Positions 1-64,000 of a DNA stretch of 64,000 bases are shown piece after piece. The position numbers and the translations under genes were made by a program. Positions within the stretch are counted from its first letter, which is position 1. Each line of letters starts with the position of its first letter. Source of the stretch: Mangrovibacillus cuniculi (GTDB lineage: Bacteria > Bacillota > Bacilli > Bacillales > R1DC41). A model generated the notes under the pieces. The model was not told where the DNA came from, searched no databases, and saw only the letters and a list, made by a program, of their open reading frames with translations. The stretch is from assembly GCF_015482585.1 (NCBI RefSeq), contig NZ_CP049742.1, forward strand, positions 2,139,001-2,203,000. Direction: 5' to 3'.

Positions 1-110
1 CTGGGACATCTGAACCTCTTTTCCCTCACACAGGTGGTCCGCTAGACGCTCTCCCAGGACACCTGAACCTCTTTTTCCTCACTCAAGTGATCCGCAAGAC
101 GCATTAAATT
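1..110. repeat. Two-unit tandem repeat, 53-bp period
   Basis: Two imperfect copies offset by 53 bases: GACAYCTGAACCTC recurs at 5 and 58, and AGACGC at 44 and 97. The layout (AGACGCTCT, then a C/T-rich block, then TTTTCCTC, then AGACGC) matches the 52-bp arrays at 8249 and 13806, so this is probably the edge of the same family. The window starts inside it. It lies downstream of the secG terminator and no coding potential is seen. Confidence 0.7.
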
Positions 111-125
111 CCCACACCACGAAAA

Positions 126-150
126 AATCCTGACCGCCTGGGCCAGGATT
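126..150 (-). terminator. Intrinsic terminator of secG
   Basis: Arms AATCCTG (126-132) and CAGGATT (144-150). On the minus strand the hairpin is followed by a run of T (A-run at 122-127 on the plus strand). It lies 12 bases past the secG stop. Confidence 0.85.
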
Positions 151-161
151 TTGTACGTTCA

Positions 162-392
162 TTACGCAAAAAATGCTACAGCAATCGTTAAAACAAAGAA
201 CAGAACAGATAGAACAATCGTAATACGATGTAGAACTAAATCCATTCCTCTCGCCTTTTGCTTACCGAATAGCTGCTCAGCTCCACCAGAGATCGCACCA
301 GATAAACCAGCACTCTTACCTGACTGAAGTAATACAACAGCGATTAAGCTAATGCATACGATCACTAATAAGATTACTAAGAAACCATGCAT
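162..392 (-). CDS. secG: Preprotein translocase subunit SecG
   Basis: Small inner-membrane subunit of the SecYEG channel, assisting SecA-driven export. The 76-residue product has two hydrophobic segments (about residues 3-22 and 53-75) separated by the family's conserved polar loop, with [17 protein letters not shown] and LFGKQKARG visible. The start is set by an AGGAGGTGGG ribosome site just upstream of ATG at 392; an in-frame upstream codon would place the start before this site. The gene is monocistronic, with its own promoter and terminator. In B. subtilis secG likewise lies near eno. Confidence 0.95.
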
Positions 393-430
393 GAGACCCA
401 CCTCCTGAGACGTACAATGCAATATTTCTT

Positions 431-459
431 ATTTTACCATATCTATTTATAGTGGACAA
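431..459 (-). promoter_or_regulatory. Sigma-A promoter of secG
   Basis: On the minus strand, TTGTCC (454-459) and TAAAAT (431-436) are separated by 17 bases. They lie about 40 bases upstream of the secG start, between the eno terminator and secG. Assigned from consensus only. Confidence 0.65.
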
Positions 460-533
460 TGTAAAAATGTTTTGATAACTGTTACGTGTTTGTAAACTCT
501 TCTACTATCACGCCAAAGTTTTCTCAAAAAGGT

Positions 534-595
534 ACTCAACTAAGAACAGGTCATATCACGAGGACAACTTTGAGTTGTTACCGATCACATAACAA
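534..595 (-). repeat. Terminator-tail double-hairpin element (copy after eno)
   Basis: Directly follows the T-run of the eno terminator in the sense direction. Hairpin A has arms GTTAT and GTAAC with loop GTGATCG (577-593). The second part has outer arms ACTCAA/TTGAGT (570-575 and 534-539) around an imperfect inner stem with GTGAT (555-559). It belongs to the family found after clpP, trxB, hisI and csbA. Confidence 0.75.
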
Positions 596-620
596 AACCA
601 CCGAGCAACACTCGGTGGTT
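596..620 (-). terminator. Intrinsic terminator of the glycolytic operon (after eno)
   Basis: Perfect 10-bp arms AACCACCGAG (596-605) and CTCGGTGGTT (611-620) with a 5-base loop, then a T-rich run on the minus strand. Confidence 0.9.
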
Positions 621-633
621 TTCTTAAAAGGAA

Positions 634-1950
<1,317 letters not shown>

Positions 1951-3485
1951 TTATTTTTTAAGTAATGTTGTTCCAGTCATTTCACTTGGCTTTTCTACAT
2001 TTAACAGGTCAAGAACTGTTGGAGCTAAATCTCCTAAAATTCCACCGTCACGCAGAGTAACACCATCTTTTGTAACAATTACTGGTACTGGGTTTGTTGT
2101 GTGAGCCGTCATTGGATTGCCTTCCAGTGTAGTAACTTCATCTGCATTACCATGGTCTGCAGTAATGATCGCTGTTCCACCTTTAGCAATAATTGCGTCT
2201 ACAATTTTACCAAGACACTCATCAACTGTTTCGATTGCTTTCACAGTCGGTTCAAGCATTCCAGAGTGACCAACCATGTCTGGGTTTGCAAAGTTTAAGA
2301 TAATTGCGTCATGCTTGTCAGCAGCAATTTCTCCTAAAAGTGCATCCGTCACTTCATAAGCACTCATTTCTGGTTGTAAGTCGTATGTTGCAACTTTTGG
2401 TGAAGCTATCAAGATACGCTCTTCTCCAGGGAATTCTGCTTCACGACCACCGCTCATAAAGAACGTTACGTGAGGGTACTTTTCTGTTTCTGCAATACGA
2501 AGTTGTTTTAAACCGTTCTGTGAAAGAACTTCTCCTAACGTGTTATCTAGGTTAGAAGGTTTAAACGCAACGTATCCATCAACTGTTTCACTGAAATGCG
2601 TTAAGCATACAAAGTGAAGGTTTTCAGGATGTTGTTCTCCACGATCGAAAGAACGGAAGTCTTTGTTCGTGAACGTGTTAGAAATTTGGATGGCACGGTC
2701 TGGACGGAAATTATAGAAGATAACTGCGTCGTTATCTTTAACTGTCGCAACTGGCTCTCCATTTTCTTTTGTAATAACAGATGGTAAAACGAACTCATCA
2801 TAAATTTCATTCGCATAGGAATCTGTTACTACGTCCATTGCTGATGTGTAGCTAGGACCTTCTCCATATACCATAGAGCGATAAGATTTCTCTACACGCT
2901 CCCAGCGCTTGTCGCGGTCCATAGAATAGTAACGTCCAGAAATCGAAGCAAATTGCCCTACACCGATTTCTTTCATCGTTGCTTCTGCTTGAGGAACGAA
3001 TTCCTTCGCAGATTGTGGTGCTACGTCACGGCCATCTAAGAATCCATGTACGTATACTTCTGTTAGACCTTCCTTGGCAGCTAAACGAAGTAGTGCATAC
3101 AAGTGTTCAATGTGACTGTGAACTCCACCGTTTGATAGAAGTCCCATTAAGTGTAGTGCCGTACGGTTTTCTTTTGCATGCTTGATTGCAGCTAAGAACG
3201 TATCGTTTTGTTCGAACTCACCTTCGCGAATAGCGATGTTTACGCGAGTTAAACTTTGATATACAACACGACCTGCACCAATGTTTAAGTGACCTACTTC
3301 TGAGTTACCCATCTGGCCTTCAGGTAGACCAACTGCTTCACCAGCAGCAATCAATGAGTTATGAGGGTACTGATTCCAATAACGATCAAAGTTTGGCTTT
3401 TTCGCATGTGTCACAGCGTTCCCTTTTGTCTCATCACGTAGTGCAAAACCGTCTAAGATGATTAAGGCAACAGGAGCTTTTGTCA

Positions 3486-3486
<1 letters not shown>
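1951..3486 (-). CDS. gpmI: 2,3-bisphosphoglycerate-independent phosphoglycerate mutase
   Basis: Mn2+-dependent mutase interconverting 3- and 2-phosphoglycerate through a phosphoserine. The 511-residue protein has the alkaline-phosphatase fold signature: Asp12 in LDGF, nucleophile Ser62 in [10 protein letters not shown], and metal-ligand motifs TADHGNADE and HSGMLEP in the C-terminal half. The start codon overlaps the tpiA stop by one base (TAATG), with GGAGGAAGG upstream, indicating translational coupling. This Mn-dependent form is the usual one in spore formers. Confidence 0.97.
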
Positions 3487-4274
<788 letters not shown>

Positions 4275-5462
4275 TTACTTATCGTTTAATGCTACAACTC
4301 CTGGAAGCTCTTTACCTTCCATAAACTCAAGGGAAGCTCCACCACCAGTAGAGATGTGGCTCATTTTATCTGCAAGACCGAATTTTTCTACAGCTGCCGC
4401 TGAGTCGCCACCACCGATGACAGAGTATGTATCAGGAGAAGACGCTAATGCTTCTGCTACAGCTTTCGTTCCGCCTGCGAATGTATCCATCTCGAATACT
4501 CCTAGAGGACCATTCCAGATTACTAACTTAGAGTTTTTGATTACATCTGCATAGATTTCACGAGATTTTGGTCCACAATCTAGACCTTCCCACTCAGCAG
4601 GAATCTCTTCAATTGGAACGATTTGCGTGTTTGCATCATTAGAGAAGTCATCTGCAACAATGACATCAACTGGCATGTAGAAGTTAACTCCATTAGCTTT
4701 TGCTTTGTCCATGAAAGATTTCGCTAAGTCTAGTTTGTCTTCCTCAAGAAGAGACTTACCAACTTCATATCCACGCGCTTTGATGAACGTGTAAGCAAGA
4801 CCACCACCGATGATGATGTTGTCTACTTTATCAAGTAGGTTATCAATGACACCGATTTTGTCTTTTACTTTAGATCCACCGATAATTGCAGTGAATGGAC
4901 GATCTGGGTTAGATAGCGCTTTACCAAGTACATCTAATTCTTTCTCCATTAAAAGACCAGAAACAGCTGTCTCAACATGGTGTGCAATACCCTCTGTAGA
5001 AGCATGTGCACGGTGAGCTGCACCGAATGCATCATTTACATACACATCTGCAAGTTCTGCAAATGCTTTTGCAAGTTCCGCATCGTTTTTCTCTTCACCA
5101 GCATAGAAACGAACGTTTTCAAGTAGAAGAACTTCTCCTTCTTGAAGAGCGTTAACCGCTTCAAGTGCTACTGGACCATGTGCTTCATCTACTTTTTTCA
5201 CATCTTGACCTAATACTTCTGAAAGACGCTTTGCTACAGGAGTTAAACGTAATTCTTCTACTACTTGTCCTTTAGGACGACCTAAGTGAGAAGCAAGGAT
5301 AACTTTTGCACCTTGATCCACTAGGTGCTTAATAGTAGGGATTGCTGCTTGGATACGAGTTTCGTCTGTGATTTGGCCATCTTTCATTGGCACGTTGAAA
5401 TCTACACGTACAAATACACGTTGACCTTTTACATTGATGTCACGAATTGATTTCTTGTTCAT
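4275..5462 (-). CDS. pgk: Phosphoglycerate kinase
   Basis: Transfers phosphate from 1,3-bisphosphoglycerate to ADP. The 395-residue product has both lobes: the N-terminal substrate site ([15 protein letters not shown]) and the C-terminal nucleotide site ([25 protein letters not shown]). The start is ATG at 5462, with an AAAGGAGG site upstream; the longer open frame (14 extra residues) would run through this site. The gene is separated from gapA by a terminator and a structured 70-base linker, so its level can differ from that of gapA. Confidence 0.97.
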
Positions 5463-5508
5463 GAGTGAACCTCCTTTTAATCGAAAGGTTGTAGGGTGAA
5501 GCATTGTT

Positions 5509-5580
5509 TTGCGATAGTTACTAGTTTCACCTACCGTTTACGTGACGAGAAGCCACGTGGTGAACCGGTACATCTCGCAA
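5509..5580. other. Structured linker between gapA and pgk
   Basis: A 72-base segment enclosed by TTGCGA (5509-5514) and TCGCAA (5575-5580). Inside are TTCACC/GGTGAA (5526-5531, 5559-5564) and TACCG/CGGTA (5532-5536, 5566-5570). The last two pairings cross, so they are either alternatives or a pseudoknot. It also contains CCACGTGG. It may be a diverged terminator-tail element. It follows the gapA terminator directly. Confidence 0.5.
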
Positions 5581-5589
5581 TAAAAAATA

Positions 5590-5615
5590 GGGGAGAGGAA
5601 ATAGTCCCTCTCCCC
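5590..5615 (-). terminator. Intrinsic terminator after gapA
   Basis: GGGGAGAGG (5590-5598) pairs with CCTCTCCCC (5607-5615), followed on the minus strand by TATTTTTT. It lies about 90 bases past the gapA stop and could uncouple cggR-gapA from the pgk-to-eno genes. Confidence 0.85.
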
Positions 5616-5707
5616 ATCACCACTACATTATAGAGCTTTCGCTTGCATTCTTCCAACCATAAGAGAGCAAGTCATATTACATTTTCGTAAACGTTGTTAC
5701 GTAAGAA

Positions 5708-6715
5708 TTAAAGACCTTTTGCAGCCATGTATTTAGCTAGGTCTACTACACGGTTAGAGTAACCAGTTTCGTTATCGTACCAAGAGATAACTTTCACCAT
5801 GCTACCTTCCATAACCATTGTAGAAAGTGCATCAATTGTAGAAGATGCAGTGTTACCATTGTAGTCACCAGATACTAGTGGCTCTTCAGAGTATCCAAGG
5901 ATTCCTTTTAATGGACCTTCTGCTGCTTCTTTAAGAGCTGAGTTGATTTCTTCTGCAGTTACATCTTTATCAAGTTCTGCAACAAGGTCAACTAGAGAAA
6001 CGTTAGGAGTTGGAACACGCATAGCTCCACCGTTTAATTTACCTTTTAACTCAGGAAGTACTAGTGATACAGCTTTCGCAGCACCCGTAGAAGTAGGGAT
6101 GATGTTTTCAGCTGCCGCACGAGCACGACGGTAGTCTTTATGTGGTAAGTCTAGGATTTGTTGGTCATTTGTGTAAGAGTGAACTGTCGTCATCATACCG
6201 CGTTTGATTCCGAACTTGTCGTTAAGAACTTTCGCGAATGGAGCTAAACAGTTAGTAGTACAAGAAGCGTTAGACACTACATCGTGGCTAGCTGCATCGT
6301 ACTTGTCTTCGTTAACACCCATAACGATTGTGATATCTTCGTCAGTTGCTGGTGCAGAGATGATAACTTTTTTCGCGCCTGCTTCGATGTGTTTCGCAGC
6401 ATCTGCACGCTTAGTGAAGAAACCAGTTGATTCCACAACGATTTCAACACCTCTGTCGCCCCAAGCAAGTTTCGCAGGGTCACGCTCAGCTGTTACAGCA
6501 ATTGTCTTACCGTTAACAACTAGGTTGCTTCCGTCTACAGTTACTTCAGCGTCAAGCTTTCCGTGAACTGTATCATATTTTAATAGATGAGCAAGCATGT
6601 CTGCATCTGTTAAGTCGTTGATTGCAACAACCTCTACCTCTGAATTGTTTAGTGCTGCACGGAAAACGTTACGTCCGATACGACCAAAACCGTTAATACC
6701 AATCTTTACTGCCAT
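5708..6715 (-). CDS. gapA: Glyceraldehyde-3-phosphate dehydrogenase, glycolytic type
   Basis: NAD-dependent oxidation and phosphorylation of glyceraldehyde-3-phosphate. The 335-residue protein has the Rossmann motif [10 protein letters not shown] at the N-terminus, catalytic Cys152 in SNASCTTNC, and the S-loop region ending [12 protein letters not shown]. The strong ribosome site AAAGGAGGAAAC precedes ATG at 6715. It lies 15 bases downstream of its regulator cggR and belongs to the cggR-headed operon; the match to the glycolytic paralogue rather than GapB is supported by this context. Confidence 0.97.
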
Positions 6716-6730
6716 GATTTGTTTCCTCCT

Positions 6731-7786
6731 TTAATCGTTTAAGGAATTTATTTCAAAAGGGGAATTCCCTTTCAAAAGCGTATTCATTGCACCCTCGTCT
6801 GTAATTAATGTTGTATTCGGAGGGGCACTTTGTAAATAGGCTGCAATAGCCTTCCCTTTGGAAGCACCACCTGCTACAGCGATGACATTCGGGATTGTTG
6901 CTAATTGGTCGAGTTGTAATCCAACTGTTAATACTTTGTGGACAACTTCTCCTACTTCATTAAAGTAGTAACCAAATGCTTCTCCGACTGCTTTTTCTTC
7001 CTGTAATTTTTCTAGGTCCTGCTCATTCGTATTTCGTCTTTTCGCCATCGTGAAGGCATCACCAATTCCATGAATAACCATGTTGGCATGCTGAATGAGC
7101 GAAAGAACTTCATTAATGGATGGTTCTTTCACAAAAGAAGCATATACCTCTTCACTCACTTGGTCTGGCATATATAAGACACGATGAGACACACCAGCAC
7201 GTTCTGCCATTCTTGCGCAAATTGTATTGGCTTGGTTACGGACATCTTCTCCAATTCCACCTCTAGCCGGTACAAATAGTAAAGGATCAGAAGTAAGTCC
7301 TGGAGTTAATTGATCTGCGATGGCCGACATCGTCGTACCACCAGTAACAGCGATGATATTATTCCCCGCTAGATACTCTTTCATTCGTAAAACTGTTGCT
7401 CTTCCCAACTCTTCTTTCACCCAAGGCGACTCATCACTGTCTCCAGGGACGATGACGACTTTTCTGAGCGTAAAACGTTGACGGATTTCTTCCTCCATTA
7501 CGTTTATACCCGAAAATTCTCTCATCATACCTTCAAGTTGAAATAAAGTTGTCTGCCCATCGACCGTCGTGTTCATTCCAGCACTTTTTACCTCGATTAA
7601 ACCTTGGTCTTTTAGGAAATCTACTTCTGAGCGTAAAACCCTTTCCGTCATCCCTAAATTCTGCGCTAAACTTCGTCTGCCCACCGGTTCCATGAAACGA
7701 ATAGAGCGAAGGATCTGATACCTCTTGGTCAATGTTGCAATCAAGTCAGGGAGCAGCTTTTTCTGAATCTCTATTAACTCATGCAT
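6731..7786 (-). CDS. cggR: Central glycolytic genes regulator CggR
   Basis: SorC/DeoR-type repressor of the gapA operon; in B. subtilis fructose-1,6-bisphosphate relieves repression. The 351-residue product has an N-terminal winged-helix region (about residues 20-75, RRSLAQNLGMTERVLRSEVDFLK) and a C-terminal sugar-phosphate-binding domain (VTGGTTMSA, GGIGEDV, NVIAVAGGASKGKAI). ATG at 7786 follows AAAGGAGC. A two-repeat operator fitting the CggR consensus lies 49 bases upstream, so the gene is probably autorepressed together with gapA. Confidence 0.95.
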   Translation of the reverse strand: MHELIEIQKKLLPDLIATLTKRYQILRSIRFMEPVGRRSLAQNLGMTERVLRSEVDFLKDQGLIEVKSAGMNTTVDGQTTLFQLEGMMREFSGINVMEEEIRQRFTLRKVVIVPGDSDESPWVKEELGRATVLRMKEYLAGNNIIAVTGGTTMSAIADQLTPGLTSDPLLFVPARGGIGEDVRNQANTICARMAERAGVSHRVLYMPDQVSEEVYASFVKEPSINEVLSLIQHANMVIHGIGDAFTMAKRRNTNEQDLEKLQEEKAVGEAFGYYFNEVGEVVHKVLTVGLQLDQLATIPNVIAVAGGASKGKAIAAYLQSAPPNTTLITDEGAMNTLLKGNSPFEINSLND

Positions 7787-7834
7787 GCAGAAGCTCCTTT
7801 TTTCTATGTATTGGGACGTGACTGTGAACGGTGG

Positions 7835-7870
7835 GTCAAATTATGTCCACACTAGACGTATTATGTCCCA
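7835..7870 (-). promoter_or_regulatory. CggR operator
   Basis: On the minus strand the site reads TGGGAC-N6-CGTC-N4-GTGGAC-N6-TGAC. The published B. subtilis operator is CGGGAC-N6-TGTC-N4-CGGGAC-N6-TGTC, so spacing is identical and most fixed bases match. It lies 49-84 bases upstream of the cggR start. Confidence 0.85.
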
Positions 7871-7885
7871 CTCGATACAAAAAAA

Positions 7886-7917
7886 TAAGCCCTGCTACAT
7901 TTTTTATTTTAACAGGG
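7886..7917 (-). terminator. Intrinsic terminator after the thioredoxin-fold gene
   Basis: On the minus strand CCCTG and CAGGG flank an A/T-rich loop of about 18 bases, followed by CTTATTTTTTT (T-run at 7877-7885). The long loop makes it weaker than the others. It separates the 84-residue gene from cggR. Confidence 0.6.
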
Positions 7918-7934
7918 ACTTTTTTAACTTTCAA

Positions 7935-8189
7935 CTAATTTTCACTTGACAAATCATGTAAACGTTTTCTTATTATGTCGAGGTCGAATTGTCCCTCATC
8001 TATTAGTAGATCTTTATATTTAAGGACAGGTATTCGAAGCCCATACTCTTCTGTCCAAGTGTCATTGGTAGAAATATCTCGGACGCTGAGTTCGAAACCC
8101 CAGTCATCTTGAAAAAGTTGAAGAAGGTGATAAGCTTCATCGCACAGGTTGCATTGGGGTCTGGTGTAGAAGTCTAGAGTGAGTTTCAT
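7935..8189 (-). CDS. Glutaredoxin-family thioredoxin-fold protein
   Basis: An 84-residue thioredoxin-fold protein with the redox motif Cys13-Asn-Leu-Cys16 after FYTRPQ, and the cis-Pro region RIPVLKYKD at about residues 52-60. This matches the short glutaredoxin-like family found beside cggR in several Bacillus genomes. The partner and substrate are unknown; a thiol-disulfide role is inferred from CxxC. It stands alone, with a terminator before cggR and a long repeat array upstream. Confidence 0.8.
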   Translation of the reverse strand: MKLTLDFYTRPQCNLCDEAYHLLQLFQDDWGFELSVRDISTNDTWTEEYGLRIPVLKYKDLLIDEGQFDLDIIRKRLHDLSSEN

Positions 8190-8248
8190 AATGAAGTTGG
8201 CTCCTTTTAGTATATGATTATTTATATAAAGTAAGTTTACGAATTTCT

Positions 8249-8724
8249 AATCTCTTCTCAAATCGAGGTGCTTCTCTCCAGATGAGTATAGGACGCTCTT
8301 ATTCTCTTCTCAACTTGGGATTCCTCTTTCCAGATGCGTATAGAACCTCTCTATTCTCTTCTCAGCTCGGAATCCCTCTCTCCAGATGCGTATAGAGGGC
8401 CTCTATTCTCTTCTCAACTTGGGATTCCTCTCTCCAGATGCGTATAGAGGGCCTCTATTCTCTTCTCAACTTGGGATTTCTCTCTCCAGAAGCGTATAGA
8501 GAGCCTTTATTCTTTCCTAGCATCCATTTCCCTCGCGCTTCATGAGTTTAAGACGCTCTTATTCTCTCCTAGCTCCCATTTTCCTCGCGCTTCATGAGTT
8601 TAAGACGCTCTTATTCTCTCCCAGCTCCCATTTTCCTCGCCCTTCATGAGTTTAAGACGCTCTTATTCTCTCCTAGCTCCCATTTTCCTCGCCCTTCATG
8701 AGTTTAAGACGCTCTTATTCTCTC
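8249..8724. repeat. 52-bp tandem array, nine units
   Basis: The hexamer ATTCTC (or a one-base variant) starts at 8249, 8301, 8353, 8405, 8457, 8509, 8561, 8613, 8665 and 8717, exactly 52 bases apart. Units 1-5 resemble TTCTCAACTTGGGATTCC with TCTCCAGATGCGTATAG. Units 6-9 switch to CTCCTAGCTCCCATTTTCCT with CTTCATGAGTTTAAGACG, keeping the register. 52 is not a multiple of three, so translation across units is not conserved. The array fills the gap between the tRNA-Arg terminator and the thioredoxin-fold gene. Confidence 0.95.
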
Positions 8725-8788
8725 GGAGGATTAAGTTTCTTCTGGTTTCGAATGTTTAAAACGACATCCCTAATATAAGTATAGAAAA

Positions 8789-8814
8789 ATAGCCATCCAC
8801 CAAAGTGGATAGCT
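8789..8814 (-). terminator. Intrinsic terminator after tRNA-Arg
   Basis: Minus-strand hairpin TAGCTATCCAC / GTGGATGGCTA, followed by TTTTTC. It lies just below the tRNA 3' end. Confidence 0.85.
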
Positions 8815-8822
8815 ACTCATTA

Positions 8823-8894
8823 TGCCCCCGGAGGGAATCGAACCCCCATTTTAAGAACCGGAATCTTACGTGTTATCCATTACACTACGGAGAC
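8823..8894 (-). tRNA. tRNA-Arg (anticodon CCG)
   Basis: A full cloverleaf can be drawn on the minus strand: acceptor GTCTCCG/CGGGGGC, D-arm GTGT/ACAC, anticodon stem TAAGA/TCTTA around loop TTCCGGT (anticodon CCG), T-arm GGGGG with loop TTCGATT and CCCTC, and discriminator A. The 3' CCA is not encoded (ATA follows). A single tRNA-Arg beside clpP is also found in B. subtilis. Confidence 0.95.
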
Positions 8895-9015
8895 CAAGAA
8901 CCTTATTAATTATAAGGAAGAATACAAATTTGTGCAACTTCCTAACGTATAAGGTTTTCCCATTTTGTCCATAATGTTCAAATGTTCTAGTGTCGAAAAA
9001 AGAGGTCGCTTATTG

Positions 9016-9045
9016 TTTGACCTTTTTTGACCTACATTGTATAGT
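9016..9045 (+). promoter_or_regulatory. clpP promoter with overlapping CtsR operator
   Basis: A sigma-A promoter TTGACC (9017-9022), 17 bases, TATAGT (9040-9045). The 17-base direct repeat TTTGACC-TTT-TTTGACC (9016-9032) is the complement of the CtsR box GGTCAAA-N3-GGTCAAA and covers the -35 and the spacer, so bound CtsR would exclude RNA polymerase. This predicts heat and protein-stress induction of clpP. Confidence 0.9.
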
Positions 9046-9106
9046 ATGGAGTAACGACTGGAAAAGTCATGAAGAATGATAAATTGCTTTGGAGGAGGAA
9101 TTTCAG

Positions 9107-9706
9107 ATGAACTTAATTCCAACAGTTATTGAGCAAACTAACCGCGGTGAGCGTGCGTACGACATTTACTCTCGCCTACTAAAAGATCGAATCATCATGC
9201 TTGGATCAGCAATTGATGATAATGTTGCTAACTCGATTGTAGCGCAACTTCTATTCTTAGAAACAGAGAATCCTGATAAAGATATCTCTCTATACATCAA
9301 CTCTCCAGGTGGTTCCATTACAGCTGGTATGGCAATCTACGATACAATGCAGTATATTAAACCAAATGTACAAACAATCTGTATCGGTATGGCAGCTTCT
9401 ATGGGTGCATTCCTTCTTGCAGCTGGTGCGGAAGGTAAACGGTTTGCCCTTCCAAACGCAGAAGTAATGATTCACCAACCACTTGGTGGAGCACAGGGTC
9501 AAGCGACAGAAATTGAAATCGCTGCTAAGCGAATCCTATTCCTTCGTGAGAAATTAAACGGTATCCTTTCTGAGCGTACAGGTCAACCTCTTGAAGTAAT
9601 TGGCCGTGACACAGAGCGTGATAACTTTATGACAGCGGAACGTGCGAAAGAATATGGTTTAATTGACCAAATCGTAACACGTAACGACTTATCAGAGAAG
9701 AAGTAA
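9107..9706 (+). CDS. clpP: ATP-dependent Clp protease proteolytic subunit ClpP
   Basis: Serine peptidase that forms the tetradecameric chamber fed by ClpC, ClpX or ClpE. The 199-residue protein has the full catalytic triad: Ser98 in GMAASMGAF, His123 in [10 protein letters not shown] and Asp172 in [16 protein letters not shown] sets ATG at 9107; an upstream in-frame ATG lies inside the ribosome site. It is the only protein gene on the plus strand, monocistronic, with its own CtsR-overlapped promoter and a strong terminator. Confidence 0.98.
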
Positions 9707-9711
9707 GTAAA

Positions 9712-9735
9712 AAGCTCCCAATTAATTGGGAGCTT
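9712..9735 (+). terminator. Intrinsic terminator of clpP
   Basis: Fully palindromic AAGCTCCCAAT / ATTGGGAGCTT (9712-9735), followed by a T-run to 9740. It starts six bases after the clpP stop. Confidence 0.92.
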
Positions 9736-9740
9736 TTTTT

Positions 9741-9790
9741 ATTACGTGATCTGTAACAACTCATCGGTAGTGGCTTACCTTTAGATGAGT
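9741..9790 (+). repeat. Terminator-tail element (copy after clpP)
   Basis: Follows the clpP terminator T-run directly, in the sense direction. It retains TTACGTGATCTGTAA (hairpin A) and outer arms ACTCATC (9759-9765) and GATGAGT (9784-9790). The inner hairpin seen in other copies has lost its left half, leaving GTGGCTT. Confidence 0.8.
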
Positions 9791-9803
9791 CACCTTCTAT
9801 CCA

Positions 9804-9847
9804 TTAATCAAACGTTTGATCAACTTTTTTCTGACAAGGTTAGTCAG
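9804..9847. repeat. ATCAAACGTTTGAT palindrome followed by T-run and small hairpin
   Basis: The 14-base palindrome ATCAAACGTTTGAT (9807-9820) is followed by CAACTTTTTT and a hairpin CTGAC/GTCAG (9831-9847). The same palindrome, extended, followed by CAACCTTTTTT and another hairpin, occurs in reverse orientation at 54305-54326. The hairpin overlaps the 3' end of the small minus-strand gene. Confidence 0.7.
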
Positions 9848-10001
9848 ATTGCGACTCTCTTTCTTCTCTCTCAAGCCTCTCCAACATATCACTGGCAGTA
9901 ATAGTTGTTGGCGCGATATATCCCATCGTGTCTTGATGAATAAACGCCTCGTCATTTATATACGCTGCTTCATGACGGTGGTTTCGTCTTCCTCTATACA
10001 T
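9840..10001 (-). CDS. Small hypothetical protein, 53 residues
   Basis: I do not recognise the family. A clear ribosome site, GGGGAGGT, seven bases before ATG at 10001 supports translation of a basic-then-acidic 53-residue protein starting MYRGRRNHRHEAAYINDEAF and ending in a charged helix, LERLEREERESQSD. No membrane segment or cysteine is present. It lies between the crh terminator and the clpP terminator, convergent with clpP, and its last codons run into a repeat hairpin. Confidence 0.6.
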   Translation of the reverse strand: MYRGRRNHRHEAAYINDEAFIHQDTMGYIAPTTITASDMLERLEREERESQSD

Positions 10002-10065
10002 GTCACATACCTCCCCTAGATTAGTTTTATTAGTTTTCACTTTATCTAAGTTTGGTATACGAAAA

Positions 10066-10088
10066 AAACTAGAGAATTCTCTCTAGTT
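10066..10088 (-). terminator. Intrinsic terminator of the yvcI-to-crh operon
   Basis: ACTAGAG and CTCTAGT arms around a short AT-rich loop (10066-10088), with T-runs on the minus strand. It directly follows crh. Confidence 0.85.
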
Positions 10089-10094
10089 TTTCGA

Positions 10095-10355
10095 TTATGC
10101 TTCTACACCAGTAACGAATGATGATAACGTTTCAATCGCTTCTACTTCATCTGTACCTTCCGCAATTAATGTAATTGTGGTTCCAGTTGTTATTGCCAAG
10201 CTCATTAGACCCATGATACTTTTAGCATTAACTTTTTTACCTGATTTTTGCAGATAAATATCTGACTTGAATCGATTAGACTCCTGTACAAATAATGCTG
10301 CCGGTCTTGCTTGCAAACCTGTTTTTAGCCCAACTTCTACTTCACGTGTTACCAT
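10095..10355 (-). CDS. crh: HPr-like catabolite repression protein Crh
   Basis: Corepressor protein related to HPr. When Ser46 is phosphorylated by HprK it binds CcpA. The 86-residue product has Gln15 in GLKTGLQARPAAL where HPr has the PTS-phosphorylated His15, which marks Crh, and Ser46 in NAKSIMGLMSL. ATG at 10355 follows AAGGGGGATG; upstream codons in the same frame overlap whiA and lack a ribosome site. It is the last gene of the yvcI-rapZ-glmR-whiA-crh operon. The cognate kinase hprK is also in this window. Confidence 0.96.
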   Translation of the reverse strand: MVTREVEVGLKTGLQARPAALFVQESNRFKSDIYLQKSGKKVNAKSIMGLMSLAITTGTTITLIAEGTDEVEAIETLSSFVTGVEA

Positions 10356-10371
10356 TCTCGCATCCCCCTTG

Positions 10372-11328
10372 TTAATTAGAAGATATGATCGACATATCTC
10401 CAGCTCGTAATTTTTCAGCAATGTCATCGATTTTTCTTAGACGATGATTGATACCTGATTTACTAATTTTTGTCCCCTGTACCATTTCCCCTAACTCAGC
10501 TAACGTCACGTCTTGATAGTTTACGCGGAGCTCTGCAATTTCGCGCAACTTTTCTGGTAAAACTTGCAGCCCAACTGAGCGTTCAATAAATTTTATATTT
10601 TCCACTTGGCGCAAAGCTGCTCCAATGGTTTTATTCAAGTTTGCTGTTTCACAGTTAACTAAACGATTTACTGAATTTCTCATATCTCTAACGATACGCA
10701 CATCTTCAAATCGCAGTAGCGCTGAGTGGGCACCTATAATTGTTAGAAATTCTGTAATTTTTTCTGCTTCTTTTAGGTACGTAATAAATCCTTTTTTTCT
10801 CTCTAGCGTCTTGCTATTCAAGCCAAACGAGTTCATTAGTTCACGCAACGCTTCATTATGTTCGTGGTAAAGAGAGAAAATCTCTAAGTGATAAGACGAT
10901 GTTTCTGGATTATTTACGGATCCACCTGCTAAAAAAGCTCCTCTTAAATAAGATCGTTTACAGCATTTCTTTTGAACAAGTTTCGCTGAAATATTATGAA
11001 CAAACGTAAATCCTTCTCCTAGAATGTGAAGGTCTTCTAATATATCTCTCGCTTGCTCCTTTAAACGTACAATATAGACGTTGTTCTTTTTTAAACGCAT
11101 TTTTTTTCGTACCAATAACTCTACTTGCACGAAATAAGAACGTTTTATAAGTGTATAAATTCTTCTTGCAATAGCAGCATTTTCTGTTTGAACGTCTACC
11201 ACTAATGATCTATTCGAAAATGACAACGATCCGTTCATACGAATCAATGCCGATAATTCTGCTTTTGCACAGCAATCTTTTACTTCGATATTTGTTAATT
11301 CTTTTTTGGTTTCCGATGCGAATGACAC
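10372..11328 (-). CDS. whiA: Sporulation-transcription regulator-like protein WhiA
   Basis: Conserved DNA-binding protein with a degenerate LAGLIDADG homing-endonuclease fold (about residues 15-200, with [17 protein letters not shown]) and a C-terminal helix-turn-helix (about residues 265-310, [23 protein letters not shown]). In B. subtilis it affects division and chromosome segregation rather than sporulation. The 318-residue protein starts at GTG 11328 after AAAGGAGGGGG. It lies between glmR and crh, 16 bases before crh. Confidence 0.96.
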
Positions 11329-11352
11329 AGAAACCCCCTCCTTTCACGGGAG

Positions 11353-12321
11353 TTAAGAGCGCGGTGATTGCGCTAGCCTTTCTACTAAAAGCTTAGCTAC
11401 GCGGTCCGTTTTATGACGTAGATATCCGCCTTGGTACGTTAAGATATCTTCTATCATGACATTCAATCCAAGTTCTTGAAGCCTTTCTATATCAAAAACA
11501 ACCGGTTGCGCTAATTCCTCTTTGTATTGTTCTAAGATGTCTATAGGAACTTGCTCATTATTAACTAAAATTGTATCAATAAATTTGCCACCTAAATGAT
11601 GGAAGAGTGCTTCAATATGATCACTTGCTGAGTAGTGGAGCGTCTCTCCAAGTTGTGTCATTAGGTTACAAATATAAATCTTCTCTGCTTTTGCATTTTG
11701 TAACGCTGTTTGAATACCTGGTACAAGCAAATTTGGGATTATACTTGTGTACAAACTTCCAGGCCCTATTAAAATTAAATCTGCTTCTTCTATTGCTTGT
11801 AATGTTTCAGGAACTGTTTCTACTTTAGCAGGTGTTAAAAAAACACGTTTAATTTCCTTTTTTGCTAAAGGAATGGCAGACTCACCACTAACAATTGTTC
11901 CATCTGACATTTCTGCATGTAAAACAACGCTCTCTCTCGCGGCAGGTAATACTGTACCACGAACATTTAAGACTTTACTCATTTCCTGTACTGCATGTAC
12001 AAAGTCACCAGTAATATTCGTCATCGCTGCAATGATTAGGTTACCTAATGAATGTCCAGCAAGCTCGTTGCTCGTTTTAAATCGATGTTGAAACATTTGC
12101 TCCACTAGAGGTTCTACATCTGACAAAGCTGCTAAAACATTTCTAATATCACCTGGAGGCGGAATGTCTAAATCTTTTCGCAATCTACCAGAACTTCCTC
12201 CATCATCTGCAACCGTAACAATTGCGGAAAGACAGACAGGATGATGCTTTAATCCCCTAAGCAACACAGGAAGTCCTGTCCCACCTCCAATTACTACTAC
12301 TTTCTTTTGACGCGTACTCAT
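11353..12321 (-). CDS. glmR: Gluconeogenesis factor GlmR (YvcK)
   Basis: UDP-GlcNAc-binding regulator that directs carbon to cell-wall precursors during gluconeogenic growth (known for B. subtilis YvcK). The 322-residue CofD-like fold has the N-terminal [14 protein letters not shown] loop, [12 protein letters not shown] and the conserved [15 protein letters not shown] region. Its ATG overlaps the rapZ stop by four bases (ATGA), implying coupled translation. Confidence 0.96.
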
Positions 12322-13205
12322 TTCGGGTCCTTCCTGCGTTCAATATCTCTATGATTAATCACCGTATGATAATCAGACTTAAAATATTCAGCAAATCTCT
12401 CTGTTAATGCTACAGATCGATGTTGACCACCCGTACAGCCTATTGCGATAACTAGTTGACTTTTTCCTTCTCTTTTATATTGAGGTAACATAAAGGAAAG
12501 GAGATCCGTCGTTTTTTCAAAAAATTTCTGTGTTTCTGACCATTTACAAACGTAGTCATACACTTCTTGATCTAGTCCTGTTTTTGGTCTCATAGAGTCA
12601 ATGTAGTGAGGGTTTGGCAAGAATCTGACATCAAATACTAAGTCAGCGTCAATTGGTATTCCATACTTGAAACCAAATGACATCACATTTACGGTAAATG
12701 TAGATTGGGTAGTAGAAGAGAATTCTTTTATGATACGTTCTCGAAGTTCACGAGGTTTCATCGCGGAAGTGTAATACGTGACTTGTGCTCTTCCTTTAAG
12801 CTCTTCTAACAATTTGCGTTCTTGCTCAATTCCTTCTAACGGTAAACCAGATGGAGCTAATGGGTGTGTACGACGAGTTTCTTTATATCGCCTAACTAAC
12901 ACTTCATTTGCTGCATCTAAAAATAATATTTGAGGAGTAACCCAGTCTACCTCTGTCATTTCATCCAATGCTTGAAACAAATGGTCAAAAAATTCTCGTC
13001 CACGTAAGTCCATTACAAGCGCTACTTTATTCATTTTTGAACCTGACTCTTTCATCAGTTCTAAAAATTTGGAAAGGAGCGTTGGAGGTAAGTTATCTAC
13101 ACAGAAGAAACCTAGGTCCTCAAAACTTTGAATAGCTACTGTTTTACCAGCACCAGACATTCCTGTAATAATTACCAACTGTGTTGTAGAAGATCCTGTA
13201 CTCAT
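12318..13205 (-). CDS. rapZ: RNase adapter / nucleotide-binding protein RapZ (YvcJ)
   Basis: P-loop protein of 295 residues: Walker A GMSGAGKT at residues 15-22, a Walker B-like ALVMDLRG, and a conserved C-terminal domain ([16 protein letters not shown]) that in E. coli binds RNA and GlcN6P-pathway small RNAs. In B. subtilis YvcJ hydrolyses nucleotides and affects competence. It starts three bases after the Nudix gene and overlaps glmR by four. Confidence 0.95.
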
Positions 13206-13208
13206 CCC

Positions 13209-13676
13209 TTACACCTCCGTATGAAAATATTCTGCATGTAGCAGTCGAAAATCCTCTGTGTACTCTAATGTACCAGAAAGAATTCCTGTCCCATGTAGTG
13301 CATGGTCAATCAACTTGCGGTCTCCTTCAGCCATCGGCAGAGTCTTAATGGCTTCTATCGGTTGCCAAGAAAGAATTCCTTCTTCTGTGGTTTCCAAGAC
13401 GGTACCTGTTGCATTGGATGCTTTAAAAGTGAACATCATCCATTCATTTACAATATGATTGTCTTTATCTTTAATGATATAAGTGAGGACAGACGAAAGT
13501 GTATGCCCCTCAATACGAAGCCCTGTTTCTTCTGAAAACTCACGGAACACTGCTTGTGCAATATGTTCCCCTTGTTCCATCTTGCCACCTGGAGCGACCC
13601 ACCAGTTCCGACGGGGTTTTTGCAGCATTAATACGGAATCATCTTGAGTAAAAACGCAATTAGTTACGCGTTGCAT
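13209..13676 (-). CDS. yvcI: Nudix hydrolase, YvcI type
   Basis: A 155-residue Nudix-fold pyrophosphohydrolase. The Nudix box GGKMEQGEHIAQAVFREF followed by SEETGL fits G-x5-E-x7-REUXEEXGU at about residues 32-54. The 8-oxo-dGTP-type subfamily is likely but the substrate is not determined. ATG at 13676 follows TAGGTG; a GTG three codons upstream is part of that site. It heads the rapZ-glmR-whiA-crh operon and is preceded by a repeat array. Confidence 0.88.
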   Translation of the reverse strand: MQRVTNCVFTQDDSVLMLQKPRRNWWVAPGGKMEQGEHIAQAVFREFSEETGLRIEGHTLSSVLTYIIKDKDNHIVNEWMMFTFKASNATGTVLETTEEGILSWQPIEAIKTLPMAEGDRKLIDHALHGTGILSGTLEYTEDFRLLHAEYFHTEV

Positions 13677-13805
13677 AGCTTTCACCTACCTATATATAGC
13701 AATTATGATCTATTCTTATAAGTATACTATTATTGTACTAGAGAATGAACAAAATGTAACGTGAAATATAGACAACTTTATCTGGTGTGTCTTTCATTCA
13801 TGTTT

Positions 13806-14109
13806 ATTCTCTCCTAGCTTACATTTTCCTCGCACTTCGTGAGTTTAAGACCCTCTTATTCTCTCCTAGCTTGGATTTTCCTTGCGCTTCATGGGTTTAA
13901 GACCCTCTTATTCTCTCCTAGCTTCGATTTTCCTCGTGCTTCATGAGTTTAAGACCCTCTTATTCTCTCCTAGCTTCGATTTTCCTTGCGCTTCGTGAGT
14001 TTAAGACGCTCTTATTCTCTCCTAGCTTCGATTTCCCTCGCGCTTCATGAGTTTAAGACGCTCTTATTCTCTCCTAGCTTAGATTTTCCTCGCCCTTCGT
14101 GAGTTTAAG
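13806..14109. repeat. 52-bp tandem array, nearly six units
   Basis: ATTCTCTCCTAGCTT starts at 13806, 13858, 13910, 13962, 14014 and 14066, each 52 bases on; the last unit is cut at 14109. Units share TTTTCCTCGCGCTTCATGAG and AGACSCTCTT with the second half of the 8249 array, so both derive from one family. The array ends exactly where the terminator-tail element after trxB begins. It lies between yvcI and trxB. Confidence 0.95.
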
Positions 14110-14173
14110 GAGACTCACCTAAGAGCAAGCCACATCACGTGGCTAACGATGAGTTGTTGCCGTTCACGCAACA
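14110..14173 (-). repeat. Terminator-tail double-hairpin element (copy after trxB)
   Basis: In the sense direction the trxB terminator T-run is followed by hairpin A (GTTGC/GCAAC, 14168-14172 and 14156-14160, loop GTGAACG). Then come outer arms ACTCATC/GGTGAGT enclosing hairpin B (GCCAC/GTGGC, loop GTGAT, 14129-14143). The A-stem differs from other copies (GTTAC/GTAAC) by a compensated base pair. Confidence 0.85.
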
Positions 14174-14179
14174 AAAAAA

Positions 14180-14212
14180 GGAGCCACCAGTGTCTTCTAT
14201 ACTGGTGGCTCC
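14180..14212 (-). terminator. Intrinsic terminator of trxB
   Basis: Perfect 12-bp arms GGAGCCACCAGT and ACTGGTGGCTCC (14180-14191, 14201-14212), followed on the minus strand by seven T (14173-14179). Confidence 0.92.
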
Positions 14213-14313
14213 AAAAGTATTCTAAGGGGGTCAATTCTCTTCCTTAGAATAGCAAACCAATGTGTCAATTGGATTTCATTACCGTTAAAATGAAGTGACG
14301 TTTTGATTGCGAA

Positions 14314-15285
<972 letters not shown>

Positions 15286-15346
15286 TTATAACATTAGCAT
15301 TTGCTTATATAGTATCGAACTTTATCGGAATTGAACATTTTTCTGC

Positions 15347-16867
15347 TCACGATAACAATTCTTTAATTACCTTGCAATACTTACTTACTGTTGAAGGTGA
15401 AACACCGTAAAGGGTAGCCCATTCTTTTATTGTTGTTTTTTGGCCTGATAATTGATGCCATACCACTTGTAAAGCCGATGCGTAGGCTTTTTCATTCTTG
15501 AAAGTGTGTCCACTTGCAACACCTCTTAAAAATACGGAGAACCACATTAAAATTACAGGTTTATACTCTTTATCCTCTCCAAAGAGCTCTTGACTTAGCA
15601 AAATTGCTGTATCATGAACGAAAGTAAACATTGGTAATAAATCTTCCTGTTCTTCTGCCGCCGGATCTCTTTTTAGAATATAAGCAAGGTAAGCCTTCTC
15701 CATCATTGGAAGTTGCTGTACTGGAGCATTTTCTAAAATCAGCTTTCGCTTTTCTTGAGAAGATAATTGAGATAAAAGGAATAACCCATACATAATTTCC
15801 ACTGTATCTTCGCTTGTGACTAAAGCCATAATGTAATAAGGATCTTCCTCATGGATTTGAATGTTATCCATTAACCATGGTTCTTCTCCTGCTTTCTCTG
15901 GATCTTGTTCCACAACTTTCTTCCAATAGTATTCTGCTTCTCTTGTAAATCCTAATTGGTGAGAAGTAATGGATAACCAATAGTAAAACGCTCCGTCCCC
16001 TTCATATCCTTTACGAGCAAGTAGCTTTAACCACTTGTATGCATCTTCATAATAGCCTAGCAAAGCAAACGTTGCTCCCAGCTTATAACGATGCTCTTGT
16101 AAAATTGGACGAACAATTCGGAGACCTCTTAGTACTGCATCCACCTCATCTTTTTTTCCTTCGTAATAGAAAAGAACAGCCAAATTACATCTAGCATGGA
16201 GATTACCTGGATTCTTATCTAACACCTCGTCTAAAATCTCAAAACTCTTTTGGATTTGACCAGAATGGAAAAAGGCTAAGGAAAGATTATTATATGCAGA
16301 CCAGAATTCCGGGTGTTCCTGAATAACTTCATTTAGCAATGCGATTGCTTCATCATACTTTCCATCTGCAATTAATTGTCGTGCTTGTTCTTGTTTATAA
16401 ATTAATTCGTCTTCTTCCTCTTCATCACCAAGAAGATCACCAGCGTCCATCTCTACTAGTTCAATTAGATCTTCCGCATCTTCCGCAAATTCACCAGTAG
16501 GTTCAACGGTTAAATATCTTGTGGCATATTGATATGCTTCTCGGAACCATCCGAGATGAGCATAATTATTAGCAATAAAGTATAGGCACTCTTTCATGTA
16601 TGGATCCAAATCATCCATTACTTCTAAAAGTAGTTCATTGGATTTTTCAAAAAAGCCTAACTCTGTATATAAAATAGCTAGTTGCGTTGATATTGTTGGT
16701 TCTAATGGTTCTAATTCGCGAGCGCGTTCTAGATACCTTTTCGCCTTCGCTAACTCTCGGCGGTGGTATGCTGTGATGCCTCTATGGAAGTAATATTCTC
16801 CAGTCGGATGGAAGGATACTATTTGTCCTTTTTCTTGTTTCCGACGAAGCCTTATGTCTTTTCTCAT
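15347..16867 (-). CDS. TPR-repeat protein with C-terminal helix-turn-helix
   Basis: A 506-residue cytosolic protein with tetratricopeptide repeats through residues 25-260 (YFHRGITAYHRRELAKAKRYL, AIALLNEVIQEHPEFWSAYNNLSLAF). An acidic linker lies near residues 145-160, and the C-terminal end reads KEWATLYGVSPSTVSKYCKV, which looks like a helix-turn-helix. It corresponds in position to B. subtilis yvcD, next to trxB; the function is unknown. GTGGGGGGAC just before ATG at 16867 sets the start. The longer open frame upstream runs into the intergenic region and has no ribosome site. Confidence 0.85.
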   Translation of the reverse strand: MRKDIRLRRKQEKGQIVSFHPTGEYYFHRGITAYHRRELAKAKRYLERARELEPLEPTISTQLAILYTELGFFEKSNELLLEVMDDLDPYMKECLYFIANNYAHLGWFREAYQYATRYLTVEPTGEFAEDAEDLIELVEMDAGDLLGDEEEEDELIYKQEQARQLIADGKYDEAIALLNEVIQEHPEFWSAYNNLSLAFFHSGQIQKSFEILDEVLDKNPGNLHARCNLAVLFYYEGKKDEVDAVLRGLRIVRPILQEHRYKLGATFALLGYYEDAYKWLKLLARKGYEGDGAFYYWLSITSHQLGFTREAEYYWKKVVEQDPEKAGEEPWLMDNIQIHEEDPYYIMALVTSEDTVEIMYGLFLLSQLSSQEKRKLILENAPVQQLPMMEKAYLAYILKRDPAAEEQEDLLPMFTFVHDTAILLSQELFGEDKEYKPVILMWFSVFLRGVASGHTFKNEKAYASALQVVWHQLSGQKTTIKEWATLYGVSPSTVSKYCKVIKELLS

Positions 16868-17029
16868 AGTCCCCCCACTCACCGTTTCTGACATGTTTAA
16901 CTGTCTTATTTTATCATTGTATGCTGGTAAAAGAAAGGTGGGGGAAGGAAGAAAAGAAGTGAATATATGGATGTAGTTGGTGAACGAGTTGAGAGGTACT
17001 TTCTGTTTTGGGTTATTGGTTGCTTCGGC

Positions 17030-17168
17030 GCGCTTCATCAATGGACCCTATGCTCCTTTTGTGGCTCTTGCATCCCTTGGTGCTCCTTGCCACAGGACCC
17101 TAAACTCCTTTTTTTTGCTTTGCATCCCTTTGCACGCTTCGCCAAGGAACCCTATCGTCATTGCATCC
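17030..17168. repeat. 52-bp tandem repeat, about three units
   Basis: GGACCCTA recurs at 17043 and 17095, and as GGAACCCTA at 17146, with CTTGCATCCCTT between; the period is 52 with one single-base indel. The sequence is unrelated to the 8249 and 13806 arrays. It joins directly to the terminator-tail element after hisI. It lies upstream of the TPR gene. Confidence 0.8.
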
Positions 17169-17179
17169 CTTGGTTTTAA

Positions 17180-17244
17180 AGGAGACTCATCTAAAGGCAA
17201 GCCACATCACGTGGCGAGCGGTGAGTTGTTACAGGTCACGTAAC
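17180..17244 (-). repeat. Terminator-tail double-hairpin element (copy after hisI)
   Basis: Hairpin A GTTAC/GTAAC (17228-17232, 17240-17244) directly follows the terminator T-run. Hairpin B is GCCAC-ATCAC-GTGGC on the plus strand (17201-17215), giving loop GTGAT in the sense strand. Outer arms are ACTCA (17185-17189) and TGAGT (17222-17226). Confidence 0.85.
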
Positions 17245-17248
17245 AAAA

Positions 17249-17281
17249 AAAGCTACCCAGCATCCAACGCTAGGTAGCTTT
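17249..17281 (-). terminator. Intrinsic terminator of the his operon
   Basis: AAGCTACC and GGTAGCTT arms with further pairing AGC/GCT inside, followed by seven T on the minus strand. It lies five bases after the hisI stop. Confidence 0.88.
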
Positions 17282-17285
17282 ACAA

Positions 17286-17906
17286 TTATTTTGCGTGACG
17301 TTCTTTCAACACGTCTACCACTTCTGAGAATTCAATGCCTTGCTCACGAAGTACCACCATCAGATGGAAAAGTAAATCAGCTGATTCCCATTTCACTTCT
17401 TCACGGTCTCGGTTCTTTGCACCGATGATTACTTCAGCAGCTTCTTCCCCTACTTTTTTCAGCATTTTATCGATGCCTTTTTCAAATAAGTACGTTGTGT
17501 AAGCTCCTTCTGGCATCGTTTGTTGGCGTTCCTTAATTACATTCTCTAACTTCAATAAGAAAGAAACATCTTTCTCCGATCCTCCAGCAATCACTTCTTC
17601 ATGGAAACAAGTCTCAGCCCCCGTATGGCATGCTGGCCCGGCAGGCTGCACTTCCACTACTAGCGCATCTTGGTCACAATCCAATGCTAAAGTAACAACT
17701 TTTTGTGTGTTTCCGCTAGTGGCTCCTTTATGCCACAATTCTTGTCGAGAGCGGCTCCAAAACCACGTTTCTTTTGTTTCAATCGTTTTTTGAAGACTCT
17801 CTTCATTCATATAGGCAAGAGTTAATACTTTTTTCGACTCTGCATCTTGCACAATGGCAGGAATTAAGCCTTTTTCATCAAATTTTACTTTGGATAAATC
17901 CATCAT
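17286..17906 (-). CDS. hisI: Bifunctional phosphoribosyl-AMP cyclohydrolase / phosphoribosyl-ATP pyrophosphatase
   Basis: Catalyses steps 2 and 3 of histidine synthesis. In the 206-residue product the N-terminal cyclohydrolase (residues 1-115) has [19 protein letters not shown] and the Zn/Mg site [10 protein letters not shown]...CHTGAETCF. The C-terminal pyrophosphatase (residues 120-206) has [12 protein letters not shown] and [11 protein letters not shown]. The start overlaps the hisF stop by four bases (ATGA). It is the last gene of the operon. Confidence 0.97.
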
Positions 17907-18661
17907 CGTACGTGCACTCCTTTCTCGCGAAGATGTTGTTTAACGTTTTCCACGCTCGTTTCGTTATAGTGAAAAATAGAAGCTGCAAGCCCTGCATCCG
18001 CGTCGGCTTTCTCAAAAACTTCTACAAAATCTTCTGCTGAACCTGCTCCACCAGACGCGATAACAGGAACGCGAACTGCAGATGTTACGGCTTTTGTCAG
18101 TTCAATATTAAAACCACTTTTTTCCCCATCTGCATCCATACTAGTTAAAAGAATTTCACCTGCTCCGCGTTTCACAGCTTCTTTCGCCCAGCTAATGACA
18201 TCCCACTCTGTTTCTTTTCGACCACCGTGTGTATAGACCATCCACGTACCTTTTGCATCATCAAAACGTGCATCAATAGCTACCACGATACATTGAGATC
18301 CAAAGAAATCTGCTCCTTCTGTAATTAACTCTGGACGAAGTACTGCTGCTGTATTAAGGGAAATCTTATCAGCACCTGCACGTAAAATTCGTTTCATATC
18401 TTCCAAAGAGTTAATTCCGCCACCAACGGTAAATGGAATAGCAAGTGTCGCTGCAACTTCTCTTACCACTTCCACCATTGTTTTACGACCCTCATGAGAA
18501 GCAGAAATATCTAAGAATACTAGTTCATCTGCACCTTCCTCGTCATAGACTTTAGCCAGTTCAACTGGGTCACCAGCGTCACGAATGGAGACGAACTGGA
18601 TTCCCTTTACAACTCGTCCATCTTTCACATCTAAACAAGGAATAATGCGTTTAGCGAGCAT
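17903..18661 (-). CDS. hisF: Imidazole glycerol phosphate synthase subunit HisF
   Basis: Cyclase subunit of the HisFH complex; uses ammonia from HisH to form imidazole glycerol phosphate and AICAR. The 252-residue TIM barrel has catalytic Asp in [35 protein letters not shown] and IASGGAG. GGAGG precedes ATG at 18661, inside the hisA 3' end (11-base overlap). Confidence 0.97.
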
Positions 18662-19391
18662 AGTTTTGTACCTCCGCTAACGCTTCTTTTACAGTAAAGC
18701 GGTTTTCATATAGTGATTTACCCATAATCGCACCAGCAACACCTTTGGATGTGTAACTCGCTAGTTGTCTCAAATCAGCAAGAGAACTTACACCACCAGA
18801 AGCAATAACATGTACACCAGTTGCTTCTGCCAGTTCGACGTTTGCAGCTACGTTTGGTCCAGCAAGTGTTCCGTCTGTTGCGATATCCGTGAAAATGATA
18901 TTCTGGACGCCAGCTTTAGCGTATTCTTTTCCAATATCTACTGCTTTTACAGACGATGTTTCTATCCAACCATGCGTGGCAACAAACCCGTCTTTTGCAT
19001 CTAAACCAATGACGATTCTCTCCTTATATTGCTCTACCCATTTCAACACTACTTCAGGTTGCGAAACTGCCAAGCTACCAATGATTACTCGGTCGACACC
19101 GTTTGTTAAATAGAACTCAATGTCCGATTCCTCCCGGATACCTCCACCGATTTGCACTCGTGCACCAAGCTCTTTCGCTACTTGAATAGGATACGCGTCA
19201 TTTACTCGTTTACCTGCTTTGGCACCGTCCAAGTCAACCATGTGAATCCAGCTTGCACCTTGTTCCACAAAAGTTTTCGCCATATCAAATGGAGAATCTC
19301 CATACACCGTTTCTTTGTCATAATCCCCTTGCAATAAGCGTACACACTTTCCACCGCGCATATCTATCGCCGGATACAATTCGAATGTCAT
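18651..19391 (-). CDS. hisA: Phosphoribosylformimino-AICAR ribotide isomerase HisA
   Basis: Amadori isomerase of histidine synthesis, with a TIM barrel related to HisF. The 246-residue protein shows the N-terminal Asp in [13 protein letters not shown], the phosphate loop [21 protein letters not shown] with the second catalytic Asp, and [16 protein letters not shown] precedes ATG at 19391. The start overlaps the hisH stop by four bases. Confidence 0.97.
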
Positions 19392-20002
19392 AGATTTTCC
19401 CCCTTTTCTACTAATTGGACAAAATTGCGTAACAACTGCATGCCTAGGACACTACTCTTTTCCGGATGGAACTGCATTCCCATCACGTTCCTGCGAGCTA
19501 CTACAGCTGGAACTGTTACTCCGTATTCCGCTGTTGCTTGAATGTCCGCTGTATCTAACTCACTAGCATAAAACGAGTGAACAAAGTACGTATAACCAGT
19601 ATCGACAGTTTTCACTATTAGATGATTACCGACGAAGGATAAATCATTCCATCCCATGTGAGGTATTTTCAAATCAGCAGACTCTGGAAAACGAACGATG
19701 GAACCTTTTAATAAGCCAAGTCCTTTCGTTTCGCGCACCTCGGTACTTTTCTCAAATAGCAACTGCATACCTAAACAAATACCTAGTAAAGGTTGCTTCG
19801 TAGTTTGTAAGAATTCTACTAATCCGTGTTTCTCTAACTGATCCATAGCATCTGGAAAAGCTCCAACTCCCGGCAGTAGTAATCCATCTGCTTTCTCAAG
19901 CTCTGCTATGTCACTTGTAATTATCGTTTCAACACCTATTCTTTCAAGTGCTTTTTCTACCGAGAATAAGTTACCCATTCCGTAGTCAATAATGGCAATC
20001 AT
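19388..20002 (-). CDS. hisH: Imidazole glycerol phosphate synthase subunit HisH
   Basis: Glutaminase subunit that supplies ammonia to HisF. The 204-residue class-I amidotransferase has the oxyanion region [13 protein letters not shown], nucleophile Cys in [10 protein letters not shown], and the His-Glu pair in MQFHPEKS. It begins one base after hisB, with a weak ribosome site inside the hisB end, which suggests coupling. Confidence 0.97.
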
Positions 20003-20590
20003 TTATAACAATCCTTTCGTAGAAGGAACTCCTGTCACACGTGGGTCAATTTGCGTTGCATCGTCAATGGCACGAGCTACTGCTTTAAACACCGCTTCAA
20101 TAATGTGGTGTGTATTGTGACCATAAGGAACGTTGATATGTAGATTTATTCTAGCTTCAATCGCTAGTTTCCACATAAATTCATACACAAGCTCCGTATC
20201 AAATGTTCCTACTTTTTGACTTGGTAAATTCACACGGAATTCCAAATGTGGTCGGTTACTAAAATCTACTACGGCATGTGCTAACGCATCATCCATCGGT
20301 ACCCAAGCTTGTCCGTAACGCTTGATTCCTTTTTTGTCCCCAACTGCTTCTCTAATTGCTTGACCAAGCACAATTCCTACATCTTCTGTCGTGTGGTGAT
20401 CGTCTACTTCCACATCGCCTTTTGCTTGTACCGTTAAATCCATTAATCCGTGACGACGAAATAAATCAAGCATATGAGATAAAAATGGAACTGGCGTTTC
20501 AATCGTCCCTTGACCTGTTCCATCTAAGTCTAGTGTTAAATCAATCGATGTTTCACCAGTTGTACGTGAAATGGTTGACGTTCTTTTCAT
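20003..20590 (-). CDS. hisB: Imidazoleglycerol-phosphate dehydratase HisB
   Basis: Mn2+-dependent dehydratase of histidine synthesis, the monofunctional form. The 195-residue product has the metal motifs DDHHTTED and HNTHHIIEA and the substrate region PFLSHMLDLFRRHG. Two in-frame ATGs are possible. The one at 20590 has AAAGGGGA at normal spacing; the one at 20596 overlaps the hisD stop (ATGA) but is only a base or so from the site. I favour 20590. Confidence 0.95.
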   Translation of the reverse strand: MKRTSTISRTTGETSIDLTLDLDGTGQGTIETPVPFLSHMLDLFRRHGLMDLTVQAKGDVEVDDHHTTEDVGIVLGQAIREAVGDKKGIKRYGQAWVPMDDALAHAVVDFSNRPHLEFRVNLPSQKVGTFDTELVYEFMWKLAIEARINLHINVPYGHNTHHIIEAVFKAVARAIDDATQIDPRVTGVPSTKGLL

Positions 20591-20592
20591 GT

Positions 20593-21867
20593 TCATTCCC
20601 CTTTTAATCGTATTTCTACAGCGCGTGCGTGTGCTTCTAGTTTTTCTTCTCTTGCAAACGAAGCAATCTTCGCTGCATTCTGTTCCATCGCTTCTTTACT
20701 ATAAATAATGATACTAGATTTCTTGATAAAATCGTCTACTGATAACGGACTTGAAAAACGTGCTGTTCCGTTCGTCGGTAACACGTGGTTCGTTCCAACA
20801 AAGTAGTCACCCACAGGTTCTGAACTATAGCGACCAATGAAAATCGCGCCTGCATGTCGGATGCCTTCTGCTATGGACTCCGCATCATCTGTCATGATTT
20901 CCAAGTGTTCTGGAGCAAGTGAGTTAACGGCTTGCACAGCTTCTTGCATAGATGAAGCGAGGTAAATGACTCCGTTTTGTTCAATCGATTCTCGAGCTAT
21001 TTCTTCTCGCGGAAGTGTAGACAATTGCGCTTCCACTTCTTCTGCTACGTTTTCTGCTAATCTCTTACTCGTCGTAACCAATACAGCACTAGATAAAGCA
21101 TCGTGCTCCGCTTGAGATAATAAGTCTGCAGCTACTTCTGCAGCACTCGCTGTCTCATCTGCTAGGACAACGATTTCGCTCGGTCCTGCAATCATATCAA
21201 TATCGACCATCCCAAACACTTCTCGTTTCGCTAAAGCAACATAAATGTTTCCTGGACCTGTAATCTTATCTACTGGTGGAATGGATTCTGTTCCGTAAGC
21301 TAAAGCTGCGATAGCTTGTGCCCCACCGACTTTAACCATTTCGGTTACCCCTGCCATGTCTGCAGCAACTAACACAGCTGGAGGCAACATGCCTGTTTCA
21401 CGCTGAGGCGGAGAAACCAAGACGATACGTTCCACACCTGCCACTTGTGCTGGGATGACGTTCATTAACACAGAGGAAGGATACGCAGCTGTTCCACCAG
21501 GTACGTATAGACCAACAGCATCTAAACTAGTGATTTTTTGACCAAGTCTTGTTCCATCTGATCTTTCCATCATCCAAGATTCACGGCGTTGAAGTTCATG
21601 ATATTCACGGATATTGTCTGTCGCTTCTTTAATAATAGATATCATTTCATCATCAACGAGCTTGTAAGCTTCTTCAATCTCTTCTTTTGTAACAAAAAGA
21701 TTCGAAAGCGTAACACCATCAAATTTTTGCGTGTAATCTAAAAGAGCTTGATCTCCTCTAGTCTTCACATCAGATATAATAGAGGTTACCACTTTACGTT
21801 GTTCTTCTGTTCCTTGATCAATATCACGTTTAATTGAAATAGATGACGATAATTGTTCTATTCTCAT
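20593..21867 (-). CDS. hisD: Histidinol dehydrogenase
   Basis: NAD- and Zn2+-dependent, two-step oxidation of histidinol to histidine, the last step of the pathway. The 424-residue protein has [47 protein letters not shown] and LAPEHLEI with the catalytic Glu-His. The start is ATG at 21867, overlapping the hisG stop (TGATG) with GGAAGG at good spacing; a GTG one codon earlier is less likely. Confidence 0.97.
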
Positions 21868-22502
21868 CACATTTCCTTCCTTTCAATAACAGCAGATAAG
21901 CGATCTACAATTTCTTCAATTCGCTCATCGTGTATGCGATAACTAACCGGGTTAACAATTAAACGAGAAGTCACTTCAATCATCTTCTCATACTCCACAA
22001 GTCCATTTTCTACAAGCGTTCTTCCTGTGGACACAATATCCACGATACGATCAGCCAATCCAATTAAAGGAGCCAATTCAATCGAACCGTTTAAAGGAAT
22101 GATTTCGACTTGCTCGCCTTGTTCACGGAAGTAATTCGTAGCAATGCGTGGATATTTAGTAGCAATACGAGGTGCTACCGTACTCATTTCTGTGTTGGGT
22201 AAACCAGCAACTGCTAAATAACACTCACTAATTTTTAAGTCTACCAGCTCATAGACCACGCGATCTTCTTCTAATAATACATCTTTACCAGCAATTCCAA
22301 GGTCCGCAACGCCGTGCTCTACATACGTTGCAACGTCTGTTGGTTTCGCAAGGATAAATCGTAATTGCTCGTTGGGTACTTCAATAATTAGTTTACGACC
22401 TTCATTAAATTCTTCAGGCAGTTGAAAATCTGCTTCTCTCATTAACCCAACTGCTTCTTCAAAAATACGCCCTTTTGGCATCGCAATTGTTAACATACTC
22501 AT
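21867..22502 (-). CDS. hisG: ATP phosphoribosyltransferase, short form (HisGS)
   Basis: First and feedback-controlled step of histidine synthesis: ATP + PRPP gives phosphoribosyl-ATP. At 211 residues this is the short form that lacks the C-terminal regulatory domain and needs HisZ; hisZ lies directly upstream with a four-base overlap. Motifs: [19 protein letters not shown] and the PRPP loop [14 protein letters not shown]. Confidence 0.97.
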
Positions 22503-23674
22503 GATCTCTCCCCCTGTCCTAAAAGGAATACGACATCATTCATGTCTCGAACAAATGCATCCATATCTTGTATTCCTTGTACTGGTTGCATGACTACTCG
22601 TTTGCCTTCTGCGCGAAGTGCTTCTGCTTTCGTCCACGCTTCTTTTGCATAATCCTGTGAATAGATAATGGCTGTTTGATCGTTTGAAACTGTACTTTCA
22701 CCCAAAGCTTCTAAGCAGTAATCCATACGTAACCCAAATCCAGTTGCTCCGATATTCTGGCCAAAAGCAGCTAATAATTGATTGTAACGTCCACCGCTTC
22801 CGATTGGGTACGCAACACCTTCTGTATACGCTTCGAAATGGATACCAGTGTAATAATCCATGTGTGAGATAAGTGTTAAATCTAATTTCACAACATCTTC
22901 AATTCCATACACCTTAAGGGCATCGTACAACTCGGAAAGCTCTTCAATTGCTTGTTCTCCAGCACCGTTCTCCACGATCTGTTTCGCGATAGAAAAACCT
23001 TTTTCATTACCACGCGCCTGCAAAAACTTCAGCAGTCTCTCCTTATCAATCGAAGAAAGAGAAAGAGACTTTACATACTGTCTGAACCCTACAAAGTTTC
23101 GTTCATATAAATAACGGCGAAGAGGCTCTGCACGCTCTTCGTTTCCTAAGATCTGTTTGAAAAAATCTTCCACGAATCCAACGTGTCCGATGGATAACTG
23201 GAACGATTTAATTCCAAGTTCTCTAAGTGCGAATACGGTTAAAGCAATCGTCTCTGCATCCCCTTGCACCGTGCTGTCTCCGATTAGCTCTGCACCCATT
23301 TGACCAAATTCGGCTGGCTTTCCACCTTCGCGCTGCTGCGCTCTAAACACACTTCCGGAATATGCCAATCTGATTGGGATACTGTTTTGTAGTAATTTAG
23401 ACGCTGCAACTCTGGCAATAGGCGTGGTCATATCAGGTCTAAGGACGAGTGCATTCCCTTGATTGTCTAACAGTTTGAAAAGTTGGTGATCGTCAATCGA
23501 CGAAACACTCCCTACTGTTTCATATAATTCTAGTGCGGGAGTTTCTAAGAAGTCGTACCCCCACTTGGAAACGATGGAGGTAAACGTATTGCGTAGAGTT
23601 TCTTTCTGCTTATATAAATTCGGGAAAGTATCGCGCATCCCAATGGGCTTTTCAAACATAAACCACTTTTTCAC
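22499..23674 (-). CDS. hisZ: ATP phosphoribosyltransferase regulatory subunit HisZ
   Basis: HisRS-like paralogue that forms the hetero-octamer with HisGS and carries histidine feedback. The 391-residue class-II synthetase core has [10 protein letters not shown] (motif 2-like), [20 protein letters not shown] and [16 protein letters not shown] at 23674 follows AGGAAGG with normal spacing. An ATG five codons on ([13 protein letters not shown]) has no ribosome site, and a GTG three codons earlier lies within the site. It is the first gene of hisZGDBHAFI. Confidence 0.94.
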
Positions 23675-23783
23675 TTGAATCACCTTCCTGATTTTGTGTT
23701 GATGTATTTTGTTAGTCCTTAATTATACTTTTATGTGTTGTGTAGCTTGGCGTTTTGAGTTTTGGGATGTGATATATGTTTAA

Positions 23784-23950
23784 CGTGTGCTCTGCACTTC
23801 GGCTTCCACCTCTTGAACGCACGTTATTCCTTTATCGTGTGCTCTGGACCCGGACTTCCACCTCTTGAACGCACGTTATTCGTTTAACGTGTGCTCTGGA
23901 CTCCTACTTCCAACTCTTGAACGCACGTTATTCGTTTAACGTGTGCTCTG
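23784..23950. repeat. 52-bp tandem array with hairpin-forming units
   Basis: CGTGTGCTCTG recurs at 23784, 23836, 23888 and 23940, a period of 52. Between copies, GAACGCACGTTATTC precedes the next AACGTGTGCTC, so each junction forms an imperfect hairpin (GAACGCACG with CGTGTGCTC, loop about 10). It belongs to the same family as the arrays at 50466 and 59535. It lies between the yvoF terminator and hisZ. Confidence 0.92.
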
Positions 23951-24101
23951 CCACCGAAACAATTACTCTTGAGCACTTGCCAAACCAAAATACTTTAGTT
24001 CGCTACCATGCTACCAAAATGAAGTTATCACTAGTTTAACGGTCTTTCGTTTGGTAGTCAACTAAAGAGTGTTTGAATTTTGTATGTAATGGTATAGAAA
24101 A
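23951..24101. other. Intergenic remainder upstream of the his operon
   Basis: About 150 bases of A/T-rich sequence with no gene, riboswitch or clear promoter that I can support. One more decayed copy of the array's GAGCAC motif occurs near 23973. No T-box motif upstream of hisZ was recognised. Confidence 0.4.
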
Positions 24102-24125
24102 AACCACAGACGTTCATCTGTGGTT
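24102..24125 (-). terminator. Intrinsic terminator of the yvlABCD/hprK-to-yvoF side
   Basis: AACCACAGA and TCTGTGGTT (24102-24110, 24117-24125) with TTTTTT-like T-run on the minus strand. It overlaps the yvoF stop codon. Confidence 0.88.
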
Positions 24126-24660
24126 ATGATTTCCTAACTCCGTATATTTCATCGTCTTTCCAGCGATCTTTTAACTCATCTGCATTGTAGATGACACGCA
24201 TGGGATTTCCTCCGACGAACGATCCTGGTGCGACATCTTTATGTACTAACGTGCCTGCTGATACAATTGCACCGTCACCAATTTCCACGCCAGGTAAAAT
24301 AGTGCAGTTCGCTCCAATCATTACTTCGCTACCGATTTTCACTTCGCCTAGGCGATACTCTTTAATCAAATACTCATGAGCAAGGATTGTCGTATTGTAG
24401 CCAATGACGGTGTTTCGCCCTACAGATATCTTTTCCGGAAACATGACGTCAAGCATCACCATTAACGCAAAGGAAGTTTTCGAACCTACTTTCATTCCGA
24501 GCAACTTGCGATACAGCCAATTTTTCAACGACAAGAAAGGTGTATACCTGGCAAGTTGAATCACTACAAAGTTCTTTACTACTTTCCAAAAAGGGACTGT
24601 TTTATAAACATGTCGAAGGGAGTTTGCCCCTTCGACTGGATACCGTTTAGTTTTTCTCAC
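24124..24660 (-). CDS. yvoF: Left-handed beta-helix acyltransferase (YvoF-like)
   Basis: A 178-residue acetyltransferase of the hexapeptide-repeat type. From about residue 70 there are repeated hexads ([50 protein letters not shown]) and the closing GGNPMRVI. The N-terminal 50 residues are basic and aromatic. The likely reaction is acetyl-CoA-dependent O-acetylation; the acceptor is unknown. GTG at 24660 lies 14 bases inside ppaX, so translation is probably coupled. It closes the hprK-lgt-yvoD-ppaX-yvoF operon, as in B. subtilis. Confidence 0.9.
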
Positions 24661-25312
24661 GGTTGTACGTTTCGATGAAGGCGATTAGGTCTCGCATATC
24701 ATCTAAAATGACAGTTGGGTTGAACTTTTCCAAATAGTCTCGTCCCTTTGCAGACCAGGAAACACCTGCTGTTAACGTACCAGCATTTTGTCCACCTTCA
24801 ATGTCATGATGGTTATCGCCAACCATAATGGCTTCTTCTGGTGTAGATCCTAGTTGTTCCAAAGCCTTTAATAATGGTTCAGGATGAGGCTTGGCATGTG
24901 TTACTTCATCTAACGATATTACTACGTCAAAATAAGAATCCAAATTCATTAGCTTTAACCCTTTTAATACTACGTTACCAATCTTCGTAGAAACGATTGC
25001 TAATTTATAGCCATTCTGATGAAGTTGCTGTACTGCTTCTTCTACTCCTTCAAAAGCAGTAACCAACTCATCATGCTTTTCTAAGTTAAACGCTCGGTAA
25101 CGGTCCACCAATTCTTGCACACGATCAGGCGCTACTTGCATAAAGGAATCTTCCAGAGGTGGTCCCATAAACGGTAATACGTCTTCTCTTGTGTATCGAT
25201 TAGGCTCATCAAAATTTAACGTGTGTAAAAAGGATGAGATGATTAATTCATTCGTATTGATCAACGTTCCATCTAAATCAAAAAGAACGGTTGTAATAGG
25301 TTTAGTTGCCAT
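24647..25312 (-). CDS. ppaX: Pyrophosphatase PpaX
   Basis: HAD-superfamily phosphatase; in B. subtilis PpaX hydrolyses pyrophosphate released by HprK when it dephosphorylates P-Ser-HPr. The 221-residue product has motif [10 protein letters not shown], motif II VSTKIG, and motif III with [13 protein letters not shown] at 25312 follows GGAAGGTG. The presence of hprK in the same operon supports the name over the related Gph. Confidence 0.93.
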
Positions 25313-25336
25313 GTTGTTCACCTTCCATTCGTCTTA

Positions 25337-26278
25337 CTATGCGACTTCTTTTTCTTTTAATCCTCTTTGTTCATAGTGTGTCCAAATTCGAGCTACTAAC
25401 CACGTCAGTCCTACTGCAAAACCAACTCTGGCAAGAAGTAACGGTAATACCGGTATTCCTAAAGGTACAAAAACAAGCGTATCTTCTACTACCGCGTGAC
25501 AAGCAACTAAGAAAATGAAAGCAAGTGTGACGTCTTTTCTGGATACTCCATCTTCTTCAACCGCTTGAATCATGACTCCTGCGCCGTACGCTAATCCAAA
25601 GAGTAAGCCAGCTGCTAAAGTAAACGAGGTATTATCTTTCATTCCTAAGAATCGTGTAAACGGAGCCATCCACTTCGAGAACTTAGTTAACCAGTTTCGG
25701 TCCTTCATTATTTGAATGAGTGCCATTAAAGGGATAATAATCAATGCCATTTGGAGGACACCGAAACTCGCTTTTTGCAAAGCGATGAAAATGATTTCCA
25801 TCCAGCCATCTGGTTGAGCCGGTGTTGGTGGAGCGAAGCCGTATACCGCTTTTTCCTGTCCACCTTTCCAGAATAAATTAATGGCAATAGCAGAAAAGAA
25901 CGAAAGTCCAAGTCTCACAGCAATGATCTGCCATACTTTTATCCCTACTCTAGCAGCGACACCTGATTCAATTAGTAGATTATGAGCAAAAGAAAGCATA
26001 ACTGCTAAAGTAAAGACTTCTTTTACCGTTAAATCTACTGAAAGTATTCCAGCTATCCCAGCATAAAGGTTTAAGAAGCTTCCTAATACTAAAGGAATAG
26101 CTGCATCACCGGAAAGTCCGAATAAGCCCATAACTGGTTCTATAAGTTTTGTCATCCAGCCTAACACTGGTGTAAATTGTAAGACTGTAACAATTAACGT
26201 GATCGGAAAGATTACTTTACTGAGCATCCAAGTCGTTTTTAATCCTGTTTGTAATCCTCTTTTTAAGGAATCAACCAT
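25337..26278 (-). CDS. yvoD: Nucleoside-recognition (Gate) domain membrane protein YvoD
   Basis: An integral membrane protein of 313 residues with about eight hydrophobic segments and two Gate-like halves (VLGSFLNLYAGIAG; LLFGLAYGAGVMIQ) as in SpmA/SpmB-type and nucleoside transporters. Substrate unknown. It lies between lgt and ppaX, matching B. subtilis yvoD. Confidence 0.88.
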   Translation of the reverse strand: MVDSLKRGLQTGLKTTWMLSKVIFPITLIVTVLQFTPVLGWMTKLIEPVMGLFGLSGDAAIPLVLGSFLNLYAGIAGILSVDLTVKEVFTLAVMLSFAHNLLIESGVAARVGIKVWQIIAVRLGLSFFSAIAINLFWKGGQEKAVYGFAPPTPAQPDGWMEIIFIALQKASFGVLQMALIIIPLMALIQIMKDRNWLTKFSKWMAPFTRFLGMKDNTSFTLAAGLLFGLAYGAGVMIQAVEEDGVSRKDVTLAFIFLVACHAVVEDTLVFVPLGIPVLPLLLARVGFAVGLTWLVARIWTHYEQRGLKEKEVA

Positions 26279-26291
26279 TGCGGTCTGCCCC

Positions 26292-27103
26292 CTATGCGTC
26301 TAAGTATCTTTCTTTTGCCACACCCGTTTTGCGTCGGTATAAACCGATTGCTATTGCACCAGCTACAAGAAGTACACTGATTAACTGAGCTGTACGCAAG
26401 AAATCCATGATTAGCAAACTGTCTGTTCGCATACCCTCAATAAAGAAGCGACCGATGGAGTACCAAATCACATAAGATAAGAACAACTCACCGCGACGTA
26501 AGTTTACTCTGCGTAGGTATAGTAATAGTGCCAAACCTGCGAAGTTCCAAAGTGATTCATAAAGGAAAGTCGGGTGATAATATGTACCATTAATGTACAT
26601 TTGGTTAATTATCCAATCAGGTAAAAATAACCCTTCTAAAAACGATCGAGTAACTTCTCCACCATGTGCTTCTTGGTTAATAAAGTTCCCCAACGACCAA
26701 TCGCTTGACCTAAGATGATACTTGGTGCTGCAATGTCTGCAATTTTCCAAAAAGATATCCCTTTGATACGAGTAAACACAATGGCTGTCACCACTGCGCC
26801 AATGAGACCTCCATGGATGGCAATGCCGCCTTCCCAAATCTTAAAGACATCTGCTAAGTTATCTTTATAAGAATCCCATTCAAACGTCACATAGTAGATT
26901 CGTGCGGAAATAATGGCAATTGGAATAGCAAAAATCAATAAGTCAGCAAACGTATCAGGGTCGACCCCACGTCGCTTACACTCACGTGTAGCAAGTAGAA
27001 AGCCTAATACGATACCTAGACCAATAATAACACCATACCAATATACTGGCTGTGGTCCTAAATAAAACGCAACGCGATCAATTGGTTGAATTGCGGATTC
27101 CAT
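26292..27103 (-). pseudogene. lgt: Prolipoprotein diacylglyceryl transferase, frameshifted
   Basis: Lgt moves diacylglycerol from phosphatidylglycerol to the lipobox Cys of prolipoproteins. The reading frame is broken. The N-terminal part (27103 down to about 26692) runs to GQAIGRWG. The rest ([12 protein letters not shown] through the C-terminus) continues in another frame. One extra G in the GGGG run at 26688-26691 would restore a 270-residue protein of normal length, with [12 protein letters not shown] intact. Both halves keep family motifs ([19 protein letters not shown]), so decay is recent or the base was lost in sequencing. Start ATG at 27103 follows AGGAGGAG. Confidence 0.92.
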
Positions 27104-27118
27104 GTTTCTCCTCCTGTC

Positions 27119-28054
27119 TTATAGGTCCTCTACTTCTCCATCTTCAATTACATCTGCTAATTTCGCAGTAAATTGTTCTGCAGCGTTAACACCCATTCGT
27201 TTTAAACGGAAGTTCATCGCAGCAACTTCAATAATGACTGCTAAATTTCGACCAGGTCGAACTGGTAGTGTAATTCTTGTCACATCCGTATCAATAATAC
27301 GCATTTTCTCCTCTTCTAAACCAAGACGATCATAATGCTTGTTTTGATCCCATAGCTCTAAGTTAATAACCAATGTAACACGCTTGTGGCTTCGAACTGC
27401 TCCAGCACCGAATAGTGTCATAACGTTAATAATCCCTAATCCGCGAATCTCCAATAGATGCTCAATTAACTCAGGAGAAGATCCAATAAGCGTATCTTCG
27501 TCTTCTTGTCGGATTTCCACGCAATCGTCGGCAACTAGACGGTGACCGCGTTTCACTAACTCAAGTGCTGTCTCACTTTTACCGACACCACTCTTACCCA
27601 TAATCAGAACCCCTACACCATAAATATCCACTAATACTCCGTGAATTGCTGTAGTTGGAGCTAATTTACTCTCTAAATAGTTCGTTAATCTACTGGAAAA
27701 ACGCGTTGTCTTCATCGGAGATACCATAACTGGAACAGATGCTGCTTCCGCTGCCGCTAGCAACTCTTTCGGTACTTCCATCCCACGTGAAATAATAATC
27801 CCAGGTGTAACATCTGTACAAAGCTGCTGCATACGAGAAGCGCGTTGCTCTGTGTCTAGTCGCTCAAAAAAGCTTAACTCTGTTTTCCCTAAAAGCTGAA
27901 TACGATCGGCTGGATAATAGTTAAAGAATCCTGCCATTTCAAGCCCAGGACGAGAAATATCTGCGGTCGTAATCGGACGATGAACCCCTTCTTCGCCACT
28001 TAAAAGCTCAAGTCCAAACTTATCAATTATGTCTTGTGTGCGTGCCTTTACCAT
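27119..28054 (-). CDS. hprK: HPr kinase/phosphorylase
   Basis: Phosphorylates Ser46 of HPr and Crh in response to fructose-1,6-bisphosphate and reverses it with phosphate. The 311-residue protein has an N-terminal domain (residues 1-130), P-loop GKSGVGKS near residue 155, and the HprK signature [23 protein letters not shown] precedes ATG at 28054. It heads hprK-lgt-yvoD-ppaX-yvoF. Confidence 0.97.
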
Positions 28055-28124
28055 TTAAGCTCCTCCTGCCTATATGTAAACGTACTTTACGTAGTTTTTT
28101 CCATCTTATTGTAGCACTAAAAAA

Positions 28125-28187
28125 GAGTATTTGCTAAATTCCAGAGTTGATTTTTGACTCATTCGTGTGAAGCATTGGTGAAAGGGT
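28125..28187. repeat. Truncated copy of the four-way-junction element
   Basis: GAGTATTTGCTAAA through GATTTTTGACTCATTCGTGTGAAGC matches the left side of the intact element (28184-28231) with a few changes. After the left half of hairpin 1 it jumps to TGAAAGGGTATTTACTAAA, as if the middle and right side were deleted. It forms a direct repeat of about 48 bases with the intact copy. Confidence 0.75.
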
Positions 28188-28207
28188 ATTTACTAAACCC
28201 AGAATTG

Positions 28208-28346
28208 ATTTTTGGCTCATTCGTGTGAAGCTATGCTTCACACGCCTTTCAGCTATGCTGAAAGGTAGGCAGGGAAGGACCAGGTCTTTAGGGAAAGCTA
28301 GCTTTCCCGGCGACCTGGTCCTTCCCTGCCTAAATGAGCCAAAAAT
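28208..28346. repeat. Perfect four-way-junction element (nested inverted repeats)
   Basis: The outer stem is ATTTTTGGCTCATT (28208-28221) with AATGAGCCAAAAAT (28333-28346). Inside, with no unpaired base between them, are hairpin 1 (CGTGTGAAGC, loop TAT, 28222-28244), hairpin 2 (CCTTTCAGC, loop TAT, 28245-28265) and hairpin 3 (perfect 21-bp stem, 28266-28286 with 28312-28332). Hairpin 3 is capped by the palindrome GGGAAAGCTAGCTTTCCC (28291-28308). It lies between the yvlD terminator and hprK. Confidence 0.95.
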
Positions 28347-28370
28347 CCTGCAGTCACTAAATAGCAAAAA

Positions 28371-28390
28371 GCCCACCACTAAGGGCGGGC
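28371..28390 (-). terminator. Intrinsic terminator of the yvl operon
   Basis: GCCCGCCCTTAGTGGTGGGC on the minus strand, followed by TTTTTGC. It lies 14 bases past the yvlD stop. Confidence 0.8.
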
Positions 28391-28404
28391 ACATACATAC
28401 AAAA

Positions 28405-28758
28405 TTATGACTTGCGGCGATCATATACCATCTGCTGAAACAATGTGTTCATTAATGATAAAATAATGGCGATTAAAAACGATAACCAAAATCCATCTAC
28501 ATTAAAGGCATCCCCCATAAGCCAATCCGTTATCATGATGGAGAATGTGTTAATGACTAATAAGAAAAACCCTAGCGTTATCAACGTAATTGGTAAGGTA
28601 AAGATAATTAGTAGCGGCCTCACTACTACATTAACTATCGATAAAACCACGCTAGCCAGAACCGCTGCTGTCACACTAGATATAAACACACCTTCAAAAA
28701 AACCTGCCAATCCCAAAAAGATGGCAGCGTTAAAGAGAATTCCGACAATCCATTTCAT
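28405..28758 (-). CDS. yvlD: Phage-holin-family membrane protein YvlD
   Basis: A 117-residue protein with four hydrophobic segments (about residues 3-22, 25-50, 55-78, 88-108) and the family's VVNVVVRPLL-like motif (IVNVVVRPLLIIFTLPITLITLG). Family 4_TM / YvlD; molecular role unknown. AGGGGG, inside the yvlC end, precedes ATG at 28758. In B. subtilis yvlABCD responds to cell-envelope stress (SigW). Confidence 0.88.
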   Translation of the reverse strand: MKWIVGILFNAAIFLGLAGFFEGVFISSVTAAVLASVVLSIVNVVVRPLLIIFTLPITLITLGFFLLVINTFSIMITDWLMGDAFNVDGFWLSFLIAIILSLMNTLFQQMVYDRRKS

Positions 28759-28765
28759 TGTTTAG

Positions 28766-28957
28766 TTATTCCCCCTCGTTTGGCAGGACAAAGACCAATA
28801 AGCCGTATGCAATCAACAATGGAAAGAAGCCCGTCACAAACAATAATATAATAAACAATACACGTAAGATGGTGGAATCCATTTTGGTATAATTCGCAAG
28901 CCCTCCGATAACTCCAGCGACTTTGCGATTTGTTTTTGATCTAGTGATAGATTTCAT
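28766..28957 (-). CDS. yvlC: PspC-domain protein YvlC
   Basis: A 63-residue PspC-domain membrane protein. A basic N-terminus (MKSITRSKTNRKVAG) leads to VIGGLANYTKMDSTILRVLF, the PspC signature, and one strong hydrophobic helix, IILLFVTGFFPLLIAYGLLV. AAAGGAGC sets ATG at 28957; a longer frame of 76 residues lacks a site. It is associated with envelope-stress response in this family. Confidence 0.88.
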   Translation of the reverse strand: MKSITRSKTNRKVAGVIGGLANYTKMDSTILRVLFIILLFVTGFFPLLIAYGLLVFVLPNEGE

Positions 28958-29022
28958 GTTCAAGCTCCTTTCTCTTATATGTTGTATTGTCGTCATTTGT
29001 CCACCTTTTCATCCATTCAAGA

Positions 29023-30129
29023 TCAAAGATGAGGAACTGTCTTAATCTGAACAGATCCAGTATTCGTACTTCCGTATAAATGTACTGGATTCACACCCTC
29101 CAAAGACTTCTTGAACGTCATCTTCTTTTGGACCACATCATTTTGCTCTTCTATTACTTCAATACCCTCTACGTCCACTTTAAAACTTCCAACATTGGAT
29201 TTTAACTCTCCATTAATTGCAGCTGTTTCTGGAAGGAAAACTTCAATGGAACCTGTCACAGCTTTTACCTTCAGTGTATCAGGTGTTGACTTTAAGAATG
29301 CTGTTACATTCCCATTCACAGATTGAAGCGCCGCACTAGCAAATTCGCCTTCCGCTTCCACTTTTCCATTAATCGTCTCTAACTGTAAGTCGGTCACTTT
29401 ACTAGAAACTAGCTTAATACGTCCGTTACCAGTCTCCGCCTCTAACTCATTCGCTTGAATGTTGGATAGTGTAATCAAGCCATTCCCTGTTTTTGCGGAG
29501 AAACTATCAGCAGTAAAGTGTGTAGCCTGGAACCCGCCATTAAATAAGCGAACAGAAATATCCTCATAGCGTTGAGCTGGAACGTAAACTACCGTATCGA
29601 CTTTCATCCATTTAAATTGCGTATGGAAAGTTAGGCGTTCTTTTTCTACGGAGAATTTTGCATGTCTTCGGAACGTTTCTTCCGCTTGCGCTTCATCCTC
29701 TGTGCGATATACCTTCACGTGACATTCAATTCTAACTCCAGGTTGGTCCCACTTCTTTAACTCCACTTTACCGTTCGCCACATCTAAGTCAATGGACTCA
29801 ATCGTCGGAGAAGCTTCTTCAAACACATGAAGTAATTCCACAGATTGTTGGAAGGATAAATCTAAATCTTTCACCTTTTTAACTGCCGTGTTTACAAAGT
29901 CTAATACCTTAGAGCGAGCTTGCTCAAGTGGTCCATTTGCTTTGCGAAAATTCTTCTCTTCTGCTGTAGTGGAGTCTTCAGACGCTTCCTCACCAGTTGA
30001 AACAAGAGCAGGAACCCTCTCGTCATTTTCAGGTGTTTGCTCTAACTTTTCCAACAAATTAAGACCTTCTTGAACAGAGATTGTTCCTTTTTGCACTAAT
30101 TCTAAAATTCGTTGACGTTCGTTACCCAT
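29023..30129 (-). CDS. yvlB: DUF4097-type protein YvlB
   Basis: A 368-residue protein with an N-terminal SHOCT-like helical domain (residues 1-35, RILELVQKGTISVQEGLNLLEKL) and a C-terminal right-handed beta-sheet domain with repeated turns (NGGFQATHFTADSF, TGNGLITLSNI, TGNGRIKL, NGKVEAEG) typical of DUF4097 adhesin-like folds. No membrane segment. It resembles B. subtilis YvlB and the LiaX group. AGGGGTG precedes ATG at 30129. Confidence 0.87.
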   Translation of the reverse strand: MGNERQRILELVQKGTISVQEGLNLLEKLEQTPENDERVPALVSTGEEASEDSTTAEEKNFRKANGPLEQARSKVLDFVNTAVKKVKDLDLSFQQSVELLHVFEEASPTIESIDLDVANGKVELKKWDQPGVRIECHVKVYRTEDEAQAEETFRRHAKFSVEKERLTFHTQFKWMKVDTVVYVPAQRYEDISVRLFNGGFQATHFTADSFSAKTGNGLITLSNIQANELEAETGNGRIKLVSSKVTDLQLETINGKVEAEGEFASAALQSVNGNVTAFLKSTPDTLKVKAVTGSIEVFLPETAAINGELKSNVGSFKVDVEGIEVIEEQNDVVQKKMTFKKSLEGVNPVHLYGSTNTGSVQIKTVPHL

Positions 30130-30165
30130 ATTTAGCACCCCTGTCTATATAATAAAATGACCTCT

Positions 30166-30474
30166 TTATAGTAATACTTTGATTCCTTTATATACATTCC
30201 AAATCATGATAAAGAAGCTTAGAATTCCTCCTAAAACAATCACAAATAAGACGAAAAACGGAACAGTTCCAGTAGATATTGCAAATACGTCAAATACAAA
30301 TGCAAATAACACTAGAGGCACGACTAACATTGGGATTATGTGTGAAATGAAGGCTGCTTTTGCATGTCCTTTTAGCCATTCATCCGCTGAAACTAGCCAA
30401 ACAATTAATGGGAAGATTAGCCCCAAGAAGAAAAAGCTAAAATAACACAATGCCGCGATGATCTTCTCTAAATT
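30166..30474 (-). CDS. yvlA: DUF4870-type membrane protein YvlA
   Basis: About 102 residues with three hydrophobic segments (IIAALCYFSFFFLGLIFPLI; AFISHIIPMLVVPLVLFAFV; FFVLFVIVLGGILSFFIMIW) and the conserved LKGHAKAAF segment between the first two, as in DUF4870. First gene of yvlABCD. The start is uncertain: TTG at 30474 has GGAAGAGGTG at good spacing, while TTG at 30495 and GTG at 30483 lie inside or next to that site. Confidence 0.8.
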   Translation of the reverse strand, partial: NLEKIIAALCYFSFFFLGLIFPLIVWLVSADEWLKGHAKAAFISHIIPMLVVPLVLFAFVFDVFAISTGTVPFFVLFVIVLGGILSFFIMIWNVYKGIKVLL

Positions 30475-30566
30475 CAACCTCTTCACCTCTTCCAAAACTA
30501 TACTATGGTGTTGTTCTGTAATCTATACGAGTTTTGGCGGGGAAGGTTTCATAATTAGATAAAAAA

Positions 30567-30594
30567 ACTCCAACCGTGGTAAAACGGTCAGAGT
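30567..30594 (-). terminator. Intrinsic terminator after the M3 peptidase gene
   Basis: ACTC-CA-ACCGT and ACGGT-CA-GAGT arms, then seven T on the minus strand (30560-30566). Confidence 0.82.
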
Positions 30595-30602
30595 CTGATA
30601 AT

Positions 30603-32393
30603 TTATTTCGTTAACTCTAAGAATTCCTCCACATCTTGCACGCAAAGCGCTACTCCTTTAGACCAGAAGTCTTCAGATGTCACGTCTTCACCAAGATGTT
30701 TCATCGCTAAGTCTTCTACATTCATTACCGCTGTATCACGAAGTAATGCCATGTAAGACTCTTCGTAATTTCCACCAGCCTCTAACGCTTTTGCATAGAT
30801 GCTTAAAGAGAACAGGTATCCAAACGTGTACGGGAAGTTGTAGAACGGTACACCTGTGATATAGAAATGAAGCTTAGAAGACCAGAAATGTGGATGCGTT
30901 GTTTCGAGAGCACCAGCATAGCCTTCACGTTGCGCTTCTTCCATTAATTCATTCAAGCGTTGGGCAGAAACATACCCTTTAGAACGCTCTGCATAGAATC
31001 TCTTTTCAAATAAGAATCGAGCGTGAATGTTCATGAAGAATGCTACGCTACGTTGTAATTTATCTTCTAATAAAGCAATCTTTTCATCCTTTGTAGTTGC
31101 CTCTTTCACCGCTGCATCTGCTACAATCATCTCTGCAAACGTACTAGCTGTCTCTGCCACGTTCATCGCATAACGACGGTTTAACGGGTGAACCGTACGA
31201 AGTGCATAGGAGTGGAATGCATGACCTAGCTCATGTGCAAGCGTTGCAACGTTGCTCATAGATCCAGAGTACGTCATGAAAATACGAGACTCTTCGCTTA
31301 GTGGGAAACCAGTACAGAATCCACCTGGACGTTTACCAGGGCGATCTTCTGCTTCAATCCAAGACTTTTCAAAAGCTGTTTTAGAGAACGAAGCCATTTC
31401 TGGACCAAATTTTGCAAAGTGCTTTAGGATAAAGTCTGCACCTTCTTGATAAGAAAGCGTTTTTGTTGACTCGCTCACTGGTGCATCTAGGTTGTACCAG
31501 TCCATTTTAGTTTCACCAAGCATTTCTGCTTTTCTATTTAAATAGGAAACAAACGCGTCTTTTTGCTTTTCAATTGCTCCCCACATCGCATTTAACGTAT
31601 CTTCTGTCATGCGATTGTATGCTAAAGGTTCTTTTAAGATTTCTGTCCAGCCACGTTTTTCATAAAGGCGTAAACGGAAACCACCTAGATGATTTAACGT
31701 ACGAGCGAAAAGCTCTTCGTTATCAGCCCATAGCTGCTCAAGCTTTTCAAATACCTCTTTACGAACTTTAGGAGAAGGATGAGAAAGTAAGTTATTGGCT
31801 TGCCCAACAGATAACTCTTTTGTTTCGCCATCCACGTTCACCGTTAATGACAGCATACCGATTAACGTGTCATACATTTCTCCCCAGCCGTGATATCCAT
31901 CAATCGCTAGTGCATTTACCATCGCTTCTTCTGGTCCACTTAATTTCTCTTTCGCTTGCGTACGCCACTCAGACAAAATGAAGTTCCAGAGTGATAAATC
32001 TTCTGTCTCTAGCAACGCTGCAAATACTTCATCTTCCGCAGCCGCCAACGTTTGTTGGAACGTAGTAAATGTAGTAGAGTAACTTGCACGATACCCTGTT
32101 ACCTCACTTTGCAGCGCATCTGCTTTTCGGTCTTTCATATCTTGTGCTTGCAAACAACCTATGTATGCTCCACCTTGAGTTAAAAACTGCATAATTACTT
32201 TTGCATCTTCTATTAAACTTGCTATTAATGATGATTCTTCAGAGGAAGTTGGTGTTGTAAAGTTTGCAACTCGTTCTTCAAATGCATCAATATATTTTTT
32301 CGTCTGGTCTAAATGTGTACGAAGTTCTTTTGATTCACTTCCACCTGCAAATAAAGATTCTAAATCCCATTTTTCAGCATATGCCGTCGTCAT
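30603..32393 (-). CDS. M3-family oligoendopeptidase (PepF-type)
   Basis: Cytosolic zinc metallopeptidase cutting oligopeptides. The 596-residue protein has an N-terminal all-helical PepF/M3 domain and the zinc motif HELGH in ATLAHELGHAFHS near residue 390, with the third ligand Glu in NVAETASTFAE. It is monocistronic between uvrA and yvlA. Family assignment is firm; the exact substrate is not known. Confidence 0.93.
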   Translation of the reverse strand: MTTAYAEKWDLESLFAGGSESKELRTHLDQTKKYIDAFEERVANFTTPTSSEESSLIASLIEDAKVIMQFLTQGGAYIGCLQAQDMKDRKADALQSEVTGYRASYSTTFTTFQQTLAAAEDEVFAALLETEDLSLWNFILSEWRTQAKEKLSGPEEAMVNALAIDGYHGWGEMYDTLIGMLSLTVNVDGETKELSVGQANNLLSHPSPKVRKEVFEKLEQLWADNEELFARTLNHLGGFRLRLYEKRGWTEILKEPLAYNRMTEDTLNAMWGAIEKQKDAFVSYLNRKAEMLGETKMDWYNLDAPVSESTKTLSYQEGADFILKHFAKFGPEMASFSKTAFEKSWIEAEDRPGKRPGGFCTGFPLSEESRIFMTYSGSMSNVATLAHELGHAFHSYALRTVHPLNRRYAMNVAETASTFAEMIVADAAVKEATTKDEKIALLEDKLQRSVAFFMNIHARFLFEKRFYAERSKGYVSAQRLNELMEEAQREGYAGALETTHPHFWSSKLHFYITGVPFYNFPYTFGYLFSLSIYAKALEAGGNYEESYMALLRDTAVMNVEDLAMKHLGEDVTSEDFWSKGVALCVQDVEEFLELTK

Positions 32394-32540
32394 GAGAATT
32401 CCCCCTTAAATAGATTATTCTGACAATACTATTGTACACGAAATACAGAAAATTACGATAAAAAAGTTTCGATTATCGTAATAAAAGTTAAATAAAATTG
32501 AATTTCAAGGACTTTCTCCTATGTACAGGTCACATAAAAA

Positions 32541-32574
32541 AGCTGACAACCGTTTCAACAAACGATTATCAGCT
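32541..32574 (-). terminator. Intrinsic terminator of uvrBA
   Basis: AGCTGACAACCGTTT with AAACGATTATCAGCT (32541-32574) and a T-run on the minus strand. A partial ATGTGACCTGTA remnant of the terminator-tail family follows. Confidence 0.85.
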
Positions 32575-32588
32575 TATCCTTTAACTTT

Positions 32589-35477
32589 CTATTTAGATGT
32601 AGAATACGCATTAGCATCTTCTAGTTCCGCTACACGATCAGCCATACGAATTCGGTCTCTTTCAAGAATCGGTTTTAAATAACGACCTGTATGAGAATCA
32701 GGGTGATCCGCTACTTCTTCTGGTGTACCTGTGGCAATGATTGTCCCACCTTTATCTCCACCTTCAGGTCCAAGATCAATCAAATGATCTGCTGCTTTAA
32801 TAACATCCAGATTATGTTCAATTACCAACACCGTATCACCATTTTCAACCAAACGTTGCAACACGATCAATAGTCTAGAAATATCATCAACATGCAAACC
32901 AGTTGTTGGCTCGTCCAAAATGTAGAAAGATCGACCGGTTGAACGGCGGTGTAGCTCAGAAGCTAATTTCACACGTTGGGCTTCTCCTCCTGACAGCGTC
33001 GTTGCTGGTTGTCCCAATTTCACATATCCGAGTCCGACATCCAAAATAGTTTGTAACTTACGATGGATTTTAGGAATGTTTTCAAAGAACTTCGTCGCAT
33101 CCTCGACTGTCATTTCTAGCACGTCAGAAATATTACTTCCTTTATACTTCACTTCTAATGTTTCTCTGTTATAACGTTTTCCATGACAAACTTCACATGG
33201 TACGTACACATCTGGCAAGAAGTGCATCTCGATTTTGATAATTCCATCCCCGCGACAAGCTTCACATCGTCCACCTTTTACGTTGAAGCTAAACCGTCCT
33301 TTTTTATAACCACGCACTTTCGCTTCGTTCGTTGTCGCAAAAACGTCGCGAATATCATCAAACACTCCTGTATACGTCGCCGGATTGGATCGAGGCGTTC
33401 TTCCAATTGGTGATTGATCAATATCGATTACTTTATCTAACTGATCAATTCCCGTAATCTCTTTATGTTCTCCTGGTTTAGCTTTTGCTTTATGCAGCTT
33501 TTGAGCTAAAGATTTATGAAGAATCTCATTAATTAATGTACTTTTCCCGGATCCTGACACCCCAGTAACAGCAATAAACTGTCCAAGCGGTACATCAACA
33601 CTGACATTTTTTAAGTTGTTTTCTTTAGCACCTTTAATTTGCAGCTTACGACCATCAGACTTTCTTCTTTCCATTGGGAAAGGAATAAATTTTCTACCTG
33701 ATAAATACTGGCCAGTTAAAGATTTTGGATCATCCATTACTTCTCCAGGAGTACCTTGAGAAATAATTTGTCCACCGTGGACACCTGCTCCAGGGCCAAT
33801 ATCAATTAGATAATCTGCTGCCATCATTGTATCTTCATCGTGCTCCACAACAATAAGCGTATTACCAATGTCACGCATACTTTGCAAAGTACCAATTAAA
33901 CGGTCATTATCTCTTTGATGAAGACCGATAGAAGGCTCATCTAAAATGTATAAAACGCCTGTCAGTCTTGAACCGATTTGGGTAGCAAGTCGAATACGCT
34001 GCGCTTCTCCACCAGATAAAGTACCCGCTGAGCGAGACAGTGTTAAGTAATCCAAACCTACGTTAATTAAGAATCCTAGTCTTTCATCAATTTCACGGAG
34101 AATAAGATTTGCAATTTGGCGATCCTTTGGCGATAATTCTAAGCTAGTAAAATAAGTCATCGCGTCTTGAATGGACTTTTCCGTTACTTCACCAACGTGA
34201 ACACCGTTTATCTTAACAGCTAATGATTCTGGTTTTAAACGGTATCCACCACAAGAAGCACAGTGTTGAACAGCCATGTACTGTTCCATTTGCTCACGAA
34301 TATAATCCGAACTTGTCTCACGATATCTTCTCTCAATATTACGTAAAACTCCTTCGAATTCGATCATATTTTCACGTACTTGTCCAAATTCATTCTCGTA
34401 TCGGAAATAGATTTTATCACTACCAGAACCTTTTAAAATCTTATCAAGTTGTGGTTTAGGAAGGTTCTCCACGGGTACATCCATATCAATCCCATAATGG
34501 TTACATACAGATTCCAACAGTTGTGGATAGTACTGCGAGCTAGTTGGTTGCCAAGCGACAATTGCCCCATCTCGTAAAGAAACAGAATGGTCAGGAATAA
34601 CAAGTTCTTTATCTACTTTTAATTTTGTTCCTAGTCCATCACATGTTGGACATGCTCCAAACGGACTGTTGAAAGAAAACATCCTAGGCTCTAATTCTCC
34701 AATGGAAAAACCGCAATGTGGACAAGCATGATGTTCACTAAATAGAAGTTCTTCTTCTCCCATGACATCAATAACCACACGTCCATCCGCAAGACGAAGT
34801 GCTGCTTCAAGTGAATCAGCTAAACGTGGTTCGGAACCTTCTTTCACAACAATTCTGTCCACAATTACTTCAATCGAGTGTTTTTTATTTTTGTCTAGAG
34901 TAATTTCGTCACTTACGTCGAATACTTCACCGTTTACACGCAAACGAACGTATCCTTGTTTTTTCATATCTTCTAGTATTTTGACGTGTGTTCCTTTTCT
35001 ACCAGACACAATTGGTGCCAGCACTTGTATCTTCGTACGTTCTGGATAAGACATAATACGATCTACCATTTGTTCAATTGTTTGAGAGACGATTTCAATC
35101 CCATGATTAGGGCATATCGGTTTCCCTACTCGAGCAAACAAAAGACGTAAGTAATCATAAATCTCTGTTACTGTACCAACAGTAGAACGTGGATTACGAC
35201 TGGTTGTTTTTTGATCTATTGAGATTGCAGGAGACAATCCATCAATTGCGTCTACATCTGGTTTATCCATTTGCCCTAAGAACTGACGTGCATAAGCAGA
35301 CAACGACTCTACATATCTACGTTGTCCCTCTGCATAAATCGTATCGAACGCTAATGAAGACTTACCGGAACCAGATAAGCCAGTTAAGACAACTAGCTTG
35401 TCACGCGGTATCTCCACATCAATGTTTTTTAAATTATGTGCTCTTGCTCCCTTTACAACTATTCGGTCTTTTGCCAT
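32589..35477 (-). CDS. uvrA: Excinuclease ABC subunit A
   Basis: Damage-recognition ATPase of nucleotide-excision repair; loads UvrB. The 962-residue protein has two ABC modules: Walker [15 protein letters not shown] near residue 32 and [13 protein letters not shown] near 643; signatures LSGGEAQRI and LSGGEAQRV. Zinc fingers CPHCGFS...CPTCDG and CEACRGDG...CEVCHG are present, with the C-terminal [10 protein letters not shown] region. It starts two bases after uvrB. Confidence 0.98.
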
Positions 35478-35479
35478 CT

Positions 35480-37450
35480 CTATCCCTCTGCTTTCAACTC
35501 TAGAATCGTGTCTCGAAGCTGCGCTGCTCGCTCGAAGTCTAGTTGTTTAGCTGCTTCTTTCATTTCTATTTCAAGCGACTCTACTAATACCATTCGCTCT
35601 TTTTTCGTTAGTTTTTTCGCTTCCACTAAAGGCTCATCTTGTTCCACGCCTTCTTGCGTAGCGCGAATAACGTCTCGAACTTCTTTTTGTATAGTCATTG
35701 GCGTAATGCCATGCTTTTTATTGTGTTCTTCTTGGATTTCACGACGACGCTTTGTCTCTTCAATCGCTTTTGTCATAGAATCCGTCATCTTATCGGCGTA
35801 CATAATTACGTGACCATTAGAGTTACGAGCTGCACGACCTATAGTTTGGATTAAAGACCTCTCAGAACGTAAGAATCCTTCTTTGTCAGCATCCAAGATC
35901 GTCACAAGCGAAACTTCTGGGATGTCTAAACCTTCTCTTAATAAGTTAATCCCCACAAGAACGTCATATTTACCTAAGCGCAAGTCACGGATAATTTGAA
36001 TTCGTTCTAGCGTTTTTACTTCTGAGTGAAGGTACTGAACTTTAATACCAATGTCTTTTAGATAATCCGTTAAATCTTCAGACATTTTTTTCGTTAAAGT
36101 TGTGACTAACACACGCTCATTCTTATTGATACGGTCTTGAATTTCCCCAAGCAAGTCATCGATTTGACCTTCGATTGGACGGATATCAATTGTAGGGTCC
36201 AACAGTCCAGTTGGTCGAATAATCTGCTCCACAAAATCGGGAGTATGTTCGATTTCATATGGACCTGGAGTTGCGGAAACATAAACTAACTGACTAGCAT
36301 GTTTCTCAAACTCTTGGAACGTTAACGGTCTGTTATCTTTCGCAGATGGCAGACGGAATCCATGGTCTACTAGAACTTGTTTACGAGCTTGGTCCCCATT
36401 AAACATCCCTCTGATTTGAGGAAGCGTAACGTGTGACTCGTCAATTACGATTAACATATCTTTTGGAAAATAATCTAAGAGCGTGTAAGGCGTAGCGCCA
36501 GACTCTCGCAAAGTTAAATGTCTAGAATAGTTCTCGATACCTGAGCAAAAGCCCATTTCTCTCATCATTTCTAAATCATAGCGCGTTCGCTGCTCTAAAC
36601 GCTGTGCTTCTAGCAGTTTGTTTTGTTCATTTAATTCTTCTAATCGCTCCTCTAATTCTGCTTCTATATTTATGATAGCTTTTTTCATTTTTTCTTCGCG
36701 TGTTACGAAGTGAGATGCTGGGAAAATAGCAACATGTTCACGTTCACCTAGAATTTCACCTGTTAACGCATCTACTTCTCGAATACGATCAATCTCGTCT
36801 CCAAAGAACTCTACACGCATACAACGCTCGTCTCTCGATGCAGGGAAAATTTCCACTACATCCCCACGAACACGGAAAGTTCCACGTTGGAAGTCAATAT
36901 CGTTTCTTTCATATTGAACATCTACTAGTTTTCGTAAAAGTTGATTTCTCTCTAGTTCCATTCCAACCCGTAAGGAAACTACTAAATCACGGTATTCCTC
37001 TGGAGATCCAAGACCATATATACAAGATACAGATGCGATGATAATAACATCGTTTCGCTCAAATAAAGAGGACGTTGCAGAGTGGCGCAATTTATCAATT
37101 TCATCATTAATACTAGCGTCTTTTTCTATGTACGTATCAGTTTGTGGGACATACGCCTCTGGTTGATAGTAATCGTAGTAACTAACGAAGTATTCTACAG
37201 CATTGTTCGGAAAAAACTCTTTAAATTCACTATAAAGCTGACCAGCTAATGTTTTGTTGTGGGCAATGATTAGTGTTGGTCGATTCACTTCTTTAATAAC
37301 ATTGGAGATCGTAAAGGTTTTACCAGTTCCTGTAGCACCTAATAATGTTTGATGTCTTTTACCTTCATGGAGACCTTTCACAATTTTCTTAATTGCTTCC
37401 GGCTGATCTCCTTGAGGTGTATACTTGGATACTAATTCAAACTCTTTCAA
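35480..37450 (-). CDS. uvrB: Excinuclease ABC subunit B
   Basis: Helicase-like core of nucleotide-excision repair. The 656-residue protein has Walker [11 protein letters not shown], the damage-verifying beta-hairpin [21 protein letters not shown] region, DESH-type Walker B ([11 protein letters not shown]), motif [11 protein letters not shown] and a C-terminal UVR domain ([19 protein letters not shown]) that contacts UvrC. The start is TTG at 37450 after GGGAGGT. Confidence 0.98.
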
Positions 37451-37570
37451 CAGAGAAATACCTCCCTAAACAGAACAAAGATTCGTTATTTTTATTCTAC
37501 CACAAGCAAGTCATTTTTAACCAACAATATACGAAAGTATGTTCGTTATTTTATTTTTAAAATGAAGGAG

Positions 37571-37630
37571 ACTCATCTAAGAGCAGACCACATCACGTGG
37601 TCAACGATGAGTTGTTACTGGTCACGTAAC
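37571..37630 (-). repeat. Terminator-tail double-hairpin element (copy after csbA)
   Basis: Best-preserved copy. Hairpin A is GTTAC/GTAAC (37614-37618, 37626-37630). The outer arms ACTCATC/GATGAGT (37571-37577, 37606-37612) are perfect. Hairpin B has stem GACCAC/GTGGTC around ATCAC on the plus strand (37586-37602), giving loop GTGAT in the sense strand. The stem differs from GCCAC/GTGGC in other copies, with compensation. Confidence 0.88.
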
Positions 37631-37636
37631 AAAAAA

Positions 37637-37662
37637 ACCAACGATCTACTCCAATCGTCGGT
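37637..37662 (-). terminator. Intrinsic terminator of csbA
   Basis: ACCAACGAT and ATCGTCGGT (one mismatch) with seven T on the minus strand (37630-37636). It overlaps the last codons of csbA. Confidence 0.85.
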
Positions 37663-37879
37663 TTTTATTAATGAGCCAGTTCGCAATCACTAAGCCCAAT
37701 GTTAAGGAAGCTGCATCAATAATGATGAGGCCCCATGTATGCGTATATCCTTTATAAGCGGAAACAGCGATTAATGCTAATGTTAACAACAATGCAACCG
37801 TTCGGCTGTACGTGATGTGTGTAAACAAGATGACAAGGATCGCCGGAAAAAGCATTGCCGATATTACTTTGTCAATCAC
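37646..37879 (-). CDS. csbA: General-stress membrane protein CsbA
   Basis: A 77-residue integral membrane protein with two to three hydrophobic segments (ISAMLFPAILVILF; VALLLTLALIAVSAY; GLIIIDAASLTLGLVIAN) and a charged tail. It closely resembles B. subtilis CsbA, a SigB-dependent protein of unknown function next to uvrB; no SigB promoter could be recognised here. The start is GTG at 37879. The gene precedes uvrB, separated by a terminator and repeat element. Confidence 0.88.
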   Translation of the reverse strand: MIDKVISAMLFPAILVILFTHITYSRTVALLLTLALIAVSAYKGYTHTWGLIIIDAASLTLGLVIANWLINKNRRLE

Positions 37880-37945
37880 TTCACCTGACGCCCCCTTTTA
37901 CTTTAACTATAGGGGACCATAAAGATTTGCGCAAGTCTTAGTACG

Positions 37946-38590
37946 CTATTTTTCTTGACTATTCTGAATGATTCCTTTCGTTATGGAGACCATTTCACTC
38001 TGTTCCACAAATCGTTCTCTCATTAAGTCTGGCAAAATGGATTCCGTAAAAAATTTAACAGACTCCATCTCTTTAAACTTCATAATAGTCGTTAACGCCT
38101 CTTCGTAAATTTCTATGAAGAGCGGTTCTGGATTACCTTTTTGAATTTCTCCAAAAGATTCATATAGTAGGTCAATTTTATCTGCAACCGATAGTATCTT
38201 TCCTTCTAATGTTTCGTCTTTGCCTTCTTTAAATCTTCTAAAGAACGCCTCATGGTATTCAGTCGGTATTTCACGTTCAATAAATTTCGCCGTCATTTCT
38301 TCCTCTACCTGACTAAAAAGTTTTTTCAATTCATGAGAGGCGTACTTTACAGGTGTTTTAATATCTCCAGTGAATAGTTCTGCGTAATCATGGTTGAGCG
38401 CTTTTTCATAAAGCGTCTTCCAATCCACTTCTTGCCCGGATTGTTCTTCGACTGTACCTAAAAATTGCGCGATCTTCGTGACTTTAAATGAGTGACTTGC
38501 CACGGAGTGTAGTTGGTATTTGAACTTTCCTGGACAACGATAGATGTTTTCTAAGTCTGCTAAGCTTTTAAAATATTCATGAACACCCAT
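37946..38590 (-). CDS. HD-domain hydrolase, YfbR-like
   Basis: A 214-residue HD-fold phosphohydrolase with His in LHSVASHSFKVTKIAQ, the HD pair in ALNHDYAELFTGDIKTPVKY, and a later Asp in SVADKIDLLYESF. This matches the YfbR/5'-deoxynucleotidase family, though the substrate is not certain. ATG at 38590 has GCAGGAGTG upstream. It stands alone between csbA and a small membrane gene. Confidence 0.85.
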   Translation of the reverse strand: MGVHEYFKSLADLENIYRCPGKFKYQLHSVASHSFKVTKIAQFLGTVEEQSGQEVDWKTLYEKALNHDYAELFTGDIKTPVKYASHELKKLFSQVEEEMTAKFIEREIPTEYHEAFFRRFKEGKDETLEGKILSVADKIDLLYESFGEIQKGNPEPLFIEIYEEALTTIMKFKEMESVKFFTESILPDLMRERFVEQSEMVSITKGIIQNSQEK

Positions 38591-38649
38591 TACACTCACT
38601 CCTGCAGAAGAATTTTGAATATTCTAACATATATAGACTATCTATTCAA

Positions 38650-38856
38650 TTAGTTTTTGTCGTTTTCATCTTGATTCTTCTTAGCCATTTTCAATAAAGC
38701 TGTTCGTCTGTAACCCGTCCATGCAAGAAGCGCTCCTAATAGCGCACCAATTAACATTTGTACATTAACATATCCAGAAGAGATTAGGCTTGTGACAAAT
38801 GATCCTCCAAATACAACAAAAAAGATTAGTCCAACGAATATAGATATTTTACCCAT
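38650..38856 (-). CDS. Small two-helix membrane protein, unknown
   Basis: I do not recognise this 68-residue protein. It has two hydrophobic segments (ISIFVGLIFFVVFGGSFVTSLI and VQMLIGALLGALLAWTGYRR) and a highly charged C-terminus, AKKNQDENDKN. GAGAGGAGT sets ATG at 38856 (an ATG two codons earlier is too close). It follows the minJ terminator, so it has its own transcript or depends on readthrough. Confidence 0.65.
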   Translation of the reverse strand: MGKISIFVGLIFFVVFGGSFVTSLISSGYVNVQMLIGALLGALLAWTGYRRTALLKMAKKNQDENDKN

Positions 38857-38925
38857 TTTCATACTCCTCTCAAACTCACTGTTCAAAATACGTCTAATTA
38901 TATCGAAAAAGTGATGACGACACAA

Positions 38926-38950
38926 AAAGCCACCCTAAACGGATGGCTTT
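38926..38950 (-). terminator. Intrinsic terminator of minJ
   Basis: AAAGCCACCC and GGATGGCTTT arms (38926-38950) with a short TTTTTGTG run on the minus strand. It begins at the minJ stop. Confidence 0.75.
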
Positions 38951-40143
38951 TATGAAACCTCTGCATTACTATAAGACTTTGTTTCTTCTAAAACGAAAAC
39001 ACCTAATTGATGATGTTCTCCTTCATATAAGGCACGTTGAACTTTACGAATCTCACCATTCAAGTCAAACACCTCAATTTTACAATGTGCAGCATTTTTT
39101 TGAATAGCTTCATATAACTCTCTTTCATTTTTAACAGGGATTCCGTTTACTTTCGACAAAACTTCCCCCGGTACAATTTCCATTTTATCTGCTGGAGAAT
39201 TAGGTACAACCCCAAGTACTTGCAATCCTTTCATCTTTTTCGTATAGAAGAAAGGTTTTGTCTGTTCAATTTTAAAGTGACCATACTGAAGTATTAGTCG
39301 AAGAGCAACAATAAGTCCAAATAAGTACGGAACTGTTACCGGAAGAAAGTACGCTACAGGCACCAAACCTATCGCTAGTATAGAAAGAGCAACTAGTTGT
39401 TTCCCTATAAAATTTATTGCCTCTTTTGCATATCTCGCTTTGATCTTTTTGTGGAAACCTAAGACGAGCGGAACTCCAACAATGTGAAAAGCTGTTTCTC
39501 CTAGATGAATAATTGGCCACCAAGTCGAATCACTGATTGGACCAGTTGGAACTAGGAAGATTAGCGGCAGAAACCACAGACGTTTGGAGTGATGAACTCC
39601 GACGACTTGTCCTCTTTTACTCACTATGGTTCTTGGAGAAGTTGCTTTGCTAGCTTTCGAACGAATGAGAATTCCTTCTACTAGTAGTAGAATTGACATC
39701 AATCCGAACAGTGCGGTCCAATATACAGTTGTTCCCTCTGAGACCTCTAGCCAGGATGGAAGATTTGAAATTACCCCTTGATTTAGGGTGTAAATCATTA
39801 ACGCTGCGAAAGGGACGACATAGGCCATTGATGCAATTTCATAACGGAAACTTAACACGGTAAGCAGCATGACAGAAGTTGTAACTAACAGCCAGGATAG
39901 CGGTAAGACCGGTCCTAATAGAAGAAGGACTGCTGATAAAATTACACCTGCGCCAATACTAATTGGAGTGAAAAACTCGCGGAATTCAAACCAACCGTCA
40001 TGCGCTCTCACATGAAAATGTTTACGTTCTTGTTTGACACGGACGTAACCTAATAAAACACAAAAAGCTACTGCGACATATGTTAATGGATGAATAAATA
40101 TGTATCCCAATCCTTTGACCAACTCTAGTAAAACGGTTCCCAT
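38950..40143 (-). CDS. minJ: Cell-division topological determinant MinJ
   Basis: Polytopic membrane protein bridging DivIVA and MinD at poles and septa in Bacillus. The 397-residue product has about seven hydrophobic helices in residues 1-300 and a C-terminal PDZ domain (LQVLGVVPNSPADKMEIVPGEVLSKVNG). The length equals that of B. subtilis MinJ, and the neighbour ctpB fits. AAGGTGGT precedes ATG at 40143; a codon four positions earlier overlaps the site. Confidence 0.92.
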   Translation of the reverse strand: MGTVLLELVKGLGYIFIHPLTYVAVAFCVLLGYVRVKQERKHFHVRAHDGWFEFREFFTPISIGAGVILSAVLLLLGPVLPLSWLLVTTSVMLLTVLSFRYEIASMAYVVPFAALMIYTLNQGVISNLPSWLEVSEGTTVYWTALFGLMSILLLVEGILIRSKASKATSPRTIVSKRGQVVGVHHSKRLWFLPLIFLVPTGPISDSTWWPIIHLGETAFHIVGVPLVLGFHKKIKARYAKEAINFIGKQLVALSILAIGLVPVAYFLPVTVPYLFGLIVALRLILQYGHFKIEQTKPFFYTKKMKGLQVLGVVPNSPADKMEIVPGEVLSKVNGIPVKNERELYEAIQKNAAHCKIEVFDLNGEIRKVQRALYEGEHHQLGVFVLEETKSYSNAEVS

Positions 40144-40220
40144 GTTGAGTACCACCTTATCAAAAACTATAATACTCTTATTTTATCACACTCCTTTTAC
40201 AAACAGGAATCGATTACCAT

Positions 40221-40260
40221 AAAAAAACACCAAAACTCTACTTTAGTTTGGTGTTTTTTT
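40221..40260. terminator. Bidirectional terminator between ctpB and minJ
   Basis: AAAAAAACACCAAA (40221-40234) and TTTGGTGTTTTTTT (40247-40260) give T-runs on both strands. For ctpB the stop is 207 bases away, with the 20-bp array in between. Confidence 0.85.
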
Positions 40261-40310
40261 ATAGGTTTATTGCTTATGGACTATTTGTGATTCATTATGC
40301 TTGGAGAATT

Positions 40311-40460
40311 GGTCGCTTTCGCTGTAGTTCGGTCGCTTCGGCCGAAGTTCGGTCGCTTTCGCCGGAGTTTGGTCGCTTCTGCCGAAGTTCGGTCGCTTCC
40401 GCCGAAGTTTGGTCGCTTCGGCCGAAGTTCGGTCGCTTTCCCTGAAGTTTGGTCGCTCCA
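40311..40460. repeat. 20-bp tandem array, seven units plus a partial
   Basis: GGTCGCTTYSSCCGAAGTTY begins at 40311, 40331, 40351, 40371, 40391, 40411, 40431 and 40451. It is much richer in G+C than the surrounding sequence. 20 is not a multiple of three, and apparent open frames here are shifted each unit. It lies in the ctpB 3' region. Confidence 0.95.
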
Positions 40461-40467
40461 GTCATTA

Positions 40468-41922
40468 CTACCTTCCCTCAGCCTCCAAAATCTCCACAGC
40501 CTTTGCCAACTGCAAGTCGTTTTCTTGCTTGTTGATCTCCGCTCGAACCTGTTCTTCCAATGCCATTGCCGTTTGCTTATCGATTTGTCCAGAGACGACG
40601 ATGTTTTGTGCTACTTGGAAGTCGCGCACTGCTTTTTCTGTTTGAATGCTGAAGTAACCATCCGTTCGACCTGGTTCATATCCTAAGCCAGCTAACATTT
40701 CTTGTGCCGCTAGCACTTCTTCATTATTCATTTCACGCTTCAATGTTTCCGATAACTGCAATAGATGCGCATGGAAAATGGCCGGTTGCTGTACTTCTAC
40801 TGTTGGCTTAATACCTTTTCCATGAATCCAGTTTCCATCAGGTGTTAACCATTTTGCCATCGTCAACTTGATGGTACTCTTATCCGACAGTTCCAGTGGC
40901 TGTTGCACGGTTCCTTTACCGAAAGATGTTTCCCCAACTAACGGATATCCTCCCGCTTCTTGTAATGCTGCCGCTAAAATTTCCGACGCAGACGCGCTTC
41001 CTTTATCCATTAACACCGCGATTGGATATGGTTTTTTCTTTGCATTATTTGATTGAAAGCCTGTTGTTTCACCGTTTCGCTCTTGAATTTGCAAGTACGG
41101 CTTTTCAGCAGTCACCAGCGGCTGCACCATTTTCTCTACAGCTGATAACAATCCACCTGGATTTCCACGGACATCAATAATAATTCCGGCTACTTTTTTC
41201 GCTTCCAAATCCGCAATAGAAGTTAAGAAATCTTCCGCTGTATGTTCTGAAAAACTACTAACTTCGATTACGCCATACGTCTTCTCATTTTTCGTTACCA
41301 TCTCTGTTTTGACCGTCTCTACAGGAATCTCATCTCTCTTCACAATAACCGTTAAGGGATTCGCTAACCCTTTTCGCTTAATTTGAATTTGCACTGTCGA
41401 GCCTTTTTCCCCACGAATCTTCATGGTCGCTTCTACCAAATCTAATCCTTCCACTGATTGTCCATCTATCGCAAGAATTTGATCCAACGGCTTTAACCCA
41501 GCTTTTTCTGCAGGACTCCCTTTAAATGGAGAAACGATTACTAGCTTTCCATCTTGCACCGTTACTTCCGCACCAATTCCCTCGAAAGAAGATTGCAATG
41601 TTTGCTGGAAACGAGTTGCGGTCTCTGCATCCATGTAGACTGAATACGGGTCATTTAACGTTTGAACCATTCCTTCAATGGCACCTGCCACAAGCTCATC
41701 ATCAGACATTTCCTCTACATAAGAGTCGTGAATTAAACTGAACGCTTGTCTGATTTTCTCCTCTTGTTCCGGTGTGATATTTCCGTTAATCGGCGTCGCT
41801 ACACCGTTTGCCGTTTCAATTACTGTTAGTTGCTTTTCCTTCCACTCTGAGCCAAAGTACGCACCAACCGATCCAGTTAAAAGAGAACAAACCATAATGG
41901 TAGAAATAGTTTTTGTATGCAT
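40468..41922 (-). CDS. ctpB: Carboxy-terminal processing peptidase CtpB
   Basis: S41 serine protease, exported and membrane-anchored; in B. subtilis CtpB cuts SpoIVFA to trigger pro-SigK processing. The 484-residue protein has an N-terminal hydrophobic signal (residues 7-24), a PDZ domain (GIGAEVTVQDGKLVIVSPFKG), the catalytic Ser in MDKGSASASEIL and Lys in SFGKGTVQ, then a C-terminal peptidoglycan-binding domain (EMLAGLGYEPGRTDGYF). AGGAGGT precedes ATG at 41922. Confidence 0.93.
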   Translation of the reverse strand: MHTKTISTIMVCSLLTGSVGAYFGSEWKEKQLTVIETANGVATPINGNITPEQEEKIRQAFSLIHDSYVEEMSDDELVAGAIEGMVQTLNDPYSVYMDAETATRFQQTLQSSFEGIGAEVTVQDGKLVIVSPFKGSPAEKAGLKPLDQILAIDGQSVEGLDLVEATMKIRGEKGSTVQIQIKRKGLANPLTVIVKRDEIPVETVKTEMVTKNEKTYGVIEVSSFSEHTAEDFLTSIADLEAKKVAGIIIDVRGNPGGLLSAVEKMVQPLVTAEKPYLQIQERNGETTGFQSNNAKKKPYPIAVLMDKGSASASEILAAALQEAGGYPLVGETSFGKGTVQQPLELSDKSTIKLTMAKWLTPDGNWIHGKGIKPTVEVQQPAIFHAHLLQLSETLKREMNNEEVLAAQEMLAGLGYEPGRTDGYFSIQTEKAVRDFQVAQNIVVSGQIDKQTAMALEEQVRAEINKQENDLQLAKAVEILEAEGR

Positions 41923-41981
41923 TGTAAACCTCCTATAAAAAGGACCACCTAATATAGCCCTTTATCTCCGTAAAGTAAAAA

Positions 41982-42016
41982 ACACCATGACAAGCGACGA
42001 GTTCTTGTCATGATGT
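41982..42016 (-). terminator. Intrinsic terminator of the methionine operon (after hom)
   Basis: CATGACAAG (41986-41994) and CTTGTCATG (42004-42012), extended by ACA/TGT, with six T on the minus strand (41977-41982). Confidence 0.88.
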
Positions 42017-42066
42017 CTTGTTACTCCACTATATGAAGGAGTAGGACAGGTTATTCCTAAGTTTTG

Positions 42067-43041
42067 TCATCTACCGGCGCTAGCAGGAACCACTGGTTTA
42101 ACTAACTTTACATATGAAATCCAATCATCTACCATGGCACTTGCTGTTGGGTAACTTCCTGCACCAGGTCCCGTGAAGGTCAAAACATCGGAGTAGGTTG
42201 TCGTCAACGCTATTGCATTTGTCACTCCATCTACTCCGAATAGCGGATGTTCTGGCAGAATTACTTTGGGAGCAATTACGGCGTGTAAGACATCTTCTTC
42301 AAAATAGGCAGAAGCGATATATCGAATACGCTCTCCTTCTTTCGGTTTCACTTGCTGTACAAATGGACCTAGAGGAATTCTCGTTTCTTTATCTGGTGAT
42401 TTACCAAAGACAGATTCACACATAATGCGTAGCTTAAATAAGGCATCCCAGCCATCTATATCAAACGAAGGATCCGCTTCCGCATAGCCTTTTTCTTGCG
42501 CTTTTTTGACATGCTCGAAGAAATCTCCTCCCTCTTTTCGGAGTGTGGTGACTAAGTAATTCGTTGTCCCATTGACAATTCCATCAATTCTCGTGAAAGT
42601 TTGTATGTGCAACAGCTCATTGATGGAGCGGATGATAGGAATTGCACCACCGGTAGTCGCCTCGTATCGAATAGATGTGCCATACTCACTTGCTACTTCT
42701 CGTAACGCTTTTCCTTTTTTCGCAAACATTTCTTTATTAGCAGTAATGACTGGAATCCCTTGTTCTAAAAAATACGTTGCGTAAGATACAGCTGGTTCCA
42801 CACCTACAATACATTCAAACACCACATCGAATGATGATCGCTTAAATGCATCCCAATCATATACAAACGAGAGATCTCCCTCTCGCTTTTTCAACCGATC
42901 TTTTACTAAAACGTACTCTACTTCTATTTCTCGAGAAACAAGAGAAGCAATTCTCTCTTTTTGTTCTTCCAAGACATTCACAATACCTTTTCCAACTGTT
43001 CCATAGCCGATAATCCCAATACGATAAACATTTCTTGTCAT
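42067..43041 (-). CDS. hom: Homoserine dehydrogenase, short form without ACT domain
   Basis: Reduces aspartate semialdehyde to homoserine. In the 324-residue product the N-terminal NAD(P) motif is GIIGYGTVGKGI, the substrate region TGGAIPIIRS...NGTTNYLVT, and the catalytic Lys/Asp motif AEADPSFDIDGWDALFKL. The protein ends at about residue 324, where B. subtilis Hom (about 430 residues) continues into an ACT regulatory domain, so feedback by amino acids may be absent. Its place after metX suggests a dedicated supply of homoserine for methionine. Confidence 0.92.
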   Translation of the reverse strand: MTRNVYRIGIIGYGTVGKGIVNVLEEQKERIASLVSREIEVEYVLVKDRLKKREGDLSFVYDWDAFKRSSFDVVFECIVGVEPAVSYATYFLEQGIPVITANKEMFAKKGKALREVASEYGTSIRYEATTGGAIPIIRSINELLHIQTFTRIDGIVNGTTNYLVTTLRKEGGDFFEHVKKAQEKGYAEADPSFDIDGWDALFKLRIMCESVFGKSPDKETRIPLGPFVQQVKPKEGERIRYIASAYFEEDVLHAVIAPKVILPEHPLFGVDGVTNAIALTTTYSDVLTFTGPGAGSYPTASAMVDDWISYVKLVKPVVPASAGR

Positions 43042-43042
43042 T

Positions 43043-44089
43043 TTATACCGTCTCCTCTACTCCGTTTACTAGCTCTCTTTGTATCGCAGGCCCCCATTTA
43101 TCTGCTTCTACTAAAAATCCGTCATGGCCAAAATCAGTAGATACTTTCACAAACGTACTATTTGGTAGGACGTTTGCCATTTCTTCCATCTCCTCAATCG
43201 AATAAAGTAAATCTCCTTCGTATCCGATTAACGTGACGGGAGTTTGAATCTCTCTCAATACTTTCTCTACTCCTCCTCGGTCACGTCCAATATCGTGTTG
43301 ATTCATTGCTCGAAGTAGCCTTAGATATGCATTTGCATCAAATCGCTGCAGAAAAATTTCTCCTTGATAGTCTAGATAAGACTGAATGCCGCTTCGCACC
43401 TCTCCGTAACGTTGTTGGAATAAAGTTTTTGAGCGATACGTAATCATCCCTACCATTCTGGCAATAGATAATCCAGACAAACCTTCGTTAGACGGATAGT
43501 TCCCATCTTGGAAGTTAGGATCTAATAGAATTGCTTGTTCCCCTACATGATTAAAAGCTATGGCGTATGGACTTAATGCAGCTGTACTTGCTAAAACTAC
43601 CGCCCTATTTATCAGAGAAGGATAAAGGACAAGCCACTCTAGTACTTGCATACCTCCTAATGAACCACCAATTACTGCATGAATGGAAGAGATGTTCAGT
43701 TTGTCGAGTGCTTTTCGTTGCACGTGAACCATATCTCGAATCGTCACTTCAGGAAATGTTGCGCCATATGGTTTTCCTGATGGAGAAGTACTTGTAGGAC
43801 CAGTACTTCCATAGCAACTTCCCAAGACATTGAAAGTAAGAACTTGAAACTCGTTTGTGTCGACATACTTTCCAGTACCAATACACTCAGCCCACCAACC
43901 AGGTTGATCTTCTGTACCAACTGCAACTTGGTTTCCCGTCAAAGCGTGGCAAACTAATACAACTGGGTTATGCGGATTTCCCACTCGCTCGTATGCCACT
44001 TCAACAGCAGGAATGACTTCTCCCCTTTCTGTTGTATAGCTACCGATGTGTACTTTTCCTGTTTCACGATACCTCAATGGCAATGTCAC
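43043..44089 (-). CDS. metX: Homoserine O-acetyltransferase MetX
   Basis: Acetyl-CoA-dependent activation of homoserine. The 348-residue alpha/beta-hydrolase has nucleophile Ser in VIGGSLGGMQVLEW, the early motif LVCHALTGNQ, and the catalytic Asp and His in STDFGHDGFLVE near the C-terminus. The start codon lies 26 bases inside the acs-like gene, so the two are translationally coupled; hom follows at one base. Confidence 0.95.
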   Translation of the reverse strand: MTLPLRYRETGKVHIGSYTTERGEVIPAVEVAYERVGNPHNPVVLVCHALTGNQVAVGTEDQPGWWAECIGTGKYVDTNEFQVLTFNVLGSCYGSTGPTSTSPSGKPYGATFPEVTIRDMVHVQRKALDKLNISSIHAVIGGSLGGMQVLEWLVLYPSLINRAVVLASTAALSPYAIAFNHVGEQAILLDPNFQDGNYPSNEGLSGLSIARMVGMITYRSKTLFQQRYGEVRSGIQSYLDYQGEIFLQRFDANAYLRLLRAMNQHDIGRDRGGVEKVLREIQTPVTLIGYEGDLLYSIEEMEEMANVLPNSTFVKVSTDFGHDGFLVEADKWGPAIQRELVNGVEETV

Positions 44090-45653
44090 GCTTCTTCAAC
44101 TCTCTTCGCAAAATTTTCCCACTAATAGCCGTCTTTGGAAGCTCAGATAGGATTTCTAGTTCTCTTGGTGCTGCGTGTGGAGATAATGTTTCCTTCACAA
44201 ACTGACGTATCTCTTTAAGTAGTTGATCCGGATTTTGTTTTTGATAACTTTCATTTAATACTAGGAAGGCTTTCACAATCTCACCCCGAACAGGATCTGG
44301 CTTACCGACCACTCCCGCTTCCGCAACAGCCGGATGCTCTATTAATCTACTTTCCACTTCAAACGGACCAATTCTCTCCCCTGATGAATTAATCATGTCG
44401 TCGCTTCTTCCTTGGAAGTACACATATTCATCATGATCTTGGACTGCTAAATCTCCGGATAAATACCAATCTTTATTTAAAGCAAAGTAAGATTGATATT
44501 TTTCAGGATTATTCCACACTTCTTTCATCATGGATTCCCAAGGGGATTTAATCGCTAAATGTCCAAGTTCCCCTTTTGGAAGCACTTCACCGTTATCATT
44601 AAGAATCGCGATGGTTACCCATGGCAGCGGCTTCCCCATCGATCCTAGCCTCACTTCATCTCCAGGTAAGTTAACAATCATTTGAGAACCCGTCTCTGTC
44701 ATCCACCATGTATCACGGATCGTAAGGCCATATTCTCGCCTTCCCCACGTAACAATCTCTGGATTTAGCGGTTCTCCAACACTTGCAATCTCTCGTAAAC
44801 TGGATAAATCGTATGCCTCTAATACGTTTGGATCTGCAGCCATTAATAGACGGAAAGCAGTCGGAGCACTATACCATACTTCCACTCCTACTTGTTCAAT
44901 GGCTTCATACCAGACGTTTGGCGAGAATCTTCCATTCACAATCACTACATTTGCTCTGTTAAGAAAAGGAGCAAATGCGCCATACACCGTACCTGTTACC
45001 CAACCTAAATGAGCTGTGCACCAATACACCGTTTTTGGGTGGATAGCCAATACTTCTCTTCCGGTTTTGCGCTGTAAGGATACCACTCGGTGTGCATGAA
45101 CAATTCCTTTAGGCTTACCTGTGGAGCCACTTGTGTAATGGATATTAAGAGGATCATCTGGTGAAACAGCTTCCGTTACATGGTCAATTGTTGTAGCTGA
45201 GATGGAGGAAAAGGAACGAAAAGTGTCACCGTCCTGTTTTATATTTGTCACGAGTACGGTCACCCGTTGAGAAAGGCGCTCTAACGGAATTCTGTCAACG
45301 AACTCTGTATGTGTAAGGATGACAGAACCGCCACCATCCTCCATTCGGTCATATAATGCTTCTTCCATAAAGGATTCAAATAGCGGAACTGCCACCGCAC
45401 CAATTTTCACGACAGAAAGCAAAGCGACGTGTCCATCTAAGTGCTTTGGAAAGAAGGTGTATACTAAGTCACCTTTTTTCACACCTAGTTCCTTCAACCT
45501 CGCTCCCCATAGGTCTGTTTCTAACTTTAACCAATGATAGGAATACCTGCTGATGACACCTTCATCAACAAATGTAATCGCGATGTCGTCACCGTGTCCT
45601 TCTTCGATATGACGATCAATTGCTTGGTAAGCTAAGTTTTGACGAATACTCAT
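44064..45653 (-). CDS. AMP-forming acetyl-CoA synthetase-like ligase
   Basis: A 529-residue ANL-superfamily enzyme that adenylates a carboxylate and passes it to CoA. Motifs: P-loop YTSGSTGKPKGIVH, WWMTETGSQM, YFQGRSDDMINSSGERIGPFEVES, and KTAISGKILRREL with the catalytic Lys near the end. It resembles AcsA but is shorter than typical AcsA (about 570-650). Overlapping metX, it is placed to supply acetyl-CoA, though another acid is not excluded. Its ATG overlaps the ssuB-like stop by four bases. Confidence 0.88.
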   Translation of the reverse strand: MSIRQNLAYQAIDRHIEEGHGDDIAITFVDEGVISRYSYHWLKLETDLWGARLKELGVKKGDLVYTFFPKHLDGHVALLSVVKIGAVAVPLFESFMEEALYDRMEDGGGSVILTHTEFVDRIPLERLSQRVTVLVTNIKQDGDTFRSFSSISATTIDHVTEAVSPDDPLNIHYTSGSTGKPKGIVHAHRVVSLQRKTGREVLAIHPKTVYWCTAHLGWVTGTVYGAFAPFLNRANVVIVNGRFSPNVWYEAIEQVGVEVWYSAPTAFRLLMAADPNVLEAYDLSSLREIASVGEPLNPEIVTWGRREYGLTIRDTWWMTETGSQMIVNLPGDEVRLGSMGKPLPWVTIAILNDNGEVLPKGELGHLAIKSPWESMMKEVWNNPEKYQSYFALNKDWYLSGDLAVQDHDEYVYFQGRSDDMINSSGERIGPFEVESRLIEHPAVAEAGVVGKPDPVRGEIVKAFLVLNESYQKQNPDQLLKEIRQFVKETLSPHAAPRELEILSELPKTAISGKILRRELKKRDIAIEVS

Positions 45654-46378
45654 TCTGAACGGTCCTCTCCTTCCTTTTCTGTCACGTGTAATAACGAGAG
45701 TATTTCTCCACGTTGTCTAATTCTTGCTTCATCTTGCAGGTCTCGTGTGCGATTTCCTTCTACTTTGATATCTGCAATGACTTCGCCTGGTTTGCCTTTC
45801 ATGATTAGAATTCGGTCGCAAACATACAGGGCTTCATCGATATCATGCGTCACGAAGATCATCGTTTTCTGTTCTTCTTTCCACAATTGTAAAAGAAGGT
45901 CTTGTAACTGCATTTTCGTAAAAGCGTCAAGTGCGCTGAACGGTTCATCTAATAGAAGTAAGTTTGGCTTTGTTCTAAGCGCTCTGGCAATCGCCACACG
46001 TTGTGCCATTCCGCCAGAGAGGTCTTTCGGGTACAACTTGTTTGCTCCTTCAAGGCCTACTCTTGCTAACCATTCATTAACGGTAAGTAGATCCTTATGA
46101 CCGGAATTCTTTACGAACCCAACGTTTTCTTCTACCGTTAACCACGGAAATAATCGTGGTTCTTGAAAAATCATGCCAACGTCTTTGGAAGACTTTGACC
46201 ATCCTAATTTCCCTTCTGTCAGTTCGTCTAATTTGGCAATAACTCGAAGCAACGTACTTTTTCCACAGCCACTCGTTCCTAGTAATCCAACAATTTCGCC
46301 TTCTTGAATATCGACAGAGAGGCGACGAAAGCCTGCTCCGTTATCAAATTGTCGTGTAGCTTTTTGAATCGTTAACAT
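45650..46378 (-). CDS. ssuB: ABC transporter ATP-binding protein, sulfonate/taurine type
   Basis: Cytosolic ATPase of an SsuABC-type importer. The 242-residue protein has Walker A GTSGCGKST, signature LSGGMAQRVAIARAL, Walker B LLLLDEPFSALD and the H-loop VTHDIDEAL. It sits directly after permease and binding-protein genes. The family also covers nitrate, taurine and pyrimidine precursors; the SAM-controlled methionine context favours organic sulfur. Confidence 0.88.
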   Translation of the reverse strand: MLTIQKATRQFDNGAGFRRLSVDIQEGEIVGLLGTSGCGKSTLLRVIAKLDELTEGKLGWSKSSKDVGMIFQEPRLFPWLTVEENVGFVKNSGHKDLLTVNEWLARVGLEGANKLYPKDLSGGMAQRVAIARALRTKPNLLLLDEPFSALDAFTKMQLQDLLLQLWKEEQKTMIFVTHDIDEALYVCDRILIMKGKPGEVIADIKVEGNRTRDLQDEARIRQRGEILSLLHVTEKEGEDRSE

Positions 46379-46393
46379 TTGTTCGTCTCCTCT

Positions 46394-47230
46394 CTATACG
46401 TTTCTCATGCTGTCTTGCCATTTCAGCGACATCTTTTCTACGATTTGAATTAGGGCATCTGTTACCTTACCAATAATCGCAAATAGTAGAATACTGCCGA
46501 TTACGATATCTGGTGAAGACATGTTTTGACCAAAAACAAGTAAGAATCCTAAGCCTTGACTAGCTCCCATTAGCTCAGCAGCTACAACAAACATCCATCC
46601 AAGACCTAAGCCACTTCGCAATCCTACGAAAAAAGATGGGAGCGCTGCTGGTAAGATAATTCGTTTAATGGTCTCTAGAGAAGATAGTTCGTAAAGTTTA
46701 CCTACTTCTAGTAGTTTCCGATCGACACTGTGAATGCCAGAGACGACATTTAAATAAACCGGGAAAAACACGCCAACTGCAATTAGTAAAACTTTCGACG
46801 ACTCACCAATACCTAACCATAAAATGAATAGGGGAACCCACGCTAAAGAAGGAATGGATCGGAATCCTTGAATGAGAGGATCAACGGCTTGTTCTGTTTG
46901 CTTAAAGTACCCAACAATTGCTCCTAAAACGGTTGCAAGGACTGTTCCAATCGCAAATCCAAGGGCAACGCGTATGACGGTTGCACTTATATGCGGCCAA
47001 AGTTCTCCAGTTGTCGCCATCTCCGAAATGGTTGTGAGGATGGTAGATGGAGGCGGAAGTTGATAGGATGGAACGAGTCCAAGCCTTCCTACCGCTTCCC
47101 AGATGAGGAAAAGCAGGGCGGGTAAAACCCACCCAATCCAAGCTGTTTGCTTCTTTTTAGATTTTCCTTGCACATTGGTTGTTGTAGGAACAGATCCTTG
47201 ACTTAGTACCTGTTCGGAGTGTCCAGCCAC
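46394..47230 (-). CDS. ssuC: ABC transporter permease, sulfonate/taurine type
   Basis: A 278-residue membrane protein with about six hydrophobic helices and the EAA-type loop ELSSLETIKRIILPAALPSFFVGLR, which docks the ATPase. The N-terminus has a polar extension of about 30 residues. Starts at GTG 47230 after AAAGGAGG; 13 bases separate it from the binding-protein gene. Confidence 0.88.
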   Translation of the reverse strand: MAGHSEQVLSQGSVPTTTNVQGKSKKKQTAWIGWVLPALLFLIWEAVGRLGLVPSYQLPPPSTILTTISEMATTGELWPHISATVIRVALGFAIGTVLATVLGAIVGYFKQTEQAVDPLIQGFRSIPSLAWVPLFILWLGIGESSKVLLIAVGVFFPVYLNVVSGIHSVDRKLLEVGKLYELSSLETIKRIILPAALPSFFVGLRSGLGLGWMFVVAAELMGASQGLGFLLVFGQNMSSPDIVIGSILLFAIIGKVTDALIQIVEKMSLKWQDSMRNV

Positions 47231-47243
47231 AACAATACCTCCT

Positions 47244-48212
47244 TTATTTTGTAAATTGATCGTTTAATAGTTCATCCACTGTTTTTTCTACATCAACGGA
47301 CGGTTTTACCACTTCTACTTCTTGTAAAATTCGTCCGGCTTCTAAGATCGTTTCTTTCTTGTCATCATTGATTGCCGAGTTAGAGAAGTCGTTTCTTTCT
47401 AACTGTTTTTTGGCTACTTCTAAATCAATGCCTGCTTCTTCCGCCAGTAAAGCTGCTGTTTCTTCTGGATTGGCAATTGCCCATTCTCGCGCTTCTTCAT
47501 ATGCTGCGATAACTTTATCTACATACTCTGGATACTGTTTGGCAAACTCACTACGAACATTTAGGATCCCGTATGTGTTTGCATCAGGATTACGATGGAA
47601 TAGTTTTGCATTGTTACCTAACTCCACTTTAGCCATGTGAGGATCCAACCCAGCCCAAGCATCTACTTGATTGTTTAGTAGAGCAGCTGCCCCGTCACTA
47701 TGCTGAAGATTAACGATTTCCACATCTTTTGCTGATAAACCAGCATCTTTAAGAGCTCTCAACAGGAAGATGTATGGATCAGTCCCTAGCGTTGCTGCTA
47801 CTTTCTTGCCCTTTAAATCTTCTACTTTCGTAATCTCGCTATCTTCTGTTGTGACAAGTGCAGTCCACTCTGGTTTGGAGTAGGAATACACAGCTTCAAT
47901 TGGTGAGCCATTTGATTTTGCTAAAAACGACGCCGCTCCTGCAGTGGAACCAAAGTCAATGCTTCCAGCGTTTAGGAATTCTAGCGCTTTGTTACTCCCT
48001 TGAGATAACACGTATTCCACTTCCACTCCCTCTTCTTCTAATGCTTTCTCCAAGAATCCTTTGTCTTTTAAAACTAGGGAAGTTGGAGAGTAATACGCAT
48101 AATCGACTACAATTTTAGAAGGCTTACCGTCTCCTGATGTCGCGCTGGAAGAACAGCCGACTAAGGAAGCGATAATTCCTACAGTTAAAAGTGCCCAAAT
48201 AATTTTTTTCAT
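47244..48212 (-). CDS. ssuA: Sulfonate-type substrate-binding lipoprotein
   Basis: A 322-residue extracytoplasmic solute-binding protein of the NMT1/SsuA fold. A signal peptide with a lipobox ends at Cys20 (ASLVGCSS), so the mature protein is a membrane-anchored lipoprotein. The motifs GSIDFGSTAGAASFLAKSNG and DLKGKKVAATLGTDPYIFLL fit this group. It leads the transporter genes, 12 bases after the sulfhydrylase gene. No SsuD monooxygenase gene is present nearby, so how a sulfonate would be desulfonated is not shown here. Confidence 0.87.
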   Translation of the reverse strand: MKKIIWALLTVGIIASLVGCSSSATSGDGKPSKIVVDYAYYSPTSLVLKDKGFLEKALEEEGVEVEYVLSQGSNKALEFLNAGSIDFGSTAGAASFLAKSNGSPIEAVYSYSKPEWTALVTTEDSEITKVEDLKGKKVAATLGTDPYIFLLRALKDAGLSAKDVEIVNLQHSDGAAALLNNQVDAWAGLDPHMAKVELGNNAKLFHRNPDANTYGILNVRSEFAKQYPEYVDKVIAAYEEAREWAIANPEETAALLAEEAGIDLEVAKKQLERNDFSNSAINDDKKETILEAGRILQEVEVVKPSVDVEKTVDELLNDQFTK

Positions 48213-48224
48213 CTTCTCTTCCTC

Positions 48225-50027
48225 CTACACTTCGCAAGCATACGTCACGATGGATCCACGTATACGCTGAGCTTCTTTATAGGTGCAACGATTGTGCACT
48301 ACTTCTAATCCTGCATCACGTGCAATGGATGCGGCTTCTGGTGAAATAACGCCTTCTTGTAACCAGAAGATACGAGGCTGTACTTCCACTGCTTCTTTCG
48401 CAATTTCAATCGCTGCTTCTGGGCTTCGGAATACTTGCACGATGTCTACTTCCACTGGGATGGAACGTAAATCTGGATAAGCTGTTTCCCCTAGCACTTC
48501 CGTTTCTCTTGGGTTAACAGGAATGACTTTATAGCCTAATCGCTGCATCTTTCTTGCTAAGCGGTAGCTTGGGCGAGCAGGGTTACTTGATAGTCCTACA
48601 ATTGCTAATGTCTTCGGCGTTTGCACTGTGTTCCCTTGAACCGTTTCTGTTTTAAATGGAGATTGAAGCGCCCACTTGATTACTCCTTCATCGTTTACTG
48701 TGATAGCAGAAGATGGTTCGGAGTGGACAGACTTTCCTGTAGCAAGTGCAATCGCACGATCTAAGTCATGCAGCAAATCCTTTGTTGATTCTAATCCGAT
48801 GGAAAGTCTGATTAGTTCCTCTGTTACGCCAGATTTCTTTAAATCTTCTGCGGATAACTGTTGGTGAGTTGTCGATGCTGGATGGATAATTAGTGACTTC
48901 GCATCTCCAACGTTTGCTACATGCGACCAAAGGGAAACAGCATCAATGGCTTTCTTACCGGCATCTCTTCCCCCTTCAATTCCGAAAACGACGATAGATC
49001 CTGCTCCTTTTGGAAGGTATTTTTTCGCCAACTCGTAGGATGGATGGGTTGGAAGACCAGGATACGTCACCCATTCCACTCCAGGGTGGTTATCTAAGTA
49101 TTGTGCAATTTCGATGGCATTTTGATTATGCCTCTCCACTCGTAAGTGCAGTGTCTCTAATCCTTGCAGAAGTAAAAACGCATTTTGCGGACTCAAGCAT
49201 GCTCCAAAGTCTCGTAGAAGTTGCACTCGTAACTTTGTCGCAAAAGCTAACGTTCCAAAATCTACTGCGTAACGGATTCCATTGTAACTTGCATCAGCCT
49301 GAGTGAAAGTAGGGAATTTTTCACTATTCCAATTAAAGCGACCTCCATCTACCACAACTCCTCCAATTGCAGTCCCATGTCCGCCAATCCACTTCGTTGC
49401 GGAATGAACGACAATGTCTGCACCAAATTTCAATGGTTGGCAGTTAAACGGTGTCGCGAACGTGTTGTCGATAATAAGCGGTAGCCCGTTTTCATGTGCA
49501 GCTTCTGCAACAGCTTCGATATCGAGTACGTGAAGACTTGGATTACCAATCGTTTCTGCAAAAAATGCTTTTGTATTCGGGTGAACGGCTGCGCGGAATG
49601 CGTTCGGATCTTTCGGATCAACAAACGATACGTCGATTCCGTAACGAGGTAAGGTGATGGCGAACAAATTGTACGTTCCACCGTAAAGGTTAGATGCGGC
49701 AACGATATGATCACCAGCCGATGCAACGTTTAAGATTGCTAGCGTAATTGCTGCCATTCCTGAAGAAGTTGCGACAGATGCAACACCGTCTTCTAGGAGT
49801 GCAATTCGCTTCTCAAACACGTCGACCGTAGGATTTCCGATGCGGCTATAAATGTTACCTGGCTCATCTAGAGAGAATAAGCTTTGCGCATGGTCGGTGT
49901 CGGCAAATACGTAAGACGTTGTTTGATAAATTGGTACCGCGCGAGATCCAGTCGTTGGATCTGGAGATTGACCTCCGTGTAATAAAAGCGTTTCTGCATC
50001 ATATTGTTGAAATTCGTGTTTACTCAT
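48225..50027 (-). CDS. metY: O-acetylhomoserine sulfhydrylase fused to a CoA-binding domain
   Basis: A 600-residue fusion. Residues 1-430 are a Cys/Met-metabolism PLP enzyme of the sulfhydrylase length class, with SRIGNPTVDVFEKR, YGGTYNLF and PLP-Lys212 in VVHSATKWIGGHG. It makes homocysteine from O-acetylhomoserine and sulfide. Residues 472-600 are a CoA-binding (YccU-type, Rossmann) domain: LAIVGLSSNPARPSYRLA, GYKVIPVNPRE, FWLQEGVISPEAASIARDAG. Ordinary MetY ends near residue 430. AGGAGGAA precedes ATG at 50027. It is the first gene of the seven-gene operon metY-ssuACB-acs-metX-hom. Confidence 0.92.
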   Translation of the reverse strand: MSKHEFQQYDAETLLLHGGQSPDPTTGSRAVPIYQTTSYVFADTDHAQSLFSLDEPGNIYSRIGNPTVDVFEKRIALLEDGVASVATSSGMAAITLAILNVASAGDHIVAASNLYGGTYNLFAITLPRYGIDVSFVDPKDPNAFRAAVHPNTKAFFAETIGNPSLHVLDIEAVAEAAHENGLPLIIDNTFATPFNCQPLKFGADIVVHSATKWIGGHGTAIGGVVVDGGRFNWNSEKFPTFTQADASYNGIRYAVDFGTLAFATKLRVQLLRDFGACLSPQNAFLLLQGLETLHLRVERHNQNAIEIAQYLDNHPGVEWVTYPGLPTHPSYELAKKYLPKGAGSIVVFGIEGGRDAGKKAIDAVSLWSHVANVGDAKSLIIHPASTTHQQLSAEDLKKSGVTEELIRLSIGLESTKDLLHDLDRAIALATGKSVHSEPSSAITVNDEGVIKWALQSPFKTETVQGNTVQTPKTLAIVGLSSNPARPSYRLARKMQRLGYKVIPVNPRETEVLGETAYPDLRSIPVEVDIVQVFRSPEAAIEIAKEAVEVQPRIFWLQEGVISPEAASIARDAGLEVVHNRCTYKEAQRIRGSIVTYACEV

Positions 50028-50195
50028 TGTATTATTCCTCCTAATTTGATGTTTTTTGTCGGTTTAAAGTGTAAAAGTGTAACGGTGTAGTCATGGTTGG
50101 GGCGGTTGGTAGCTTGCTATGATTTTTGATTGCTTAGGATCTTTCATGGTGGATTTCGTTGTTGGTGGTTCTCAGTTTTGTGTTCTTCTTGCTTT

Positions 50196-50414
50196 GACGA
50201 CCGTCTTCGCTCTCTGGCGGTTCTCACTTTTGCTTTCCTCTCGTTTTGACGACCGTCTTCGCTCTCTGACGGTTCTCAACTTTGCTTTTCTCTCGATTTG
50301 ACGACCGTCTGCGTTCGCTGGCGGTTCTCAACTCTGCTTTCTTCTCGCTTTGACGACCGTCTTCTCTCTTTGGCGGTTCTCACTTTTGCTTTCCTCTCAC
50401 CTTGACGACCGTTT
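50196..50414. repeat. 52-bp tandem array (GACGACCGTC type)
   Basis: TTTGACGACCGTC recurs at 50196, 50248, 50300, 50352 and 50404 (position of GACGACCG), always 52 apart, followed by TTCGCTCTCTGGCGGTTCTC. GACGACCGTC and GGCGGTTCTC are partly complementary. The sequence is unrelated to the next array but has the same unit length. It lies upstream of metY. Confidence 0.95.
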
Positions 50415-50465
50415 TCGCATAGTAAAGCAACTTTATCAATGGTCTAAACAAACTTTCATCTCTTT

Positions 50466-50890
50466 GAGCACTCGTTATTCCATTAACGTGTGCTCTGCTC
50501 CTCTCTTCGGACTTCTTGAGCACCCGTTATTCCATTAACGTGTGCTCTGCTCCTCTCTTCTGACTCCTTGAGCACTCGTTATTCTGTTAACGTGTGCTCT
50601 GCTCCTCTCTTCGGACTCCTTGAGCACCCGTTATTCTGTTAACGTGTGCTCTACTTCTCGCTTCGGACTTCTTGAGCACTCGTTATTCTGTTAACGTGTG
50701 CTCTGCTCCTCTCTCCGGACTCCTTGAGCACCCGTTATTCTGTTAACGTGTGCTCTACTTCTCGCTTCGGACTCCTTGAGCACCCGTTATTCTGTTAACG
50801 TGTGCTCTGCTCCTCTCTTCGGACTCCTTGAGCACTCGTTATTTGTTTAACGTGTGCTCTGCTCCTCTCTTCGACCATCTTGATCACTCT
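50466..50890. repeat. 52-bp tandem array of eight hairpin units
   Basis: GAGCACYCGTTATT begins at 50466, 50518, 50570, 50622, 50674, 50726, 50778 and 50830, with a decayed ninth at 50882. In each unit GAGCACYCGTT pairs with AACGTGTGCTC after an eight-base loop (11-bp stem, one mismatch), giving a hairpin every 52 bases. It belongs to the family at 23784 and 59535. It sits between the riboswitch terminator and metY. Confidence 0.96.
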
Positions 50891-50949
50891 TTACCATGTT
50901 GAAAACCTAAAGTTGGGGGAATCTTGCTGAAGTACTTGTAAAATACAAG

Positions 50950-51116
50950 CAAAAGCGCCCCCTTCATAAGAAGAGGGCGCTGAGTATATACAGTCCTCCC
51001 CTTATCTTTCAAACGATCGCTCGTTTGTAGGATTTAGCACCATCTTTTGTCCGTTGACTAAAGTGGTTGCCGGGCTTCATCGGGCCTATTCCCTCCGCCG
51101 CTCTTGATAAGAGTAC
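50950..51116 (-). promoter_or_regulatory. SAM-I (S-box) riboswitch with terminator
   Basis: On the minus strand the S-box core is complete: P1 CTTATC (51106-51111) with GATAAG (51001-51006); AAGAGCGGCGGAGGGA; the kink-turn and pseudoknot region GGCCCGATGAAGCCCGGCAACC; and GGTGCTAAATCCT. It is followed by the terminator GCGCCCTCTTC / GAAGGGGGCGC (50955-50980) with TTTTG. SAM binding is expected to stabilise P1 and allow termination. The next gene downstream is metY, about 920 bases away. Confidence 0.95.
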
Positions 51117-51146
51117 ATATTATTAAGTTAAGAAGTTACCAAACAA
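51117..51146 (-). promoter_or_regulatory. Candidate promoter of the SAM riboswitch
   Basis: Minus-strand TTGTTT (51141-51146), 18 bases, TAATAT (51117-51122), placed so that transcription would start just before the riboswitch P1. Consensus match only. Confidence 0.5.
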
Positions 51147-51218
51147 TTATTCTTGTTTGCGATAGTGTGATTGTAAAACGGATTACAAGTAAAAGTCAAT
51201 AACTTTTTGAAAATTTAT

Positions 51219-52376
51219 TTAATTCCTTTCATTCACACTCGTTTGAATAGCTTTCTCGAATTGCTTGATAATGTCATCTATATGTTCGATTCCGACAGAT
51301 ATTCGGATAACATGCGAGTTGATACCTAATCGCGCTTGATCTTCCTCAGACAATGCTCTGTGTGAAGTAGCAATTGGATAAGAAACCGTTGTCTCCACTC
51401 CCGCGAGTGACGGCACGATCGTAATCCAACCTAGCGATGCAAAAAAGTTTCGAACATCCACTTGTTCGGAGAGTTCAATGGTCACCATAGCCCCGTCCCC
51501 TTTAGGAAGCACGTGGTTTGGATAATATACTTTATGAACGACCGCATTTTTTGCTAGTGCATCTGCCAAAGATCGTGCATTTTTTGTTTGTTTTTCCATA
51601 CGAAGTGCTAACGTTTTTAGTCCTCTTACGGTTAACCATGATTCAAATGGACTAACGTTCGCACCCAATGACACCACTCGAATTCTGGCTTCTGCAATAA
51701 GGTCTGCACGCCCAACAACTACTCCAATGGACACGTCACTATGACCACCGATATATTTTGTGCCGCTATGTGCGACTAAATCTACACCGAATTCTACAGG
51801 CTTTACTAAATATGGAGTAGCAAATGTATTATCAATCATGGATACTAAATTAAATTCTTTCGCAATACGCACCATTTGTTCAATATTTTCCACACGTAAA
51901 AATGGGTTTGTAATGGATTCTGAATAAATCATTTTTGTGTTACTTCTCATCATCGCTCGGATTGAGTGTTCGTTTGTGAAATCAGCATAGGAAACTTCGA
52001 TGCCAAAGCGAGATAATTCACCTGTTAAAAGTTGCACCGTGCCACCATACAAATCTTCTGATGCCACCAGATGATCACCTGATTTTAGTACAGACAACAT
52101 TCCTGCTAAAATTGCAGAAATGCCAGAAGATGTAGCAACTCCACTTTCTGCATCCTCTAGCTCAGCTACTGCTGTCGCGAGTTCATCAGAATTTGGATTC
52201 CCCATTCTCGTGTATAGATAATTGGATTTCCCTTCATAGAAACCTTCTAATTCATCAAGATCAGAAAAGCGAAAGACAGACGTTTGATAGATTGGTGTTG
52301 ATTTACTCACATTCACATCTTCTTGTCGAAAAGACGTGTGTGCTACGGATGTTTCGAAGTTTATAGACGTACGCAA
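51219..52376 (-). CDS. Cystathionine gamma-synthase / sulfhydrylase-type PLP enzyme
   Basis: A 385-residue member of the Cys/Met-metabolism PLP family, the length of cystathionine synthases and lyases. Motifs: YTRMGNPNSDELATAVAELE, ASEDLYGGTVQLL, PLP-Lys207 in VAHSGTKYIGGHSD, and the C-terminal SVGIEHIDDI. It may be MetI-type cystathionine gamma-synthase or a lyase; the sequence alone does not decide. TTG at 52376 follows ATGAGGTAC. It ends about 100 bases before the SAM riboswitch, which points away from it, so it is not under that switch. Confidence 0.85.
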   Translation of the reverse strand: MRTSINFETSVAHTSFRQEDVNVSKSTPIYQTSVFRFSDLDELEGFYEGKSNYLYTRMGNPNSDELATAVAELEDAESGVATSSGISAILAGMLSVLKSGDHLVASEDLYGGTVQLLTGELSRFGIEVSYADFTNEHSIRAMMRSNTKMIYSESITNPFLRVENIEQMVRIAKEFNLVSMIDNTFATPYLVKPVEFGVDLVAHSGTKYIGGHSDVSIGVVVGRADLIAEARIRVVSLGANVSPFESWLTVRGLKTLALRMEKQTKNARSLADALAKNAVVHKVYYPNHVLPKGDGAMVTIELSEQVDVRNFFASLGWITIVPSLAGVETTVSYPIATSHRALSEEDQARLGINSHVIRISVGIEHIDDIIKQFEKAIQTSVNERN

Positions 52377-52459
52377 AGTACCTCATCCCTTCCAACAGAT
52401 TTTATCTTAGTATACTACTAAAGGATTGAAGCGTAAAAGATTATGGTAGACAAATAGAA

Positions 52460-52487
52460 ACGCACACTACCCGAATGTAGTGTGCGT
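52460..52487 (-). terminator. Hairpin after the chemoreceptor gene
   Basis: Perfect 11-bp arms ACGCACACTAC and GTAGTGTGCGT (52460-52470, 52477-52487), followed on the minus strand by a weak TTTCTATTTG. Probably a terminator between the chemoreceptor and the PLP-enzyme gene. Confidence 0.7.
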
Positions 52488-52493
52488 ACCGTG

Positions 52494-54185
52494 TTATTCT
52501 TTCTCTTCGATAGTAAACCTACCAATTAATTGATTCAGCTGTTGTACCTCTTTGTTTAAATCATCCGCATAAGATGCAATTTGTTCCATAGATGCATGAG
52601 ATTGCTGCGTTGTTGCTGTTGCTTCTTCAATTCCTGCAGCAGCTTCTTCACTTACAGCAGCAATATTATCGACTGCTAATGTCATATCTTGAGTAGAATG
52701 GTGCATACCGTTCATGCTGTTAGCTAGCTCCGTTACTTTTTCGGCCATTTGCTCAATTCGAGTTTCAATTGTACTAAACGTAGTGCCAGTTTCCTCTACC
52801 GCTTGTTTACCAGAAGAAACTAATTCATATCCCTCAGAAAGAGTTGTCACCATATTTTTGGTTTCGTGCTGTACTTCTGAAATAATACCAGTGATATCTT
52901 TAACGGAGAAGGAAACTTGTTCTGCCAACTTACGAACTTCTTCTGCAACGACCGCAAATCCTTTTCCATGTTCACCAGCACGCGCTGCTTCAATTGCAGC
53001 GTTAAGCGCTAGTAAGTTGGTTTGCTCCGAAATTGCTTCAATCACTTGTACTAACTGACTGATATTATCAGTTTTTGCATTTAGACCTTTTACGACCGTA
53101 ATGGCTGTATTCACATTTTCATTAATTTCATTCATCTGCTCAACAGAAGCATCCATTTGTTCAGACCCTTTGCGTACAAGTTGAACTACTTCTCTAGAAT
53201 TCTCTGCTGTTTGATGACCTTCTTTTACTGACTCTTGTAAAACTTGCGTAAATACCGTCATCATTTCAGCCAGTGTTTGACTGGACGTCGCTTGCTCTTG
53301 AGAACCACTAGATAATTGCTCCATTGTAGCAGCAATTTGCTCAGAGCCTTCACGAGATTCAATAGAGTTGTTCGCCACTTGATCACTTCGATTTGCTACA
53401 GCAACGGCAATAGCTTTCATATCCTCTACCATACCTCTTAAACTAGTAGTCATGTTATTCAGTGAGTGAACCAATTGACCCACTTCATCTTTTGATTTCA
53501 CTTTCAAATCTTCTTCTGGAAGAATTCCGTCGGCAACTAATTGAAGTCTTTCTTTTGCTACATTAATAGGATTTGCTATTCTTCTAGAAATCACAGATGC
53601 TAAGACAAACGTTAATATAACAACGACAATCACAACGATTGCTGTTTGTGTACCAAGAATGTCACTTCGAGTCATAACCTTGTTACCCGCTTCTAACATT
53701 GAAGATTCACGATCTTTGGCATACTCATTTAATTTCGCCATAATTTCTCTTCCAAAAGGTTGGACTTCGTCTTTCATTTTCTGTGCAGCTAATTCTTCAT
53801 TACCTGTACGTATATTAGCAAAAACATCTTGAACGACCATCGTTTGAAAAGTTCCAATATCTTCAAATAAATCTTTAGCTCGATCAGACTTAGAAATATT
53901 TAAAATTATTTTTTGCAAGTTAGCACTTTCAGCTGTTAAATCATTAAAATCTTTAACATAACTATCATCTTGATAAAGTATGTATCCTCGTGCCAAACCC
54001 ATTTGCTGTGATACCGTAAATCGTAAATTCTCATCAGCGATAAAAATCGGTAACTCTGTGTTTACCATATCGTTACTATTACTATTAATTGATTGAACAG
54101 AGAAGTATGTAAAAACTCCTAAAGCAATTATTAAAACATTGATAATAGCAAACGCACCTAATAGTTTCATACGAATACTCTTCAT
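52494..54185 (-). CDS. Methyl-accepting chemotaxis protein
   Basis: A 563-residue membrane chemoreceptor. TM1 lies near residues 6-28; an extracytoplasmic four-helix-bundle-type sensor spans about 30-180; TM2 ([19 protein letters not shown]) leads into HAMP ([20 protein letters not shown]). The signalling hairpin has [42 protein letters not shown] split across the tip. GAGG before ATG at 54185 sets the start; an ATG four codons earlier lies too near its site. The ligand is unknown; no other chemotaxis genes are in the window. Confidence 0.92.
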
Positions 54186-54266
54186 CCTGCACCTCATCCT
54201 TTGTTGTAATAAACAAAATACTAATCACTACGTAGTATCGACAAAATAATTAAACTATTTAGCTAG

Positions 54267-54300
54267 TTCGACATATTTTTTTCTACGAAATGTGTCGAAA
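54267..54300. other. Long inverted repeat between chemoreceptor and M23 genes
   Basis: TTCGACA and TGTCGAA flank TTTCTACGAAA, giving an interrupted hairpin. Just beyond it on the plus strand is a short run of A, then the 20-base palindrome. The order palindrome, T-run, hairpin on the minus strand repeats the arrangement seen at 9804-9847 on the plus strand. Confidence 0.6.
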
Positions 54301-54304
54301 AAAG

Positions 54305-54326
54305 GTTGATCAAACGTTTGATCAAC
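54305..54326. repeat. Perfect 20-bp palindrome TTGATCAAACGTTTGATCAA
   Basis: Self-complementary over 54306-54325 (22 bases including the outer G and C). Its core, ATCAAACGTTTGAT, recurs at 9807-9820. Each copy lies behind a gene's terminator region (envC-like here, clpP there). A protein-binding site is possible; no family is recognised. Confidence 0.75.
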
Positions 54327-54356
54327 GACGAGTAGTGACCACTTTTGTAACAAAAG

Positions 54357-54388
54357 AAGCCTCCCCTATCAAAAGATAAGAGAGGCTT
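54357..54388 (-). terminator. Intrinsic terminator of the M23 peptidase gene
   Basis: AAGCCTC-CCC-TATC and GATA-AGA-GAGGCTT arms around AAAA, followed on the minus strand by CTTTTG. A GTTAC remnant of the terminator-tail family follows. Confidence 0.82.
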
Positions 54389-54395
54389 TTGTTAT

Positions 54396-55685
54396 TTATA
54401 AAGGTACATAGCTTGATGGGTTTACAGAGTTCGACTTCGATCCGTTCCAGTCTCCTTTGTGCACCTCAAAGTGTAAATGTTGTCCAAATGAGCGACCAGT
54501 GTTACCCATGTATCCAATTTGTTGACCTTTAGAAACCGTTTGTCCAGAACTTACTTGGCGGCTTGAAAGGTGGGCATATACAGTTGTAAACACTTGACCA
54601 TTAACAGAGTGAGCGATGAAGATAGTGTTTCCATAGCTATTTGAATAGTATGAGCGAATGACTACTCCATCTCCAGCTGAAACGACAGGTACCGAACCTG
54701 ATTTTGCAATATCCACACCATGGTGGAAATCACCCCAACGCGGACCATAACCAGAAGTTAATGCACCTTCCGCTGGTCTTGTGAAGTTTCCACTTGATAC
54801 AGGAGGGGCACTAGAGCTTCCGCCTGAGTTAGAAACTGAGTTTGAACTAGAATTAGTGGATTTTTTACGACGTTCTTCCTCCGCACGACGTTGTGCTTCT
54901 GCAATTCTAGTCTTCTCTAATTCAATTGCTTTCTTATTTGCAGCAGCTTGTGCACGTGCGATTTCTTGTTCTTCCGATAAACTCAACTTAGCTGCTTCTA
55001 AGTTTTGTTGTTCTTGCAAAAGTGTACGTAGTAATCTATTTTTCTCGTCTTCTTGTTTCTTTAACGTAGCCATTTCCGTTTCTAACTCGGCTAAAAGAGT
55101 TTCTAAATTCGCAAGTTGCTCTTCCACTTGCACTTGCTTTTCTTGAAGAGATTTTTGATCCGCTTCATGCTCTGTAAGAATTTGTTGATCAGCACTCATC
55201 AAAGTAGAGACTGCAGACATACGAGAGATTAAATCACCAAAGCTTTTCGATCCAAAAATTACGTCTAGATAGTTAACGGAACCACCAGACTTCTGAAGAG
55301 AGCGTACACGTTCTTTTAGCAACTCGTTACGCTCTGCAATACGAATTTTCAGAGCTTCAATCTCTTTATTTAACTTCTCGATTTCCGCACGAGTCTTTTC
55401 AATTTGCTCGCGTTTTTCTCTTATCTTTTGATCGGTATCACCGATTGCTAAATCCAAGCGCTTTAATTCCGCTTCTGCTTCCGCCTGATTTTTTTCGTTC
55501 TCTTTCAGCTCAGACTCTTTTTTATTGATATCACTTTCAATTCCTTGACGCTTTTGATCTAACTTTTTTTGTTGCTTCTCTAGTTCGGACAAGGAATTTG
55601 CTTGTACAACATTGTTTGCACAAACAGCTGAACTAATAACTAGTGTTGCAGCTAGAATTGCTGATAACCATTGTTTCCGCTTCAT
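54396..55685 (-). CDS. Coiled-coil M23 peptidoglycan hydrolase (EnvC/CwlO-like)
   Basis: An exported 429-residue cell-wall hydrolase. The signal peptide covers about residues 1-30 (AILAATLVISSAVCANNVVQA). A long coiled coil spans residues 33-270, broken by the PcsB-type segment GGSVNYLDVIFGSKSFGDLI. A Ser/Gly linker precedes the C-terminal M23 LytM domain, with Zn ligands in HHGVD and HLHFE. It lies directly after ftsX, 38 bases on. In other bacteria FtsEX controls such proteins (EnvC, PcsB, CwlO), so it is the likely FtsEX partner. Confidence 0.9.
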   Translation of the reverse strand: MKRKQWLSAILAATLVISSAVCANNVVQANSLSELEKQQKKLDQKRQGIESDINKKESELKENEKNQAEAEAELKRLDLAIGDTDQKIREKREQIEKTRAEIEKLNKEIEALKIRIAERNELLKERVRSLQKSGGSVNYLDVIFGSKSFGDLISRMSAVSTLMSADQQILTEHEADQKSLQEKQVQVEEQLANLETLLAELETEMATLKKQEDEKNRLLRTLLQEQQNLEAAKLSLSEEQEIARAQAAANKKAIELEKTRIAEAQRRAEEERRKKSTNSSSNSVSNSGGSSSAPPVSSGNFTRPAEGALTSGYGPRWGDFHHGVDIAKSGSVPVVSAGDGVVIRSYYSNSYGNTIFIAHSVNGQVFTTVYAHLSSRQVSSGQTVSKGQQIGYMGNTGRSFGQHLHFEVHKGDWNGSKSNSVNPSSYVPL

Positions 55686-55723
55686 TTCTTTGCTCCTTCC
55701 CTTTATGTACCCCTCGTAAAATC

Positions 55724-56608
55724 TTACACTCGTAAAAACTTACGGATGGACATCGTACTTCCCCATACACCAATCAGACCACCCATTAGGAATAATAAGG
55801 TACTCACTTGGACAGCTACAGGTGTAACCTCTAATATTTTAATAAAGTTACCTTGTAATTTTGGCGAAACTAAACCATAAACATATTGGTATCCTACTGA
55901 TACAGCCAATACAGGAACAATTGCTCCTATCACTCCTAGTAAAAAACCTTCAATGACAAATGGCCAGCGAATGAACCAGTTCGTCGCTCCTACTAATTTC
56001 ATAATCTCAATTTCTCTTCGTCGAGCGAAAATTGTAATCTTAATAGTGTTTGAGATTAGGAAAGCAGCAGTAAATAATAACCCGACAATCAATGCTAGTC
56101 CGACATTTCGACTAACTTCTAAGAAATTAAATAAAGGTTCAACAGCTGTTTTTCCATACTCTGTGCTCGAGATTCCTTCTATACGTTCAATCTGTACTGC
56201 TAATCTTCCAGTATCTTTTGGACTAGCTGCCTTTACAATAAAGGTATCGTACAGTGGATTTGTTTGTTCAAAAAGTGCATATTGCTGACCTAAATCTTGA
56301 ATTAAGTTATCTAATTCTTCATCTTTAGATGAAAATTCGACGGAATCAGCTAAGGATAGAGAACTAATTTGATTTAGTAGTTTCTCTTGTCCTTCTTTCT
56401 CAACCGTCAAGTCGATATATGCCTTGATCTCCACATCGTTTTCCAGATCATCAGCAACTTTCGCCATGTTCATCATTAGAACAAAAAACACGCCCACAAG
56501 AAGTAGCGTAATCATTACTGCGGAAACGGATGCAAATGTCATCCAACCATTACGAGCTAAACTCTTAAAACTTTCTCTGATATGTCTTCCAACCGTTCTA
56601 ATTTTCAT
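55724..56608 (-). CDS. ftsX: Cell-division ABC transporter permease FtsX
   Basis: A 294-residue membrane protein with four hydrophobic helices: one near residues 25-45, then three in the C-terminal half (ALIVGLLFTAAFLI; GVIGAIVPVLAVSVG; LLFLMGGLIGVWG). An extracytoplasmic loop between TM1 and TM2 (about residues 48-170) contacts the hydrolase. GAGGGGAG before ATG at 56608 sets the start; the longer frame is not supported. It overlaps ftsE by 11 bases. Confidence 0.96.
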   Translation of the reverse strand: MKIRTVGRHIRESFKSLARNGWMTFASVSAVMITLLLVGVFFVLMMNMAKVADDLENDVEIKAYIDLTVEKEGQEKLLNQISSLSLADSVEFSSKDEELDNLIQDLGQQYALFEQTNPLYDTFIVKAASPKDTGRLAVQIERIEGISSTEYGKTAVEPLFNFLEVSRNVGLALIVGLLFTAAFLISNTIKITIFARRREIEIMKLVGATNWFIRWPFVIEGFLLGVIGAIVPVLAVSVGYQYVYGLVSPKLQGNFIKILEVTPVAVQVSTLLFLMGGLIGVWGSTMSIRKFLRV

Positions 56609-57284
56609 AACCGTACTCCCCTCGCTGTTCATCGCGGACAATACGACCATGTTCAATTGCTATTACTCGGTGTTTAATCGTGTTCACAATCTCTCTATTA
56701 TGCGTTGCCATGATGACAGTTGTCCCACGAGTATTAATTTCTTCTAAGATGTTCATGATTTCCCATGATGTCTCAGGATCAAGGTTTCCTGTAGGCTCAT
56801 CTGCTATTAAAACTTTTGGTGTATTTACAATTGATCTAGCAATAGATACACGTTGTTGTTCTCCACCAGACAATTCATCCGGGAACATACGAGCTTTATG
56901 CTTTAATCCAACTAAATCGAGCGTTTCCATTACTTTTCTTTGAATAGTACTTGGGCTTTCTTCTATTACTTCTAAAGCAAATGCAACGTTTTCATAAACT
57001 GTTAATCTAGTAAGTAATTTAAAATCTTGGAATACTACGCCTAGTTGTCTTCTTAAATAAGGGATTCGATTATTTTTTAATTTGCTTAAATTCATTCCAG
57101 AAACCATAATCGTTCCTTGTGTAGGTCTCTCGGCACGATACATCATTTTAATAAAAGTGGACTTCCCTGCACCACTCGGCCCTACTACATACACAAACTC
57201 TCCCTGTTTAATCGTAACGTTAATTCCACTTGCTGCCGTTACGCCATTGGAGTACTTTTTGTGTACATCCTGCATTTCGATCAT
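56598..57284 (-). CDS. ftsE: Cell-division ABC transporter ATP-binding protein FtsE
   Basis: ATPase partner of FtsX, gating peptidoglycan hydrolysis rather than transport. The 228-residue protein has Walker A GPSGAGKST, signature LSGGEQQRVSIARSI, Walker B VLIADEPTGNLD and the H-loop ATHNREIV. First gene of ftsE-ftsX-M23 hydrolase. Confidence 0.97.
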   Translation of the reverse strand: MIEMQDVHKKYSNGVTAASGINVTIKQGEFVYVVGPSGAGKSTFIKMMYRAERPTQGTIMVSGMNLSKLKNNRIPYLRRQLGVVFQDFKLLTRLTVYENVAFALEVIEESPSTIQRKVMETLDLVGLKHKARMFPDELSGGEQQRVSIARSIVNTPKVLIADEPTGNLDPETSWEIMNILEEINTRGTTVIMATHNREIVNTIKHRVIAIEHGRIVRDEQRGEYGYEN

Positions 57285-57736
57285 ATCATCACCTATTTAC
57301 TTTGTATTTCCCCTTGGATGTTCGTTTCACTGTTGAAAACGTATCAACTAACTTTCAAATGGAAAGACTTTGCGCGGCCTTGTCCATTTACACTGTATGT
57401 AATCTTGTCTAAAGATGTCCTTTAAAGTCTAAAAAAACTGACATCTTGTCACAAAGCTATACTAATCTCGACACGATACGCCAAAAAAACTGCATTACAG
57501 CCATTATAACACTCGAAAGGTGGAAGGTGTATTACATTTATGTTAAGTGGAGGTTTCGAAAGATGAATTTTTGGGTATATTGGAGGTTTTTGTTAATAGA
57601 TATATATGGTAAAAGCAAGTCTAAACAAGTGATTATCTCGTGAGTGCTGCTACTTTTTACCTAAGAGAAATCCCGGTTTACTTAGTCCACACCACTATCC
57701 TCTCTTTAGCTGCTACTGTTCAAGTAATAAAAAACC
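57285..57736. other. Long leader and intergenic region upstream of ftsE
   Basis: About 450 bases without a gene. The only signal I can support is an extended -10, TGTTATAAT on the minus strand (hexamer 57503-57508), about 220 bases before ftsE, with a weak -35. Small open frames here have no ribosome site. No riboswitch or repeat was recognised. Confidence 0.45.
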
Positions 57737-57758
57737 CGAGAAATGATAGCATTTCTCG
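57737..57758 (-). terminator. Intrinsic terminator of cccB
   Basis: CGAGAAATG and CATTTCTCG (57737-57745, 57750-57758), followed by GGTTTTTTATT on the minus strand. Confidence 0.88.
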
Positions 57759-57766
57759 AGCACATT

Positions 57767-58090
57767 TTACTTCATCTCACTCAACCATTGAGCTACTTTA
57801 TCCGCATCTTCACCTTGCAAGATCTTCGGAGGCATTCCACCTTGTCCATTTTCGATAACAGATACTATTTCTTCTTTCGTTAATTGCTCTCCAATGCGAT
57901 CTAGTGCTGGACCAAATCCACCTTGAAGATCTCCACCATGACAATTCGCACACTTTCTAGCGTAAAGTGTATCAGCCGTTTGGCCATCTTGTGTAGAAGC
58001 TTCGTTATTACTTTGACCACCACTACCACACGCAGCTAAAAATACTGTTGCAAAACTAGCAAACATGAACGTTTTTATATATTTTCTCAT
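57767..58090 (-). CDS. cccB: Cytochrome c-551 lipoprotein
   Basis: A 107-residue electron carrier attached to the outer face of the membrane. The signal peptide ends in the lipobox VFLAAC (Cys about 20). Haem c is bound by CANCHG, with axial Met in GGMPPK. A low-complexity linker rich in N, Q and S separates the lipid anchor from the domain. AGGAGGT sets ATG at 58090. B. subtilis cccB also neighbours ftsE. Confidence 0.93.
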   Translation of the reverse strand: MRKYIKTFMFASFATVFLAACGSGGQSNNEASTQDGQTADTLYARKCANCHGGDLQGGFGPALDRIGEQLTKEEIVSVIENGQGGMPPKILQGEDADKVAQWLSEMK

Positions 58091-58140
58091 TAAATGACCT
58101 CCTCTCTTTTCTTCATTTATTATATAGTAGTATCCCAAAA

Positions 58141-59007
58141 TTAGTCTCTCTTAAACCCTTCACCAAGCACTTCTGATGCGTCCGTCACAACAATGAATGC
58201 CTCTGAGTCAATGTTCTTCACTAATTGTTTCAACTTCGTGAACTCTGTTTGATCAACCACACACATGAGGATTGGACGAGCGTCATCTGTATATCCACCA
58301 TATGCTTGGAGTTTCGTCACTCCTCGGTCAATCTTATTTAAAATCCCATCGCGAACTTCTTCTTGTTTTCTAGTAATAATTAACGTCATTTTGGAACGAC
58401 CAAAGCCAACTTGCACTAAATCAATTGTTTTACTCGTCACGTATAATCCAATAAGTGCGTAAAGTCCTGCTTCAATTTCGAAAACTATCGCAGCTGACAA
58501 AACAATTAATCCATCGATTAGTGCGACGCATGCACCAAGTGTGAGACCAGTGTATTTCGCAATAATCTGCGCTGCTAAATCTGTTCCACCTGTGGATGCC
58601 TTTCCTCTAAATACGGTGCCAAGACCTAGACCAACACCAATACCACCGAAAAGTGCTCCAAGTAGCGGCTCTAATGTCCATGGCTCCCAATCTCTAGTTA
58701 AGAATACTACTAATGGAAGAAACACTGTTCCAATAGCAGTTTTTAAACCAAATTGCCAGCCTAAAAAGATAATTCCAGCAACGAAAAGCGGAATGTTAAA
58801 CGCCCACTGGACGTACGCTGGTTCCCAACCGAATACCGAGTCTAAAATGGTACTAATACCACTCACTCCACCGGAAGCTACTTTGTTAGGTAAAAGGAAA
58901 ACGTTAAACGAGATGGCCACAATTGCGGCACCGAGAATGATATATACATAATCTTTCATTTTTTGATAAAGAGGATGCTTAAGTTGAACACTTTTTCGCC
59001 GATTCAT
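58141..59007 (-). CDS. yvjA: YitT-family membrane protein (YvjA-like)
   Basis: A 288-residue membrane protein with five to six hydrophobic helices in residues 20-200 and a cytosolic C-terminal DUF2179 domain (KMTLIITRKQEEVRDGILNKI, RGVTKLQAYGGYTDD). The family motifs NKVASGGVSGI and GKASTGGTDLAAQII are present. Function unknown. AAAGGAGTC precedes ATG at 59007; the longer frame has no site. It sits between prfB and cccB as B. subtilis yvjA does. Confidence 0.9.
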   Translation of the reverse strand: MNRRKSVQLKHPLYQKMKDYVYIILGAAIVAISFNVFLLPNKVASGGVSGISTILDSVFGWEPAYVQWAFNIPLFVAGIIFLGWQFGLKTAIGTVFLPLVVFLTRDWEPWTLEPLLGALFGGIGVGLGLGTVFRGKASTGGTDLAAQIIAKYTGLTLGACVALIDGLIVLSAAIVFEIEAGLYALIGLYVTSKTIDLVQVGFGRSKMTLIITRKQEEVRDGILNKIDRGVTKLQAYGGYTDDARPILMCVVDQTEFTKLKQLVKNIDSEAFIVVTDASEVLGEGFKRD

Positions 59008-59201
59008 ATGTAGGACTCCTTTACTAAAACGTGTAATCCGTTTGCGAGTATAGCATGTGGACTGACCGCTGTAAATGACAGCCAAATAGCGTGGTAAAGC
59101 GTTAAATGAGTGATTTTTTTAGTATTGCCAGGATTGTGGGATTAGATAAGGAGTGTCTTTTTTTCGATTACCTCATAGAAATGGTCTGACGAAAATTCAA
59201 A
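59008..59201. other. Intergenic region upstream of the YitT gene
   Basis: About 190 bases of A/T-rich sequence. I see no gene, structured RNA or repeat in it; it presumably holds the promoter of the YitT gene, but no clear -35/-10 pair was identified. Confidence 0.4.
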
Positions 59202-59410
59202 GTGACTGCAGAGGGGTTTCCGCTGCAGGGGGGACGCTTTCCATTTCGAAAAGCGGAAGGCGCGCGTTCAGCCGTGGCAGAAAAGTTCAGAAGACCGAGT
59301 AGGCAGCTCTTCGGCCAACGGAGGGCTTTTGGACTTTTCCGAGCGGTTGCGCAACTGGAGCTAGACACCATACCTTTTCCGTAGGAGTCGCCCCCCCTTC
59401 CGCTCCAACA
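59202..59410. repeat. Composite repeat: second-family ends flanking an inserted first-family hairpin
   Basis: The ends, GTGACTGCAGAGG...GACGCTTTCC (59202-59242) and CCTTTTCCGTAGGAGTCGCC...CCGCTCC (59373-59408), match the two ends of the complete repeat at 61161-61300. The centre (59248-59369) is not that repeat's own hairpin but a reverse-oriented copy of the TGTCTAGCTCCAG repeat found three times at 61412-61806. Confidence 0.88.
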
Positions 59411-59493
59411 CCTTAATAATCAAAAGCTGTGACGCAATAATTCTGCAATACTAGAAATATCATGATGTATTATCTATTCATTACACAAAAAAA

Positions 59494-59521
59494 CAAGTGC
59501 TCTCCTTGAAGAATGCACTTG
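59494..59521 (-). terminator. Intrinsic terminator distal to prfB
   Basis: CAAGTGC and GCACTTG (59494-59500, 59515-59521), followed by seven T on the minus strand (59487-59493). It is the first convincing terminator after prfB, about 365 bases past the stop, so the 52-bp array would lie in the prfB 3' untranslated region. Confidence 0.8.
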
Positions 59522-59534
59522 TTACTCTTTTATT

Positions 59535-59850
59535 TTGTGCTCAAGACTCGTTTCTAGACATCTTGACCACATTTTATTCAGTTATCGTGTGTTCTAGATT
59601 CACTTTCGGACATCTTGACCACACGTTAACCATTTAACGAGTGCTCCAGACTCACTTTCGGACATCTTGACCACACGTTATTCATTTATCGTGTGCTCTA
59701 GACTCACTTCTAGACACCCAGACCACACGTTATTCATTTATCGTGTGCTCTAGACTCACCTCTAGACACCCAGACCACACGTTATTTATTTATCGTGTGC
59801 TCTAGAGCCGCAACAACCATTCTTGAGCACACAATAATTCTGTATCGTGC
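59535..59850. repeat. 52-bp tandem array in the prfB 3' region
   Basis: GACCACACGTTATTC or a close variant recurs at 59565, 59617, 59669, 59721 and 59773, each 52 apart, with TCGTGTGCTCTAGACTC between. GACCACACG and CGTGTGCTC form a hairpin at each junction. It belongs to the family at 23784 and 50466. Confidence 0.93.
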
Positions 59851-59885
59851 GCTCAACTTCTACTGACTCATTAGTAAAACACCTT

Positions 59886-60990
59886 TTATTGAATTCTAGA
59901 ACGAAGATATCCGTTGATAAACGCATCCAGCTCGCCATCCATCACTGCTTGCACGTTTCCACTTTCCACGCTTGTACGATGGTCTTTTACCATGCTGTAT
60001 GGGTGGAATACGTAGGAACGGATTTGAGAACCCCATCCGATTTCTTTTTGCTCACCACGGATTTCTAATAGTTTCGCTTCTTGCTCTTCAATTTGCTTTT
60101 GTACTAATTTCGCACGAAGCATTTTCATCGCTTGCTCACGGTTTTTAATCTGTGAACGTTCTGTCTGACACGATACTACGACTCCCGTAGGTAGATGGGT
60201 AATACGAACAGCGGAGTCCGTCGTATTGATATGCTGTCCACCCGCTCCACTTGCACGATACGTATCGACTTTTAAATCTTCTGTACGAATTTCAATCTCG
60301 TTTGAATTATCATCTAGCTCCGGCATGATTTCACATGATACGAATGATGTGTGACGACGGCCAGACGAGTCAAATGGAGAAATACGAACTAGACGATGTA
60401 CGCCTTTTTCCGCTTTCAAATAACCATACGCATTATGACCTTTAATCGAAAGCGTAACACTCTTAATTCCAGCTTCATCACCAGGTAAATAATCCAACGT
60501 AGTTACTTTGAAACCTTTTTTCTCTGCCCAACGAGTGTACATACGAAGTAACATGGAACCCCAGTCTTGAGACTCAGTACCACCAGCACCTGGGTGTAAC
60601 TCAAGGATGGCATTGTTTTTATCATAAGGTTCACTTAAAAGTAGTTGAAGCTCGTACTTAGCCATACGTTCTAAAAGTTCTTGCAACTCCGGCACTAACT
60701 CTTGCGCTAGATCCTCATCGCCTTCTTCTTTTACTAGCTCATATGTTAACTCTAAGTTTTCATGAGCTTCTACCATTTCAGTGAACTCATTCACGATTTC
60801 TTTTAAACCGTTTGCTTCATTAATAACTGCTTGTGCAGCTTGTTGGTCGTTCCAAAAGTCCGGGTGAAGCATTTCATCGTCTAATTGAGCGATGCGCGCT
60901 TCTTTCTCTTCTAAGTCAAAGAGACCCCCTGAAGTCCGCTAATTTCTTAGCTGTATTTTCTATCTGTAAACGAATTTCGGATAATTCCAT
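59886..60990 (-). CDS. prfB: Peptide chain release factor 2, programmed +1 frameshift
   Basis: RF2 recognises UGA and UAA stops. The gene needs a programmed +1 shift. The first 24 codons from ATG at 60990 ([20 protein letters not shown]...) end at CTT-TGA-C (60915-60921), preceded three bases upstream by the internal Shine-Dalgarno AGGGGG (60925-60930). Reading then continues in the +1 frame through [16 protein letters not shown]. The joined product is 367 residues, with the tripeptide anticodon SPF in [11 protein letters not shown] and GGQ in RASGAGGQH. Expression is autoregulated through RF2 at the TGA. Confidence 0.97.
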
Positions 60991-61115
60991 AGTAGTTCCG
61001 GTGTGGACATGCGTCCAGACACCGTACACCTCCCTGTCGATTTCAAATTCTAATTATCTATTATACCTAAGTTTATGCTCAAAAGAAAAGGCCGCGAGTA
61101 AATCGCGTACCTTTT

Positions 61116-61132
61116 GTTACATGAACAGTAAC
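61116..61132 (+). repeat. Isolated hairpin A of the terminator-tail family
   Basis: GTTAC/GTAAC with loop ATGAACA (61116-61132), after a hairpin AAGGCCGCGA/TCGCGTACCTT and T-run at about 61088-61115. It is oriented on the plus strand with no gene upstream on that strand. Confidence 0.65.
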
Positions 61133-61160
61133 AACTATTTAATCTAGGACAAAAAACTTA

Positions 61161-61300
61161 GTGACTGCAGAGGGATTTCCGCTACAGGGGGATGCTTTCC
61201 ACGGGGCGGGCTGCTGAGCCTCCTCGTCGCGATAGTTCGCGCTCCTGTGGGGTCTCAGTAACCCACCTTTCCCGTAGGAGTCACCCCCTTCCGCTCCAAT
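61161..61300. repeat. Complete second-family hairpin repeat
   Basis: Starts GTGACTGCAGAGGG and ends GGAGTCACCCCCTTCCGCTCC. The central part has nested complementary arms (CTGAG/CTCAG, GCG/CGC, GGG/CCC). Repeats of this general type (GCGGAAGGGGGCGACTCC...) are widespread in Bacillaceae genomes. The ends flank another repeat at 59202-59410. Confidence 0.85.
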
Positions 61301-61411
61301 CCCTAACTATTATTGGAGAAGTAGCAGTATCTCTGCAAACCAAGAGGTTCATCCTAACACTACCTTTATTACTTTAGACCTGAATTTAACTGAGTAGCCT
61401 TACCACAATAA

Positions 61412-61486
61412 TGTCTAGCTCCAGGTGCGCAGATGCTAGGAAAACTTGGATGGCCCTGTGGTGGCTGATCGCGCGCCTACCGCTTT
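61412..61486 (+). repeat. First-family repeat TGTCTAGCTCCAG, shortened copy
   Basis: Has the left end TGTCTAGCTCCAGGTGCGC and the right end GCGCGCCTACCGCTTTT, but the middle is reduced to a short GGCCCTGTGGTGGCT-like segment. It is followed without a gap by the terminator-tail hairpins. Confidence 0.8.
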
Positions 61487-61487
61487 T

Positions 61488-61547
61488 GTTACGTGAACGG
61501 TAACAACTCAAGAAGGACGACGTGATGTCGTCCGTTCTTAACTGAGT
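61488..61547 (+). repeat. Terminator-tail element fused to first-family repeats
   Basis: Hairpin A is GTTAC/GTAAC (61488-61492, 61500-61504, loop GTGAACG). The outer arms are ACTCA/TGAGT (61506-61510, 61543-61547). Hairpin B is GGACGAC/GTCGTCC with loop GTGAT (61515-61533). The hairpin B stem differs completely from the GCCAC/GTGGC copies but stays fully paired. No plus-strand gene precedes it. Confidence 0.88.
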
Positions 61548-61563
61548 ATCCTCACTACAACGG

Positions 61564-61686
61564 TGTCTAGCTCCAGGTGCGCAACCGCTCGAGAAACTCC
61601 GAAAGCCCTCCAGTGGCTGGAGTACTGCCTCCTCGGTCTTCCGGAGTTTCCTGCCGCGGCTGAACGCGCGCCTTACGCCTTTCTTC
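61564..61686 (+). repeat. First-family repeat TGTCTAGCTCCAG, full copy
   Basis: Left end TGTCTAGCTCCAGGTGCGC, right end GCGCGCCTTACGCC. The central stem GAAACTCCG pairs with CGGAGTTTC. It is followed directly by the next copy. Confidence 0.87.
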
Positions 61687-61806
61687 ATGTCTAGCTCCAG
61701 GTGCGCAACCGCTCGGGAAAGTCTGAAAGCCCTCCGTTGGCTGAAGAGCTGCCTACTCGGTCTTCCAAACTTTCCTGCCGCGGCTGGACGCGCGCCTTCC
61801 GCTTTT
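61687..61806 (+). repeat. First-family repeat TGTCTAGCTCCAG, full copy abutting secA
   Basis: The central stem GGAAAGTCTG pairs with CAAACTTTCC, a different but still paired stem compared with the neighbouring copy. The right end, GCGCGCCTTCCGCTTTT, ends one or two bases before the secA stop codon. Confidence 0.87.
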
Positions 61807-61807
61807 C

Positions 61808-64000
61808 TTACAACCCACAATCACAATTCTTATACTTCTTCCCAGATCCACATGGGCATGGCTCGTTACGGCCGATTTCCATTCCGTTTCTCACTGGTTT
61901 TTTCTTTGGTGCCTTCGCTTCGTCTCCCTCTTTTGGGTGAACCGCTTGGCCTTTTGCCACCTCTTGGCGTTGAAGGTTGTTACGGATTTCTGCTTTTAAC
62001 ACGTATTTCGTCGCATCGTCTTCGATGGATGAAATCATGTTTTCAAACATGCCGAAGCCTTCGTTTTGATACTCACGAAGAGGATCATTTTGACCGTATG
62101 CACGTAGGTGGATACCTTGTCGTAATTGATCCATTGCATCGATGTGGTCAATCCATTTTGTATCTACTGCGCGAAGAAGGACAACCTTTTCGAACTCACG
62201 CATTTGCTCTTCCGTTAGCTCTTCTTCTTTTTGGTCATAATGAGCAGTTACTTTTTCCAGTAAAAGTTGTGTGATCTCTTCTGAATCTTTTCCACGTAGA
62301 TCTTCTGCTTTTACTGTACCTTCAGGAAGTAAATTAGCATGTGCATAATCCACAATTCCTTGTAGGTTCCATTTTTCCTCTTCTTGCGTTGCAGGAGTAA
62401 ATGCAGCTACATGGCGCTCCACGCTTGATGTAATCATCTTCATCACGATTTCGCGTAAGTTGTCGGAATCCAACACTTCGTTACGTTGCGTGTAGACAAT
62501 TTCACGTTGCTGACGAAGAACATCATCATATTGTAATAGACGTTTACGAGCATCGAAGTTGTTACCTTCCACTCGTTTTTGCGCTGATTCCACAGCACGC
62601 GTAACCATTTTCGATTGAATTGGTTGCGAATCATCCATTCCAAGACGTGACATCATTGCCTTCATGTTGTCTGATCCGAAACGACGCATCAATTCATCTT
62701 CCATGGAAAGATAGAATTGCGTAACACCAGGATCTCCTTGACGTCCAGAACGTCCACGCAGCTGATTATCAATACGGCGGGATTCATGACGCTCTGTACC
62801 AATTACCGCTAGTCCACCGATTTCACGAACACCTTCGCCAAGCTTAATATCCGTACCACGACCAGCCATGTTTGTCGCGATGGTAACCGCTCCTCTTTGA
62901 CCTGCATCTAGGATAATTTCTGCTTCACGCTCATGGTTTTTCGCATTTAATACATTATGTCGAACGCCTTTTTTTGTTAAATACTTAGAAATTAACTCAG
63001 ACGTTTCAATCGCTACTGTACCAACCAACACTGGTTGACCATTCTTATGACGCTCAATGATATCTTCCGCTACCGCTTTAAACTTACCATCCATAGAAGC
63101 GTAAATTAAATCTGGACGGTCATCACGAGCGATTGGCTTGTTCGTCGGAATTGCAATAACACGCATGTTGTAAATATTGCGGAATTCCTCTTCTTCCGTT
63201 TTCGCCGTACCTGTCATACCAGATAATTTTTCATACATACGGAAGTAGTTCTGGAACGTAATTGTCGCCATTGTCATGGACTCGTTTTGAATTTCTACGC
63301 CTTCTTTTGCTTCGATTGATTGGTGTAAACCATCGCTATAACGACGACCTTTCATCAAACGACCAGTAAATTGGTCAACGATCACAATCTCGCCATCTTG
63401 TACTACATAATCCACATCACGTTGCATCGTTACATGTGCTTTTAACGCTTGAATAATATGGTGGTTTAACGTTACGTGAGAAATATCGAATAGATTATCA
63501 ATACCAAACGCTTTTTCTACTTTCGTAATACCATCTTCCGTTAACTGCACGCCTTTTGTTTCAACATCATACGTGAAATCTTCCTCACGCTTTAACATAC
63601 GAACAAAAGCATTTGCTTGAACATATAGTTGCGTAGATTTCGCAGCTTGTCCAGATATGATAAGTGGTGTACGAGCTTCATCGACTAGGATAGAGTCGAC
63701 CTCATCAATGACGGCATAGTGAAGAGGACGTTGCACCATTTGCTCTTTGTACAGAACCATGTTGTCACGAAGGTAGTCGAAACCGAATTCGTTATTCGTT
63801 CCGTACGTAATGTCTTGTGCATATGCTTCACGTTTCTCTTCTTTTGATAAGCTGTTCAAGTTTAAGCCCACAGTAAGACCTAAGAATTCATACAACTTCC
63901 CCATCTCTGCAGCATCACGGCTTGCTAGGTATTCGTTGACCGTGATAACATGTACACCTTTTCCGCTTACTGCGTTAAGATACACTGGCATCGTAGCCGT
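61808..64000 (-). CDS. secA: Preprotein translocase ATPase SecA (5' end outside the window)
   Basis: Motor ATPase driving export through SecYEG. About 730 C-terminal residues are present; the N-terminal Walker A region lies beyond the right edge. Visible are [17 protein letters not shown]-like PPXD entry, the Walker B region [17 protein letters not shown], the GTVAIETSE and [13 protein letters not shown] motifs, [13 protein letters not shown], and the zinc-binding tail [18 protein letters not shown]. The tail reads CxCx8CDC rather than the usual CxCx8CC or CH, and a repeat element begins right after the stop. Confidence 0.97.

Follow-up and report, generated by a model that had tools for sequence, protein, structure and literature searches.

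How a 139-bp element in the gap upstream of hprK in Mangrovibacillus cuniculi comes to fold into a perfect four-way junction, and what kind of element it is, are the questions raised by this locus. The window, i.e., the whole stretch of M. cuniculi DNA that was analyzed, is 64,000 nucleotides long. A first-pass annotation had proposed a mobile structured repeat, a cruciform recognized by a junction protein, or a structured RNA upstream of hprK, and took the perfection of the stems to imply recent origin or strong selection.

The element and its copies in M. cuniculi

The element (positions 28208 to 28346) consists of a 14-bp outer stem enclosing three hairpins, H1 (10 bp), H2 (9 bp), and H3 (21 bp), with no unpaired base at the junction. 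The 5′ and 3′ arms of the outer stem (28208 to 28221 and 28333 to 28346, plus strand) were assigned by sequence, fold, and alignment of the local copies. Between them, on the same strand, lie H1 (28222 to 28244), H2 (28245 to 28265, assigned by fold and pattern searches), both with the loop TAT, and H3 (28266 to 28332), where an asymmetric 4/3-nt internal loop separates the 21-bp stem from a 7-bp apical hairpin that forms the tip. The predicted fold matches exactly the stems and loops of the first-pass annotation and is far beyond chance. As RNA, it has an MFE of −100.5 kcal/mol (z = −15.65), which none of 200 dinucleotide shuffles equaled; as DNA, both strands adopt the corresponding four-way fold, at −65.0 and −65.1 kcal/mol (z = −16.4 and −18.0). 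The H2 form CCTTTCAGC-NNN-GCTGAAAGG is common across several genera. An assembly artifact is unlikely because diverged copies are present elsewhere in the M. cuniculi genome and folded copies in other genomes.

Both neighboring genes lie outside the element, on the minus strand: hprK (27119 to 28054; PF07475 and PF02603) and a gene for a PF04020 membrane protein, called YvlD in the first-pass annotation (28405 to 28758). To the left of the core, a degenerate flank (28184 to 28207) resembles, by eye, the GGCTATGTTA...TGTTGAT element end of relatives. The opposite flank (28347 to 28365, minus strand, right limit by eye) carries the motif GTGACTGCA at 28349 to 28357. This motif adjoins H1 in the local copies at 355k, 1001k, and 1936k and H3 in the window copy, so that the whole core of the latter appears to be inverted relative to its ends. 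The window copy shows neither a readable target duplication nor clear ends. Further to the left (28125 to 28183, limits by eye) there is a partial, hairpin-less tandem copy comprising an end-like segment (GAGTATTTGC...), one outer arm, one H1 arm, and an apparent H2 remnant. Positions 28141 to 28173 and 28199 to 28231, spaced by 58, share 94% identity across 33 nt, bearing out the earlier suggestion that 28125 to 28187 is a truncated duplicate; the fold of the latter segment is at chance level (equaled or bettered by 161 of 200 shuffles).

Eight copies of about 139 bp were found in the 3.15-Mb M. cuniculi genome, with BLAST, a pattern search, and a covariance model in agreement. All 16 pattern matches with at most two mismatches fell at the eight element places, and the backwards control gave 6 + 6 at up to three mismatches. 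The gaps occupied by local copies include ileS-lspA, atpA-atpG, mreB-mreC, polC-rimP, and ytpR-ftsK. The other seven copies are only 69 to 85% identical to the window copy in their best BLAST match (the 85% match spans 61 bases), making the recent origin considered in the annotation unlikely. While the outer stem, H1, and H2 vary little among the eight copies, the H3 stem has a different sequence in each of them and is still paired (94.6% of cells pair), with double changes at 16 of the 21 pairs and no G-U pair listed. Two of the copies, at 2454k and 2497k, have an inverted H3 interior. The copies of L005 (1502 to 1640), L006 (1503 to 1639), and L003 (1500 to 1639) lie between atpA and atpG, mreB and mreC, and polC and rimP on one strand, and from their position within these operons a very stable structure is probably transcribed there.

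The window also holds other repeats. Tandem arrays of 52 bp occur at 8246 to 8877, 13752 to 14226, 50111 to 50931, and 59511 to 59874, some of them related between sites, and a 20-bp tandem array around GGTCGCTTCGGCCGAAGTTC lies at 40311 to 40477. A dispersed family of about 78 nt, AAGGAGACTCATCTAA...CACGTAACAAAAAAA, is found in both orientations at 528 to 605, 14107 to 14184, 17179 to 17256, and 37565 to 37642, and inverted at 9733 to 9796 and 61484 to 61552. Repeats starting with GTGACTGCAGAGGGRTTTCCGC (59202 to 59410 and 61161 to 61300) carry the element-end motif GTGACTGCA with a different core; related repeats of about 120 nt are located at 59248 to 59367, 61562 to 61683, and 61688 to 61807. 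At the gathering threshold, Rfam recognized only a SAM riboswitch (50999 to 51113, minus strand) and a tRNA in the window.

Distribution, ends, and target sites in relatives

M. cuniculi is the only genome of its genus and family in the comparison. Of the 397 genomes of the order, 61 gave matches at E ≤ 1e-5, and these fall in 16 of its 135 genera; copy numbers are lower bounds, since at most eight candidates were scored per genome. The exact H2-based pattern was found in 26 stretches in named genomes, and the named carriers are Oceanobacillus sojae, Gracilibacillus timonensis, Niallia endozanthoxylica, Robertmurraya massiliosenegalensis, an Alkalihalobacillus, and three Bacillus strains. With one full element plus flanks as the query, there were at least 28 matching pieces in genome G097 and at least 15 in G126. 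Plasmids and phages gave no element match (blastn, E ≤ 1e-5).

Loci were kept one each (62 from 102 matches and 80 from 133), with reverse-strand matches dropped, as was a second weak match in L061; L062 has no model match. L160 is the same locus as L071 and was removed from the end, duplication, and junction counts; it was retained in the G-T pair count, the cross-genus stem comparison, and the larger set of overlapping pairs. L076 and L077 (<120 nt) were excluded from the G-T, gene-orientation, and junction counts. A four-way junction was predicted in 138 of 139 folded cores. The absence of unpaired junction bases, emphasized in the first-pass annotation, holds for seven of the eight local copies but not family-wide, where only 32 of the 139 cores have it. 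Across several genera, much of the sequence of the outer stem, H1, and H2 is retained.

Orthologous copies persist in the tig-clpX gap of genus g27, in the alcohol dehydrogenase-pgi gap of g20, and beside sufC in g62. The sufC element is at the same locus in seven g62 genomes (L143, L148, L151, L154, L156, L157, and L159), the left flanks of which align with one another at repeated offsets, in a tandem-repeat-like manner. A copy in the ileS-lspA gap, common to M. cuniculi and genus g39, had resembled deep conservation of an ancestral functional element. This was rejected: the gap is empty in the 48 other genomes inspected of the 120 searched, three of g39 included (covariance model check of 29 genomes and then of the other 19).

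Terminal repeats of the form GGCTNTGTTA...TGTTGAT lie on either side of the core in several genomes, among them G044, G097, G126, and Niallia. The terminal-repeat pattern was detected in 11 of 13 genomes searched and never with the reversed control pattern; there were no matches in M. cuniculi, where the ends are degenerate, or in G251. With a strict motif, both ends could be read in 15 of the 141 copies examined, and in 14 of these the 8-bp target duplications agreed at seven or more of the eight positions, nine of them perfectly; re-paired controls gave a mean of 1.17 and a maximum of 6 in 1,000. The readable target sites are AT-rich 8-bp sequences. An empty site could be resolved to the base in the congener G063, which has a single TTGGTAAA where L093 has two, and this undisturbed site defines the mobile unit at L093 as 195 bp. 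The mobile structured repeat of the first-pass annotation is supported by the multiple copies and, in relatives, by terminal repeats, 8-bp duplications, and an empty site. The element has the features of a MITE, i.e., it lacks a transposase gene, is multicopy, and shows in relatives terminal inverted repeats and a target duplication with an empty site.

The same kind of ends also flanks a 175-bp element with a different core (L236 and L225), and by eye the core occurs with two other kinds of ends, TATATAAGTTGAA in G103 and G255 and GAGCGTGTTCAAAAAGT in O. sojae. Three of eight O. sojae GAGCGTGTTCAAAAAGT copies examined (L059, L073, and L074) suggest, also by eye, 5-bp duplications.

A candidate transposase was found in G383, as a full-length, 371-codon ORF of the IS1595 family (NF033547, 4.6e-61; PF12762, 1.3e-13) that starts just inside GGCTATGTTAAACAACTCTGTTGAT; no recognized second end was found for this IS1595-type IS. 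IS1595 elements generate 8-bp target duplications. In G255, a 937-bp element is bounded at either side by such ends and by a TTTATTTA duplication; it contains a WapI-like gene as well as a short ORF that is a truncated homologue of the G383 transposase. It is therefore likely that IS1595-type transposases move the element with the four-way-junction core in trans. The 937-bp mobile cassette (L300, 275 to 1211, contig C112), with its GGCTCTGTTAAA ends and 8-bp duplication, carries the WapI-like gene as an immunity gene (PF24716, 2.7e-25) together with the truncated transposase. Among 18 genomes searched, the first 70 aa of the G255 ORF match only themselves and the G383 frame, i.e., two genomes, with no match in M. 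cuniculi or in the copy-rich G097, G126, and G044. ISL3 was considered as a partner and rejected: PF01610 was found in 4 of 10 genomes, and of 15 loci, nine were scanned and none had the full terminal pattern. An ISL3-like transposase locus in G383 also bears a GGCTCTGTTAAA end.

Concerted change in the hairpins

To follow the stems at fixed positions, loci were sorted by flank similarity into 16 orthologous groups and then aligned, giving 27 locus pairs in which each copy was used once (mean flank identity, 93.7%). In the H3 stem, 86 of 519 base pairs had changed, 63 of them by Watson-Crick double substitution, 18 on one side only, and 5 otherwise. The outer stem, H1, and H2 together had 46 changes in 852 pairs (9 double, 36 one-sided, and 1 other), and the H3 tip had 26 in 240 (7 double, 13 one-sided, and 6 other). 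The larger set of overlapping pairs gave the same picture. Approximately 15% of sites differ in the H3 stem, 3% in the other stems, and 6% in the flanks, which are partly coding. Since the outer stem, H1, and H2 change less than the flanks, they probably have a sequence-dependent role in mobility or folding.

Replacements in H3 are clustered, with 4 to 9 changed pairs each. Between L091 and L161, the flanks of which are 94 to 96% identical, 9 of 21 aligned H3 pairs differ, 8 of them by Watson-Crick double change, and L161 also shows a composite rearrangement. In L075 and L080 (flanks 99 to 100% identical), a single differing block makes one H3 arm the perfect complement of the other. An outside donor for the L091 H3 stem was sought in 13 genomes and rejected, as the only matches had 3 mismatches in 21, of which about one is expected by estimate. 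G-T pairs make up 209 of 8,288 predicted pairs, compared to 1,048 of 7,906 in mononucleotide shuffles of 40 cores. Among eight near-identical copies in G044, the 28 copy pairs contain 73 one-sided changes and 3 double changes that do not pair, whereas Watson-Crick double changes are absent. This suggests that mutations arise on one side and that the partner base follows later, through either template switching or selection.

Inversions occur at several scales. In 319 comparisons of unequal, equally long spacers (104 distinct), 33 (11 distinct) were unambiguous inversions and none was a pure reversal or a pure complement; inversions equal to the complement, counted apart, add 26 (6 distinct). 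None of the 25 H2 spacer differences at orthologous loci was an inversion. Loops and the H3 tip are also found inverted, and the whole core lies in opposite orientations at the same locus in L108 and L114, as it does in L049 relative to L104 and L124.

We consider it probable that the element is a non-autonomous DNA transposon (MITE) whose hairpins are homogenized and flipped by replication template switching. The 139-bp structure would be the core of a small MITE that in relatives moves within the GGCTNTGTTA...TGTTGAT unit, duplicating an 8-bp target, with IS1595-family transposases presumably acting in trans and the window copy representing an old, end-degenerate member. A replicating polymerase would switch template inside the palindromes, allowing them to persist. 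Copying of one arm from the other would make the arms match again, producing double changes and few G-U pairs, and a switch across the loop may invert the loop, the H3 tip, or the whole core, all of which are patterns observed here. The H3 stem would be nearly free in sequence provided that it pairs. Perfection may in this way be maintained without recent origin, because the arms are copied from each other, and the dichotomy of recent origin or strong selection drawn from it in the first-pass annotation is not needed. Template switching between inverted-repeat arms is reported to cause arm homogenization and spacer inversion (PMC8604942 and PMC8794818); the authors of the rRNA study describe their evidence that compensatory change maintains stems as circumstantial (PMC8794818). 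The purely one-sided changes of the G044 copies and the lack of H2 spacer inversions at orthologous loci weigh against this reading, as do the unreadable ends of the window copy and the failure to find the terminal pattern or the transposase homologue in M. cuniculi.

Template switching explains the matched arms but not the faster-than-flank or clustered change in H3, and neither it nor selection explains why change is faster than in the flanks for H3 and slower for H1 and H2. Sequence constraint on the outer stem, H1, and H2 would seem to be at work, together with an additional origin of new sequence in H3. A tentative reading, which we regard as rather improbable, is that the core is an exchangeable DNA module in MITEs with at least three end types and H3 a self-templated hypervariable region. 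Clusters of 4 to 9 new base pairs would then arise simultaneously on the two sides of the stem, which would change more than twice as much as the flanks, and the variation could possibly prevent copies from recombining with, or being silenced through, one another. Loops and core would flip as the terminal hairpins of parvoviruses do.

Alternative explanations and related systems

Two alternatives to template switching in a MITE concern the upkeep of the hairpins. Selection alone, acting through ordinary compensatory substitutions on a structured RNA or DNA element that needs its pairing, would account for the junction predicted in nearly all cores, for the sequence kept in H1, H2, and the outer stem across genera, and for the orthologous copies of g27, g20, and g62; the one-sided changes of the young G044 copies are likewise expected of selection before compensation. 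We nevertheless find it unlikely, given the few G-T pairs, the preponderance of Watson-Crick double over one-sided changes in H3 at such high flank identity, the inverted loops, H3 tips, and whole cores, and the emptiness of the ileS-lspA position, shared by M. cuniculi and g39, in the 48 other genomes inspected of 120 searched. The orientation relative to genes points the same way. In co-directional contexts the element was found 29 times in one orientation and 22 in the other (95 loci, one per orthologous group, with crude ORF calls; 20 of the 95 contexts lack one gene), a nearly even split that speaks against a strand-specific role as RNA. By the same crude ORF calls, elements lie in 20 divergent and 4 convergent gene gaps. 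Alternatively, a recombinase or junction resolvase acting on the extruded cruciform, rather than a polymerase, might cause both the inversions and the arm matching. Four-way DNA junctions are natural substrates of such enzymes, and whole-core and tip inversions require crossing at the stem arms. The one-arm block rewriting of L075/L080 and the composite rearrangement of L161 fit copying, not strand exchange, and leave this explanation doubtful.

The other two alternatives concern the nature of the element, and both appear highly improbable. An RNA cis-regulator or terminator of hprK or yvlD would be in keeping with the gap upstream of hprK, with the extreme stability of the structure if RNA, and with the probably transcribed copies between atpA and atpG, mreB and mreC, and polC and rimP on one strand. 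The structured RNA upstream of hprK of the first-pass annotation is, however, not supported, given the occupation of unrelated gaps, the about even orientation, the rarity of G-U pairs, and the lack of an Rfam match at the element at the gathering threshold. A REP/REPIN-type repeat moved by a RAYT (Y1) transposase could explain the scarce G-T pairs through single-stranded DNA hairpin signals. The annotation had suggested looking for such a gene, and Y1_Tnp hits were indeed obtained in all 14 genomes searched, M. cuniculi included, all of them element-bearing. Against this, 15 Y1 neighborhoods of about 3.3 kb each contained no element match at E ≤ 1 and showed other hairpins (e.g., GGGTCAGGCACGTGCCTGACCC) or none with arms of ≥8 bp; moreover, 8-bp duplications and terminal repeats do not fit Y1 chemistry. 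Near RAYT-like genes at L287 1258 and L299 1328 there are GGGTCAGGCAC/GGGGTCTGACCCC-type palindromes, perhaps their own REP signals.

Of the known systems, IS1595-type MITEs resemble the element in that they are small, lack a transposase gene, and have terminal inverted repeats and an 8-bp duplication, and one end of the present element matches an IS1595-family transposase locus. The differences are the central four-way-junction core, found by eye with two other end types as well, the arms changing in concert, and an autonomous partner that is a candidate only. REP/REPINs with RAYT share the intergenic hairpins and the presence of a Y1 gene, but the element has terminal repeats and an 8-bp duplication and is absent near 15 Y1 genes. 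EFAR repeats of Enterococcus faecalis, about 170 bp long, are miniature stem-loop elements like those described here; they insert into stem-loops, unlike the AT-rich 8-bp targets in our data. The order of the stems is similar to that of retron msr-msd, but the inversion of the core argues against a strand-specific RNA of this sort. By their description, bcr1 and bcr2-bcr18 resemble the element in being short, MITE-like repeats of Bacillus intergenic DNA; the same sources confine them to the B. cereus group and associate them with TTTAT motifs (PMC6542083 and PMC3446304). Template-switch hairpins (PMC8794818, 2022; Abraham and Hazkani-Covo 2021, PMC8604942) share with the present ones arm homogenization, multiple compensatory changes, and loop inversion. 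The cases in those papers are rRNA genes, including bacterial ones, and yeast coding DNA, whereas here a bacterial mobile element is involved, with stems of about 20 bp and events on the scale of the whole core. No description of this four-way-junction family was found in the literature searched, which included few subscription journals. The kind of element is known, the MITE, and the shared junction core with concerted, flipping hairpins is a variant worth study.

Double substitutions in stems are usually taken as a sign of functional RNA. The same pattern is seen here in a transposon, at many orthologous loci, with few G-U pairs and with inversions present. The element family offers a natural laboratory in which to measure bacterial template switching, and a caution for covariation-based RNA discovery.
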